A stretch of 64,000 bases of DNA from positions 63,342 through 127,341 of the forward strand of contig NW_001799289.1 of assembly GCF_000165425.1 (NCBI RefSeq). Direction: 5' to 3'. Every line of letters starts with the position of its first letter. The stretch's first letter is position 1. The notes under the pieces were generated by a model. It saw only the letters and a list, made by a program, of their open reading frames with translations, searched no databases and was not told the origin of the DNA. The translations under genes were made by a program, and so were the position numbers. The stretch comes from Paramecium tetraurelia. Its lineage: Eukaryota; Ciliophora; Oligohymenophorea; Peniculida; Parameciidae. Below are positions 1 to 64,000 of this stretch, piece after piece.

Positions 1-555
1 ACATACTTCATGATTAGTAATGATATCATATTTCTCTGGTTTCGGATGATAAACCAATTATTTTTACGGCGGTTTGGGCTCTTGAGCAATCAATTAAGCA
101 GTTTTATAACTCGGATGGTCATCCCCCCATCACTATTTAAGTGGCCATCAATGTGAGTTTATCTCTAATAGGCTTGGCTCTTGGAGGATTCTGATAGTCC
201 TTATAGTTCTTGTATTCAGTATTGAAGTGAGTGTCCTTTGTGTAAGGCACATTAATATGATCAATGTGAATAGTAGGTGGATGCATATTCGCACACTAAG
301 GTTGTATTAGCACATCTGTACATTCTCCCTTTTCACTATTTCTTTGTTTGGTTTGTAATCCACTTCGTAAACTGTTTCATTCGATTATTGCCAGGGTTTC
401 CATCCTATGTTGTAGTGATGTTCTCTCTATTCCATGCCTATTGGTGGAGCATACATGCCCACTCCAACATCCAGATTCTCAGAAATACCTTTGAATACTC
501 CTTTGTACCCTTAAGTCTAAGGGCCTGGATCACGGTGAATTTCTCCAATGCTCAT
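1..555 (-). CDS. Unknown protein, 3' end beyond the left edge
   Basis: No function recognised. With the ciliate code the frame opens at an ATG at 555 and begins MSIGEIHRDPGPQ. A 26-nt intron (GTACAG..CTTAG) joins KRENCANM to HPPTIHIDHINV. The protein is rich in Pro, Tyr, Asn and Lys, has no signal peptide or membrane helix, and looks soluble. The frame then breaks at a run of six C on the plus strand (123-128). If the run were five, reading would continue smoothly (..VMGDDHPSYKTAQLIAQ..) to the window edge. The break is therefore either a homopolymer error or real decay. The Pro/Tyr-rich, repeat-poor composition is like that of small axonemal microtubule-binding proteins, but I see no diagnostic motif. 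Confidence 0.55.
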
Positions 556-712
556 ATATATTTATCATAAAATTTGATTAAATTTTCTAATTCCCAATCT
601 AATGAATGAGAAATGGGATTAAAAATAAGCAATAATTTTGTAAGAGCTTTCAATATAAATAAACATTAATTATTAACTTCTTATTTGATTCTAAAAATAA
701 ACATTTAAAACA

Positions 713-1185
713 TCAATTAGTTATAAAATTAGTCTACTGTTGTTGTCCTAATTCCATTCTTACCTTACACATTATTGAATCAATTATATCTTAATTGTTT
801 TCATCTTCCTTTGAGAAATACTTAATCTTCTCCTAGTGTTGAACATCCTTAAGTTTTTCTAATTGTTTCTTCTCCTTCAACTTTTACAGTTACTTTTCCT
901 GTTTTTCTTTATCATAAAGTAAATCACGAAAACTCTTAATATTATCTCATGACTTACAATAATTGAATAGCTTTAAAATGGAGAGAAGGCTTGAACAACT
1001 TTCGGATTCACCTTGAATGGGACTCTTCGAAACTGCGATCCTCTTATTTGTCCCTTAGGCAATGATAGAATATCCTTGACATTTGGTTCAATAATCATTC
1101 TTGCGTGGATCCTTTTGGTAGAACTTATATTTGGGTTTGTAACTATGTGCAATGAAGGAAGAGAAGGTTATGATTTTTAGTGCAT
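713..1185 (-). CDS. Small charged coiled-coil protein, unknown
   Basis: A 149-residue protein of unknown function. It starts MHQKSQPSLPSLHIVTN and is interrupted by one 23-nt intron (GTAAGT..TTAAG) after SYSII. The spliced length is an exact multiple of three. The second half is a Lys/Glu/Gln helix (LLYDKEKQEKQLQKLKEKK) that should form a coiled coil. It ends QTNFITN before TGA. It lies 34 nt downstream of the propeller gene on the same strand, so both are probably separate short transcripts, as is usual in this genome. No signal peptide or membrane segment is visible. Confidence 0.6.
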
Positions 1186-1219
1186 TCCGAAAAATAGATA
1201 TAAAAATTAATTAAATAAA

Positions 1220-2206
1220 TCACTTAACCTTATAAGAGTCCTTGTCTTTTTTCTTCTTTTCTTCATCCTTATCTTCTAAAGGAATGACGCATTTTATTAA
1301 ACGGTTGGATCCATTAGAATTGTCTGTCAAATATAAATTTGTTGGTTTAATGAGAGAAAAACACATTCCAGTAATTTCTGGACTTCCTGGAATTAAAATA
1401 TTCTCCAAAAGTTAACCTTAAGGATTTAACACGGATATCAAACCCATTTCATTTTCGTTACCTACTGAGAATTCGAAACGAGCAACATACAGAAAATCCG
1501 ATTGGGAGATCACAAGTGCAGTAGGTCCAAATCTACCTGAGAATTGATGATAAACACTTAATGATATCAATTATCATACCTAAAAGCATAAATTCCAGCA
1601 TTTGTGAGTACAAACCTAATAATACGATTCTCACAAGTTTCGCTTACAAATAGACTCTTCTCATCATGACTTAAAGCCAATCCACTTGGATGAGCTAGAC
1701 ATCTATATGCTAGAGCAGTTGGCTTAATTTCCTAGCCATCCAGATCAACCATAAATACAGAACCGATTGGATTTTCAACGTTTGTTTCCCCAAAAGGACC
1801 TGAATCTGTAAAAAAGACGGCGTCTAATATTATTATCATGATTTAGATTACTTAAGTTGTTATAAGAGATGACGATTTAATTAGGACCCAAGAAGGGCAT
1901 TCCTTCATACTCAGTAACAAAATCCTTTGCTCCTTCTTAATTCTGATTGTTTGATTATTATTAGAGCTAATTTAATTGTCGATATGTAATAGCCTAATGT
2001 GCCATATCAGCTATGTAGATCAAAATGTGATCTCTTTCTATTGCTATTGATGATGGTTGTCCTCCCATTCTAGTATCAATGGTGAGTTCATTGTTCATTA
2101 CTAAAATGTCTCCATTCTCCGATACCATATAGATGCATCCATTGACTTCATGTGGTGAAGAAAGGGGATTTGAAAAGGAACAAATTTTTTCTACAGTTAC
2201 TTACAT
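1220..2206 (-). CDS. SMP-30/strictosidine-synthase-like beta-propeller protein
   Basis: Encodes 311 residues after removal of two introns (28 and 23 nt). The middle reads GPNQIVISYNNLNAVFFTDS followed by SVFMVDLDG, and later HPSGLALSHDEKSLFVSET. These are the blade motifs of the strictosidine synthase/APMAP/gluconolactonase six-bladed propeller family, whose animal and plant members are mostly esterase- or lactonase-like. Unlike APMAP it has no N-terminal membrane anchor: the hydrophobic stretch just upstream belongs to the preceding RING-CH gene. The tail (EDKDEEKKKKDKDSYKVK) is very charged. Family assignment rests on motif spacing; the substrate cannot be told. Start ATG chosen at 2206, 51 nt after the previous stop. 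Confidence 0.7.
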
Positions 2207-2257
2207 GTTGCTATAATAATAATTAAATATATATTTATAGGATAAGTGAGGTTAAAT

Positions 2258-3140
2258 TCAATTAATAATCTCATTTAAATTATTTTATGGATATTAAACA
2301 CTTGTTATTTGATGTAAGGTGTTTGGTCTATCGTTGGATAATTATTTTGACCTGTTCTCCAATAAATTCAAGTCCTCTGGGTTCAGTTACTACTCTACTT
2401 CTGATTTGTAATCAACCACTTGCCAATCAAAATCAGGTTCTCCTCTGAAAACTTCTACTATCAAATAAACCAAATAGAGGAGAAATAACAAAATGAGCAA
2501 CACTATTACAGCAATCAAAGATGACATTTCCTACTATTTTTATGTGTAGTTATAAAACCAATATGACAATCCACCCAAACCACCAAGAGTAATTATTAAT
2601 TTAGATGTAAACAATATGATATTGAAAAGATTGATCTTTAAAATATAAAATATGATTACAAATGTTTTTGATTTATAGATCTCCAATTGTTAAACCTTAT
2701 ACTATATTCCACATTACGTGCATGTGAAATTCTCTTGACTAAATTAACCTGGAGTGTTAAGTAATTTCTATTTAAAACAAGAGGCATGATAGTTAATCTA
2801 TTAGGGTAAGAAAGTAATATCATACATCACACAAACATGGTTAGATAAGGTTCAAGTTATCTAGATTTTCACAACAATAACATGAAATTATCATATTGTC
2901 ATCTCTGATTCTTGTTTGTTGATTGATGGAGGTTTTTCTGAGAGTTCTTGTGAAGTTTTATTTAGTTGGAGTTAAATTGTTTATTGAATTACTCATGCAA
3001 TTAGAAATCATGATTTATTGATTGTTTTCAGATTCTAGGTTTCTAGATGAATCATTCTTAAAATGTTGTATTTAATTTGAGAAGTTGCTTTTTGGTGTGA
3101 AGATTTTGATTTGAGAGTCAGATCTCATGTTGGAAATCAT
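2258..3140 (-). CDS. MARCH-type RING-CH membrane E3 ubiquitin ligase
   Basis: A 284-residue protein with one 28-nt intron. After an 80-residue Ser/Asn-rich leader comes a RING-CH (RINGv) finger: ISCYCCENLDN, then IQPCLCD, NYHASCFKQ and FTCTQCG. This gives the C-x2-C, C-x-C, H-x2-C, C-x2-C ligand order with His in the fourth position that marks RING-CH. Two hydrophobic stretches follow (about 145-185 and 205-230), and a cytosolic acidic tail ends NNLNEIIN. RING-CH plus two helices is the MARCH family layout. These ligases ubiquitinate membrane proteins along the secretory and endocytic route. The exact target is unknown. Confidence 0.8.
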
Positions 3141-3583
3141 TTTTTATATTATTGCCTTTGATGTCTTAAAATTGCCATTTTTCACTTAAAAATTGTAAAA
3201 ATTATTTTAAATAATCTATACGTTGAAAATAAATCAAATAACACATTATTGATATGTAATTCTGAGAATGTTTTGATTGTTTAATTGTTTATGTATGGAA
3301 TCAAGTGGAACTACAACTCTAAAGGATGAATGGTTTTGTGGGATGGAGGAAATGGAATTTGGACTACCCATTAATTAGATAGAATTTTGGGGCTTGCGGG
3401 AAGATCTGTTAATGGTTTTGGATATTCTTTTTGGATTAAACTACTAATGACATAATGAGACAATATAAATAAACAATTAGAATAAATAATTTTTCCATAT
3501 GTTCTAGAATATTCAATATATATATATTTAAGAAAAGTTAAAATCAAAATTAATAATATTTATTTTTTCACACGTCACAAATT
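3141..3583. other. Intergenic region between RING-CH gene and BiP
   Basis: A 443-nt divergent spacer serving both neighbours. No coding frame with family resemblance was found. It holds the heat-shock element described separately, and a TA-rich stretch (ATATATATATTTA near 3520) between that element and the BiP start. Confidence 0.6.
3502..3514 (+). promoter_or_regulatory. Perfect three-unit heat-shock element upstream of BiP
   Basis: The sequence TTCTAGAATATTC is three alternating nTTCn/nGAAn units at exact 5-bp spacing, the consensus for trimeric heat-shock factor HSF1. It lies 69 nt upstream of the BiP ATG, a normal proximal position in a genome with such short promoters. The motif and position are seen directly; regulation by HSF is inferred from family knowledge. 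Confidence 0.8.
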
Positions 3584-5620
<2,037 letters not shown>

Positions 5621-5747
5621 TTTATGTATATTTCTGTGTGTTTTGATTAATTATTCAATTAAACTTTAGAAGTCTTTAAATTTTTTATTAGCTTTAACTC
5701 ATCTTGTATTATTATTTAATATTAATTATTTAATATTAATAAAAAAC

Positions 5748-7018
5748 TCACATGTAATAAGGAAACCTCATGTGAGCATAGTTCGGTGAATAAAAGTTTG
5801 GTTTATATTAATTGTATTACTAAACATACTAATATGGTTGATATATAGTAAGTGGCTACTAGGCTAAAGAATTATAATGATGTAGTTAAAATGGCGAATT
5901 TTAATAGACATTGTTATATTAAGGAAAATTTTGGCTTTACAATGTTGATGGAGCTAAAATTATTAGGTTGTTTACATTAAAACTATACTATCGTCGGAGT
6001 CTCGTGTGCTTTTTCAAATGGTTAAGTTTGTTCTTAAATTCTTAAATTATTATTGACCTCTATTTTGATTTCTTCTCTATTTGTTGTTCCAAGTTTTAAT
6101 TATTCTTGTTTGGCCATTAATTTAAGTAGGAAATCATCAATCAAATTTTATATTGGTTAATTTGGATTCTATATTATGTGTAATAGCAACTCCTTCTCCT
6201 CTTCATTCGATATCTATAATGAATGAGCAAAACTTACCTTCTCTTTTTTTAAGCTTCTCGTAATCCCATTGTATTAGTTCTTAATTTAGTTTTCGCTTCT
6301 ACCTTTGATGTGATGTTGAATCAAGGACCATCGTTTTCCATATTTATAGACTAATTGTATTAAATTCAATTTCTCTTTTGAATCCCACAAACATTTTTGG
6401 ATGGTTGGATTCAAGACGTTCTTCCATCTCTCTCTTATCTGTTTAGGATATCTTTGAGTCCTAGAAAGTGAGTTAAATTTGATTGTCAACTCTGTCCAAT
6501 TGTTTTTATCATAAAATTATCTTCAACATAAGTACAATATGATTACTCGGCTATATCTTTCAGAATCTGGTCTTCCTCTCTAGTCCATTGGTGAATCCTG
6601 AGATTAGAATGCAGCAACGAAATCCATTTAAGTTTTATTAATTATGAATCAACTTATAACACTTTTGAAATCATATCCCAATCTTCGTCATCCTAAAGAT
6701 AAACTGCTTATTTACAGGAACCAGGTTCACCCTTTGTTTCACTTAGAGCAATTTTGCTACACACCAAATCAATAGATATTTGTCCATTTAATGCCATTTT
6801 TTTCTGTCTTTTTAGCTGGTAACACTATATTTCGATGAATTAAACATATACTTTGAAAATACATTTTCGTAATAATCAATTAAGGAATCATCTGTTGGAA
6901 ACTTGGTTAATTTGATTTTCACATTTTGGCCAATCTTCCCGTAATCTAACGGATTGGCATTCCTTGTATACTCAATGAATTTCTGCCATTCAGAGGATGC
7001 TCCTTCTCTCAATTACAT
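5748..7018 (-). CDS. Myb/SANT-like DNA-binding protein
   Basis: Encodes 391 residues with four introns (23, 26, 24 and 22 nt). Two adjacent Myb-type repeats lie in the middle. The first runs from HQWTREEDQILKDIA to RYPKQIRERWKNVLNP. The second runs from CLWDSKEKLNLIQLVYKYG to GRSENQIKNQYNG. Both keep the spaced tryptophans and the helix-turn-helix pattern of R2R3 Myb DNA-binding domains. The N-terminal 130 residues are unfamiliar. The C-terminus is Gln/Asn/Tyr-rich, ending AHMRFPYYM, a low-complexity tail common in transcription factors. It converges with BiP, 127 nt apart. A sequence-specific transcription factor is the likely role; its targets are unknown. Confidence 0.8.
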
Positions 7019-8557
7019 AATAAAATTTAAATATTATAGAAAAGATTCAATACTTATTTTCTAATTAAAAATGAATAGTTTCAAGAAGATTTCTAATTTG
7101 TTCTAAATAATTACATTTATTTGAATTACATGATTTTAAGCTTTACATCTCAATTATATTATCAGGTTTTCGATTGATGTTGTATGTAAGCTTGAATTAG
7201 TAGTTTATCACATAAAATAGTAATTTTCCCTGAAAAAGACTTCTAAAATTGTTAGCAATCCCCAACCTTAATTCTTAGGATCCCATCAATTTTTAAATGA
7301 TAATAAGGTTGTCATCTACTCTTAATTCACATTTTCATATTTCTTTCTGGAAAATACACAATTGTTCTATTTTTATGTTTTGCAAGCATTCAATCTCTTA
7401 CGTCGAATAACATAAAATAATCAATATAATATAATTGTAAGATAACTTTAAACAATGAATTTTAATATTCTTTAATATGAACATTTTCCCAATACACTCC
7501 TAACTTTCGATAAGCATTAAGACTCGAACTACAAATAACAATAAATAACGATCTTCATCATTAAACAATCAAAATCGTTCCTAACAATATATGTTGAAAA
7601 ACTAGCCATATATATAGAGATATAAACTCAGAATATTATTTAATCACAACAGATAGTAAAATTTATCCATCAGGCTGTAAATTTCGAAAAAATTAGACTC
7701 CTCTATGATATTTTATAATATTTGAGAATGGGCCTTGATATCCTAAAATCAAACGAAATTAAATCATCTTTTAAAAATTCCTCATAATCATAAGTTTAAA
7801 TCAGACAAAAATTTTAGAAAAAAAATAATTATAATATTATCTATATAAATATATTATAATAATAAGGTTAATATTTATTTTCTAATTTCTACAACTAAGT
7901 CCCAAATATATGTCAATTTAAATTCATTTACTCAAGGATATGAAATCAAAATAGCAATAGGTTCAATCCTTATATTTATTCTTACTGAAGTTTATCTTTT
8001 TTCACTTTTAAGCATGAACAAAAAATAAAGGTTAATCAAAACTTTTGGAAAATATTTAGATTAAGTTCCTTAAGAAAATTCTTTTATTTATGTTGATTAT
8101 ATGATCATAAGTTTAAATTTCCCATTTATTCCAATTTTGATAGTATATATCTTAATTTTAACTTTGCTAATTTTTTTGATTTCCTTTTTGTATTTTTTCA
8201 AAATTGTAAACAAAAAGTCTCAAAGCTGAGTATATTTGTAGATTAAAAACTCCAAATTTATAAAAGAATAAATTATTCAACATTTGACTTTCTAGGAAAT
8301 CCATACATTTGTGTTGTTGTTATTATGAATGTTTATTAGTTTATTCGAAAGAATTAATAGTCAATGAGTGATTATTAGATTAATTAATTAATAATTTAAA
8401 ATCAAATAATGATAAAATTCTGCCACAGATAATTAGTTTGATCAAAGAACTAAATTAATTATTTAAAATCTGTTTAGAATTTATTGAAGCCTGTGAATTA
8501 TATATATGATTTGTTTTCTATCGAATATTAATTAAATTTATTAAAGGCGCCAATATT
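7019..8557. other. Long AT-rich intergenic region, no gene recognised
   Basis: About 1.5 kb without a convincing gene on either strand, although both flanking genes start at its edges (divergent). In the ciliate code several frames of 30-50 codons occur, but none has family resemblance or plausible splice junctions. It is long compared with the other spacers here. It may hold promoter elements of both neighbours or an eroded gene. Confidence 0.45.
8546..8554 (-). promoter_or_regulatory. E2F-like site just upstream of DNA polymerase alpha start
   Basis: The minus strand reads ATTGGCGCC, matching the core of E2F/DP sites (TTGGCGCC), four bases before the Pol alpha ATG. A GGCGCC hexamer is rare by chance in such AT-rich spacer DNA. 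Pol alpha is a classic E2F target in animals and plants, and S-phase genes are E2F-regulated in Tetrahymena. The motif is seen; its function is inferred. Confidence 0.45.
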
Positions 8558-11500
8558 ATGAGCGAATAATAGAGAGGATTGGAAGAGTTAGCAAGGCAAA
8601 AGAGATAGGCTCAATTATCAAAGAATCCTCCCGTGAAAAGAGAGAAAATAGAAGGAGATCTCGATGATTTTATAGTGAAAGACATTTAGGAGGATGAATA
8701 CTATGCAAATGATGATTCCTAGGAAGAGATTAAAAAAATACCAGATAATTAACAAATGATCACTCAATATATGGGGTAGAATAGAAAGAAAAAATAAACT
8801 GGTATTAAGCTAAGCGATGATGCGGATGAGATAGAGTAGGTAATTCAATAGGTAAAAGTTGAAAAAGTAAGTTTAAATTAAGTTGTGACTAACAGTGATG
8901 AACTATATAAAGCGCAATTCAACTAACCTCTTAAGCCAAAATAAAAATAAGATTTACAAGAGGAAGATCTTGATGAAATTTTGAGTCTTTTGTAGAATCA
9001 AAAAGCAAAAGAAGAACAACAAAAATAGCAACAGCAATAGCAGTAGGTTAAAGCAATACAATCAAAATAATTGCCTGTTCATAGGTAAGTGGAAGTGAAA
9101 GTAGAACTCCCATAAATGAAGATTGATTATTCGACAATCAACATAAATTAAATTATTTCGAGAGATAGAGATGTCATGGATATTGTTGAAAAAAATGGTT
9201 CAATTCTATTTTATTGGATCGATATTTATGAAGACCAAATCAGATTTCCAGGAAGTTTATTTGTATTTGGTAAAGTAAAGAACCACAAACTGAATGTCTA
9301 TGATTCATGTTCATTATATTTTGAAGATTATCGTAAAACAGCATATTTATCATATGAAAATGGGAGATATACAGAGTAGCAACTAATTTAAGAATGTTAG
9401 GCTTTAATGAAAAAGGTCTTAGGATTAGGATCAAAAGATTTTACTTATTAATTTGTTGATAGATAGTATGCATTTGAAATTGCTGATATTCCAACAAGCT
9501 AGCAATAATACTTAGAAGTGTCTTATACCCTAAAGCATGGATAACAACTGCCAGTTAGAATAGATAACCCTATTTTTAAATATGCATTGCAATCCACTTA
9601 GACATTGGTTGAATAATTTTTGATATATAATAAAATTCGAGGTCCATGTTGGCTCCAATTAAAATCATGTTAGACTATTGATACAAAAGAGTTTCATCTA
9701 AGAACATAGCATGCTCTTTAATTGCCTCAAACTGGATTTTAAGTATATGAAGGAGAATTGCCTCTTCCGAATTTGAAATTGCTAAGCTTTACATTAACTC
9801 AATGTAAGGTCGATAAAGATGAATAAATTATTGCAATTTCTTACACAGTATAGAATAACATAGATTTGAATGATGCTGAAGTGCCTGAGTAGGTAGTTTA
9901 TTCAACCCTTGCTCGAATGCCCTCTGATGCTCCTCTACCTCCTGGCTATATAAAGGGATAAAACAAATAAGTGAAAGACTTTGAATCAGAATATTCAATG
10001 TTGTCTTCGTTTTTATAGGATGTAGAAGCCATAGATCCTGATGGATTAATTGGTCACGAAATCTAGAAGAAGAGTATTGAACAACTCGTTGCTCGTATTG
10101 CTAAGTTAAAGGTGAATGAATGGAACAGGATGAGTAGATTACAAAAGAGAGAATAAATACCTAAAAATATTTTTCTGAGGAGCAAATACCTTACAATTGG
10201 TAGGTTGGTCATAGATTTATGGATCCAAGCTAAAGACATGATAAAAAGTAATGATTACAGTATAACATACTTGGCCAAGGAATTCTTGAAATAGGATTGT
10301 TAGTAATTGGAGTCTGATGTAACAAAGAATTATACTGAGAATGCTCAAAGTTATTAAACTCTATTGTAATTGAGTTTAAAGGAGACCAAGTTTGTAATCT
10401 AGATAACTCAAAAACTGAATATCATATCATTGACTCGCCAGTTGACAAATATTTGTGGGAATGTTTGGAACAGATCCTTGCTCAATTAACGGGCTGAAAG
10501 GAATGAAATGTTGTTAATGCATGAATTCTTTTTGCGAGGATTTCTGTTACCAGATAAAATGAGTAAGATCAATTTATCAGATGAGGAAAAAGATCAATAG
10601 ATAAAAGAGTAGGAGTCTAAGAAAACCTATGGTGGTGGTTTAGTATTTGAACCAAAAGCAGATATATATACATAATACGTTTTGCTTCTGGATTTCAATT
10701 CATTGTATCCATCCATCATTATGGAATACAATATTTGTTTCACTACTGTGTAAAGAGATAAAATTAATTTCGAAGTTGATAAAACTCAGTTGGAAGAAGA
10801 ACCTACATAAACTAAGCCTTAGAAATCTAACAAGAACAAAAAGAAGAAAGATTAAACTCAAGATGAGAATGATACAAAAGAGAAAATTAAAGATTTTATT
10901 GGGTCAGTGGATCCAGATGCAGGAAGTGGAATATTACCTTAAATAATTGAGAAGTTGGTTAATATGAGAAAGTAAGCTAAGAAGGAGATGAGTAGATCTA
11001 CTGGATTAATGAAATAAATTTATAATATCAAATAATTGGCAGTTAAGTTAGTTGCTAATTCTATTTATGGGTGTTTGGGATTCAGTAGTTCTAGGTTTTA
11101 TGCTGTTGGAATAGCTTCATTAATCACTCAAAAGGGTAGATCAATACTTATGGATTCAAAAAATACTGTGGAGAGAAGTAATGATGTGATCTATGGTGAT
11201 ACCGATTCAATGATGATTTGTGCTAGATAGGAGAAGAACCTTTCAGAGATATTGGTGTTGGGTACCCAAATTGCTAAAGAAATCAATAAGAAATATAAAA
11301 AATTGGTTTTAGCTATTGATGGTGTCTTTGATACACTTTTATTAATGAAAAAGAAAAAGTACGCAGGAATTAAAATCGACAATCTAGAAGACTTAATGAC
11401 AGGATAAACTGAATAACCAAAATTTAAGATGGAAGTCAAGGGTATTGATATTGTCAGAAGAGAATTTTGTGATATTTCTAAGAAAATGCAATCTCATGTC

Positions 11501-12617
11501 TTGGATATTCTCCTGAAAACCAAAAATCGAGATGACATCCATGGCGATTTGATCACTTTGATGCAGGAAATCAGATCAATGTTTGATGCTTTAAGTGGTA
11601 ATTCAAATGCAGATCCAAAATAATTAATTGCATAAAATAGATTTATTACATATGAAATTCCAACTTCAGATTTTATTATTGTTAAATAATTAAATAAAGC
11701 TCCTCATGAATATTCTGACACTATTAGTGCTCCTCATGTTTAAGTGGCTTTAAGAATGGTAAATGAGTACGGGAGATCCGCTTAAAGTTTAGTCAATCAT
11801 TTCATTCGATATGTGATCTGTGAAGACCCTACTTAGAAGAACCTATCGTTCAGAGCTTACACTGTTGATGAACTAATTAACAAGAATTTAACAATCGACT
11901 ATTACTACTATCTCTCAACCTAGATATTTGATCCAATAGTTCGTCTTTGTAAAAACGTTCAAGTTATTTCCATTTCTGAGTTGGCTCAAATCTTAGGACT
12001 CAAAACATACCAATACAAAGAGTAAATTTATATTTCTAATCTTTAGCAAAGTGAATCATGAATTTATAGATTTCAAGTTAGAGGAGGAATAGAAACAAGA
12101 GTTGATTATCATTGATTCATTTAAATTCAAATGTCCAGTATGCAAAGAAGAGTAGAAATACTCTTAATTTTTTGACCAATAAAAACTATTTGTTAAGTAG
12201 TTGATTTGCCAATCTAAATAATGCTCTTATAGTGTTGAAAACTTAAAATCAATCTCCAATTAAACTAAACTCATGATCAAGAAGGATCTCTGCAATCCAT
12301 ATTACAAAGGATATATTTAATGCAATAAATCAAAAAACAAATTTACCAATTTCTGCAGAAAAGGAGTTTGTTTTGGCAGTTGTTGCGAAAAGGATAAGGA
12401 AAAAAAGGTTAACCATGTAATTGATGAGGAGACAATCAATACTTAAGTTAAATTCATTACATAGTTTTTAAATAAAGTATTATCCGAAATCAATAAATAA
12501 ACAACCACTTTAAACCAAAATAAAGCAAGAGTATATTAAATACAAGAGGAATAATAATTCCATTAACCATTTTGCTATATTAGATTAAATGACATATTTA
12601 GAAAACTTTAAATTTGA
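8558..12617 (+). CDS. POLA1: DNA polymerase alpha catalytic subunit
   Basis: Encodes 1346 residues with a single 19-nt intron at 12051-12069. This is the family B polymerase that extends RNA primers made by primase. Polymerase motif A is [20 protein letters not shown] (about residue 710). Motif B is [20 protein letters not shown] (about 829). Motif C is [11 protein letters not shown] (about 878) with both catalytic aspartates. A Lys-rich insert separates A and B. The C-terminus carries the two zinc sites of Pol alpha: CPVC with CQSKQC (CysA), and [12 protein letters not shown] with [11 protein letters not shown] (CysB). The N-terminal 150 residues are Gln- and acid-rich (DLDDFIVKD), a typical flexible tail. 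It converges with the next gene 13 nt away. Confidence 0.96.
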
Positions 12618-12630
12618 GATTATATATTTA

Positions 12631-13695
12631 TCATTAAACCTTTGTTAAACATATGCAATTATAATCTCTTCCTCTAAGTTCCTGGTTCTTAATATTCTCA
12701 GCTCTTAGCGATGCCGCTCTGCTAATCTTATCGACTCCTCCGAACAATCTTTATTAAGTATTCTGACTAGGATTGATAGTTTTCTTATGCATCCATTTAG
12801 AATCCATCTCGAAAGTTTGACAAGGGTATTATCCTAATTTTCTGGTATGATTGATTTGAGTCAGACTGTCATCATATTTCCTATTATCAAACTCAATGTT
12901 AGGATTGGCCCTTGAGTACTTTTCCAAGGCTGAAATCACATATATATTTGTACATTGTTATCTATTGATAGAATGAATAATTCGACTTTCTTGTTTTTAC
13001 TTGAATTTCTAATGCTCTTCTTTGTACAATTCAGAATTTTCAATGGTTGGATTGTCAATTCCGATTATTCCTGATCTAATATTAAAAGTTGATCTACTTG
13101 TAAGCTTATCTGATCTTCCTATACGCTTTGTTGGCTTCGCTGAATTCTTCTCTCCATTAATGGTATCTTTACAATTAATTATAAAATTACTTCTTTTGCT
13201 ATTCTTAGGTTTCTTTAAGCTCAGCCAAATATCCTGATGGTTTTTTGAGTGTTATTACTTGTGACAATGCGAGATTTTATTACTCATAATTTTTATCAGG
13301 TACTTCCAATCTTTTCGTGATAACTTCTTGTGAATGATTGACTGGATGATCAGAAACAATATGATTAATTTTGCTCATGTTCAAGTAATCAATATATTCT
13401 GGTATTATTCGAGGTTGTTGTCTACGAAAAAAGAAACTCTGATTCTAACCACTCCCAACCAATATTGCTTAGTTGTCGAGATCCTATGTTTATCTCATGC
13501 TTGAATATTTGCTATGTTTAAGGAAGGTGTCTAAGTGTTTGGCATCCCAACTGCTTCCAGTCAAAGAACTCTGATTCTCGTCAATCAAAGGCTAACTAAT
13601 AAAACTCATGCAATAGATCACTTCGTTGATTTGGATAGACCTGACTGAACACTTGGCATCATTTTAACTGTTTTAGTTTGGGCTTCTTGCTCCAT
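12631..13695 (-). CDS. Unknown 339-residue basic protein
   Basis: No family recognised. Two introns (20 and 25 nt) give an exact frame of 339 residues starting MEQEAQTKTVKMMPS. There is no signal peptide, membrane helix or clear repeat. The sequence is rich in Ser, Asn, Gln and Lys. The C-terminal part is best ordered (RLFGGVDKISRAASLRAENI then ELRGRDYNCICL). Its short charged segments with interspersed aromatic residues resemble those of ciliary microtubule-inner proteins, but that is only an impression. It shares a 220-bp bidirectional promoter with histone H2B, and its stop lies 13 nt from the Pol alpha stop. Confidence 0.6.
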
Positions 13696-13848
13696 TCTAT
13701 AAAATTCACGAAAATTGCTTCTTCCGACATCTTATATCTTCTCCTTCTATCTAAATAACATTTAATATCGTGATTTTATATTAAGCCTAACAAGTTACAA
13801 TACTACTGTAATATATTTTAGTACACTCTCTCTTATATTCCTAATTAG

Positions 13849-13855
13849 CCAATCA
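13849..13855 (+). promoter_or_regulatory. CCAAT box in the H2B promoter
   Basis: CCAATCA lies 60 nt upstream of the H2B ATG in the 220-bp spacer shared with the divergent upstream gene. A CCAAT box is a known conserved element upstream of Tetrahymena histone genes. Only the motif and its position are seen here. Confidence 0.4.
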
Positions 13856-13915
13856 AATTGCAGAATAGACACATTAAGTATTGAGTATTCAAGTTTATTT
13901 TCAAATTAATAAAAA

Positions 13916-14293
13916 ATGGCACCATCAAAATCACCAAAGGCAGAAGCCGCAAAAAAGACAGTCAAGACAGTCAAGACCAAGAAGGGCTCAGATGACAAGA
14001 AGAAAGCAAGAAGACGATAAGAGACATTCGCTCTCTACATTTACAAAGTCTTGAGATAAGTCCACCCAGAAATTGGTGTTTCAAGAAAAGCTATGAACAT
14101 TATGAACTCATTCATCAATGATATCTTCGATAGAATTGCCCTTGAAGCCAGCAAATTGGTTAGATTCAACAAGAGAAGAACCCTCAGCTCAAGGGAAATC
14201 CAAACCGCAGTCAAGTTGCTCCTCCCAGGAGAATTGGCCAGACATGCCATCTCTGAAGGAACAAAAGCCGTCACCAAATACACAAGTGGTTGA
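13916..14293 (+). CDS. H2B: Histone H2B
   Basis: An intron-free gene of 125 residues. A Lys/Ala-rich tail ([20 protein letters not shown]) precedes the complete histone fold: [57 protein letters not shown] and [16 protein letters not shown]. It pairs with H2A in the nucleosome core. Codons are strongly biased towards AAG, ATC and CTC, unlike neighbouring unknown genes, as expected for very high expression. TGA at 14291 ends it. The ATG sits in an A-rich context (AAAAAATGG). Confidence 0.98.
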
Positions 14294-14596
14294 CTTATAA
14301 AATTTAATTCATATCAAATTAAAAATGCCTCCATTTTCCCAATTTTCAGATTTTTAGAATCCATACCACTCCTCCTTCCAATTACTTTTTTCTCAAAATT
14401 CACACACTTTACAAGCTATATTTCCTCTTCGATATATAGCTTCTCTGTTTTTTAAGGCATACAAACAAAAAATAAATTTTAGAATTTTGTAGATAACAAT
14501 CTGATGCCTATCTTGAAGATATTAATGAATTTATGCCAAAATAATAAAAGTAAAATATATAAGGAGATTTTTTTTCTTCAATTATTATTAAAAATT
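14294..14596. other. H2B 3' flank
   Basis: About 300 nt of AT-rich spacer. A frame of about 60 codons opens at 14325 in the ciliate code, but it has no resemblance to a known family and is best read as the H2B 3' untranslated region plus the next promoter. Confidence 0.5.
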
Positions 14597-14977
14597 ATGG
14601 AATTAAAATAAAAGATTGGAAGATTCGCTATTTTTATGTTCTTTGTTGGATTTGCAATTATTTAAGTACTAAATTTCACAAGAGCTATTGAAAAATCATT
14701 TGAGATAACTAGTAAGGTAATTTACTTCTTTTCAGGAGAAACAAAAAGTCTTGCTTTATTGGATGTATTTTTTTTAGTTCCTGGATTTTTGTATTGTTTT
14801 GCTCTATTAAATTTTGTTGTGGGCCTTGGATTGCTACTTAAATGGAAGTATGTAAAATTAATTGGTTCTCTCTATTTACTTTTATGTAAAATTTTTTTAC
14901 TCAATCATATGTTTTCACAATCTTCTGAAGATTCATTTTTATTTTTAGGAATTCTAGGAACCATAATATTAGCATGA
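14597..14977 (+). CDS. Small four-helix membrane protein, unknown
   Basis: Encodes 126 residues without introns, starting MELKQKIGRFAIFMFFVGFA. Four hydrophobic segments are visible: about 8-25, 58-80 (FFLVPGFLYCFALLNFVV), 85-102 and 110-125. Short loops lie between them, with one longer polar loop after helix 1. This layout resembles DoxX/SURF4-like or small tetraspan families, but no signature residue lets me choose. It is preceded by 300 nt of spacer and followed by 450 nt, so it has its own promoter. Confidence 0.6.
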
Positions 14978-15433
14978 TTTATTAAAAAATATATAATCAA
15001 TTATATTTTAGTTGTTTTATAAATTTAATATATTAATGATCACATTTTATTTAATATATCTTATTTTGTTTCATCTAAAGTTGGATTGTAATCTAAAGAA
15101 CTCTATTCTCTATTTATTTATACAACAATGAACTCATAATTGAATTATTCCTTATTAATATGGATTTCTTAAAAAAAATAATCATACTATTGTGTCAGTA
15201 TGAATTTACATTTGTTTTGAATATTAGATGTTTCATGTAATGTGAATCATTAAAGTAAGTAATTTTCAATTCAACAAGATTTCTCTATTTTTTCCATTAA
15301 TAGAACTATGGTCTATATAGTTATTACATATTTCGGTTGGGTGACTTGCAATTCAAGGATCTCTAAAAAAGAAAGGATAATACTTTGTATATTTTTAGAA
15401 TTAAATTTCTCCTTGAATAATTAATAATAAATT
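14978..15433. other. Intergenic region
   Basis: About 450 nt. In the ciliate code a frame without TGA runs from an ATG at 15161 into the next gene in another phase. It has no recognisable family and no good intron, so I do not call it a gene. Confidence 0.4.
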
Positions 15434-18400
15434 ATGAAATTAGTGAAACCGCCTCTCTAGGTTAAGGAAAAATAATGGGACAATCGTTTTTATTTGGGAA
15501 AGCTGAGTGATCACGAAATTAAGAAATAGTTTATGATTAAGAAGAAATCTGTAAGAAGACCAACATCAACGAATAAAATTGTAGTAGATGAAAAACCGCA
15601 AGCAATACGACTTTATGAATTATAATTATTGTGGGAATAATTCCGTATTCCTCAATTTCATAGGGCATACTTTCTTCAATATAATGAAAAAGATCTTGAT
15701 GCTATTTTAAGGGAAACAGCTGAAATAAAGATAAAGTAATCCATAGTACAAAAGTTAATGAGTCTAATTAAAGGTAGGGAGAGATGCTTAAACTATTTAA
15801 AAACTGAAACATTTGAGGAACATAAATTCTCAGAGCTTTTATTTCATCTTCGAATTTTAACAGTCAATGTTATTGAGCAATTTAAAAAATGGAGAGATTC
15901 CCTCAATAGATGTGTTAGGTGGAGAATAGACGAAATCGATTATCTCGTTAAATTAAGAACAGACATTGATTTTCTAAAAGAATACTATTAAGATTACTAG
16001 AGAGACCCATTTATGTTGTGGTTGTATAAATTAGGTAAGTTTGACGCAGTGCATTCGAATTATCATTAACTATAGAAAGACATGATGAAAAGAATTCGTG
16101 ATTGGTAATCATATAATATTATTATATTTTAGTGAAATTTTACTCATAGAGAATGATTACTTTGACATGTAAACCAACATTTTATCAAGAAAAGAAGCCT
16201 AACTGATAAATAAATATCTAAGAGAATCTACAATTCAAATGGAAGATTAACTAAAAAGTTAAGAGTTAAAACCTTTTAGTCCCAACATTAAATAGACTAA
16301 AACAGTTTAAATTTAGGATAATCTGACTATAGTTCCATAAATTGTTAGAAATAAAGATTAATTCATCAATCTATTGAATCAAGTTAAAAATGATAGCGAT
16401 ATTGAGAGTTCATTTCCGATGAGAGACAATTTGTTTGAAATAATTGATTTTCAGGATTGTCATATTTTAGCATTTATGTAGCATTAAAAAATTAAAGGCA
16501 TTTGCATTAGTTAAAGCGATTAGTCTGAATAATATCGTAAAGTCATTATAGAATAAATTAAATTGGAAAGTTTGCAGCTGTTTCCTCAATTCATCTAATA
16601 ATTAACCAATTATTTAATTGGAAATGAAATAACAATCAAATTGGTTCATTATATGTAGAATGAAAAACTAATTGACTGTGAGTATTTAAAAGTTGCATTA
16701 AAATAAGAAGGATTCAGATGGAAGTAGTAGACAAATGATTGTGAAAGAAATATCAGATATACAATTTACTATAAGAAGAAGGAATATCAAAACCAAATAA
16801 TGAATCAGTTTAAATTTAATTTTCATGTTCATAGTACAAAATTAAATTAATTGATGCAATTGGTTTATAATAATATCCATGAAAGCACTGATATAGCTTA
16901 AAAATTTAAACGTTATGCTGATTCAAGGAAATTTGAACATAATCCCCCTCAAATAAAATTGAAACCACACGTCTGTGATGACAGAATAATTTTATTGGAT
17001 CTAAAAATTAAATTACCAGCTTTTAAAACAGAAGTTAGAAATGAATATAAATATTACAGAATTGTATTAAAATTATTCATAATTAGATTTAAGAACCTGA
17101 AATAAGTAATATTTCTTTTATAGAAATAGATGGATAAATTATATATGCCTTATCCTTATTGGACAATGATTATAATATCCTTATTTCTAAAGATCAAATC
17201 AACCATGAAACAATTTAAATATCCTAATTTTAACCAACATAGGAAGATCTCTCAATTCCAATGTTTTGTTATAATGATGAAATAGCAGACATTTTTAATC
17301 ATCACATCAAATTGCAATTTGAACACTTCATGGTAATCAATAGGAAGCCTAACACTCAACAGTAATCAATTGAAATTAAGCCTGAAACCTTTTATTTTTC
17401 CATACTATACGAAGGACATATAATAAACTCATTTAAGATTCAGCATCATCATCTGATAAAATTTAAGCCATTTAAGTCGTAACTCAAGATAAGTGAGGAT
17501 GTCAATATTGATACATCTAAATTTATCTTACCTTGCTTCCCATTAATTTAGAAAACTCTTGAATCTGAGCCACTTAAAGTCATTATTAAGAATTATGAAT
17601 GTATATGTGCATTAGACAATTATGCGAGTGCTAGAAAATGGGTGATTTATACAATTGTCGGATGCCAAGAGAGTCAATTCAAGGATGTGCTTGAATCCTT
17701 AATAACTTAATTGACCATAATTGACCCGAATATTTAAGAAGTTGGTATTGAGTAATTTATATGGATAATTTAGTTTTTATCATGAGATGGTGAATGGAGA
17801 ATATACTGTTAATAAAAATGTTTAGAAGCAACTTACATCGCTTGGATTCAAGTGGAAAATATAGATAAATGAAGCCAATGAACACACAAGATTTACTAAA
17901 TATTTATTAAAATTACAGAGAGAAACACAAGTTGTTGACAATCTAGTGGTTCAATATTTTTGTACCCAAGACTTCGCAGATGTCAACGTTTAGCCATTAA
18001 TTCAATAGTTTTCAATATTTTATTAAACTTTGACTCAATCTCAATTAGTTGTAAAGAGGGTATCTCATTCAATTTATATTGATAGAACAATTTAATTCCT
18101 TTTTCAAAATATTATAATAAGGATATTCCTCCTGAATTATAGACTGATTAAATGTTAGAAACTAGAATTTCATAAATTTTATAAAATTGCAAGTACGGAA
18201 CCAAGAATAACATTGATTACATCATTTTTAATGTAAGTGTAACTATTAATATGAAGAACTAAGTTATTACGAGTAATAAGCATCCTGAGTTGGGGACTAT
18301 TTACTTTATTTAACTCTTTGACATCGTCCTATGTTTCTATCAATTGGAGAAAGAGATTAATACAGAACGCATAGCCAGTTTGATTTAATAAGTAAGTACT

Positions 18401-18642
18401 TCACATATAATAAGTCTACAAGTGATGAGAATGAATAATAGGGAAGCTTAGGTGTTGAATTCAGTCAATACAGCAAAGCGGGTAGCAACTACTCTATGGA
18501 GATAAACTTAACTATGGAGAAGCGCATCGCCATAGAGATGTAGGATTTTAAGACTATATCGAAACCTTACTTTATTGGCTTAATTGAGCCTAATTGGTAT
18601 GAGAAACATAATTAGATGATAGCATCTATGATAATTTTATGA
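15434..18642 (+). CDS. Unknown 1028-residue protein
   Basis: Five introns (28, 23, 22, 26 and 23 nt) give an exact frame of 1028 residues, so the gene model is solid although no family is recognised. It starts MKLVKPPLQVKEKQWDNRFY. Residues 30-250 are charged and helical (LRETAEIKIKQSIVQKLM; CVRWRIDEIDYLVKL). The central part alternates short beta-like stretches, and the last 150 residues are polar, ending EKHNQMIASMIIL. There is no signal peptide and no membrane helix. The size, helical start and lack of catalytic motifs suggest a structural or scaffold protein. A ciliary or cytoskeletal role is a guess. Confidence 0.65.
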
Positions 18643-18710
18643 AATTTATTTTATAATGCTTATTAATGAGGAGGTTTTATTTTTATTTTGTGGGTATTTA
18701 TGTATAAAAT

Positions 18711-18938
18711 TCATTTAATTTCTTTTAAATCCAAATATTTGTAATTCCAATTATTTGATATTTGATTAATTTCTGGAACATCCTTGCATAGAATCCCAAA
18801 TGTCGAAAATAAAAAGAAGGAACACAAAAAAAATGGACGAACTAATCTGATGTTCTTGCCAGAGGATAAACTATCAAAATCATGATAGAAGAGGGGGAAC
18901 TCCCTAAACGTTGCTTTTACAAGTTTCCAATAATCCAT
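18711..18938 (-). CDS. Tiny single-helix membrane protein, unknown
   Basis: Encodes 75 residues (MDYWKLVKATFREFPLFYHD to KYLDLKEIK) without introns and without using TAA or TAG codons. One hydrophobic helix (RPFFLCSFFLFSTFGILC, about 34-51) follows a short aromatic N-terminus. Its size and layout recall accessory subunits of mitochondrial inner-membrane complexes. It sits alone on the minus strand between two plus-strand genes, with its start only 19 nt from the ATG of the WD40 gene. The composition looks coding, but evidence for expression is lacking. Confidence 0.5.
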   Translation of the reverse strand: MDYWKLVKATFREFPLFYHDFDSLSSGKNIRLVRPFFLCSFFLFSTFGILCKDVPEINQISNNWNYKYLDLKEIK

Positions 18939-18957
18939 AATTAATATTATTAAATTT

Positions 18958-21260
18958 ATGAATACTTATGACAATCAATAACGAAATGTAACTTAAGTTA
19001 GATTTGGAACCGAACAATCAGTAGCCTCTTCAATTTCAGCCTTCCCAAAACGAACTCAAGTTGAATTATTTTGTTATCGTCATCCAGACAGATTTATACA
19101 TTAAGGATGCACAGCGTTGAACTGTTAGAAGATGATCATGTGTCCATAATGCAACACCGATGATGATACACATTATCAAGAACACAAAGAGGATATAGTT
19201 GAATTCCCTCATTTTTTAGAAATCCTGGCATCAGAGATTAAAAAAGTCAATAGAAATGACAGCATGTAAGCATTATCCATAATTAAGGTTATACAATAAG
19301 AATGTTAAATAGCTTTTAGAAAAGGAACACACTTATTTATTAGAATATGATAATCTATGTAAAAAGTAGGTGAAATACTTTAATCAATTAATTGATGATC
19401 AAACCTCCTTAATTATGCAGCATTTCTATATCTTAAAATAAACCATTAATGCATTCTTTGACAGTAATTATTTTAACAATAAATAGTTAGAGCAATTCAA
19501 TACTTTTTCAAATAATATTCATTTCTTCAAAACCCAGTACTAATAAATTAACCCTGAAGAAACCTTGGCTCGATATGGAGATGTGCCCCAAATAGTTGCT
19601 AAGTTGTATGCCAAAAATCCTTAGTAATGTTTCCACTTCTTAAATAATTTGAGAAAATCAGCCAATATGGAAGGCCAATTACTTTCAGACCTAGACTATA
19701 TTTCTAATATGGTTTTGAGAAATTATGAAGATTAATCTTACTTTCTCTAAGAATTTGCCTTAAATCAATTAAAAAACTCTGTTGCTGATATGATAGATCA
19801 AACAAAAATTGCAGTCAATGACAGCTTGAAACAAATACCAAAACTTACCTAAGATGTCCATGCTAGTGTTGTGTCTTAAGCATTTATCTCTTACAATCGT
19901 CATCAAGTGAAGTTGGCTTAACCTGAATTATTTGAAAACAGAAAATTTAGATTCGCCAACGTAGCTTAGATACAAACACATCACTCAAATAGTGTTACTG
20001 CTCTCGTGGCACTTTCACATGACATACTTGCTACAAGTTCATATGATCGAACAATGAAAATCTGGAAGATTTCATCAGGTGAATTATTGAAAACAATATA
20101 TGATACATGTTGCATATCTAGCATGATTAGTTTGAAAATAAAAAATGATAAAAATACTTAGGCTGATTCTTATACAGATGAAGAGAATTCACAACTACAC
20201 AATCAAATACTCAAAGGTAATTTGAGTAATTCTGGATTTTATTTGATAACTGGAGGGTTTGATAAATAAATTAAAGTTTGGGATTTCGACATCATGGTTA
20301 AGGATAACTAATACGAAATGGATCGAATTGCTAAATATGAATCCTCATTGTTGAGTTAATCTTATAATCTATCAGTCTTCCCTATTCACACATTGAAAGG
20401 TCACAATAGTTGGATTACTGCTTTGCTCTCCTTTAATGACGAAAGAAACATAGCAGCAGGTGATGATTCAGGAGAAGTGATAGTGTGGGACATAATCAAT
20501 CAAGTTCTATTATATCGATTGACTCATATAAGAAATCCAGGAATTGTTCCATTTCTTAGTCTCACTATTCCATTTTAATAATTTTGCTGTTCTTCTGGAA
20601 CTTACTTAAGAATTTACTCATGTAATTTTTTTGAATCTCTATACTTTAGTATTTTATAAGTCCCAAGAAGAAATATATCCGAATCCAAAATTTAAAGAAA
20701 GACTGGAGGCTAAATTTGCTCCAAAAAAAAATCCTATTTAGATTGCTCCACAACTATCAAACGTTTAATTGGATAAGGAGATTGATATTTTTTGGGGAAT
20801 CACAGGATGCATAAGTCCAAGTAATTATCCGAATCTCCTTATTGTATTTGGTAATCAACCAAACAAATTAAAATATGTTATACTTAATAAAAATAAAGTT
20901 GTTGAAATTAACACGGATAATGGAACTTATTGTGGGCAATTACTTCTGATTGAAAAGCATAGGATTCACGATACTCAAATGGACTAATTCTATAAGAACA
21001 TAAATTTCATAATGATGGGAGATAAGAGTCTAGCAGTGTATGATGGCTATGGCACAAAAATCAGAGTATTGGAATCATAGATGGATGATCTTTATGCTAG
21101 CAACATTTTATGTTAAAGGAATATGTAGATTCTGAAACTTGAAAAAAGAAGTGTGAAAAAAACATTGAAATTTGCTTGTGTTTCACAATATGGCACTCAA
21201 GATTACAAATACAAATCAGCCAGAATAACCCTTTTTGAAATTTCTTATGATACGATATGA
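18958..21260 (+). CDS. B-box zinc-finger and WD40-repeat protein
   Basis: Encodes 749 residues with two introns (25 and 28 nt). Residues about 30-70 form a B-box-like zinc site (CYRHPDRFIH, GCTALNCQK, MCPQCN, then THYQEH). A coiled-coil middle follows. From about residue 310 there are WD40 repeats: THHSNSVTALVALS with YDRTMKIWKISSG; ITGGFDKQIKVWDFD; and LKGHNSWITALLSF with GDDSGEVIVWDI. The N-terminal layout resembles TRIM proteins without an obvious RING, so it is more likely a scaffold than a ligase. The C-terminal third is less regular and may complete the propeller. Confidence 0.8.
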
Positions 21261-21537
21261 TGTTATGATCAAAGTAGCATTTTCAATAAAATCTTTATAT
21301 TATTTATAAAATTAGTAGTTTATAATAGTGCTTCATATATATATATATACTTTTATAACATTATTAACTCTAAAGAAAATGCAGTCGATGAAGTCTTAAA
21401 TTTTAAATAGGGAAATATTGAATTTGATTTAATACATGATATTATAGTTTAAGATATGGAGTTATGACGAACTTATTCGTGCATATCTTTCGAGCATAAT
21501 AAGGTAATTACGCAAATATAAATTAATTAAAAATCTT

Positions 21538-24500
21538 ATGTTTTAATTGTATGAGAATGCCGAGAATTCAACCTACTCTTTTGAGTTCAAGTTGGATCTA
21601 ACCTTGTTGAATGTGTTGCGATCATTCACACACAAAGATCATGAATTTCAGGAGGGTATAAAATTAATAAGATTTAAGGGTATTTGGAATCAATTTATGC
21701 ATTGTTGTACTACTATCAGGGGAAGCCAGAGAGTGAGTTATTTTCAGAGTACTGTGCCTAGAAGGGAAATCACACAATCGAGGCTTTAATATTTTAGGGT
21801 AACATTAATTGAATATACGTAGTGCATTATTATATTGCATCGCTAGCAAATTTAAATTAGTTGGTGGGATTCCTGAAGGCAGACGAGAACAAAGTTATCC
21901 CATTATCGAGAAGTGACATCAACAAAACAAATATCTTGTCAGTGCATTCGATCACAGATCGAGTGGGTTCCATAAATAGCACTGTATTGGTGAGCAAGTC
22001 CTAGACTGTGAAACCAGAGTATCTTGATTTAAGAGTGAAGATATGCACCTATGAGAATAAAGAGGAAGGAGTATTTTCTATAGATTATAATGTGCTCTCA
22101 TTGGCAATATAAGCCAAAGGTAAGTTGGATCCATTGGTAGGAAGTCATTTGGCCAATAAATTGAATAAGATGTTTAAATTGGAGTTGTATCACATTCTCT
22201 TGCATTTTGCCGATAAGAAAGGGTAGGTGACAGAGAATTATGATGAAAGATGCATGATCATTGTAAATGGAGTCAGCAATTTCTCATTTCACAAAAAGGA
22301 GTTCACTGATTTGAGAGACAAGTTCATTAGACTCTCATATGGAAATGTGGAGAAGAATGTCGATGAAATAACTAAGTTATTAATGGACTTAGACCAAGAT
22401 GTTGGTAAATCAATTATAGCAAGAGATACAAAGAGTAATCATTATTTGGAGAAATTATTGGTTGGTTTGTTGGGAAATCCATTATAATTGATAAGAGATC
22501 AAGCAATCATTTTATTGAATATTTTATATGATGGTGTGGATTGGTAAAAGAGAGTGCCATTCAAACCCAAGATAACAAAGGTAGGATCTAAATTTGATAT
22601 ACAATACTTATTTGAATATGATTCATCATATCCTTTAAGTTCAATTGTTATTCTCTTGAAGAGTTACATATTTGATTCTGGATGCAAATAAAATATAGTA
22701 TCATGGCACAAACCTAAATTGAGTGAGTATAGTAATTAGGGAGATAAAAAGTATATGGCATTTAAGATGGATTTTGGTAGATTCAAGAGATGTGGTTTTT
22801 ATGATTGGAAGTTAATTAGAATGACAACTTCTGGTAAATTGCAGAGTCTTCAGAAAATTATGAATTTGGATGAATTGAAAAGCAATGTTGAAATTACAGC
22901 ACTTCAGATGATGGAAGCCAAACCAATTCAAGGAAGATTTATAGTTCATCCTAGAGATTCTAAGAACTTACAAATTCATGAAATTTATGTTGATTTGTTG
23001 GATGCTAAACCAGATAATCAAGGTAAGTTCACAAAGAGGGGAAATTTCAGAAAAGTTCGTGAAAAAATACCTGATTTAGTATAATAAGGAATTAATTGTG
23101 TTTATTTAATGGGTACTTTAGAGAGAGATAATGGATTAATGATTGATTAAGACAAACAATAAAAGTTGTTTAAGAGACCAGATGTCAGTCCATTGGCCAT
23201 TACTTGTAGATTAACACCTAATTAAATGTTGGGAGGCAAAGAGGAGTTCATGCAATTAAATAAGGTTGCTCAATAAAACAAATTAAGAATAATAGTAGAT
23301 ATGGTTACACGTATAAGTAGTGCAAGACCTCATCGAAAATACAGAAAGGATTTGGTATATAGATTGGATGAGTAAGGAAGATCAGTTGCTATGTTTGGTA
23401 CGGATGGAAGATCTATACATTTTGAAGATACAATCATTTTGAACAATAGAAAAAAGAGAGTTTGGGATGTCTTATTGGAAGAAATGATAGAATTGACAAC
23501 TCAATACAATATTCAAGGGGTTCATTTGGATAATGGATCTTCATGGCCATAAATATTTTCTCTTGATTTGGATGAGATGTATAGAAAGGACACTGATGGC
23601 AATCAAGCATATTCCAATAAATAAATCTTTAGTGGTGAAATCTGTTTATAAAATGAAGATTGTGGTTATTGGGGTTCAAGTGTCAAAAACCTATATCCAA
23701 ATCCATTTTTAGTAAAGATTTGTAAGTCCTTATGGAGTAAGTTCCCTAACTTTTTGATTGTGGCAGAGGCTTGGGGTGCAATGGGAGAATAAGAAGAAAG
23801 AGAGATCAATCTGATTTAAAGTGGTGTGATTCCTAGATTATTCAAGTTACCAATTGCTATTGCATCCATATTTGGAGAAAATTTGAAGAAGGATGGTACT
23901 ATGGTCAAGATGGAGAGAAAGAATGTTAATGCAATAAAAAAGTGGATTGAATACACAGCCAAATAATATCCAGCAGGCAGTATCATAGTTTAGAGTACAA
24001 CATATAATTCATGGCCTTATCCTGCTTTAATTTATAAACGAGGTACATGGGCAGCTGTAGATTTGTTCTTTACTTTGTAAGATATTCCTATGACTTTTAT
24101 GGGAGAGGAAGAAGGGTTCGCATTTCGAGAAAAAACAACTAATGTGTTCAATTATGTGACAAAACATGAGAGTTCAGAAATCAAATTGTAAGATCCAACT
24201 TAATAAAAGACACCACAGAGATCACTCAAGAGAGCTGAATCTTATGTTTAAGTTAATGAGGATTATGGATTTGGATACAATACATTAACACATCAAGTTT
24301 AATTATAGATTACATAATCACCTGCCAAATCCAGTAATAGTGGCTAACCTGTAAGAGTACAAAGTGGTTCATCATTGTCATAGATGGATATCTCCAACAT
24401 TGCAACAGCTCAGGAGAATTTTAGAAGAGAAGTGGGACCATAATTTGGATTCGATTTATAACAGATTGGAAAACATTATGTTCACATTAGACAAATGAGA

Positions 24501-27156
24501 AAACAACATAAAGTGTTAAGAAATGGATAGATGGTATCATTGTCAGCTGAACATATGTATGGATGGCATACACATGTGTTGGCCTTTGCTAGGTATTCTA
24601 AAGATGAAATGGCCTTGATTGCTATAAATTTTAATGATGGTGAAATTGATATGTTCATGAATCTTAGAAATTTAAGATATTATTTTCCTAATTCAGAAAG
24701 ATCTAATATTGTTGTAAGATTACGAAATTGGTCATATCCTAATTTGGAGAATGAAGAGACAAGCTACTTTTATATTGGTAACTTTTTGACATCCAGATTA
24801 GAGGTTCATCTGAAGAACTTTTAATCTTAAATTTGGGGAGTTGAAATCTTAGGTAACTCTTAGGAGGTCCAATAAAAAGCTTAGAAAAGTGCATTGATTA
24901 GATTGTAATAGAAGATGTCATCAAACATTCCATTAACTATCTATGGAAATGATGCTGCAAATAAGTTGACATTATTAACAGACAACTTGAATTCTTTGTA
25001 GTAATTTATCAATGGCTTTTCTCACTATTACACTCGAGTGATTAAACCAAATAACTTTGATTTGAATAGATTGATCAGTTCAATGAAGGATTTCCAATCT
25101 AATAAAGTGAGATTGTGTAAACTATTTGCATTCTTCTAATCGATACTTGGAACTCAAGATAAGAATTTGCCTTTCTATGACACACTATAATAATTGATTA
25201 ATCTTAACAAATTGGGACCCATGTGTTTCTGTACTCCTGAGTTGGGCAAATGGACTACAACTGGTGGATTGGGAGTAATGGTAGATGAATTAACATAAGA
25301 ATTAGCCAAAATGAATGAAGAAGTCATCCTGATCACTCCTTATTATCATAGAAATAAGAAAGGGGAAACAGGATATATACTCAGTGATGGATTCTAGCAC
25401 ATTAGAAATATCGAAATTTGGTTGTAGGGTGAAAAGATAATAATGGGTGTTTTTGAAGGAGTTTTCAATGGAGTAAGATTGTTTTGGTTACATAATGAAC
25501 AATATTTCCCATCTGCATATGCAGGGGAAGATGCTAGTTATGTTATGAAATAATTAACAGTTTATGCTAAAGGATGTTTAGAATTATTATGTTAAATCAA
25601 ACTTATTCCTTCATTAATTGTCACTAACGATTGGTTCTGTGGTTTAATCCCAGGATATCTCAGAGTAAGAAGATATGGCGAAGCCTTTGCTGGTACTAAA
25701 TCATTTCACATTGTTCACAATTTGGACCCTTTATATGAAGGAAGACTTTATCCAAAACCAAACGAAGGAAAATTGGACTATATTCATGAACTTCCTAACG
25801 ATTTCTTTGTTGATCCATACTGGCAGAATTTAGTTATAAACCCATCAAGATGTCCATTGATTACATGTGATAATTGGGGAACAGTTTCTTAATCTTATAA
25901 ATATGAATTGTTAGAGTCCTCCCCATTAGCAAGTGTGTTGAGGAGACATCCTCATCCTTTTGCTTTTCCCAACGGTATCAGAAGAGAATAAAGATTCAAG
26001 GTGATTATGGATAAAACTAACAATGATCATTTGAAGGCCAAGGAATAATTGTAAAAGAAATATTTTGGTTGTTCCTAACTTGAAAATCACATTGTTGTAC
26101 TAGGCTTTGTAGGTAGAGTCACTAAACAAAAGGGAGTTCATCTCATATTGGAAGTTGCTGAAGAACTAATTTAAAGAAGTCAAGGCACTGTTTAGATATT
26201 AGTTGGTGGACCTGCTGATATGAAAGAGGAGTACAGTGCATTTTGTGCTTAGAATATGATCAGATTGAAATCTATTTATCCTAGGAACTTTTGGGCTGAT
26301 CCATCTGCATTCTTTATGGATGGTACTTTAGTGAATGTTGGTTGTGATTTTGGATTAATGCCATCATTATTCGAACCTGGAGGTATAGTTTAACATGAGT
26401 TCTTTATTGGAAGCACTCCAGTTATTGCCTTTAAGACTGGTGGGTTAAGGGATACTGTCCATGAATATGATTAGAAACAATAAAAGGGATCTGGATTCAT
26501 TTTTGATTAATACAATAGAGGAAACTTCTTATATTCTATAGACAGAGCTCTCTAATTATACAAGAATCAAGACTAGTACACTCAGCTAAGAAAAAATGCC
26601 TTTGATGCAGCTATTGATGTTGCTGATGTAAGCAGAGCATGGGCTTAAGAATATTACAGATTATTTGAAAAGAACTTTATAGATAAAGAATTAGTTTAGT
26701 AAATGGTTGGACAAATTCAATAAGATTATAAAGAATTAAAGGAACAAGAGCTTTTTACAAAAGAAGAAGGAAGAGTAATGATTTTATATCTATATTTAGG
26801 TATTTTCTAATTCAGACAAAACCCTTAAGAATTTTGAAAGGATTTTGGCTCATGCAAAGAGATCCAATTTGAGATTACATTAATTTGTGTATCGATCAAC
26901 TAGACTGTTGCAACCAAGATAAGTAGCTGTGTCTGGTTCATTTGATGAATGGAAGGAGAAACACAAACTCAAATTTGATCATTTCTCCAAGGTCTGGAAT
27001 GTTACACTGAAACTCCTTCCTGGAGAATATTAGTATTTAATTTATATTATACTAAGTTATAAATTCTATGTTGATGGAGAGTGGATTTGCACAGATGACG
27101 ATCTTAAAGATAACGACATATATGGTAATATAAATAATTTTGTCATCATTTAATGA
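21538..27156 (+). CDS. Glycogen synthase (GT5) fused to degenerate GH13/debranching-like domain and CBM48-like module
   Basis: Encodes 1840 residues with four introns (23, 24, 25 and 24 nt), frame exact. The first 450 residues are unfamiliar. About 470-1070 is a GH13 alpha-amylase/debranching fold: IIVDMVTRI (region I), GVHLDNGS (II) and FLIVAEAWG (III). About 1210-1705 is a complete GT5 synthase: TTGGLGVMVDEL, GFVGRVTKQKGVHLILE, FEPGGIVQHEFF with the E-x7-E pair, and FKTGGLRDTV. The last 80 residues are a CBM48/AMPK-type glycogen-binding module (VAVSGSFDEWKE to EYYYKFYVDGEWICTDDD). The protein should elongate alpha-1,4-glucan from a nucleotide-glucose. GH13 region II has His for the usual Arg, and the NHD of region IV is missing, so this domain is probably non-hydrolytic. 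The first KTGGL has Thr for Lys. Confidence 0.9.
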
Positions 27157-27560
27157 GCGATGGATTGATATTAATAAACATATAACAGTAATATCAATTA
27201 AATATTTTATTCCTTCAACCTCCCTTTTTTATTTACAATTTCATTACCTATTTTAATAGATCGATTTTAATGAAAATTTGTAAAAAAATCATCTTAGCAT
27301 TATTCAATTATTTATATTAATATGTAGGATATTTCTTTTGGGCAAAAAGTTAATAAAACCATTGTAATGTACCGAGTAAGCAATCTATAGCATAAAAATT
27401 AAAAGAAAATATAATTGTTTTAATAGTATGATAGAATGAGGAGAAGAATGAGAAGATAGATTAAAATATTTTTGTTAATTATAGATGTAATGAATAAAAT
27501 GCAATATGCTTATTATTATAACGTTTAAAATTAACTGCTATTACAAAATAATTTAATAAT
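27157..27560. other. AT-rich intergenic region
   Basis: About 400 nt between the glycogen synthase stop and the stop of the first sensor gene (convergent). Only short AT-rich frames were seen. Confidence 0.5.
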
Positions 27561-29409
27561 TCAATAATCAAAATTTTGTTACAGATATTTAGTAAAAGAC
27601 GGATCCAATTGAGTTTAATCAGTATAAATAGAAAATGTTAAAAATGTTTTATAATTCGATAAACCTTGTTAGTACTCTTATTAAATTTAGATAGAGCCTT
27701 AAGGGCTAAGAATCTTTAAAATGATTCGATTCACAATACATTCAATTTCAAGTGATTTTTAAGAATCTAAACTTATTGATTGATAAAATTATGATTCTAT
27801 ATTTTCAATTTGATCTTTATGCTCAAAAATATAAGAAAACTAAATTATTTAAAGATCTTGATTTGTCTTTTCATTTTTATCATTTATCGAACTCTATTAA
27901 ACTTGTTTTTTATCAATTGATAATTGAATACAACTCCTAGGTTCAGATAACTTTAAAATCTTATTAAAAATATTTATTAGAAGCTAAGTCAATAATTTGC
28001 TGTTTAAAGTAATTAATTGTAATTCTAAATCATATGAGCAATTAAGCAAGAATTACTTTCGATGTTATTGAGTATAATATATAAAATAATCTAACAAAGC
28101 TTCGTTTAGTTTTTCAATTGTCAATGTTTCATATTATTACTTTAAAAATGATATTCTACCTTTTTATAGATATATCAAGTGATTTTTTATGTAGTTTAAT
28201 GAAAATTAAATATTACTGTAAGATTTCCTCAAAATTTCATTTTCAATAATTAAATGATCATTAAGATTTAACAATGTTTTATAGAGCTCTTCAAATTTAT
28301 TACCAATTACCATAAGAACTGATTTAAAGTTTTCATTTAAATCTTTTATAATATGTTCATATTTTTCAATTTAATGTTTAGCTTGATTTTCTTTAATAGA
28401 GAGAAAGAATTGAGTTTTTTGATTTTCAAATTTCAAAATGTCAATTAAATATTTTTCTTTTCCATTATTTGTTTCAATTAAGAATCTATCTTAATTGAAA
28501 TAATCTAATTTTTGTTAAACCAACTCAAAGAGATATTCTTCTAAATTGATTTGTTTATTTATTTATTTATTATTTAAACTTCGATATGAATTTTAATTAT
28601 TTCTGTTGATAATTGATTAGCTTCTTAAAAATTCTTTTACATTATTCTCATCTAAATCAGTTTTATATAGAGATTCAAACTTCTTATTAGCAAATGAAAG
28701 TTGAAAGCTTCTTGAATTCTCATCATACATTATAGCAAATAAAGAATCATTTGTAAATTCATATAAAATCGACCTAATTTATAAGGCAAAATTTACTTTT
28801 GTATTTCTACTGATTTGCTAAGGAAAAATTATGATCTTCTATTATCTTCATATATATATGTCTAAACGCCCAATAAAAAAAACATAGAAAATGAACAAAC
28901 TATATATTAAATGTATGCAATTTCAAATGGAACAAAGAAACCTATTATTGCGCAATTAGTTATGAGCACATATAAAACTTTCAATCTACTATCACAATGT
29001 TACAAAACACAAGAGTGCAGTACGCCGGATGTAATACCAAAATCATAAAGAGGTCTTAAAATCAATAGAAATCTTACACGTAAAATCCAATATAAGCTAG
29101 GAATATTCCTCCTGCTACATAACATACATATAAAATTGAAAAAATAGGCTTTAAACAATTTTTAAATTTCTGACTAAAGAATAATATTATGAGGTGCATA
29201 AGGAAAAAAACAGCCATCAAAGTAATCAAGTAAGCCGATTAATCTTGAATTATAAATGCCAGCATTCCAAAAAAGCAAGGTAACATAAGAGTAACTAATA
29301 ATGCTCTAAAAAATAATAATCTTTGATTATTAAGATAGTTGTTATATTCTGTTTCTTAAATAGGGTTAGAAAACGAAAATGTCCATACCTTAAAGAAATT
29401 TGTCATCAT
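27561..29409 (-). CDS. Six-helix membrane sensor with histidine-kinase-like C-terminus, copy A
   Basis: Encodes 600 residues with two 23-nt introns. Residues 30-180 hold about six membrane helices (RALLVTLMLPCFFGMLAFII; FFLLGVQTYIY). Residues about 200-250 look like a short PAS-type sensor (ILYEFTNDSLFAIMYDENSR). A coiled coil follows, then a two-helix segment (LNENFKSVLMVIGNKFEELY) where a histidine kinase would have its H-box. An ATPase-like domain is recognisable from QLLINIFNKILKLSEP and IILKILSPQGSIQI. The phospho-His position is Asn, the N-box second Asn is Lys, and no DxGxG is seen, so it should not autophosphorylate. It is the downstream partner of a tandem pair. A stimulus-sensing scaffold is my inference. 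Confidence 0.75.
28356..28772 (-). repeat. Nearly identical core shared with 30589-31005
   Basis: About 415 nt match the copy at 30589-31005 with only a couple of dozen differences by eye. The first 85 nt are identical and only two or three differences occur in the first 200. Identity drops sharply on both sides. The block encodes the PAS-like segment, coiled coil and start of the two-helix segment. The pattern fits recent gene conversion. Confidence 0.8.
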
Positions 29410-29796
29410 TATGATATGTTGTTACAATCTTTTTGAAAATAAATTATTATAGGACCTAATTAATTTATAAAACATAAGTACAATAAATTTTAGAGTAAAT
29501 GATAAAATAATTTTTGAGGATGATTTTGAGTGGTCAAATTTGAATTTTATTAATATAATTATAAATTCAATCCTGCAATTTAAACTTAAATATATCATAA
29601 CAATATTTCCCTAAATTAAAACCCTACATTTATTGCTAGATAATTTGAGACATTTGTTGTGATAAATACAAAAATATGAATTAATATAAAAGAAATGGTT
29701 TGATATGGAAAAAAATAATACGGGTTAAAAAATGTGAAGATAAGTTATTAAACAGGAATTATGTATTTTTATAGCTTTATTAATTAAACTTAATTA
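29410..29796. other. Spacer between the two sensor copies
   Basis: About 390 nt of AT-rich DNA from the stop of copy B to the start of copy A. It must hold the promoter of copy A and the 3' region of copy B. No frame was recognised. Confidence 0.5.
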
Positions 29797-31637
29797 TCAA
29801 AGATTATATAAATCAACATATTTAGTAAAAGATGGATCCAATTGAGTTTAATCAGTATATATATAAAATGTCAAAGTTGTCCTGTGATTTTATAATTTTT
29901 CTTAATAAATGGATTAAATTTAAATAGAACTATAAGGGCTAAGTATCTTCAAAATTATTTAATTCACAACACATTCAATTTAAAATGGATATTGAGAATC
30001 TAAATTAATAGATTAAGAAAATTAGAATTCTAAATTGTCAATTTGATCTTTATGTACAAAAATGTAAGAAAATTACATTAACTAAAGCTCTTAATTTCTA
30101 GTTAAATTATTATCTTTTAATAACTGATATTGTATTAATTTTCTATCAATTTGTAATTGTATAGAACTCTTATCGTTCGATATTATTAGAATTTTATTGA
30201 AAATATTGATTAATAGCTAAGTTAATAATCTTGTATTTAAAAAAATTGATTATTATTCGGCTTCACTCAAATAAACAAATTAAAATTATTTATGGTATTA
30301 TTTACTGTAATGATGAAAGTATTCAGACAATTCTTCAATTAATTTTTGAACTTTAAATTATTCAAATTATTATTTTAAAAATGACATCTTTTCTTTCTAT
30401 AAATAGATCATATAATTTTTTAAATATATTAGTGAATATTAAATATTGCATTGCAATTCTTTAATGAGATCAGTATTTTCTTGAAGATCATCTTTTAAAT
30501 TTAGTATTTATTTATATAATCTTTCTAATCTATGAGAAATTAGTAAGAGTACAGAAATAAAAATAGTATTTAAAGATTTTATTTTAGTTTCATATTTTTC
30601 AATTTAATGTTTAGCTTGATTTTCTTTAATAGAGAGAAAGAATTGAGTTTTTTGATTTTCAAATTTCAAAATGTTAATTAAATATTTTTCTTTTCCATTA
30701 TTTGTTTCAATTAAGAATCTATCTTAATTGAAATAATCTAATTTTTGTTAAACCAGCTCAAAGAGATATTCTTCTAAATTGATTTGTTTATGTATCTATT
30801 TATTATTTAAACTTCGATTTGAACTTTAATTATTTCTGTTGATAATTGATTAGTTTCTTAAAAATTCCTTAACATTGTTCTCATCTAAATTGGTTTTATA
30901 TAAAGATTCGAACTTTTTATTAGCAAATGAAAGTTGAAAGCTTCTTGAATTTTCATCATACATTATAGCAAATAAAGAATCATTTGTAAACTCATATAGA
31001 ATCGATCTAAATTATAAGCAAATTTTACTTTTGTGTTTCTAATTTTTTGGTCAGTAAAAATTAAGACCTTCTATTATATTCAATTAAATATGTCATGATA
31101 CCCAATAAAATAAACATAGATATTGAAAAGACTAAGTATTATATTTAAGCAAGTTCAAACTGAACAAATAATACTAAAGCCAACCAATTGGCGATAAATA
31201 AAAATATCACTTTGAACCTATTGTCGCAATATTATAAGGCACAGCTGAACAATAAACCGCAAGAAAGCCCAAAATCAAAAAGCGGTCTAAAATAAGAAAC
31301 TTTCTTACACTTTAAATCCAATATAAGCTAAATAAAAAGCAGCTGTTATATAAGAAGCATATAGGATTGTCATAATCAACTTTAAGCAATAAATTAGTTT
31401 ATAGCTAAAGAATAAAAATACTATATGCAAAATGAATAAAACTGCCATAAAACTCACTAAATAGGCAGATTAATTTTGAACAATAAAGACCAGCATTGCA
31501 AAAAAGCAAGAGAGCATTATTGTGATTAATAATGCTCTTAAAAAAAAGAGCCTTTAATTATTGAGAAAATCCTAATATTCTGCTTCATAAATTGGGTTAG
31601 TAAACTAAAGTTTCCATTATTTAAATAATGATGCCAT
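29797..31637 (-). CDS. Six-helix membrane sensor with histidine-kinase-like C-terminus, copy B
   Basis: Encodes 598 residues with two 22-nt introns at the same positions as in copy A. Every part has its counterpart: the opening MASLFKQWKLQFTNPIYEAE, the helices (RALLITIMLSCFFAMLVFIV), the PAS-like block (ILYEFTNDSLFAIMYDENSR, identical to A), the coiled coil, and the ATPase-like end (QLLINIFNKILIISND; IILKILSPYSSIQI; TDQTQLDPSFTKY). The Asn replacing the H-box His and the altered N-box are shared with A, so the loss predates the duplication. Intact frames in both copies argue that both are used. Confidence 0.75.
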
Positions 31638-32749
31638 TTCCTTTTAACTAATAAAATTTATAAAAACTATTTACTATCATTATTACTAATAAATATGAAT
31701 AAATTTTCTCTTTTTTTTGATATTGTGTATAATGAAAAAATTTTTGGTTTTCTTTGCTCTAGGTTTAAGGTTTAAAAGAATACTTGAACTTTTTTACTTG
31801 ATGATCTGAAAAAAATATTTATAATTTTCTATTTTATCATTAAAAAGATTTAATATATATTAAAAATTTCACAATTTTTCGAAGGGTTTTGAACATGAAT
31901 GGTTAGAAGCCTATGTTTTATTGATATACCTCATATTTACTGTTAATTTAGAACGTGTAGAAAATTTTGTTCTAATTTAATTTAGTTTAATTCTCAATTT
32001 TGGTAAAATTAAGACTGTTAAAATTCTGGTAATCTTATTAATCATATACTTATCATTATAAGTTAAGACAACTGTTATTATAAAAGAAAAGGGATTCATT
32101 ATAAAACTATCTAATTTCTTATAAAATTATAATTCATGAGATTCATATATATCAAGAACTGTGAGTTAAATTAATAGTATATTTTATCCAATTCCCTCTT
32201 ATCGGAAATTAAGTTAATCGAGAATATTAATTGCTACTATGAAGTAATTAAGTTGCTTATCATTTCATAAATAAATAAGTGCAATTAAAATAGAAATCTA
32301 TTTACTTGATTATAGAAGTTTTTTTTTCTCAAAAAACAATAGTTACTATTTTTATGCACAAAAAAGAATAAAAATAATAAGTTTTGAAAATTAATAATGA
32401 GATTAAGGAAAATTATATTAAATTATGTAAATATAAAGTGAATTACTTAAAATAAGAATAAATCAAATTGATTAAATGGAAATTTAACTTGAGTAAAAGA
32501 TAAATTTGATAATTTTAATTTTGTAATAAAATGCAATAAAATATATTTCATTTTTGTATATTTTAATATTATAGCTAAAATTTATATATATTACTAAAAT
32601 AAATCCAAACTTGCAAAATACAAACATTCAAAGTAATCCTAAATCACAATAAACAGATTAAATTAGATTTCATAAATAAAAGGATTTTTAAATAACATGT
32701 ATAAAATAATAAATTAAATTAATATTTCTTGATCACAAAAAATTAAAAC
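31638..32749. other. Long AT-rich intergenic region
   Basis: About 1.1 kb upstream of sensor copy B and downstream of the cyclin gene. It is extremely AT-rich, with no coherent frame or family resemblance on either strand. It should contain the promoter of copy B near its left end. Confidence 0.5.
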
Positions 32750-33663
32750 TCATGATTATTGTAATGTTTGCTAGGATTAAAGTTATTGTTGTTATGATTC
32801 TGGGCCCTAGTTTAGAAACAGCATTTCATTAAAGGCAAGGAGAAAGTCTTTTAGATCTTCTTATTTTAGAATGGTTGTTTTTTCTGGCTATTTTGTATTA
32901 GTATTATTGAGTTTATTGATCTCAAAGTCTCTAAGTTCGCTTTCAACATATTCAAGCCATACTTTATAGGCTTCCTCTTCATTAGTGGTTTGTGGCATAT
33001 TCAATTAAGGTGGAGGCGACATGTATGGAGTGTATGAAAATTAAGAAGATGCCACTAAAAAAGTGCCTACTAAGATCACCCATGAATGAAACACCAAGGG
33101 TGCATAGGTGCGATAGGAATCAAGAATCAAGATTTTGAGAGTGTGAAAAGTGGCTTCTTCAAATTTTTTTGGCACACATTTTTTACAGATTACCTCAATG
33201 TAGTCATTGGGTAATTTGATATCGAATTCATATTCAATTACTTTTAAGATTCTACTTTCAGCTATGCAGAGCTTGTTTTATAATGATTACATTAGAGCCT
33301 CATTTGCCATTCTTGTTTGTTCAATTGATTACATAATTTTATGAAAGCTGATTAGCAATTTTCTCATTCTTGGATCGCCATCTTTAATTTTTTAAGCTAA
33401 CAAGAGGGAGGCAGCTGCAACAATCTAAGGTAAATATGAAATCTTACAAATCTGTCATATTGTAAATAGCATTTATAATGAAAGAAATAATTACACAAAT
33501 GGATCGCTAAGGATACTGTAGAATATGAATTCAGTTCTAGATTAATGGCCAAATCAATAATGAACTGTGCATTTCCATTTAGTAATTTTCTTTGTACTTG
33601 TGCAGAAATATCATATTCTGTGTTAATGTTCTGAAAAATGTCTTTCTTCTTAATTAATTTCAT
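32750..33663 (-). CDS. Cyclin of the transcriptional (T/K/L) type
   Basis: Encodes 296 residues with one 23-nt intron. The cyclin box is clear: CNYFFHYKCYLQYDRF joined across the intron to IVAAASLLAQKIKDGDPRMR, then ESRILKVIEYEFDIKLPNDY. A second cyclin fold follows, and the tail is Gln-rich (ESQQQQLQSQQTLQQS). The spacing resembles cyclins T, K and L, which activate CDK9/12/11-type kinases acting on RNA polymerase II and splicing, rather than mitotic cyclins. An ATG exists at 33693, but it overlaps the TGA of the upstream gene, so I prefer the internal Met at 33663 (MKLIKKKD). Confidence 0.75.
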
Positions 33664-33689
33664 ATTTATTTTTATATTTATTAAAATCA

Positions 33690-34125
33690 TCATATGTTTT
33701 CAAGAATTTTTAATGGATGATGCAGTCTTTTTTAAGATGATCGAGTACTCAGAGGGCCTGGACTTTTTTCAGCCAATTTGAATGTACTCTTTTCAATAAA
33801 AATCTCTTTTGGTTTAGGAATCCTTGATGTTCGAGCGGAATTGATTGATTAATTTTCTTCAGAGGGTTCAGATTCTTATTTGAGATAGGTATCATGTGGG
33901 GAATCGACAATCATTAATAGGTGTTCATACACTTATTATTCATTATATTATTTAACATTAGTTAATAAAGGAGTCATTCGATCATCTGTTGTTATTAGCA
34001 AATCTACAGTCATAAAAGTAGAAACCTTTCAATCTTCCTTTTCTATCTTAACTTATTAGTTAGCGTTTATGCAAAGTGTAGATGCAATAAAACAATCTGC
34101 CAAATTCGGTATCGATTAGTTACAT
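33690..34125 (-). CDS. Unknown 137-residue protein
   Basis: No family recognised. One 22-nt intron (GTTTCT..TGTAG) gives an exact frame starting MQLIDTEFGRLFYCIYTLHK and ending LKILENI. The C-terminal half is rich in Ser, Pro, Lys and Arg (RTSRIPKPKEIFIEKST; SPGPLSTRSSQKRLHH) and probably disordered. It starts 47 nt from the divergent helicase gene and runs into the cyclin gene. No membrane segment is present. Confidence 0.55.
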
Positions 34126-34172
34126 GGAAAAAATAAATAATTTATTATTAAATTAAGTATTTTAAGTTATTA

Positions 34173-35351
34173 ATGAATAGAATCAAATTGAACAGTCTCT
34201 AACAAAAGGTACATGAAGCGATAATAATGTAGGTGATTCCAGTCATAAGGGATGGGTTGAATACAATTATATCAACTCCTAGTGGAACAGGAAAGACTCT
34301 TTGTTACTCAATTCCAATTATTGAATAGAAAAGATCAATCGTTCTCACTCCAACAAAAGAGTTGTCAATCTAAACTTATAAGACTATAAGGGAATTGGAT
34401 CCTAATATCAGAGTAAGCAGAATAGGGTCTATCGGATTGATTGCTCCAATAGTTGAAATGATTGTAATCTGATTAATTAAAAAAGAGCGATTTAGAAGCA
34501 AAAAAATTATAGAATTATGCAAAGGAAAGATTACAAAGAATGAATGATTCTTTGAGAGGCTAATTAAATTGGGATTTGGTTGATATTTGTATATCCACTC
34601 CAGGTTAACTAGCTCAATTAGTAAAATTAGGGTGTAGGATCCAAGAAGTAAATTGTTTAGTAATAGACGAGGCAGATTTAACTTGGGGGTATGTTTTTGA
34701 TGTTAATCATAGGGATGTAAGTTTTCGAGAGAGTATTTACACTATATAAAGATATCTGAATATAAATTAATTTGTGCTTTGCAATTCAGTCAACACAATT
34801 AAGGATGAGAAGGAGATGAAAACTGTTGATGGCAGCAAATTCACTTCTTATATTTCTAAAGATTACATGTAAATACCAAAAAGGAAAATAGAATTTATGG
34901 ATAAACCTCTTCAAGAATATTTAGACAACCAGAAAACAATTATATTTGTAGATGGTGAGAAAGAGTGTTAGGAAGTTTAAAAAATTGTTGGACCTAGTAA
35001 GTGTTTCAATTCTGGATAATCAGTAGAGGAAAGAATTAGAAATGTAGAAGAATTTAGAAAAAATGAATGGAAGTATTAAGAATTAATAAAAATAGAACTT
35101 TAATATGTACAGGTCTCGGAAGTAGAGGATTAGACTTTCCAGATGTCACTTAAATTATTATGTATGATCTTCCAAGAAATTTTGAGGCATTTCTTCTTTA
35201 GTGTGGGAGATTAAGATAGGAGAATGGAAGAAGTAAGTAATATAGTAATTATGTAGTTATTGTGAGATTGAAGGACTCGTTTGAATCAGCAATTTATAGT
35301 GAATATGAGAGATACAAATATGTATTCCCGAACAGTTGTGTAAAATTGTGA
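34173..35351 (+). CDS. Small divergent DEAD-box RNA helicase
   Basis: Encodes 369 residues with three introns (22, 24 and 23 nt). Motifs in order: Q-type start LQQKVHEAIIMQVIPVI; I, TPSGTGKT; Ia, LTPTKELS; Ib, STPGQLAQL; II, VIDEADL; IV, TIIFVDGEK; V, TGLGSRGLDFPDV. Motif VI, normally HRIGRxGR, reads CGRLRQENGR. The protein is near the minimal two-domain core with almost no tails. DEAD-box proteins unwind short RNA duplexes or clamp RNA with ATP. The changed motif VI may lower ATP hydrolysis. The closest general look is to small organellar or ribosome-assembly helicases, but the compartment cannot be read from the sequence. Confidence 0.8.
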
Positions 35352-35411
35352 ATATTGAGTGTTAGAAATTATTATTATGTTAATTTTTAGAAAGTTGTAT
35401 AAATTCTCATC

Positions 35412-36896
35412 ATGTAAAATAATGGCGATTAAATCATAGAATTTAAAGAGTCCACTCTGACTGCTATTTCACCTCTGGATGGAAGATATGCCAGTTAAAC
35501 AGCTGTAATCAAAGATTATTTTAGTGAATATGCATTAATGAAGTATTATCATTCTTGTCATTCTAGATACCGAATCAAAGTGGAAATTGAATGGTTAAAG
35601 TTCTTGCATTCTAAGAATATGATAAAGCAGTCAAATTCAGTTTTGAATTTGACTGCTTTAGATTTGACTTATTTGGATTTGATTTATGATAAATTCGATG
35701 TAACAAAGTCATTCAGAGTTAAATAAATAGAAAGTACAACTAATCATGATGTCAAATCCATTGAATATTACATCAAAGAAGAATTGGACAAGAGTATTAA
35801 ACTGTTATTACATATATATAGATCCAATATTGCATTCAATGAAAGAATATGTCCATTTTTGTTGTACAAGTGAGGACATTAACAATATTGCTTATAGTTT
35901 GATGATGACTGATGCCAAAAACAACCTATTAATGAAATCATTAGAAGGAGTCATTAATAAATTAGTACAATTATCGCATGATCATCATAATGTCCCCATG
36001 TTGAGTCGAACTCATGGCTAAGTAGCTTCTCCAACTACTGTGGGAAAGGAGTTTGCTAACTTTGCCTATAGAATCAGGAATCATTCAGAATTATTGAGAA
36101 ATCTTAAATTTGAAGCTAAATTGAATGGTGCTGTTGGAAATTACAATGCTCATTTATTAGCATACCCAAATTATGATTGGCCCATTCTAAGCAAACAATT
36201 TATAGAGGAACTCAAACTCAAACACAATCCCTTCACCACTTAGATAGAGCCTCATGATAGCGTCGCCCTCTATTATTCTTATCTCAATATAATCAATAAT
36301 ATCCTGGTTGGATTATCAAGAGATGTTTGGAGTTATATCTCAATTAATTATTTCGAATAAAAAAGTATTAAATCCGAAGTTGGTTCATCCACTATGCCAC
36401 ACAAAGTTAATCCTATTGATTTTGAAAATTGTGAAGGCAATTTAGGACTATCCAATTCCTTGGCTCAACATTTTATGAACAAATTAGTAATCTCACGATA
36501 TCAAAGAGATCTATCCGATTCTACTGTAATGAGAAATCATGGAGTGTGTTTGGGATATGCAGTGGTTGGATATCGAAGTTTAATCAAAGGACTTGATAAG
36601 ATATCGCCTAATTATGATACTATTTTAAATGATCTAGAGAATGTACTATAGACTTAGTAATTAAATAGCATTGGGAAGTCTTAGCCGAACCCATCTAATA
36701 GATTATGAGATAGTATGGTGTTGCAAATCCATATGAATAACTTAAGGAGTTGACAAGGGGATAAAAAATAACCAAGGATTCTTTGAGAGAGTTCATTTCC
36801 AAATTGGCCTTGCCTGAGGATGTTAAAAAGAAGTTGTTGACCTTGGAACCAAAGGATTACATTGGAAATGCTGACAAGATGGCTAGATTGATATGA
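35412..36896 (+). CDS. purB (ADSL): Adenylosuccinate lyase, bacterial PurB type
   Basis: Encodes 476 residues with two introns (28 and 26 nt). It splits adenylosuccinate to AMP and fumarate (and SAICAR to AICAR). It starts with STLTAISPLDGRYA and has the catalytic TSEDINNIAYSLM, the His-loop LSRTHGQVASPTTVGKEF, the signature SSTMPHKVNPIDFENCEGNL, DLSDSTVMRNHG and the end NHWEVLAEPIQQIMRQYG. The match over these blocks is to E. coli-type PurB rather than the animal/fungal ADSL form. Ciliates need purine salvage, and this enzyme converts IMP to AMP together with adenylosuccinate synthetase. A bacterial-type eukaryotic copy suggests old lateral or organellar transfer, but the introns show it is long naturalised. 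Confidence 0.95.
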
Positions 36897-37125
36897 TTGG
36901 TTTTTAAAAAGCAATAATATATAAAATATAGTTCTTTTAAGTTCAGCAAGATATTTTTCAAGGTTCTTTAGGAATTTAGAATTTTCGTCTTGGAGTGGGA
37001 AACGTAGTTAAAAAAGATTTGTTCATTAATAAATAAATATTTATATAATTATTGATTAGAATATCTTAGCAATTATATATTTCAGATGGGGAATTTGGAA
37101 ATTTAGATTATTATTAATATCATAA

Positions 37126-38030
37126 ATGGATTAAAAGGATTAGAAGGATTTCATCATTGATACTTAAAGTGAATTCTTCACGAAGAAATTTCAAGTGACT
37201 CTTACAAAAAGGGAACCAATCAATCACGATTCCTATATGTTCAGATTCGATTTCAAAAATCACAAAGAGAGATTAGGCATGCAAGCTGTTTAGCATATCA
37301 AAATCTAGTAAGTTTTGAATATTAATATTGAGTGGTCTTAACATGAAGGGTGAGATTGTTGACAGAGCATACACTCATGTTTCGGAAGAGGATGGATACT
37401 TTTTAATACCTATCAAAATTTATAGACCCAATGTTCACCCTCAATTTCCAAATGGAGGAGAGCTAACACCATGGTTGGAGAATTTAGAAGTACCTCTTTG
37501 TAATATCGTAATAGCTTCATTCTGAATTGACAATTAAAAGGTGTGTAGGCAAGTTGCTTTATCATAAAAATCAATTTATTGTTAGGCCAAAACTTAATAA
37601 GACTTGGTAACAATTCAGTACAGTATTGCTCATTTGTGGAGGAAGCGGTATCACTCCAGCCTACTAATTAATCCGAACCATTTGCAGTGACCAAAATGAT
37701 AACACCAAAATGGTCCTTTTGTATGCCAATAAAACTGAATAAGATATTTGGTTAATAAAAGATTTAAATGAATTATCTGACAAGCACAAAGAATAATTTA
37801 CAGTTCATTACACCTTAGACAAGGTATTTATATATATGATTGTCTTTAAGTCTGAGGAGAATTGGAAGGGTCTCAAGGGATTTGTGAGTTTAGAAATGAT
37901 GACATCAATATTCCCACAGCCAACTGAAACTACATTAGGAGTATTATGCGGACCTAAACCCATGAACAAGTTAGTCCTATCGCTTTATGAATAATTTGGA
38001 TTAAAGAAAGAGAACATAGTCAAATTCTGA
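37126..38030 (+). CDS. NADH-cytochrome b5 reductase-like flavoprotein
   Basis: Encodes 275 residues with three introns (25, 25 and 27 nt). The FAD domain shows GEIVDRAYTHVS (the RxYT flavin loop), PNGGELTPWLENLE (variant of the GGxMSxYL loop) and RCVGKLLYHKN. The NAD domain shows LLICGGSGITPAYQLIR, VLLYANKTEQDIWL and VLCGPKPMNKL. It should pass electrons from NADH through FAD to cytochrome b5 or another acceptor in lipid metabolism. The usual RGPxG is weakened to KRCVGK. No N-terminal membrane anchor is seen, so it would be soluble or peripheral. The length is normal for the family. Confidence 0.85.
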
Positions 38031-38218
38031 GTAGGATGTTGTATTAAATAAAAATCTAAATAATTAAGAGTTTTCTCCTTTGAACTCAAATTATCAAATC
38101 ATGACATAGTCTTAGACTCTTGTTTGAGTATGCCAAGCCTTAAAGTTTCAATAATAAACTCTATAAAAATCGTAAAATAACATTAACAATTTGAATATAA
38201 TCTCAATACTAATTTTAA

Positions 38219-39219
38219 TCATTTATTTGTTTGGCATTTGATAGCTTTTTCTATTCTATCTTTCAGATTCGAATCAATTAGATTATTCACTTATTTATTT
38301 TGACAAATCTATTTCAATCTTTGATGCAATCTAATCATCTCCTCCTCCTCCATAATTTGTTTTCTAAATCTAATTCATTATGTGTACTTATGTTATTCTA
38401 TTTTCTCCTTTATCAATTATTATTATTATTATTTATACTCGGCTATTCTTTGGTGACTTTCATGTCTAGCATCCTCTTTCTTAATTTGAACATCTATTTT
38501 TGACTTAAATTTTTCATTCAACTTAGCTTGCTCTTTTTGTTTTTCCATTTCTTTTGTTTCTTGATTATATTTGACCTTCTAAAAATTAGTTTCATTTATT
38601 TCATGCAATCTCTTGACTTAATCTTCAATCATCTTTTTTTATAAATATCTTATTTGATACTTTTCTCTTCCTTTCAGTTCTATCTTCAGTATTTGATCTG
38701 ATTGTCGGTTTTTTTATTTTTATTAAATTACTGCTAGATTTTATTTAAGGAATGTCCTTCATCTCCTATTTCAAATGAGTGTGTGATTTTGATAACCAAT
38801 CTTCCTCATTCCAATTCAATCTTCTCATTTCTTCATCCTAAATAAAATAGGCAGGATCTTCCCCAATCTAATAATTTAGATTAATGAGCTAAAATACTTC
38901 TAATAATTCTTAATGGGTTAATTACGCTTTCAGTTTTTATTGCATTTCCAAAGGAGTCGGAATATTGATGTTCATCCTTTAACAATGACGCCTCTCTTCC
39001 TAAGTAAATTTCATAGGTGGATGAACTGGCAGCATTTATATTAAATTTTGATCTTCTAACTCGAATTCAGTCTTCCTTGTGTCTATTTCTGATTACATTC
39101 TCTCTATTTTTAAGAATTTGTTGCAATAATTCTAAAACTAACTGTTCAGTATCTTAACGATCTTCGATCTCAAAATACGTTTCTATAACCTTATAATATT
39201 AATGAACTGTACTTTTCAT
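38219..39219 (-). CDS. Coiled-coil protein, unknown
   Basis: Encodes 309 residues with three introns of 25, 28 and 18 nt (the last, GTACACATAATGAATTAG, is the shortest in the window). A conserved-looking block (MLPVHPPMKFTQEERRHC; FIQDEEMRRLNWNEEDWLSK) is followed by a long Lys/Glu/Gln coiled coil. The mix of Trp-containing motif and coiled coil recalls CCDC112/CCDC148-type ciliary or centrosomal proteins. I cannot confirm that family by eye. It converges with the b5 reductase gene, 188 nt apart. Confidence 0.6.
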
Positions 39220-40380
39220 TTATTGAAACTGAAGGAAATTTTGTATTAAACATTATAATTTTAGTTAATAAATTAATAAATAGAATTCTTCCCAATATTA
39301 TTCATGAAAAAAATCAAATGCATACAACTCCCATTGACTCTTATTATTAGTGACAATCAGATTGATTTTAATTCAAATTTAGTAAATCTATTTGACAATA
39401 AAGAAATAAAGCAGTATTTTTAAAAGGAAAAGAAAATAATATTTAATTATCTAAGTATAAAACTTTGAGAAATTATAGTTTATATTTCTAAATTTATAGT
39501 TATTTTTTTGTTAAAATTTTGGAACAATAAAATCATTTTTGGTTAAATGAATGGTGAAAAATTTCAGTGTTTAAATTAATATATAGACATAGTCTAGATT
39601 TATTTATTTATTTGGAATATGCAAACAATTATAATCATTAAATGATTAATCAATTAGAAAACCCTTCATGAATTTAATACATTAGAAATAATAATAGAAA
39701 AAGAACCATAAACTTGAGATTTAAAAATTAGAAAATATTACATATGTCATATTAATTCATCTTCCTTTTGTTGACTCAAATTGTTCTTAAAGATTAAGCT
39801 AGATTACAGAAAGGTAAGGATTTTCCAACAGTAGCAGTTTATATTAAAAATGCTAATTTAAAGATTTCTAAAAAAATTAATCTTAAACTCTTTTTAGAAA
39901 GTAATTTTAGATGATTTAAATAAAGTCATAAAATTAGAATCTCTTTCTTCAATTTATGATTGGTTGAAACCAACTACTGCGACAACGACAGATTACTAAT
40001 GGTAAACATGAAACTAACTCATGGTGAAAAAAAATTGGAATTCATGACAGAGTATGATCTTATAATTCACAGGTTGAACATAATCATGTGGTTATAGATA
40101 AAAGATGAGAATACTTTATAGGTCGAAATGATCAAATATATTAATATTAAATTAAACTGTTTTATTTATAAAAATTAATCTAATTGAGACTTTTTATTAA
40201 AATTTGTAAATTATGATATTTAAATTAACAGTTATTTATTTTTACTCCAAATTAGATATATTTATGTACATAAACATGTTTTTCGTTAATCTCAGTTGTG
40301 CGAATTAAAAATTTAAAGAAAATCTGTGTTTTTAAATCATTAATATATTTTTTTCTAAAAACTCTTCTTTCCAAAAATAA
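39220..40380. other. AT-rich intergenic region with one possible small gene
   Basis: About 1.16 kb separating divergent genes. Apart from the doubtful small frame at 39744-40011, no coding sequence is visible. Repeated T-rich stretches dominate. Confidence 0.45.
39744..40011 (+). CDS. Possible 80-residue protein with a hydrophobic start
   Basis: Starts MSYQFIFLLLTQIVLKDQAR, signal-peptide-like. A 25-nt GT..AG intron (GTAATT..TAAAG) then removes an in-frame TGA and allows the frame to continue to SIYDWLKPTTATTTDYQWQT. The spliced length is a multiple of three. No family was recognised. Because TGA is the only stop and the DNA is AT-rich, a frame of this length with one intron can occur by chance, so the call is weak. 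Confidence 0.25.
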
Positions 40381-42312
40381 ATGAATAAATTTATTCAAGA
40401 TAAAATCTATCAATCCTCACAGCATGAAGAAATTACATCATTAATCTATAAAATAACTGATCGGTAGACGAAATTTGCAGAACTTCATAATTAAGTTGAA
40501 GAAAGTATTCAAAAAGTAATAAATGTGAGTTAGAAATAATTTGAAAAAGTTATGAAAAGGAAATAGAAGGAATTCAGGTAAATTCTACAAGATCATGATG
40601 AAAGGATAAAAGAAATCACCTAGAAATATCATACTTCTTAAAATAACTAAATATAATACTAAAATCAAAAGAAATCAGAATATATACGGATCTTTGAGTC
40701 TCTGTATTATGAATATTAATAGTTTATAGCATTTTTCGATCATGACCAATAGGCTGAAAATAGTAATTATATTATTATGATCTATGAAATATTAACAGAG
40801 AGTTAGGTATTTCATGAAGACTAGAGATTGAATGAAACACTTCTAAATGAATATTTAAAGCAACATAAAATGAATAAGATATTATCTCTTCATGCATCTC
40901 TTAAGTTGATAATACCCCAATTATAAAAAGTTGAGGAAAACCTTTAATTATCAAAAATCAACAGCAAAAAAGGATAATATTTAAATATTCTTAATGAAAG
41001 GTTAAAAGCATTCATAGAAAATCTCAAATATGGTTTGAATTAATTGGATATGTTTTTATCTTAAATTCAAGAGAACAATCAAGTCCAAAAAGAATTAGAT
41101 ACTAGAATTCATTCAAATTTGATACTAATTAACTAATTATTAAAGAATCATCAAGATAGAAAAATGACTGAATACGAAGATTTAAATAAAACGAATGAGA
41201 ATCTCATCAAAATTATTAATCGACTCTTAGATATTAATTATAAACTTAAATTATAGCAGAAATAGAATTATGAAGATGTGTAATAACTCATGGAATTGTA
41301 CTACCTTTAAAATGATAAAGCACCTTCCTTATAGCCATTGTCTAGAAAGAGTACTATTAAAATAATTAAACCTATATCATATTAGCGAACTAGAATCTTC
41401 TCAGAAACAAAAAAAGAAGTTCATTTTGATTTATCTTCTCGAAATTCAGTAAAAGAGATGAATCTTGAATCACAAATCCTTTATCAATCTCCTCTTATTA
41501 TTTAACCTCAAATAGTCAATCAACCTACTATAACAGATGTATCTCTCTTTAATTCTGGATAAAGCCTTAACAAAATCAAAACTTAAAAATATTGTGATAA
41601 ACATTGGACTTCAAAACATCAAACTAATGTGGATAAAAAAACTGCCATTCCTATTAAATGTCAATGTCCTCCCTAGTGTTCATGCTAAGCTTTATTAATT
41701 ATACATGTCCACACATGCAATAAACAATTGTATGTCAATTCTATAGGTCAGCTTCTATGCTAATAATGCCTTTTCACCTAAAACATATAGGACTATAGTT
41801 TCTACTGTCCTCACACAAGAACGAAAAATAAATTTAAATGTAGCAAAGATTTCCTAGAAGCATTTTGGTAACATATTAAAACTTTGACTATGAATTAATA
41901 AATTGTTGATTTTTGGAATCGCTTGTAAATAAGCTGTCAATAAATGTTTTAGGCAAATCCATTTTCTACATTAGAAATCCAAAATTCTATGAATTTTATT
42001 GCATTCTGTCCAAATTAATGTAAATGTAACCATAAATAGAGCAGATAAAAATATCATTTGTGCGAAAGCTAACTCTAAATAACATCTGATGGACTTGTTC
42101 ATTGTAAAAAGTGTAATTTTAATGGGGATCCTAAGTAATATATTTGTTACTGTCCAGACACGAAAACATTCAATATTTATAGAAGTGGGGAGGAGTTTGT
42201 GTAGTCTTTAGATTTGATTCTTGAGGTAGGAAACTAATAGCAATAATAGCAATTACAAAACTAATTTATTCAATAGTTAAGATAAAAAATTCCTTTTATT
42301 TTATGGGAATGA
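40381..42312 (+). CDS. Coiled-coil protein with two copies of an unfamiliar Cys-rich module
   Basis: Encodes 643 residues in one exon. The first 300 residues are coiled coil (QVEESIQKVINVSQKQFEKV), followed by a Ser/Lys linker. Two similar cysteine-rich modules end the protein. The first begins at residue 429: CPPQCSC, HTCNKQLYVNSIGQLLCQQC, FYCPHTRT. The second begins at 543: CPNQCKC, HLCESQLQITSDGLVHCKKC, CYCPDTKT. Shared pattern: CPxQCxC, then HxC, QL, G, CxxC, YC-P-x-T. The eight or so Cys/His per copy should bind zinc. I do not recognise the module. The C-terminus is Gln-rich. It could tether cargo or RNA through the modules and dimerise by the coil; this is inference. Confidence 0.75.
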
Positions 42313-43191
42313 TAAACCTTACATTATTATTTTTATTATTTTTTATATAATAGACAATATTCTCTCTCTTTTCTTTCATAAAATTATCTTAATATAAATA
42401 TATAACTATATATTTAAGTTTTGGATATCTTGTTTTAGTTTTTACAGAAGTATCATACCAATTAAGATCCTCAGTTTACTTGACAATAATATTCTATCAT
42501 AATTTAAAAAGAGAATAATATTCAAATATTTGAATAAGTTTTAGTCTAGGCTATTGTATAATTTCCCCTTAGTTTTATGTTAATTAACAAGTATCCCATT
42601 AAATTATTAAATATTAAATTAATCTCTATCTAGGGTGAAATTAAGAATTTTATAAAATTGCAACATAATCATTTAGTAAATTTTGAGAATTTATTTATTT
42701 ATTTATCTAGCATTCATAAATAGAAGATATTTACTATTTCAATTACTTCAAAAATAATTAGTTTTATTTTATTTATTCAAGAAAATTTCAAAACTTTTTT
42801 CTATAAATAACATTGATACTGAGAGAAATCTTCCACTATAGTTGTAATATTTTTTCCATTAATCAAGTAGCCAAACATCAGATATTAATATTAATACTAA
42901 ATGCTAATTTTATGAAAAAAATCAATTACATAAAAATAATAATTAAAATGATAGAATTAAGAAAATTCAAATTCTATCATTTAAAAAACTTTAGTTTCTT
43001 CTTCCCAAATAAAGGTATTTTAATGAATGATTTTGATTAAATTAATTTAAGATTTGATATATTATTAGTCGTTTGATGTCTTACATTATTATTGGGATCT
43101 ACATTAGTATTAATTTATTAATTTGTTTATGTTAAACTTATCAAAATAAAATCAAAATAATAATAAAATTACTTAATTAATCAATAATACA
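42313..43191. other. AT-rich intergenic region
   Basis: About 880 nt between convergent stops. A 75-codon frame at 42813 has low-complexity Ile/Lys/Phe composition and no intron signals or family resemblance, so it is not called. Nothing else was seen. Confidence 0.5.
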
Positions 43192-45830
43192 TCACATTAT
43201 ATTGCAGTCTTCCTATTTTTTATTATCTGAAATATTTATTGATCTTTCTTTATCATTCTATCCATCTTATCCTTTAATTGAGGCTTCTAATCTTAAAGAT
43301 TATTACTAAGATGAAGCTGAATGGTGATGCATCAACTTTTTATCAGTATAATTTTCAACTTTATCCAAAAGTAATCTCATAGCTTTTTCATGTTAAGCAC
43401 TCTGAAAATAACAATTATAATATTACTTCTCTAAAAAGTTTATTTAATTATTCTCTTTTTAAAAGTTAATCTATACTTCTGAATTGAATTTCTTTAATTA
43501 AATCTTCTATCTTTTTAAATAGTTAGATAGCCAACTATTCTTTTTCTTTATCCTCGTTTTCTTTTAGTGCCTCGAACGCATCAAATTGTCTCTCCAAATC
43601 TCTGTTTTTAAATTCTTAAGATATCTTCTCTTGTTCTTCATTCAAATACTTTTATTTTTCGTATTCTTCCTGTAATAATTTGATTAACTATTTTTATTCC
43701 TAACACAAATCTTGAGAATCCTTTAAATCTTTCTTCAGTTACTCATTTTCAGTCATCAATTTATCATTCCTCCCATAAACAATTTCTAAACTTTCATTCA
43801 TTTTCTTGTATTGCATTTCCAGTCTCTCCCTATTTATTTCCACATTTTTCTAATTGATCTACCTTTCATCTTACAATTATTATTCTAAGGAAGTAATCTA
43901 TAATTGGAGCGTGCTTATTGTAAACTATGCTTCTTATTGGAATCTTTTAGAACGAACTAATTCTAATTCTTATTCACCAGTGGTTAATTTTAATTCATCA
44001 TAAGTTTCTTATAATGATTCTAAAGACTTTTCTGTTCTCTTTAACTTTTCTTCCATCATTTCATATGATAATTTATCTTCATTTTATGTTCTGGATCTTG
44101 TGCTGGTTCTTGACCTTCCGAGATTAGATTCTAATTCATATTATAAATTATGATTTTCAAAGGCTAAATCAGTCAAAGTTTTGCTATTTTCTCTAACATT
44201 ACTTTACAGCTTTCTAATTTCCACATTCTTATTATAGACTTAAGTTTGTGTTATCTATAATTCTTCTTCTAAGCCTTAGTACTTAGCTCTTAACTCTTAA
44301 ATTTAGGCTTACAACAGCGCAATAAATTTAGATTAGTCACTTCCACCTGTGTATGATTAATTTGTTTATACATTTTATGGTAAATTTTGGAGATCGAATA
44401 ATTCAGATTTGATTTTAGACATATCATTTTTTAACTATGAAATTTATTGGTTTTATTATTAATTTTCTGCTAATGTTAATTAATAGATCTTGTTTTGCTC
44501 TTCAATTTATTTCTTCAATCCATTTTTTTCATTGTCCAAAATTTCATATTTATATTAGAGTTCTTTGTATTGATCGCTTGACAATATTTTATTTTATAGA
44601 TATTTATCATCTAGAATAAAATTTGCTTTCTGTTCTTCTTATATGAAAGATTTAATTATCTTATCTTAAATCTTTTAATCGACAATTTCAAACATCTTCA
44701 AGGATTCTTGCAATTCCCTAAATTCAACATTTCTTAGAATTTTTACAGCCAGTTTCTCATATGAAACATCTGCATACTTCTTTATTTCTTCAATTCTCAA
44801 AGAACAAATTGCTGTCAATCCTTTTGAGAATTCTAAAAAGTTGCCTACCTTAATACAATTATCAATCAAGAGAAAGGTGTTTTCAAAAGTAAGAGAATTA
44901 ATCGACAAAGTCAATGCTAACTTTTAAAAGTCATGTTTTAAGTAAGATTAAATTTTTTAAACATCCGAAGATTGGAGATGGAACACTGAATCCAACAATG
45001 AGAGTATGAGTTTAGAATATTTTTTTATATCGTAATCGTTTGATTTAAGGAAGGTATAGTAAAGTTCTCTAGGGTACACTAATTCATAAAAATAGGACAG
45101 ACACATAAAGGCTAATGGTTCTGAAGCAAAGCTTAAAAAGAATTATACCACAAGGATGAATTCATCATCAAATCCAAATTTAGGCTAAATCCAATATATA
45201 TACACTTACATGTTTATTAAGAAATGCTTTGATGATATTGCAAATGGCATTTTAAATCGAAGTAGCATCCTTTTTTTGAGTAATGTGATGATAAAATTCT
45301 TGAAAAGAGTAATTGTATGCTTCACAGTAATCAACTAGTTTGCTGTACATATTGCTCATTGCATTTTTATATTTCGTAAATGCCATGCTTTCAGAGGCAT
45401 CTTAATTCATGAATTTATATTCGAATTGAGGATCGTTTAGATTATCATAATAATCCTTTACAATTTCTTCGTAATTCTTTTTGTTATTCATCTATTTAAG
45501 CCATCTCTCGCAAAGGGTGTCTTTACCAAAGGCAAGACTATTGGATTGAATGAATTATCTCATTCTCTAAGATTCTTCGTGACATAAATCACATTGTCTA
45601 TGAGGTTTCTGATCAACGTTGGAAGCAGATTTATATAATCCGATCTTATAGATTATTTCTTTATTTTGCGAACACGAATAACAAACAGCCCTTTTGCATC
45701 TCTTACATTGATGCTCCTTCTACAAGACACTAAAGTCCTTTTAGCATATTTCACAAGCCTTCTTTTTGCCTCTAATGTCTTAAATATTAATTTAGAAGAA
45801 TGCTTTTTTAAGTGTAAATTATTTGTTCAT
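43192..45830 (-). CDS. FYVE-like zinc-finger protein with long coiled coil
   Basis: Encodes 862 residues with two 25-nt introns. Near the N-terminus is a FYVE/FYVE-related finger: ACEICQKDF, KEHQCKRCKRAVCYSCS, then HRQCDLCHEES. It has the CxxC pairs and the basic patch before the third cysteine that binds phosphatidylinositol 3-phosphate in FYVE domains. The WxxD and full RRHHCR signatures are not complete, so lipid binding is uncertain. A helical middle domain (residues about 90-330) precedes some 450 residues of Glu/Gln/Lys coiled coil. An endosomal tether similar in plan to EEA1 would fit; this is inferred from layout only. Confidence 0.7.
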
Positions 45831-46216
45831 TATTAATAATATAAAGTGTGAAATTGAAATAGGTAATTTGATATAACATTTCAATTCTAGGTAGGTGAGA
45901 TAAGAATTACATTGCTTTTTTTGTAATAATATTCTTAATCTGAATAATAAATTAAGATATTTGCTTAATTAAATTTAATAACTTTGTTTTTAGACTTAAT
46001 TTATTGTCGAACTTCAACTCTGTGCTATGTTGAATCTTTGGTTCAAGCTATACAAGGGAGTGATTAGAGAATCTATCCATTTTCTGAAGTGGCTACTCAG
46101 TTACAGGCATGGTAAGGAGGAAAAGAAAAACAGATATCAATTATTTATAAGAATGACGAAAGTGATTTAATTTCAATAATTCTAATAATTTATTTTCTTA
46201 AAAATATTAAATAAGC
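45831..46216. other. Spacer between divergent genes
   Basis: About 390 nt. A TGA-free stretch from about 45990 (reading IQGSDQRIYPFSEVATQLQA) could be an unrecognised upstream exon of the RING gene, but I found no start codon in phase and no suitable splice pair. Left unassigned. Confidence 0.35.
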
Positions 46217-46687
46217 ATGAAGGAACAGGTTTAAAGACAAACTAGATTTTAATCCAAGGCTGAATAATGTGGAATATGTTATAATGCAATTGAGAATTAA
46301 GTAAGAGATGTTTGAAGGTTTAGGGAGCTCTGGATAGCTGCAATCACTCATTTTGTTCAGATTGCATCAAAAAATGGTCTAATGTATGTAACCTTTTTCA
46401 TTTTAGATTGAAAATACATGTCCGCTATGCAAATAGAAATTCACTTAAATTGAATTCAAGTGGAAGAGAGTATATTTTTTAAATTTATTCAGGTTCATTA
46501 CAAAAGTCATAAGATTTCAAAGCCAAAATGTAAACAAAACAAGTATCTGCCATAATATTGTAGGATTTACGTTAAAGATAAAAGTTAGTCGCAAAAGGAA
46601 GATCAATTTAGTGTCTTACTAGATCTTCTTATAGATTTCATCCTTGCTGATAGTATAAATATAATTAAACCATTAGTAAATGATTGA
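46217..46687 (+). CDS. Small RING-finger protein (C3HC4), likely E3 ubiquitin ligase
   Basis: Encodes 133 residues with three 23-nt introns. The RING spans three exons: CGICYNAIENQ, then ALDSCNHSFCSDCIKKWSN, then CPLCKQKF. It keeps all eight ligands of the C3HC4 type. FTQIEFKWKRV just after the RING resembles the PHRF1/SCAF11/TOPORS subgroup, where this tail follows the finger. The C-terminus is basic, then hydrophobic (LLDLLIDFILADSINIIKPL). It probably recruits an E2 enzyme; the substrate is unknown. The start at 46217 is the first ATG in phase. Confidence 0.75.
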
Positions 46688-46740
46688 AAATTATGTGAAA
46701 ACCTTTAAATTTTGTATATTATATATATCTTTATTTAACA

Positions 46741-48191
<1,451 letters not shown>

Positions 48192-48222
48192 GAATTAATT
48201 TATTAATATAATAAAATATATC

Positions 48223-49192
48223 TCAATCTAATAACTAATTGGCAATCCTTTCTAATTTATCAATGGCGTCACCCGTATATTTCTTTTTATTTTTACCAGT
48301 TTCAATTATCTATTCGATAAATTTAATACTGTTAAGTTCTAACTATTAATTTTAAGTCTTGTATTCATTGGGTGATGAATAACTAAGATTTCTGATTTTA
48401 CTCCATCTCTTTTATGGAAATTATTAAATTATCTTTTTCGCATCTAATTTTTTCCTCACTTCATTCAATTAAGTTTTTTTCAATTTCCTAGTCGTTTGTA
48501 CTAAGTCTTAATTGCACTCATACCTTCCATCTCTAGAGAAGAAGCTTCGCTGTTTTCTTGATTCTCAACCTCAACTTTGATTTCCTCATTGTTATGTTGT
48601 ACTTTATTATAAGTTTCATATTTTGTGATATATTGCTATCTCTCCTATGATCTTGCTAATTGTAATAATCAAATACTTTGACTATGATTGTTGAATTCCT
48701 CCTACATTCTAATATAGGCTTGATCAATCAAAGAGTTTATTTTATCCTTATTTTGTTCTTACTTCACATCATTGACAGTTTTTAGTAAGTGATGTTTCTG
48801 CTTTAAGCTATGCAAGAAAGACATCATAATTACCTTGAAACTGGAACTGAATCATCGAACACTTTGCCTTTATCAAACAGACCTAAATAATTTGGAGATT
48901 TTATTTAAATTGATGCCAATTAATGTCTTTTAACTGTCTGAGGTTTTTCAACAACCATTGATTTTTAAACAGGTTTTTTCCTTCTTTATTGAAAAGCTGC
49001 CTATAATTATTGATTATATCGTTGAATATTATTTCTTAACGTTAATAATTCTATTGCTCGATTTGACTTAATTTACTTGGTTTGGACTTTCTCAATTGGA
49101 TTAGGCACTGAATAATTTCTAACTTATTAAATATGCTTTTCATAAGTCTTGCACTCAAAGTCTAAAAATTCGTTTAAGCTACCTATGTTCAT
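48223..49192 (-). CDS. Coiled-coil protein, unknown
   Basis: Encodes 299 residues with three introns (26, 21 and 23 nt), frame exact. It starts MNIGSLNEFLDFECKTYEKH and ends DKLERIANQLLD. The composition is rich in Gln, Lys, Glu and Asn, with helical stretches (KQKHHLLKTVNDVKQEQNKD; KLKKTQLNEVRKKLDAKKII). There is no signal peptide, membrane helix or zinc site. It lies 31 nt upstream of the MAP kinase on the same strand. No family recognised; probably structural. Confidence 0.6.
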
Positions 49193-49539
49193 AATAATTA
49201 ATAATATATATATTTTATATATAAAATTCCAATATAATTTTGATGAATTTCCTACTCTCATTATTGGATAAGAAGTACGTAATTGTATTAATTATTAAGT
49301 TAAGTTATTCAAACATTTTATATTAAATAAAGATGATATTACTTTGATATAATATTAGATTTCTTCAATTTTTATTAAATGCTATCATAGTTTTATAATG
49401 ATATAACATGCTTATGTTATTATGGCCTCATTAAGTTAATATAAAGATTAATGAATTAAATATCAAATAATGATATATGAGATTCTCATCAAATAAGACA
49501 TCATATGATGATTAATAAGAAAATTTATATTATAATTAA
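49193..49539. other. Spacer between divergent genes
   Basis: About 350 nt with ATATATATATTTTATATAT near 49202 and otherwise AT-rich DNA. It must carry promoters for the coiled-coil gene and the splicing factor. No frame seen. Confidence 0.5.
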
Positions 49540-52062
49540 ATGCAAGCTAATTGTATTTTGAAGCCACTGTAGTTGCAACCTTAGGTAAGATCACTTATTG
49601 TAATATAGAAACCGCTGAAACCTTTGGCTGGAATGCAGCAAAATCTAAATGAGCATTTAAACAACATCAAGAACATAATTCCTTATCAATTTGTTGATAA
49701 AAGCAGTCCTCATATTACAATTTGTAAGATAAATGAATAAATTTGAGGTGGATTGACTCCTAAGATAACAGAACAATCATTAAGGCTAGTATGTGCAGAA
49801 TATGGAAATGTTGTGAGTATCTCTTTACGCGCATACTATAAGGATGTTCAGGCATAGATTGTAGCGAATGTTACATATGAAAATGCCTCATCAGCTTAGC
49901 ATGCTTATATGGAATTGCAAAAGAAGGTAGAAAATGGATTTCATTTTCAACTTTAGTAAAATTTTAAATTAAGTGTAGTTATGGAGGTCCATGTTATTAG
50001 AGTAAATCCAAAATAGTGAAAATAAAGTTACCTAATCCGTAGATAAGAGGAATAATAGATAAATTGGCTAGACAAGTAGTGAAGGAAGGTGCACAATTTG
50101 AGTAGATGATTAAGTAAAGGGAGATAAATAATAGCAAATATGCATTTTTATATTTGGTATTTGGTGATAGAGATGATCTTAGTAATCTGAGGAGAATGAG
50201 TATTACAAATGGAGAGTGTATTCATTTTAGAATGGTGATGATGAGAAGTAATGGAAGTAGGAACCCTATTATTTCAATTTGAATGAGCGCATTTACATTC
50301 CACCTGCAATAGAAGTAGAAGAGGCTCCTTCATTTGCCAAGAAGGAATTGGAAAAAGCTTAAAGTAAATGCAGCAGCATTATAATCATAGTTACGACAAA
50401 AAATAAGAAAGCTCAATATTATGTGTTAGAGGATCAAGATAGATTGACATTGAGTCAGATGATAAGGGAATTGAATACTTAGAAGTAATTAAACAATTTT
50501 AGGATAGACATACAATAGGAAAGGCTATGGTGTTCTGTATTGACCATCAGAACTGTCCAGCAGATCTGATGCTGATTTTAGAGGATTCACTCTTAAATGA
50601 TTCTATATGGTCAATGAAAGTATTTAGAACTTATTAATGTTAGCTTGCTCGTTTGTATTTGATTTCAGATATTTTGAATAACTGCAATCAGAATTTCAAG
50701 AGCTACATTTAGTGGTGTTTACCTAAGATTTTTAGTAATTTGGATCAGTTGCTGCCTTATAAAGAGAAAGTAATGTGTTGTGTATATGATAAATAAAGAT
50801 TTTGAAATTGTTGCAATGTTGGCGAGAGTAGAATTTGTTTGACCAAAAGTACTTGAAGGGATTAGAGTTGTCCTTTTTGATGAAAGAACAGTCAATCCAA
50901 ATTGAGAGCATCTCCTCATAGCTTTATAAAGTCGATGGTTATTTTATTGAAGGAAAAACTCGCTCATGTTGATGATGAGACACTTGATCGTATCTGCCGA
51001 ATCAAGGGACTGTGTTCTTAGGGTCCTCGAGATACCCTAATCCAACGTTTAGTTCAGCATAAGTTCTACAACCGAGCCAACCATGACGTCTCGCTTGAGC
51101 AAGTGTCCAAATTTGTTCAAGTTTATCGCTACATCGTTGAAAAGGTATTTGTGATCTATACTATCATCAAATCAAAGGATCAATAAACTATAATATCATC
51201 CTAGAAGCAATCATTTACAACATAAATTCAAATGATGCAGGAGTTTCTTAAACTCTTATAGAAGAGGTTAACATTATATTACCTTTAGATATAAAAATAT
51301 TATAAGTAGAGACGGAGAGGAAATAGATGCAGTAGATGAAAGAATTTATGAGTTCAACAAACATATTGAGATCTAGAGAGCTGAGCGAAATCTCTATCTA
51401 AACATAGACGGCAAGGATCTTACTGAAGAAGACATCAGAACAATTGATGATAAGAAGGTTCAGGTTGTTACCAATTATGAGCTAACCTATCTACAACCTA
51501 AACCTCCTTTGCCTCCACCTCCGACAGATCCCATTGAAGTATTTTTTTCACTTACATTCTAGATTGAAGTCTAATAATATCGAGACATTCTCTTTCAAAG
51601 TGGTTTGTATGATCCTTTCAAAATTGAAGAATTCTCTAAATCTAAAAGAGCTCAATTGGTTAAGGCTGATTAATTGAAGAAGGAGAGGGAGAGACAATTG
51701 TTACTGAAGTAGCAATAAGAGTAGAGAGAGAGAGAAAAAGAAAGAGAGAGGGAAAGGGAAAGAGAGAGAGAGAAAGAAAGGGAAAAAGAAAGGGAAAAGG
51801 AAAGAGAAAGAGAGAAGGAACGTGAGAGAGAAAAGGAAAGAGAAAGATAACGACATCATAGTAATATATCTATATTATCATAGATCGTAATAACAAAAGA
51901 AGTAGTTCAAGTTCTGGATCAGATAAAAGGAATTAGAAGAAAAGGTTTGATGGAAAATATGATCAAAAATATGATTAGAAATATGATTAGAAACATTATA
52001 AGAGAAGATCCAGATCAAGAAGCAATTCAAGAAAAAAGAAAGCTCAAAACAAAAAGAGATGA
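49540..52062 (+). CDS. U2SURP: U2SURP/SR140-like splicing factor
   Basis: Encodes about 757 residues with ten introns (20-33 nt; an optional 27-nt in-phase one near 50365). Domains in the SR140 order: a divergent RRM (GLTPKITEQSLRLVCAEYGN), a SURP module (LARQVVKEGAQFEQMIKQRE, then EENEYYKWRVYSF), a CID fold (AMVFCIDHQNCPADLMLILE; QLARLYLISDILNNCNQNFK), a SAP-like helix pair (LDRICRIKGLCSQGPRDTLI), a cwf21-like segment, and a Glu/Arg- then Arg/Ser-rich tail ending AQNKKR. SR140 is a U2 snRNP-associated protein binding pre-mRNA and the polymerase tail. Ten tiny introns in one gene is high even here. The SAP exon is clearly richer in GC than its surroundings. Confidence 0.85.
51723..51820 (+). 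repeat. 98-nt uninterrupted purine tract
   Basis: A run of only A and G on the plus strand encoding the Glu/Arg repeat of the U2SURP tail. It follows GT and ends before a C at 51821. Long homopurine-homopyrimidine tracts can form triplex structures and are prone to length change. ER-rich tails are common in splicing factors, so the protein alone may explain it. Confidence 0.85.
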
Positions 52063-52089
52063 GTAAAATATAATAAAGCATAAAAAATA

Positions 52090-53076
52090 TAATTACAAAA
52101 TATATTTGTTCATCAAACCATTAAAGAATTTTGAATTTGTTTTAGAATAGTTGACTCTTGGTAAACGAATAGATGGTCGAGATCCCTTACAATTAAGAAT
52201 GATCTAATCTCATTTTGGACCTTAGATTACAGGGGCTGTTGAATTAAGTCTGGGTGAAACAAGTGTATCAAGAATGTTAGAAATTAATTAAGGTCACCCA
52301 ATCCAATAAGACCATCAGAAGGATTCCTTAAATTTCATCTGGATTTATAGGTATTGAGAGATACCGGTTATATGCATAATCCAATTAAATTGGACATGGA
52401 AATAGAAAAATACATTGAAAAAGTAATCAAAGGATCCAAGTATCGAATTAATTATATTAAGAGCTCTTGATACTGAATCTTTATGTATTTTGTCTGGCAA
52501 AAATGTTTGGTCAATAGATGTTAATGTAGCCTTAATTAATAATGATGGGAATCTCTTAGATGCCATGTATCTCTGCTGTATTTTCTCTTAACAACATTTT
52601 CGAAGACCTTAAGTGAGTGTTTCCCTTTAAGGTGTAAAAGTGGAAGTTGAAAAGAGATTGGTACCTTTGAGTATTCATCACATTCCTCTAAGTCTCACTT
52701 AAGCAATATTGGAATTGAATGAATAAACCATTCTCTTATAAGACTCATGTGTAAGTTCTTGTATCAATCATTTAGTTGGAAGAGGAAGATTCAGAATGGA
52801 AGAATCACTTATGGTGTAAACATTTATAATGATATATGCCATGTGCATAAACCTGGAGGATCTCCTATCAACATTTTGATATTGCAATAATTGACAACAG
52901 TCACATTGATGAAATCGAAACCATACACAGAAGAAATAAGAAATCTCCTGATTAACACTAAGGGTCTCCCAATAGAGAAGACAGTTACTCTCTTCAAATT
53001 TGAATTACCTAAATAGTCAAGTGATGCCATACCATATAGGTTGATTAATTAGAGTAATTGTATAATTAATGAGTGA
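52090..53076 (+). pseudogene. EXOSC9: Exosome subunit Rrp45 (EXOSC9), apparently broken
   Basis: Clear Rrp45 homology in pieces: LEQLTLGKRIDGRD, VELSLGETSV, RPSEGFLKFHLDLQVLRDTG, ALDTESLCILSGKNVWSIDV, LINNDGNLLDA, VPLSIHHIPLSLTQAIL and YGVNIYNDICHVHKPGGSP. Rrp45 is one of the six RNase PH-like ring subunits of the RNA exosome. The pieces do not join: no in-phase ATG exists, and the frame shifts about three times (near 52125, 52290 and 52785) where no GT..AG intron restores it. Two introns (22 nt and about 25 nt) are still recognisable. Only 30 nt or so separate it from the U2SURP stop. It is either a decaying duplicate (Paramecium keeps many after whole-genome duplication) or a stretch with several assembly indels. 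Confidence 0.65.
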
Positions 53077-53391
53077 TTGTTCTTTTTGCTTATATAATAA
53101 TAATGAATAATTTAAAATTGAATTCCTAAATGAAATTTTAAAAGTATTTTATTCTCTATTTTATTATGTAAGAAGACACTGTATTATGTTAGCATTTATA
53201 AATAGAATATATGTACAGTGTTATTGATTGATTTATAAATATAATGTTTGATATGAGACCCTAAGATGATCAATATTTTCGCAAGCTTCATGATACTTAA
53301 GAAATAAAAATAATAAAAGATGAAATACCAATAAAAAGCATCAAATTTAGTCTAATTACTTTATTATTAAAAAGATAACAAACATAACCAA
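53077..53391. other. Spacer between convergent genes
   Basis: About 315 nt, AT-rich, between the Rrp45 remnant and the stop of the glycerol-3-phosphate dehydrogenase gene. Nothing recognised. Confidence 0.5.
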
Positions 53392-55162
53392 TCAAAACTC
53401 TAACTTTCTTATATACTCAAAATTCTCTTTCAAAAATTACTATTAAAATTTATCAGACCATTTCAGTTCTTTAGCCATAATTTAAAACACCTTTTCATAC
53501 ACTGTAAAAATGGCATTCTAATCTAAAAACCCTAATCTTGTCCTCCTAAATAAAATATCTTCTGGTTTTCTAGCTTATTCATATCTAATCTAGTATAAGA
53601 TTTCTCCAACTGTGTGAGGGAATTATGGATGTAAACTTTCTTTATTTTCTGGTTTTTCATAAATTAGCTTTAAAACATCATATGCTCTATCTCCATATGT
53701 AGTTAAGAAATATGCTGCATAAGATTAAGGTAAGTCAAACATTTTCATCATAATTTAGATTTCTTTTCTGTGATCAAATTATGTCCAATCCCCAACTAAC
53801 TTTGGCAAGTTCTCTATTCTTTTTTAGTTTTTCCCTATTAACTACTAAACCTTATCTACTGCTTACTCGCCCATCAATCTAAAGATGGTCCATTTACCCC
53901 CCATTACTGATATTAAGCCACTCTTTGATACTTCTATTTGATGAGTTCTTGAGACCTCCTTAGTACTAAGAGCATCGCTTTAATATACTAAGGGTCTCAC
54001 TCCACACCATTTAGATTTTACATCTCTAGCGGCTTCGCTTGCATCAACAGTAAATTCATCGCAAAATGATTTCAACAACCACATATATTCCTCATGACTT
54101 ACAGTAGGATCATGAGTAGGGCTCTCTAACTTTCGTTCTGTGGTACCCATGATCATATTTCCTTACCAAGGTATCATGTATAGAACTCTGCCATCACTAG
54201 TTTTTGGTATCAAATATCCCCAATGACGAGATCCGTATTTTTGGGGCAAAGTTATATGACTACCTGCGACTGAGACTATTCTCTTACTAACAGTTGGATC
54301 ATCCATCAAACGTAAATTGTCAGCCCATCCACCAGTTGCATTTACAACGCATTTACCTTTGATTTTAATTTGTTTCTACCCAATCTTATCGAATGCTTAA
54401 ACTCCTGTGATTTTATTTTACTCATCTTTTAATAATCCTTTAACCTCAACATAATTGGCCATGTTCTATCCTATTCAAATAATTCACTAATGTACCTTTG
54501 AGACTAGATGTAACAAGTAATTCTTAAACCATCCTGGCGTCATTGAATTATCCATCATAGTATATTACACCATAATTACATTTAGCAAATTTAAAGTGCG
54601 ATTAAATTTCTTCTTTGCCAACTATTCTTGGAGGCTTAAACGTGTGTCCTCCTGTCTAGTAGTACAAGTAAACACAATGATATACCAAGGACCCCAAATA
54701 ATAATAGCCCAAATCAAATAAATTATTGCATGGTATTAAAGTTGGGAAATCCTAGGTTAAATAAGAGCACATTGATAAAAAATTAGATCTCTCTCTTAAT
54801 GATTCTGACACCAAATCCCATTTTTCTATTCTGTTTTTTTCGGACAATTGAAATATTTGTTGCATGTACCTTACACCTCCATGTACTAATTTCGTCGATT
54901 TGCTAGATGCACCACTGGCATAATCTTGTGACTCCAAAACTATCGATTTCAATCCCCTGTTGGCACAAGCAAGAGATACACCTGCCCCAGTAGCTCCTCC
55001 TCCGACTATAATGACGTCGTATTCACTTTATAGTGCGTCAGCTAAATGCTCCTCTCTGCTCTTCAATTTATAATAGATTTGTTGGGAATCTCCAGCACTC
55101 TACAACTATATTTTTCGTTGAGTCAATAACGAAGCTACTGTAACAAAGGCCACTTTATTCAT
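53392..55162 (-). CDS. GPD2: Mitochondrial FAD-dependent glycerol-3-phosphate dehydrogenase
   Basis: Encodes 581 residues with one 25-nt intron. It oxidises glycerol-3-phosphate to dihydroxyacetone phosphate and passes electrons to ubiquinone at the outer face of the inner membrane (GUT2/GlpD family). The Rossmann FAD site is DVIIVGGGATGAGVSLACAN. The family signature is SGASSKSTKLVHGGVRYMQQ. CVVNATGGWADNL, GVRPLV and VMGGKWTIFRLMGEQAVD follow. The C-terminal helical domain is present, but no EF-hand is seen, unlike animal GPD2. The N-terminus (MNKVAFVTVASLLTQRKIQL) is a plausible targeting sequence. Length is normal, with no breaks. Confidence 0.95.
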
Positions 55163-55388
55163 AAATATTATTTTAATAATAGATTTTTTAAATTCAAAAA
55201 TAACCAAAAATAATCCAATTAATTCTAATCTCATAAATTTATGAATTCACTATTACTTCAATTCTAATTACAATTACACTATTTAATTATCATTCTAATA
55301 TAGATACATAATTTTATATAATTAAAAATAGTTAAATTCACTTTCGTTAAATTGATATAGATCAAAAACTATTCCATATAAATGTATA

Positions 55389-58300
55389 TCATTTTTTATT
55401 AAATGTTTAATAATTCATTTCTATGTTTAAATCCTTTGCATTTTATTAACTGTTATCTTAGATATACTTTTTTTTACAGAGTAATCGAAGAATAAGAATT
55501 ATGATTGAAAGCAATATAAACAATGCAATTATATAGTATATTATCTGAATCCCTCCCTCTTAAATTTACCTATCTTCTAGAATCAATTCAGTAGTAGGAA
55601 AAGGATATGTGAGTTCATATTATTGAATCCCATAATCTATTTCTACTTTGCCAACTATACTTAGATAAATTTTAGATGAATCTGCAATCATTTTTACCTA
55701 AGTTGTCTGTTCTTAAGATGATTATTGTACAATTTTAAGATATTGTTAATCGTTAGTTGTTCCATTTTGGTATGAATCATAAATACAAAACATCTCATCT
55801 TGTTAGTATGTTTAAACAATAAAGTAGATTGTAAATTTATCTTAGATTTAAAATTATTAATCTTTTATTAAGTTTGGAATCTCAATAATTACTTCATTTG
55901 ATACAAAATTCCAATTCAAGGAAGCATTCCCAAACCCAAAGGCTGTATAAGGTATTGGGTCAATTCTACGAAATATCTAGTGTCTAATATAAAAATTGGA
56001 TATTCGATTCTGATTTTCATCTTTGACTTAACTCGAAATCAATTTAACTAAGAAATAATAGATTCCTCCTTCTAGATAAAGGTTAGCATTGAAATATTAT
56101 TATGGTTTACTCATTACTTGCATTTCAAAAATCTGTTTATTCAAATTAGAGGAATGTTATGTTCCTTGAATTAAAACAGTGCCTCTGCAGGTGAATACTT
56201 CTATTTGCAACGTAGCATTACTATCGACAAATATTTGGTAAAAGTTAGGCTATCCTACTTTAGTGATTTAATATTATGGAACGCCTTCCATCAAGCTATT
56301 GATATCATCATCTGATAAGAGTACCCTTAGGTGTGAATCGTGTGGTTATGGAGCAATATTTAGATCATACTTACCAAATGCTTCATATAATTTATAATAG
56401 ATTCCTCTCTTAAATTTTATTACAGATTGCACTATTGGGTTTACACTTGAATGATTAATTGAAATGTTATATTGTTCAATAGGGAAGAAGGGAGTCGAAA
56501 TTTACAATGTTAGCAACTTTGAAGATGAATTTGCATCGTATAATGTCGATAAAGATTAATAGCGTAATTGATATTATTCTTACATACCCAATTATAGATT
56601 TAATATCTTACCCAAAAAAAGAGTATGTATTTTTTAAGTCTTTCGGCTTATTAATATTTAAAAACTTACTTTAGGTGTCAGACATTCAATTTTTATAAAA
56701 AATGTTTCAAATTTATCTGCATACTTATTAAATTCAATAGTTGTCCTACTTTAAACGATTTCTACATATTCCGAATAATTATTATGATTTTCTTTAACAG
56801 TAACTTAAAATTACCCAAAAATATCACTGAACTTGATAAAAAATTATTTTTAAGATTTAAATATGTATTCGACAATCTCGTTTTATTTCATGACTTCAAA
56901 TTGAGGTATATTTTCATATAACTCATATAACTAATTTACTTATTAATTTTGTTAGATTTAAACAGCTCCTTAAGTCAGTTAGTCCAAATTAATAAGCTTA
57001 ATTAGATATTAACATTATTCTTAAGAACAAGCATCAAATTTATACAATTTATATTCTTAAACAATATCATCCAAAATGAAGGATCCTGTAAAGTCAAGTG
57101 TGTGTATTCGAGTATGGAAAAGCTAAACTCTGATTTAGAGTCTGCCAGTAAACAATGCTAGTGTAATTTTAAATGCCGACAGTTGTTTATAGAGATATAT
57201 AGTTGGGAGACCTGCTTCTGATATGTCTAGAGGGAGAATTCCAGACGGAAAGAGTACAAATTCTATGGTTTCTGCTTAATAACTTAATTGAAATTCGCAA
57301 TCCTCTTCCCCCTGTATGCCTATTATATAGTAATCTTATGCAAAATAGTTTTATTTAGCTTGAAAGATATAGAATTAATCAATCAATAATTATATTTATA
57401 TGGAGTTATTTAAAATGTTTGGTCTACTATTCTTATCTTATTGGAAAAGCACCACTATGGAATTTTGTCTTCCTAATACTTGAACTTTAATAATTATTGA
57501 TTTGACGTTCTAATCTATCTTCAACATATAGTATTTTATTTATCCTAATCCCACTTTATCTTGTATTTTATCTATTGGAGTTATAGTCTTAACTGTTTCA
57601 TAAACTCCAATTGAATATTTATCATCTTCAATATGCTTATCGTAGGGTTGAACTTAAATATACAAAATATATTCTTGGTTATTCTCTGGAATTATGATTG
57701 TTTGATACGAATTACTATTATATTATTAAGATCTAAACTATTCTTATTAGTAGATGGAGTTATTGAGGTAGCCCAAATAAGCTAGTAACTCGGCCTGACT
57801 ACCGCCATAGGAGAACCATTATACTGACACTTCCTTTTCACTTAAGATATAATAGAACAGCATTTGTTATTTGAAGTTTAGAATCAAAGGACATCCTTCA
57901 TGCAATTAGATCTTATGATATAGGTATTGAGAAGTGATAGTGTAGAAGAGGAGTCCCTTCGCTGAAGTAACAGACATATATATAAAACATTTGGACTTTT
58001 TCAGATCTTAACAACTACGACATCTTAGTTCTTATTGAGGTATTGTCAAAGTTGAATCAGTAAAAACATAAGTGTTTAAGTTCTCTTTTGGATATGTATT
58101 GGTTTGATTTAAAGATATATAGATGATCAAATTATTTATTTCGTTGTCTATGTAAATATCCTTAGTGAAAAGTTAGTCTCTCTCCGACATCGGCAATTTA
58201 TAATACTTAACTTAATTTTCATTTACAGAATCAATTATCTTTTCACCAAAATCATAATATTGAATTTTTTAATGTAATGTGTACTCTATTACAAATTCTC

Positions 58301-59677
58301 CTTCAGAATTCAAACGTTAAACACCTATATAATAAGTACTTGCCTAATTATCCTTGTCTATATTTATGTCAATTTGTATAGAGTCCTTCCATTCAAATGA
58401 ATTACTATCTGGTATCTCAGCTTTGGATGATTTTGCTTTTACATACATCATGAAATCACCCATATTACTTGATAGATAAATAGAGAAGTTGGCTTAAATT
58501 TCCAATTAAATTTTAAAGAAACTATAGAGTTCTTATTATTAATGCAAATGAAAAATTCCGTTTGATAATTAAATGAATTGAGTTTGTTGAATAGTCTATT
58601 TTCTTTCCACTGTTACATTTATGTGGTATTTACAGAAAGATATTCCATATACGCTCAAAAAATGGGCTGAAGTTTGGTTAGTTGTTATTTGATGATTGCC
58701 TTCAAATTCATAATCCCTCTAACTGGGAAATTTGTTTTATGAACTTGCGTAGAGTATGCAGTTACCAGTTATTTAGCTTAATTGAAATTTTATCTTTTTT
58801 ATATTTGTTAAATCAGATGTGTTATAGATATAGTAGATCGATGATCCTTGATCCACTTGAAATAAATCATAATGACCTTCTTTTAATTTGATATGAGATT
58901 GTTGGTTAAATATTATTATTCTAAAGAATTATTTAAATTCACTTAATAAACCTAGCACATAATAACCGAATAGATTAACAGAGTTCCTAAATGTATAGGT
59001 TTCTTTTTCGATAAATATTCCATATTGTGTATTTTTATAATCAAGCTATGTAATGAAGCATTGCTCCCTAGAACACTTTTTAAGATATTTTAATGTTGTA
59101 TCTGCTTAAATTTCTATAGTAATCTCCTCTTGAAAATAAGTTGGTTGTAGCTTGAACTAATAAATCTCTTTAGGTTACAATTCTCCACTTTATTTAATCA
59201 AAGTATAATTACATCAGAGGAAGGTTGTATTCTAAAGAATGAATTCCATCCAAAGGATAAACTATAAATTCGTAGTTGGAAGATGATTCTGAAAGAATTG
59301 CTATATAGAAAAGAAGATCTGAACACTCTCTAAAATTTCTTTCTAAATATGAGATATTTAGTTAAAAAGTGTATTCGAATTGCCATTAATATTAATCTAA
59401 GAATGTTGGGTGTCTATTGAAAATCAATAAGATTTTTACGTGTCACAATTAATATAGACTTTTAGGGTCTCCTAATGTGAAAATAGAGATAAGGCTAGTT
59501 ATTGATGCTTCAAATCATCTCTATTGGCAACCTTCAATCTATATACCTTATTAGCAAATTGAAATGTGTTGTCTTGAACAATTTCATTTAAGTTGATTTC
59601 CCTCACTCACACAATAATAATATAGGATTACATGTTTCTTGAGTGAATATCACACAAATCATCATCAACATAATCAT
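55389..59677 (-). CDS. Very large type I surface protein with beta-sandwich-like modules
   Basis: About 1370 residues; several introns near both ends were not all resolved. A signal-like start (MIMLMMICVIFTQ) and a single helix near the C-terminus (IIYYIIALFILLSIIILILR) followed by a short cytoplasmic tail make it a type I membrane protein. The ectodomain is Tyr/Ile/Asn/Ser-rich and built of repeating beta units such as FSIYLSSNMGDFMMYVKA with YYIGVQRLNSEGEFVIEYTL. This GD-x-x-x-YV...YYIGV pattern is that of PPC-like (pre-peptidase C-terminal) modules. The PPC assignment is by eye and modest. There are few cysteines. A cell-surface or extracellular binding role is likely; the ligand is unknown. 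Confidence 0.65.
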
Positions 59678-59746
59678 GTTAATTTTAATAAATTAAAAGG
59701 TTTTTGTACGAGATGATTTGCAAATGTAATGATATGCTCCTAACTA

Positions 59747-61891
59747 ATGCTAGTCTTGCGAAAGATAGATATGTTTGGCCAGCCAGTCTCACTTAAATTT
59801 AATGGTCATTCTAAGCACCAGACTGAAGTAGGGGGCATCGCTTCTATTGCTACTATAACAGTAGTATTTCTCTTCTTCTCTTCGAATATACTCAGCTTTA
59901 TTAATAAAGGCGAATTGTCAGCAATAGTTGTGAATAATTTCGAGGAAACCCCTGAGATTATATCACTTACTGGTGAAAGAACATTTGCAGTCGGCTTTGA
60001 TAATATCACTTAGGCATAGTACTTCAATATTACTTTACAATAAATGTATGATAGACCTTAATATCTACTTAGAACAATCGAAAATCAAATTGTTACAAAT
60101 GCAACTCTAATTCCCATTGGAAAATGTTTACCTGAGCATTTTTAATTAGCAAATGGGAATACTCTCTAAAATTACTTGAAAGATCACTTTTTCTGTTTGG
60201 AGTACTTATTTAAGTAATAAAATTAGATAAAATTAACAATTATACTTCGGATAAAATCAGTCTAGTAAATTATATTATTTAATTTAAGAAAAGTATGAAG
60301 TTCATTTAATAATATCAAAATGTTAAAATAATTAATCAGTTTGTATTCCTGATCAATAATTAGATGGTTAAGTTTTTAATGTTTAGTTGATATTCCAAAA
60401 TCAAGTAAGAACGCCTTTATTCTTAGGTTGTCAATCCAATGGATGTCTCAGAATAATACATTTAAACCTATTTAGATGACACTTACTCAATCAAATTCGT
60501 ACCCAACACATTATCAAAAGAGCAGGAACTTCTAATCACATAGTATGATCTGAATAATGACGACAGTCTCATCTATTAGAATGTCCATAAAAGCTAGGCT
60601 TATGCAGTAGATTCCAGAGATTCCAAATAAATTGTTAACATTGACAACGATGTCTATGCCTCATTCATATTCAAAAAGAATAAACTCAAATACACAGTCA
60701 ATAGATCATACTAAAAAATTACTGATCTACTTGCTCGTTTAGGAGGATTCCTTAAGATTTCTTTCTTCATTTTGGGATTTGTTATTCAAATCTATAATAG
60801 ATTGTAATGTATACTTGTGACATGATTAATTAGTGTATCTCATTTTAGCGAATAAGATCTATGAATTTTCATTTGATTCTGTCAAAGAGAGAGAATTTCA
60901 AGAAAAGTAATTTGAAGCCTTGAACTCTGCCATTCAATCCAAAATGTCTAAGACCAACATCCAAAACATCAATGAAGAAGGCAGTTAACAAAAATTGCCA
61001 ATCAGTCGAGTAATGCAGAAAAGCAATTCTATCAAATCAAAATAGAATTCATATTCTCTTCTCCCCTTCTCCAGTTAGCATATACCTGTTTATAGTAATG
61101 AAACCAATAAAAAATAAATTATCACTGAGGAGGAATGCATCATTTCAGCAAATCTCATTGATCACCATATCCATTTGGCTAAGAAATTCAACTGTTTAAG
61201 TGGTTTGGATTATTTCCAAAAATAAATTAATTAAATAATCAATAGATCTCAACCTTTAAACTTAACAATTAGGATCTTCTTGAATCATTTATGTTGCTCA
61301 AAATTATTTAATTCAAACATAAATGTAAAATTATATAGAAAATCTATGAAAGAAATTTCTAATCATCTTGATGTCTATTATATTCTATAGAAATTAGAAG
61401 AATTAAATAAACTTAAGACTATTTTACTTAGTCCTTAATAACTCTTAGTATTTAATTTTACTCCCAAATAAATGATTGCTCCTGATAAAACTGAATTAAA
61501 ATTCAACAGAAATTTCTTAGAGGAAAAAGCCAGAATCAGACATACTACTCTTTTTAGTGAACCCCAAAATTCTATTACTGCTGCAGTTCTTCAACACAAA
61601 AAGAGACCCAGTCAAGAAAATGAGAATCTAATTTACTAACGGATTTATAATGCATATGATGATATTTTGAAATAATATGAAGGCGAAAGCCCCAAATAGG
61701 ATCAAGATATTAATAAATAGTTAATTGAAAAATTGGGTGCAGAACTCAAATCAATCTTTAGAGCATCCAAAATGATAGACTTCCAGTAACTTCAATCCTC
61801 AAAACAACCGAGAAAAGTTAATAGAAGACATGCATAAATTGATAACGAAATTCAAGTAACTAAAATGATGTAGTAGTTTTATTAATAATGA
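59747..61891 (+). CDS. Ciliate-type two-helix membrane protein, unknown
   Basis: Encodes 682 residues with four introns (25, 24, 22 and 25 nt), frame exact. It starts MLVLRKIDMFGQPVSLKFNG, with the block GGIASIATITVVFLFFSSNI forming helix 1. A lumenal or extracellular domain of about 230 residues with cysteines (FFCLEQ; ISKCQNNQSVCIPDQQ) follows, then helix 2 (LLARLGGFLKISFFILGFVI) and a 350-residue charged, Gln-rich cytoplasmic tail. The FGxPVSL...GGxxS start and LLARLGGF helix recur in a large ciliate family without known function, as I recall it. An alternative start at 59729 adds six residues. It is divergent from the large surface-protein gene, 69 nt apart. Confidence 0.65.
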
Positions 61892-63014
61892 TAATTTTTG
61901 AGTCTTTCTATAAATAAATTATTTACCTTAATACTTAAGAGTTAGATTTAAATAAATCTTTAAAATTGATAACAATTTAATTTAAACTTTTCTAATTGAC
62001 TTTCTTAAAATTTAATAGTGGAGAGTATCCAAAGAATCTAAATCATTTTTCTGAAGAATAGAGTGATATTCAAAATAGAAATCTTTAATTTATTTGGTTT
62101 TAATTTTTCATAATATGAAATTTAACTCTCTTTTAGACAGTCCCTTCCAAATTTTATTGAAAAAAAGAAATATAAATTCTATTCCACTACTCCACCCCAC
62201 CAAGCAATTTTCATTTATATAACAAATACTAAACTTTTCTCTATTAAATTATCGAATTTTTTGAGCTTCTTAAATATTTTCAATTGTTCACTTAATGTAT
62301 CCCCTCTGCTTTTCAATAATTAGTCATTTTTATAGTAATACACTATAAAATTATTAAATAAAAGACTTTTATAGGAGAGAAAAAAGAAGTTTAACCAATA
62401 TACTCTAAAAAAGAGCATTTAAAAAAACTACAGATTACTATGATCTGAACATTTCTTCATAAATACCTTAACTTCATTTATAATTCAGATTTGATGTATT
62501 CAATTTCAAATATTCATCTATCTATACTGTTAAAAACTAAAAATAAAATGAAAATCTAATTTTTGCACATCCGGCTTCAAAAGATGTTCTAATATTATTA
62601 TTGACATATCTGAGATATGAGGAGGACAATAATGTAGTTACAACATAATTACAGACAATCCAAACGCTAATTAAATAACTCTTAACATAAGATTACAGAT
62701 ATCAACTTTAACATCTACTGCTTTTAAAGATGAGCCAGGAACTTTTTGATAATAAAACCTATTTCAATATCAACTAAATGATCTTGAGCGACTAAAAGGG
62801 AATTTAAGTTAATATATGATATACTATAATTGGTCCATTCAGACAACAATAACTAAAAAATATACTAATTGAAGCAAGGTAATCATGCTAATAATAGATT
62901 CAGCAATGTGGCATTTTTAACTATGCAATTTTTGGTCAAGAACGTTTGCTTTCTGTCATGATATAACATTAGACAAATAAGGGGCTCCAGATTAATGTTC
63001 TAACATTAAAATTA
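61892..63014. other. Intergenic region, possibly with an unrecognised gene fragment
   Basis: About 1.1 kb. On the minus strand a TGA-free stretch at about 62540-62750 reads VPGSSLKAVDVKVDICNLML and HYCPPHISDMSIIILEHLLK, which looks more protein-like than the surroundings. I found no start or consistent splice pattern for it, so it is only noted. The rest is AT-rich. Confidence 0.35.
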
Positions 63015-64000
63015 ATGGGCAATAACTGTACCTGTTGGAAATACGACTTGCAAAGTCAAATAGAACAAGAAAAAAGATCGAAACCGAAATGGTAGAGCTT
63101 AGAGTTCTTGAAGTCGTAGGAGCATAAAATAGTTAAAATGCAGTCTTGGATTCGTGGGTGGTAAGCGCGTTAACGAGTTTGGAAGATTCAATTGCAGAAA
63201 TACAACGACAGCGTCAATGAATAGTTGAGAACGTAGCCTCACTTTTAACAGTAGATATTCCGTCAGCGTGATCAATGTGGGATCAAAACAACTACCTCCA
63301 TTTGATTTTGGAATTGACGATATTAATGATTCTCTAGTTCATTAAAAAGTACTCAAAGCACCAATGAAATTAGAAAACGGGGCCACCTATTTTGGGGAAT
63401 GGATCAATGAGTTAAGACATGGCAAAGGAATCCTGATCTGTGATGTAAATTCCATTTAATTATAATAGGATGGTTCAAAATATGAAGGCTATTTTTACCA
63501 AGGAAATGCCCATGGGAGAGGCAGGTTAATACATTCCAATGGGGAAATATATGAGGGACTATGGGAAAATGATGAGGCACATGGTTTAGGAACATACATT
63601 CACGAAGACGGAGCAACTTATGTAGGATAGTGGGAACACGATTTATAACAAGGAAAGGGAAGTGAGAAATGGCCAGATGGAAGGTTAGGTTCACTTTTAA
63701 CTTTAGTTATTTTGAGGGAGCTTATAAGCAAGGGAAAAAGGAGGGATTGGGAAAGTTTGTTTGGGCAGACGGAGCAATCTACGATGGAGAATTCAGAAGC
63801 AATAATATAGATGGGTATGGAAAATACTCTTGGCCAGATGGAAAGTAATATATTGGTTATTGGTAAAATAACAAAAAGTAATTTAAATAGTAAATTAATA
63901 GAAATGGCAAAGGGAAGTACATCTGGCCTGATGGAAAGGTTTATGATGGAGATTTTGTGTTTGATTAAAAGCATGGTTAGGGAATATTGAGATTCCCAGA
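63015..64000 (+). CDS. MORN-repeat protein with N-myristoylation-type start, 3' end beyond the window
   Basis: Starts MGNNCTCWKYDLQSQIEQEK: Met-Gly with nearby cysteines suggests N-myristoylation and palmitoylation, hence membrane anchoring. A basic IQ-like helix follows (MQSWIRGWQARQRVWKIQLQ). After four introns of 19-24 nt in all, MORN repeats of about 23 residues begin: GATYFGEWINELRHGKG, GSKYEGYFYQGNAHGRG, GEIYEGLWENDEAHGLG, GATYVGQWEHDLQQGKG, YFEGAYKQGKKEGLG, AIYDGEFRSNNIDGYG, QYIGYWQNNKKNGKG and VYDGDFVFDQKHGQG. At least eight repeats lie before the edge. MORN repeats bind membranes or form scaffolds in ciliate and apicomplexan cortex. Any catalytic domain would lie to the right. Confidence 0.85.

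What the first reader, a model, noticed from the sequence alone, without database searches (positions are those of the whole stretch)
27561..31637. Tandem pair of membrane sensors ending in a dead histidine-kinase-like domain
Both copies join about six membrane helices, a PAS-like block, a coiled coil and a recognisable kinase ATPase remnant. By alignment with the H-box (HELRTPLNAIIG type) the phosphorylated His is Asn in both copies (NENFKSVLMVIG; NTIFISVLLLIS). The second N-box Asn is Lys (NIFNK), and no DxGxG is present. The same losses in two intact genes suggest a conserved non-catalytic signalling design rather than decay.
Basis: partly seen in the sequence, partly recalled or inferred. 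Interest (0 to 1): 0.72.

Follow-up and report, generated by a model that had tools for sequence, protein, structure and literature searches.

The report
Dead histidine-kinase-like membrane receptor family
Two neighbouring ciliate genes encode membrane sensors whose built-in kinase appears to have lost its chemistry yet is kept intact by selection, and they belong to a family of at least thirteen such sensors related to working kinases in the same cell.

Summary
Two intact tandem genes on the minus strand (ciliate code, Paramecium-like) each encode a membrane head, a PAS-like domain, a helix and a degenerate histidine-kinase (HK) ATPase domain. They belong to at least 13 paralogues in the same genome. 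In 13 of 13 the Mg-binding N-box Asn is lost and no DxGxG or GxG remains. No His is conserved near the H-box. Profiles tie the PAS-HK part to HKs of the same genome (E 1e-7) and eight family heads to eight hybrid-HK heads there (E 2.1e-7). An intact HK core finds 145 stretches but none of the 13. Purifying selection acts on the dead domain in the nine pairs tested. Most likely these are non-catalytic pseudo-HK receptors that signal by protein contact, perhaps by pairing with or competing against intact kinases. Gene conversion has made the two PAS regions nearly identical.

The parts
29797..31637 (-). Gene B: exons 31637-31309, 31286-31029, 31006-29797; 598-aa protein; membrane head + PAS + DHp-like helix + dead HATPase
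   Evidence: ORFs under code 6 joined over GT..AG introns give one open frame to TGA
27561..29409 (-). Gene A: exons 29409-29078, 29054-28797, 28773-27561; same architecture; first of two adjacent ATGs used
   Evidence: intron 1 ends in AAG and contains an in-frame TGA if retained
31029..31637 (-). Gene B membrane head (exons 1-2), beginning with a W-x-L-x-F-x-(N/D)...E..Y motif
   Evidence: hydropathy; hhalign of 8 family heads to 8 hybrid-HK heads of the same genome, E 2.1e-7, 178 columns
28797..29409 (-). Gene A membrane head (exons 1-2)
30590..31006 (-). Gene B PAS-like domain (start of exon 3)
   Evidence: AF2 model made for copy A has PAS-type order in residues 11-129; PAS-only hhalign score 38.0 vs 16.6 best of 30 shuffles
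28357..28773 (-). Gene A PAS-like domain, 96% identical to B over 138 residues
29800..30589 (-). Gene B DHp-like helix and degenerate CA (HATPase) domain, ending in the YTDQTQLDPSF tail
   Evidence: CA-only hhalign score 44.7 vs 17.2 best of 30 shuffles; N-box NIFNKI
27564..28356 (-). Gene A DHp-like helix and degenerate CA domain
28356..28802 (-). Converted tract in A (intron 2 + PAS): 447 bp, 22 mismatches (95%) vs 70% outside
   Evidence: 0 of 2000 permutations reach it; dS 0.16 in the PAS part vs 3.7 in DHp-CA
30589..31034 (-). Converted tract in B

Best explanation
Both genes encode pseudo-histidine-kinase membrane receptors. SHOWN: modules homologous to and in the same order as those of hybrid HKs of the same genome (membrane head, PAS, DHp, CA), no receiver domain, the N-box Mg Asn and all Gly-rich loop signatures lost in 13 of 13 paralogues, and purifying selection on the dead domain. 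INFERRED: the protein does not bind ATP productively or autophosphorylate. A signal sensed by head and PAS is passed down a dimeric helix to change what the CA-derived domain and its conserved tail bind. The likeliest partners are the intact hybrid HKs with related heads, joined in mixed dimers or competed with for ligand or partner.
For: Homology to HKs: hhalign E 1e-7, probability 94%, 372 columns; 68.0 against a best of 23.7 in 60 shuffles. AF2 from 8 rows gives PAS, long helix and HATPase-like order (mean pLDDT 61). The 50 Foldseek rows shown (of 844 at E up to 10) are HKs, plant phytochromes and other two-component or HK-containing chains (best 8a52 E 5.6e-11; ThkA CA 3a0y TMt 0.76). The only 2 PDB sequence hits of the profile are HKs, weak at E 0.19 and 0.21. 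Head homology to 8 hybrid HKs: E 2.1e-7, probability 94%; 8 of 8 carry a receiver match and an HK-core match, and the 3 read by letter have all boxes intact. Catalytic losses 13 of 13. Selection.
Against: No Pfam HK or PAS model hits the 8 members scanned at E up to 10 (filters drop most weak matches). Module by module the hhalign probabilities are moderate: PAS 54%, DHp+CA 63%, CA 73%, and the E-values are for single chosen comparisons. Plain hmmsearch of the family profile against HK ORFs gave nothing significant (best E 0.014). The AF2 model is of medium confidence and shows one long helix, not a DHp hairpin; the window-only two-row model is uninformative (pLDDT 32). dS is saturated in most pairs, so omega values are imprecise. 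Gene A's intron 1 has an AAG acceptor. No expression, partner or ligand data; the mixed-dimer step has no direct support.
Confidence: 0.78

Rival explanations
1. Decaying HK pseudogenes that have so far kept their reading frames.
For: Catalytic motifs are gone; gene A has an AAG intron 1 acceptor; the near-identity of the two PAS regions reflects conversion, not constraint alone.
Against: omega=1 rejected in all nine pairs tested including the dead domain (2dlnL 57.0 or more in DHp-CA); 13 paralogues with long open frames; a shared C-terminal tail in 12 of 13.
Confidence: 0.05
2. Not dead but re-tooled: the domain binds another nucleotide or small ligand, or the lone His of copy B (one turn past the profile-register site) is phosphorylated in trans by an intact kinase partner.
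For: Copy B has ISHRLERL at the +4 register, which scores best on the alpha1 helix alone; the first N-box Asn is retained 13 of 13.
Against: That His is in 1 of 13; at +4 A has Asn and C6 Lys; no GxG in any member.
Confidence: 0.1
3. A scaffold for a non-two-component effector (as with plant phytochrome HKRD), independent of any intact HK.
For: Loss of receiver and catalysis; conserved tail after the last strand; phytochromes A and B are among the best structural matches, and the PHYB HKRD works by dimerisation (PMC5712524, passages).
Against: The membrane head is homologous to that of eight hybrid HKs of the same cell, which makes pairing or competition within the HK set plausible.
Confidence: 0.3
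4. Unrelated membrane coiled-coil protein; HK likeness is convergence or composition.
For: Invisible to Pfam, to plain hmmsearch and to a search with an intact HK core (none of the 13 among 145 matches).
Against: Head, PAS and CA each align with HK modules well above shuffles, plus fold matches.
Confidence: 0.05

Closest known systems
Intact hybrid HKs of the same genome with a related membrane head (on C33, C57, C185, C187, C191, C153, C175, C160)
   Same: Homologous membrane head, PAS and HK core in the same order
   Different: They have an HK-core match (8 of 8; in C153 and C191 the match does not reach the H-box) and a receiver match (8 of 8); H, N, G1, G2 boxes are intact in the 3 read by letter. 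The window pair has none of these.
DivL pseudo-histidine kinase (Caulobacter)
   Same: PAS + HK fold used without kinase activity; phospho-acceptor replaced (Tyr) (PMC4211667, passages)
   Different: DivL keeps the N, G1, F and G2 boxes and binds an ATP analogue weakly (same passages); the ciliate family has lost the boxes
Plant phytochrome HK-related domain (PHYB HKRD)
   Same: Eukaryotic HK-derived dimerisation module without the conserved His (PMC5712524, passages); phytochromes are among the best structural matches
   Different: PHYB keeps N, G1, F, G2 motifs (same passages) and is a soluble photoreceptor (recalled); the ciliate proteins have a membrane head
Subfamily-2 ethylene receptors (recalled, no call)
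   Same: Membrane sensor with degenerate HK domain
   Different: Different head and partial degeneration (recalled); no sequence comparison made here

Membership tests
Catalytic histidine kinase (HisKA + HATPase_c) | Phosphorylatable His in the H-box | tested here: not met
   No His at the profile-register site in 13 of 13; register open by about a turn, copy B has a lone His at +4
Catalytic histidine kinase (HisKA + HATPase_c) | N-box Mg-coordinating Asn | tested here: not met
   K,K,K,R,E,E,Q,L,Q,Q,Q,Q,Q in 13 of 13
Catalytic histidine kinase (HisKA + HATPase_c) | G1 (DxGxG) and G2 (GxG) loops | tested here: not met
   No DxGxG and no GxG in 13 of 13 soluble regions (the C170b row stops before the tail)
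Catalytic histidine kinase (HisKA + HATPase_c) | Pfam HATPase_c or HisKA match | tested here: not met
   None in the 8 members scanned, listing up to E 10; 5 of 13 not scanned
Pseudo-histidine kinase (HK fold without catalysis) | HK-derived PAS-DHp-CA fold | tested here: met
   hhalign E 1e-7, controls, Foldseek; model pLDDT 61 with no DHp hairpin resolved
Pseudo-histidine kinase (HK fold without catalysis) | Retained by selection | tested here: met
   omega=1 rejected in nine of nine pairs tested
Pseudo-histidine kinase (HK fold without catalysis) | Absence of ATP binding and kinase activity measured | not testable with these tools
   Needs protein biochemistry
Hybrid histidine kinase | C-terminal receiver domain | tested here: not met
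   Frame of A and B ends after the CA and tail; no Response_reg among the matches of the 8 members scanned
PAS domain protein | PAS fold between membrane head and helix | tested here: met
   AF2 order of elements; PAS-only hhalign 38.0 vs 16.6 shuffle maximum, probability 54%; no Pfam PAS hit

The most novel reading that the evidence does not exclude
A ciliate cell keeps at least 13 dead receptors whose membrane heads are related to those of 8 hybrid histidine kinases. The dead set works as tunable decoy or mixed-dimer subunits that set the gain of the working kinases: a eukaryotic receptor-pseudokinase layer in two-component signalling. Gene conversion keeps the PAS interface of neighbouring copies matched while heads and outputs diverge.
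Probability: 0.25. Interest if true: 0.78.

Novelty: new variant of a known kind. Interest (0 to 1): 0.55.

Why it matters
The two pseudo-histidine kinases compared here through passages (DivL, PHYB) lost the acceptor His but kept the nucleotide-site boxes. This family has lost those too, numbers at least 13 genes, is under selection, and was not seen by Pfam in the 8 members scanned. Ciliates are reported to have greatly expanded histidine kinase families (PMC3341644, passages). A hidden set of dead receptors next to working ones with related heads gives a testable system for whether pseudokinase regulation evolved in eukaryotic two-component signalling. No title or abstract start in the listings of searches (25 of 53 papers listed; 11 of 12; 4 of 4; 2 of 2; 10 of 625; 0) describes such a ciliate family; the library holds only open-licence papers, so this is no proof of absence.

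Tried and rejected
Pfam on window proteins: no HK or PAS match. Comparison with 19 of 28 HK loci aligned only over the CA (E 3.4e-4); the wider set of 26 of 28 (L006 and L063 dropped because the N-box pattern was not found; H-box found in 25 of 28) gave E 1e-7. Head comparison with ten groups of HKs was inconclusive until the missing N-terminal residues of three HKs were added and five more heads; 8 of 13 family heads were used, and of the other 5 four show the W-x-L-x-F start. An alpha1-only register scan does not settle the H-site and ranks the profile register 5th of 29. AF2 of the two window copies alone was uninformative (pLDDT 32). Synteny of C6 with the window: ORFs of 100 aa or more from one strand of the 5.5-kb C6 locus matched only the two genes themselves, so origin by genome duplication is open. 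The direction of conversion cannot be told. Passages of PMC4029085 and PMC11277029 were seen and gave nothing used here; the listings of searches 48 and 50 served only to find PMC5712524.

Full report
WHAT IS THERE. The window lies in a 69-Mb, 231-contig genome. The frames need TAA and TAG read as Gln and have introns of 22-23 nt; I infer a Paramecium species, which no call names. Two genes lie head to tail on the minus strand. Gene B has exons 31637-31309, 31286-31029 and 31006-29797; gene A has exons 29409-29078, 29054-28797 and 28773-27561. Both give a single open frame to TGA. Each protein has an N-terminal hydrophobic region of about 200 residues (about six peaks in B), then a soluble part of about 400 residues. 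Gene A's first intron ends in AAG, and its retention would give an early TGA.

A FAMILY OF AT LEAST 13. Protein searches of the whole genome with A, the B head, and the C31, C220 and C14 paralogues give at least 13 related genes: A, B, one each on C6, C220, C31, C171, C91, C155, C189, C14 and C200, and two on C170. Their soluble parts align over their length, except that one C170 copy breaks before the tail at what may be an intron or a frameshift. The weak matches at C68 (E 0.11), C200:280923 (E 0.0018) and C158 (E 0.16) were not counted.

IT IS HISTIDINE-KINASE-DERIVED. Pfam finds no HK domain in the 8 members scanned, so the case rests on profiles and folds. The 13-member profile against 26 HKs of the same genome gives E 1e-7, probability 94%, over 372 columns from PAS to the end of the CA. 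The score of 68.0 compares with at most 23.7 in 60 column shuffles and 13.2 for the reversed alignment. PAS alone (38.0 vs 16.6 best of 30; probability 54%) and CA alone (44.7 vs 17.2; 73%) each stand out, while adding the DHp helix adds little. AF2 with 8 rows gives mean pLDDT 61 and pTM 0.39: PAS-type order, one long helix 131-213 where a hairpin would be expected, then an HATPase-like order. The 50 Foldseek rows shown are LOV-HK chimeras, phytochromes A and B, WalK, RetS, HK853, ThkA and other two-component or HK-containing chains. TM scores over the whole chain are low (about 0.3) and rmsd is large for the top rows, as expected if domain placement is wrong; the CA of ThkA reaches TMt 0.76. 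A profile search of the PDB returns only two sequences, both HKs, at E 0.19 and 0.21. The window-only two-row model is uninformative.

THE MEMBRANE HEAD IS RELATED TO THAT OF WORKING KINASES. Eight genes carry a head like that of the C33 kinase. Eight of the 13 family heads against these eight give E 2.1e-7, probability 94%, over 178 columns, score 52.9 against at most 21.3 in 60 shuffles. All eight have a receiver match and an HK-core match on the same strand close by. The three read in letters have intact SHDLKTP, NLVANA, SDTGYG and GVGLGL boxes and a receiver start; the boxes of the other five were not read. Head and soluble part together give E 8.6e-6 over 451 columns against three of them.

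HOW DEAD. The second N-box Asn is K, K, K, R, E, E, Q, L, Q, Q, Q, Q, Q in 13 of 13; the first Asn is kept in 13 of 13; DxGxG and even GxG occur in none. An intact HK core finds 145 stretches in the genome and none of the 13 (150 of 161 candidates were scored, and exons count apart). The protein ends just after the CA with a tail of the type (Y/F)(S/T)D(Q/S)xxx(D/E/T)xS(F/Y), seen in 12 of 13 (11 by pattern; C220's is read from the alignment), where the intact kinases run on to a receiver.

THE H-BOX CORRECTION. The profile alignment, and the spacing from the last PAS strand, place the phospho-acceptor at Met in A and Leu in B. In that register 5 of 13 have Asn (context S/A-N-Q for S-H-E), 3 Ile, 2 Ser, 1 Gln. 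This register is not secure: on alpha1 alone it ranks 5th of 29, behind +4, -4, +7 and -14; with the PAS end it ranks 2nd behind -4. At +4, A has Asn and B a His; that His is unique among 13.

SELECTION AND CONVERSION. A codon model with the ciliate code rejects omega=1 in all nine pairs tested over exon 3, and in the DHp-CA part alone (2dlnL 57.0 to 127.7). The nine were chosen from 78 possible pairs and are not independent; dS is saturated in most, so only the rejection is robust. Between A and B, omega is 0.18 overall. A 447-bp tract covering intron 2 and the PAS domain is 95% identical against 70% outside (0 of 2000 permutations), with dS 0.16 in the PAS part against 3.7 in DHp-CA: gene conversion. 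Outside the tract A is slightly closer to C6 than to B in DHp-CA (59%, 56%) but closer to B in the head (57% against 38%), so the order of duplication is not settled. C155, C189 and C200 each sit beside a similar ATPase-like ORF (by eye), which fits retained genome-duplication copies.

HOW IT MOST LIKELY WORKS. Shown: architecture, catalytic losses, selection. From general knowledge of HKs: without the Mg Asn and Gly-rich loops an HK is not expected to bind ATP productively. Inferred: the receptor senses through head and PAS and outputs through binding by the DHp-CA fold and tail. DivL shows that a PAS-HK protein can work with no kinase activity by turning its HK fold into a binding sensor (PMC4211667, passages), and the PHYB HK-related domain works by dimerisation (PMC5712524, passages). 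Because heads are related to those of intact hybrid HKs, mixed dimers or competition with them is my preferred output (about one in three), a scaffold for another effector nearly as likely.

NOVELTY. Pseudo-histidine kinases are a known idea; in bacteria 0.9% of HisKA domains sampled lack the His (722 of 76,471; PMC12632262, passages). Ciliate HK expansion is known (PMC3341644, passages). The new part is a selected, multi-gene membrane family stripped of the nucleotide-site boxes beside its working relatives. I rate it a new variant of a known kind.

Noticed in passing
window 28356-28802 and 30589-31034: A 447-bp near-identical tract (intron 2 + PAS) in otherwise 70%-identical tandem genes: gene conversion confined to the PAS-coding part.
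   Followed up: yes
window 29055-29077: Gene A intron 1 ends AAG where the other three introns of A and B end TAG; may splice poorly or be an early sign of decay of A.
   Followed up: partly
window 21822-26837 (+): Large ORF with a GT5 starch/glycogen synthase domain (PF08323 E 1.4e-33) behind about 1,100 residues without a Pfam match at E 0.01, including amylase-looking stretches by eye.
   Followed up: partly
window 26845-27156 (+): AMPK-type glycogen-binding module (PF16561 E 5.5e-16) directly downstream of the synthase ORF; perhaps an exon of the same gene.
   Followed up: no
window 30532-30534 (gene B): Lone His in ISHRLERL, one helical turn after the profile-register H-site; unique among 13 paralogues.
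   Followed up: partly
L027, L028, L032: Three paralogues (C155, C189, C200) lie next to a similar P-type-ATPase-looking ORF, suggesting genome-duplication copies (by eye).
   Followed up: no
own genome G000: 145 stretches match an intact HK core at E up to 0.001 and 50 receiver matches were scored of 229 candidates: a very large two-component complement.
   Followed up: no
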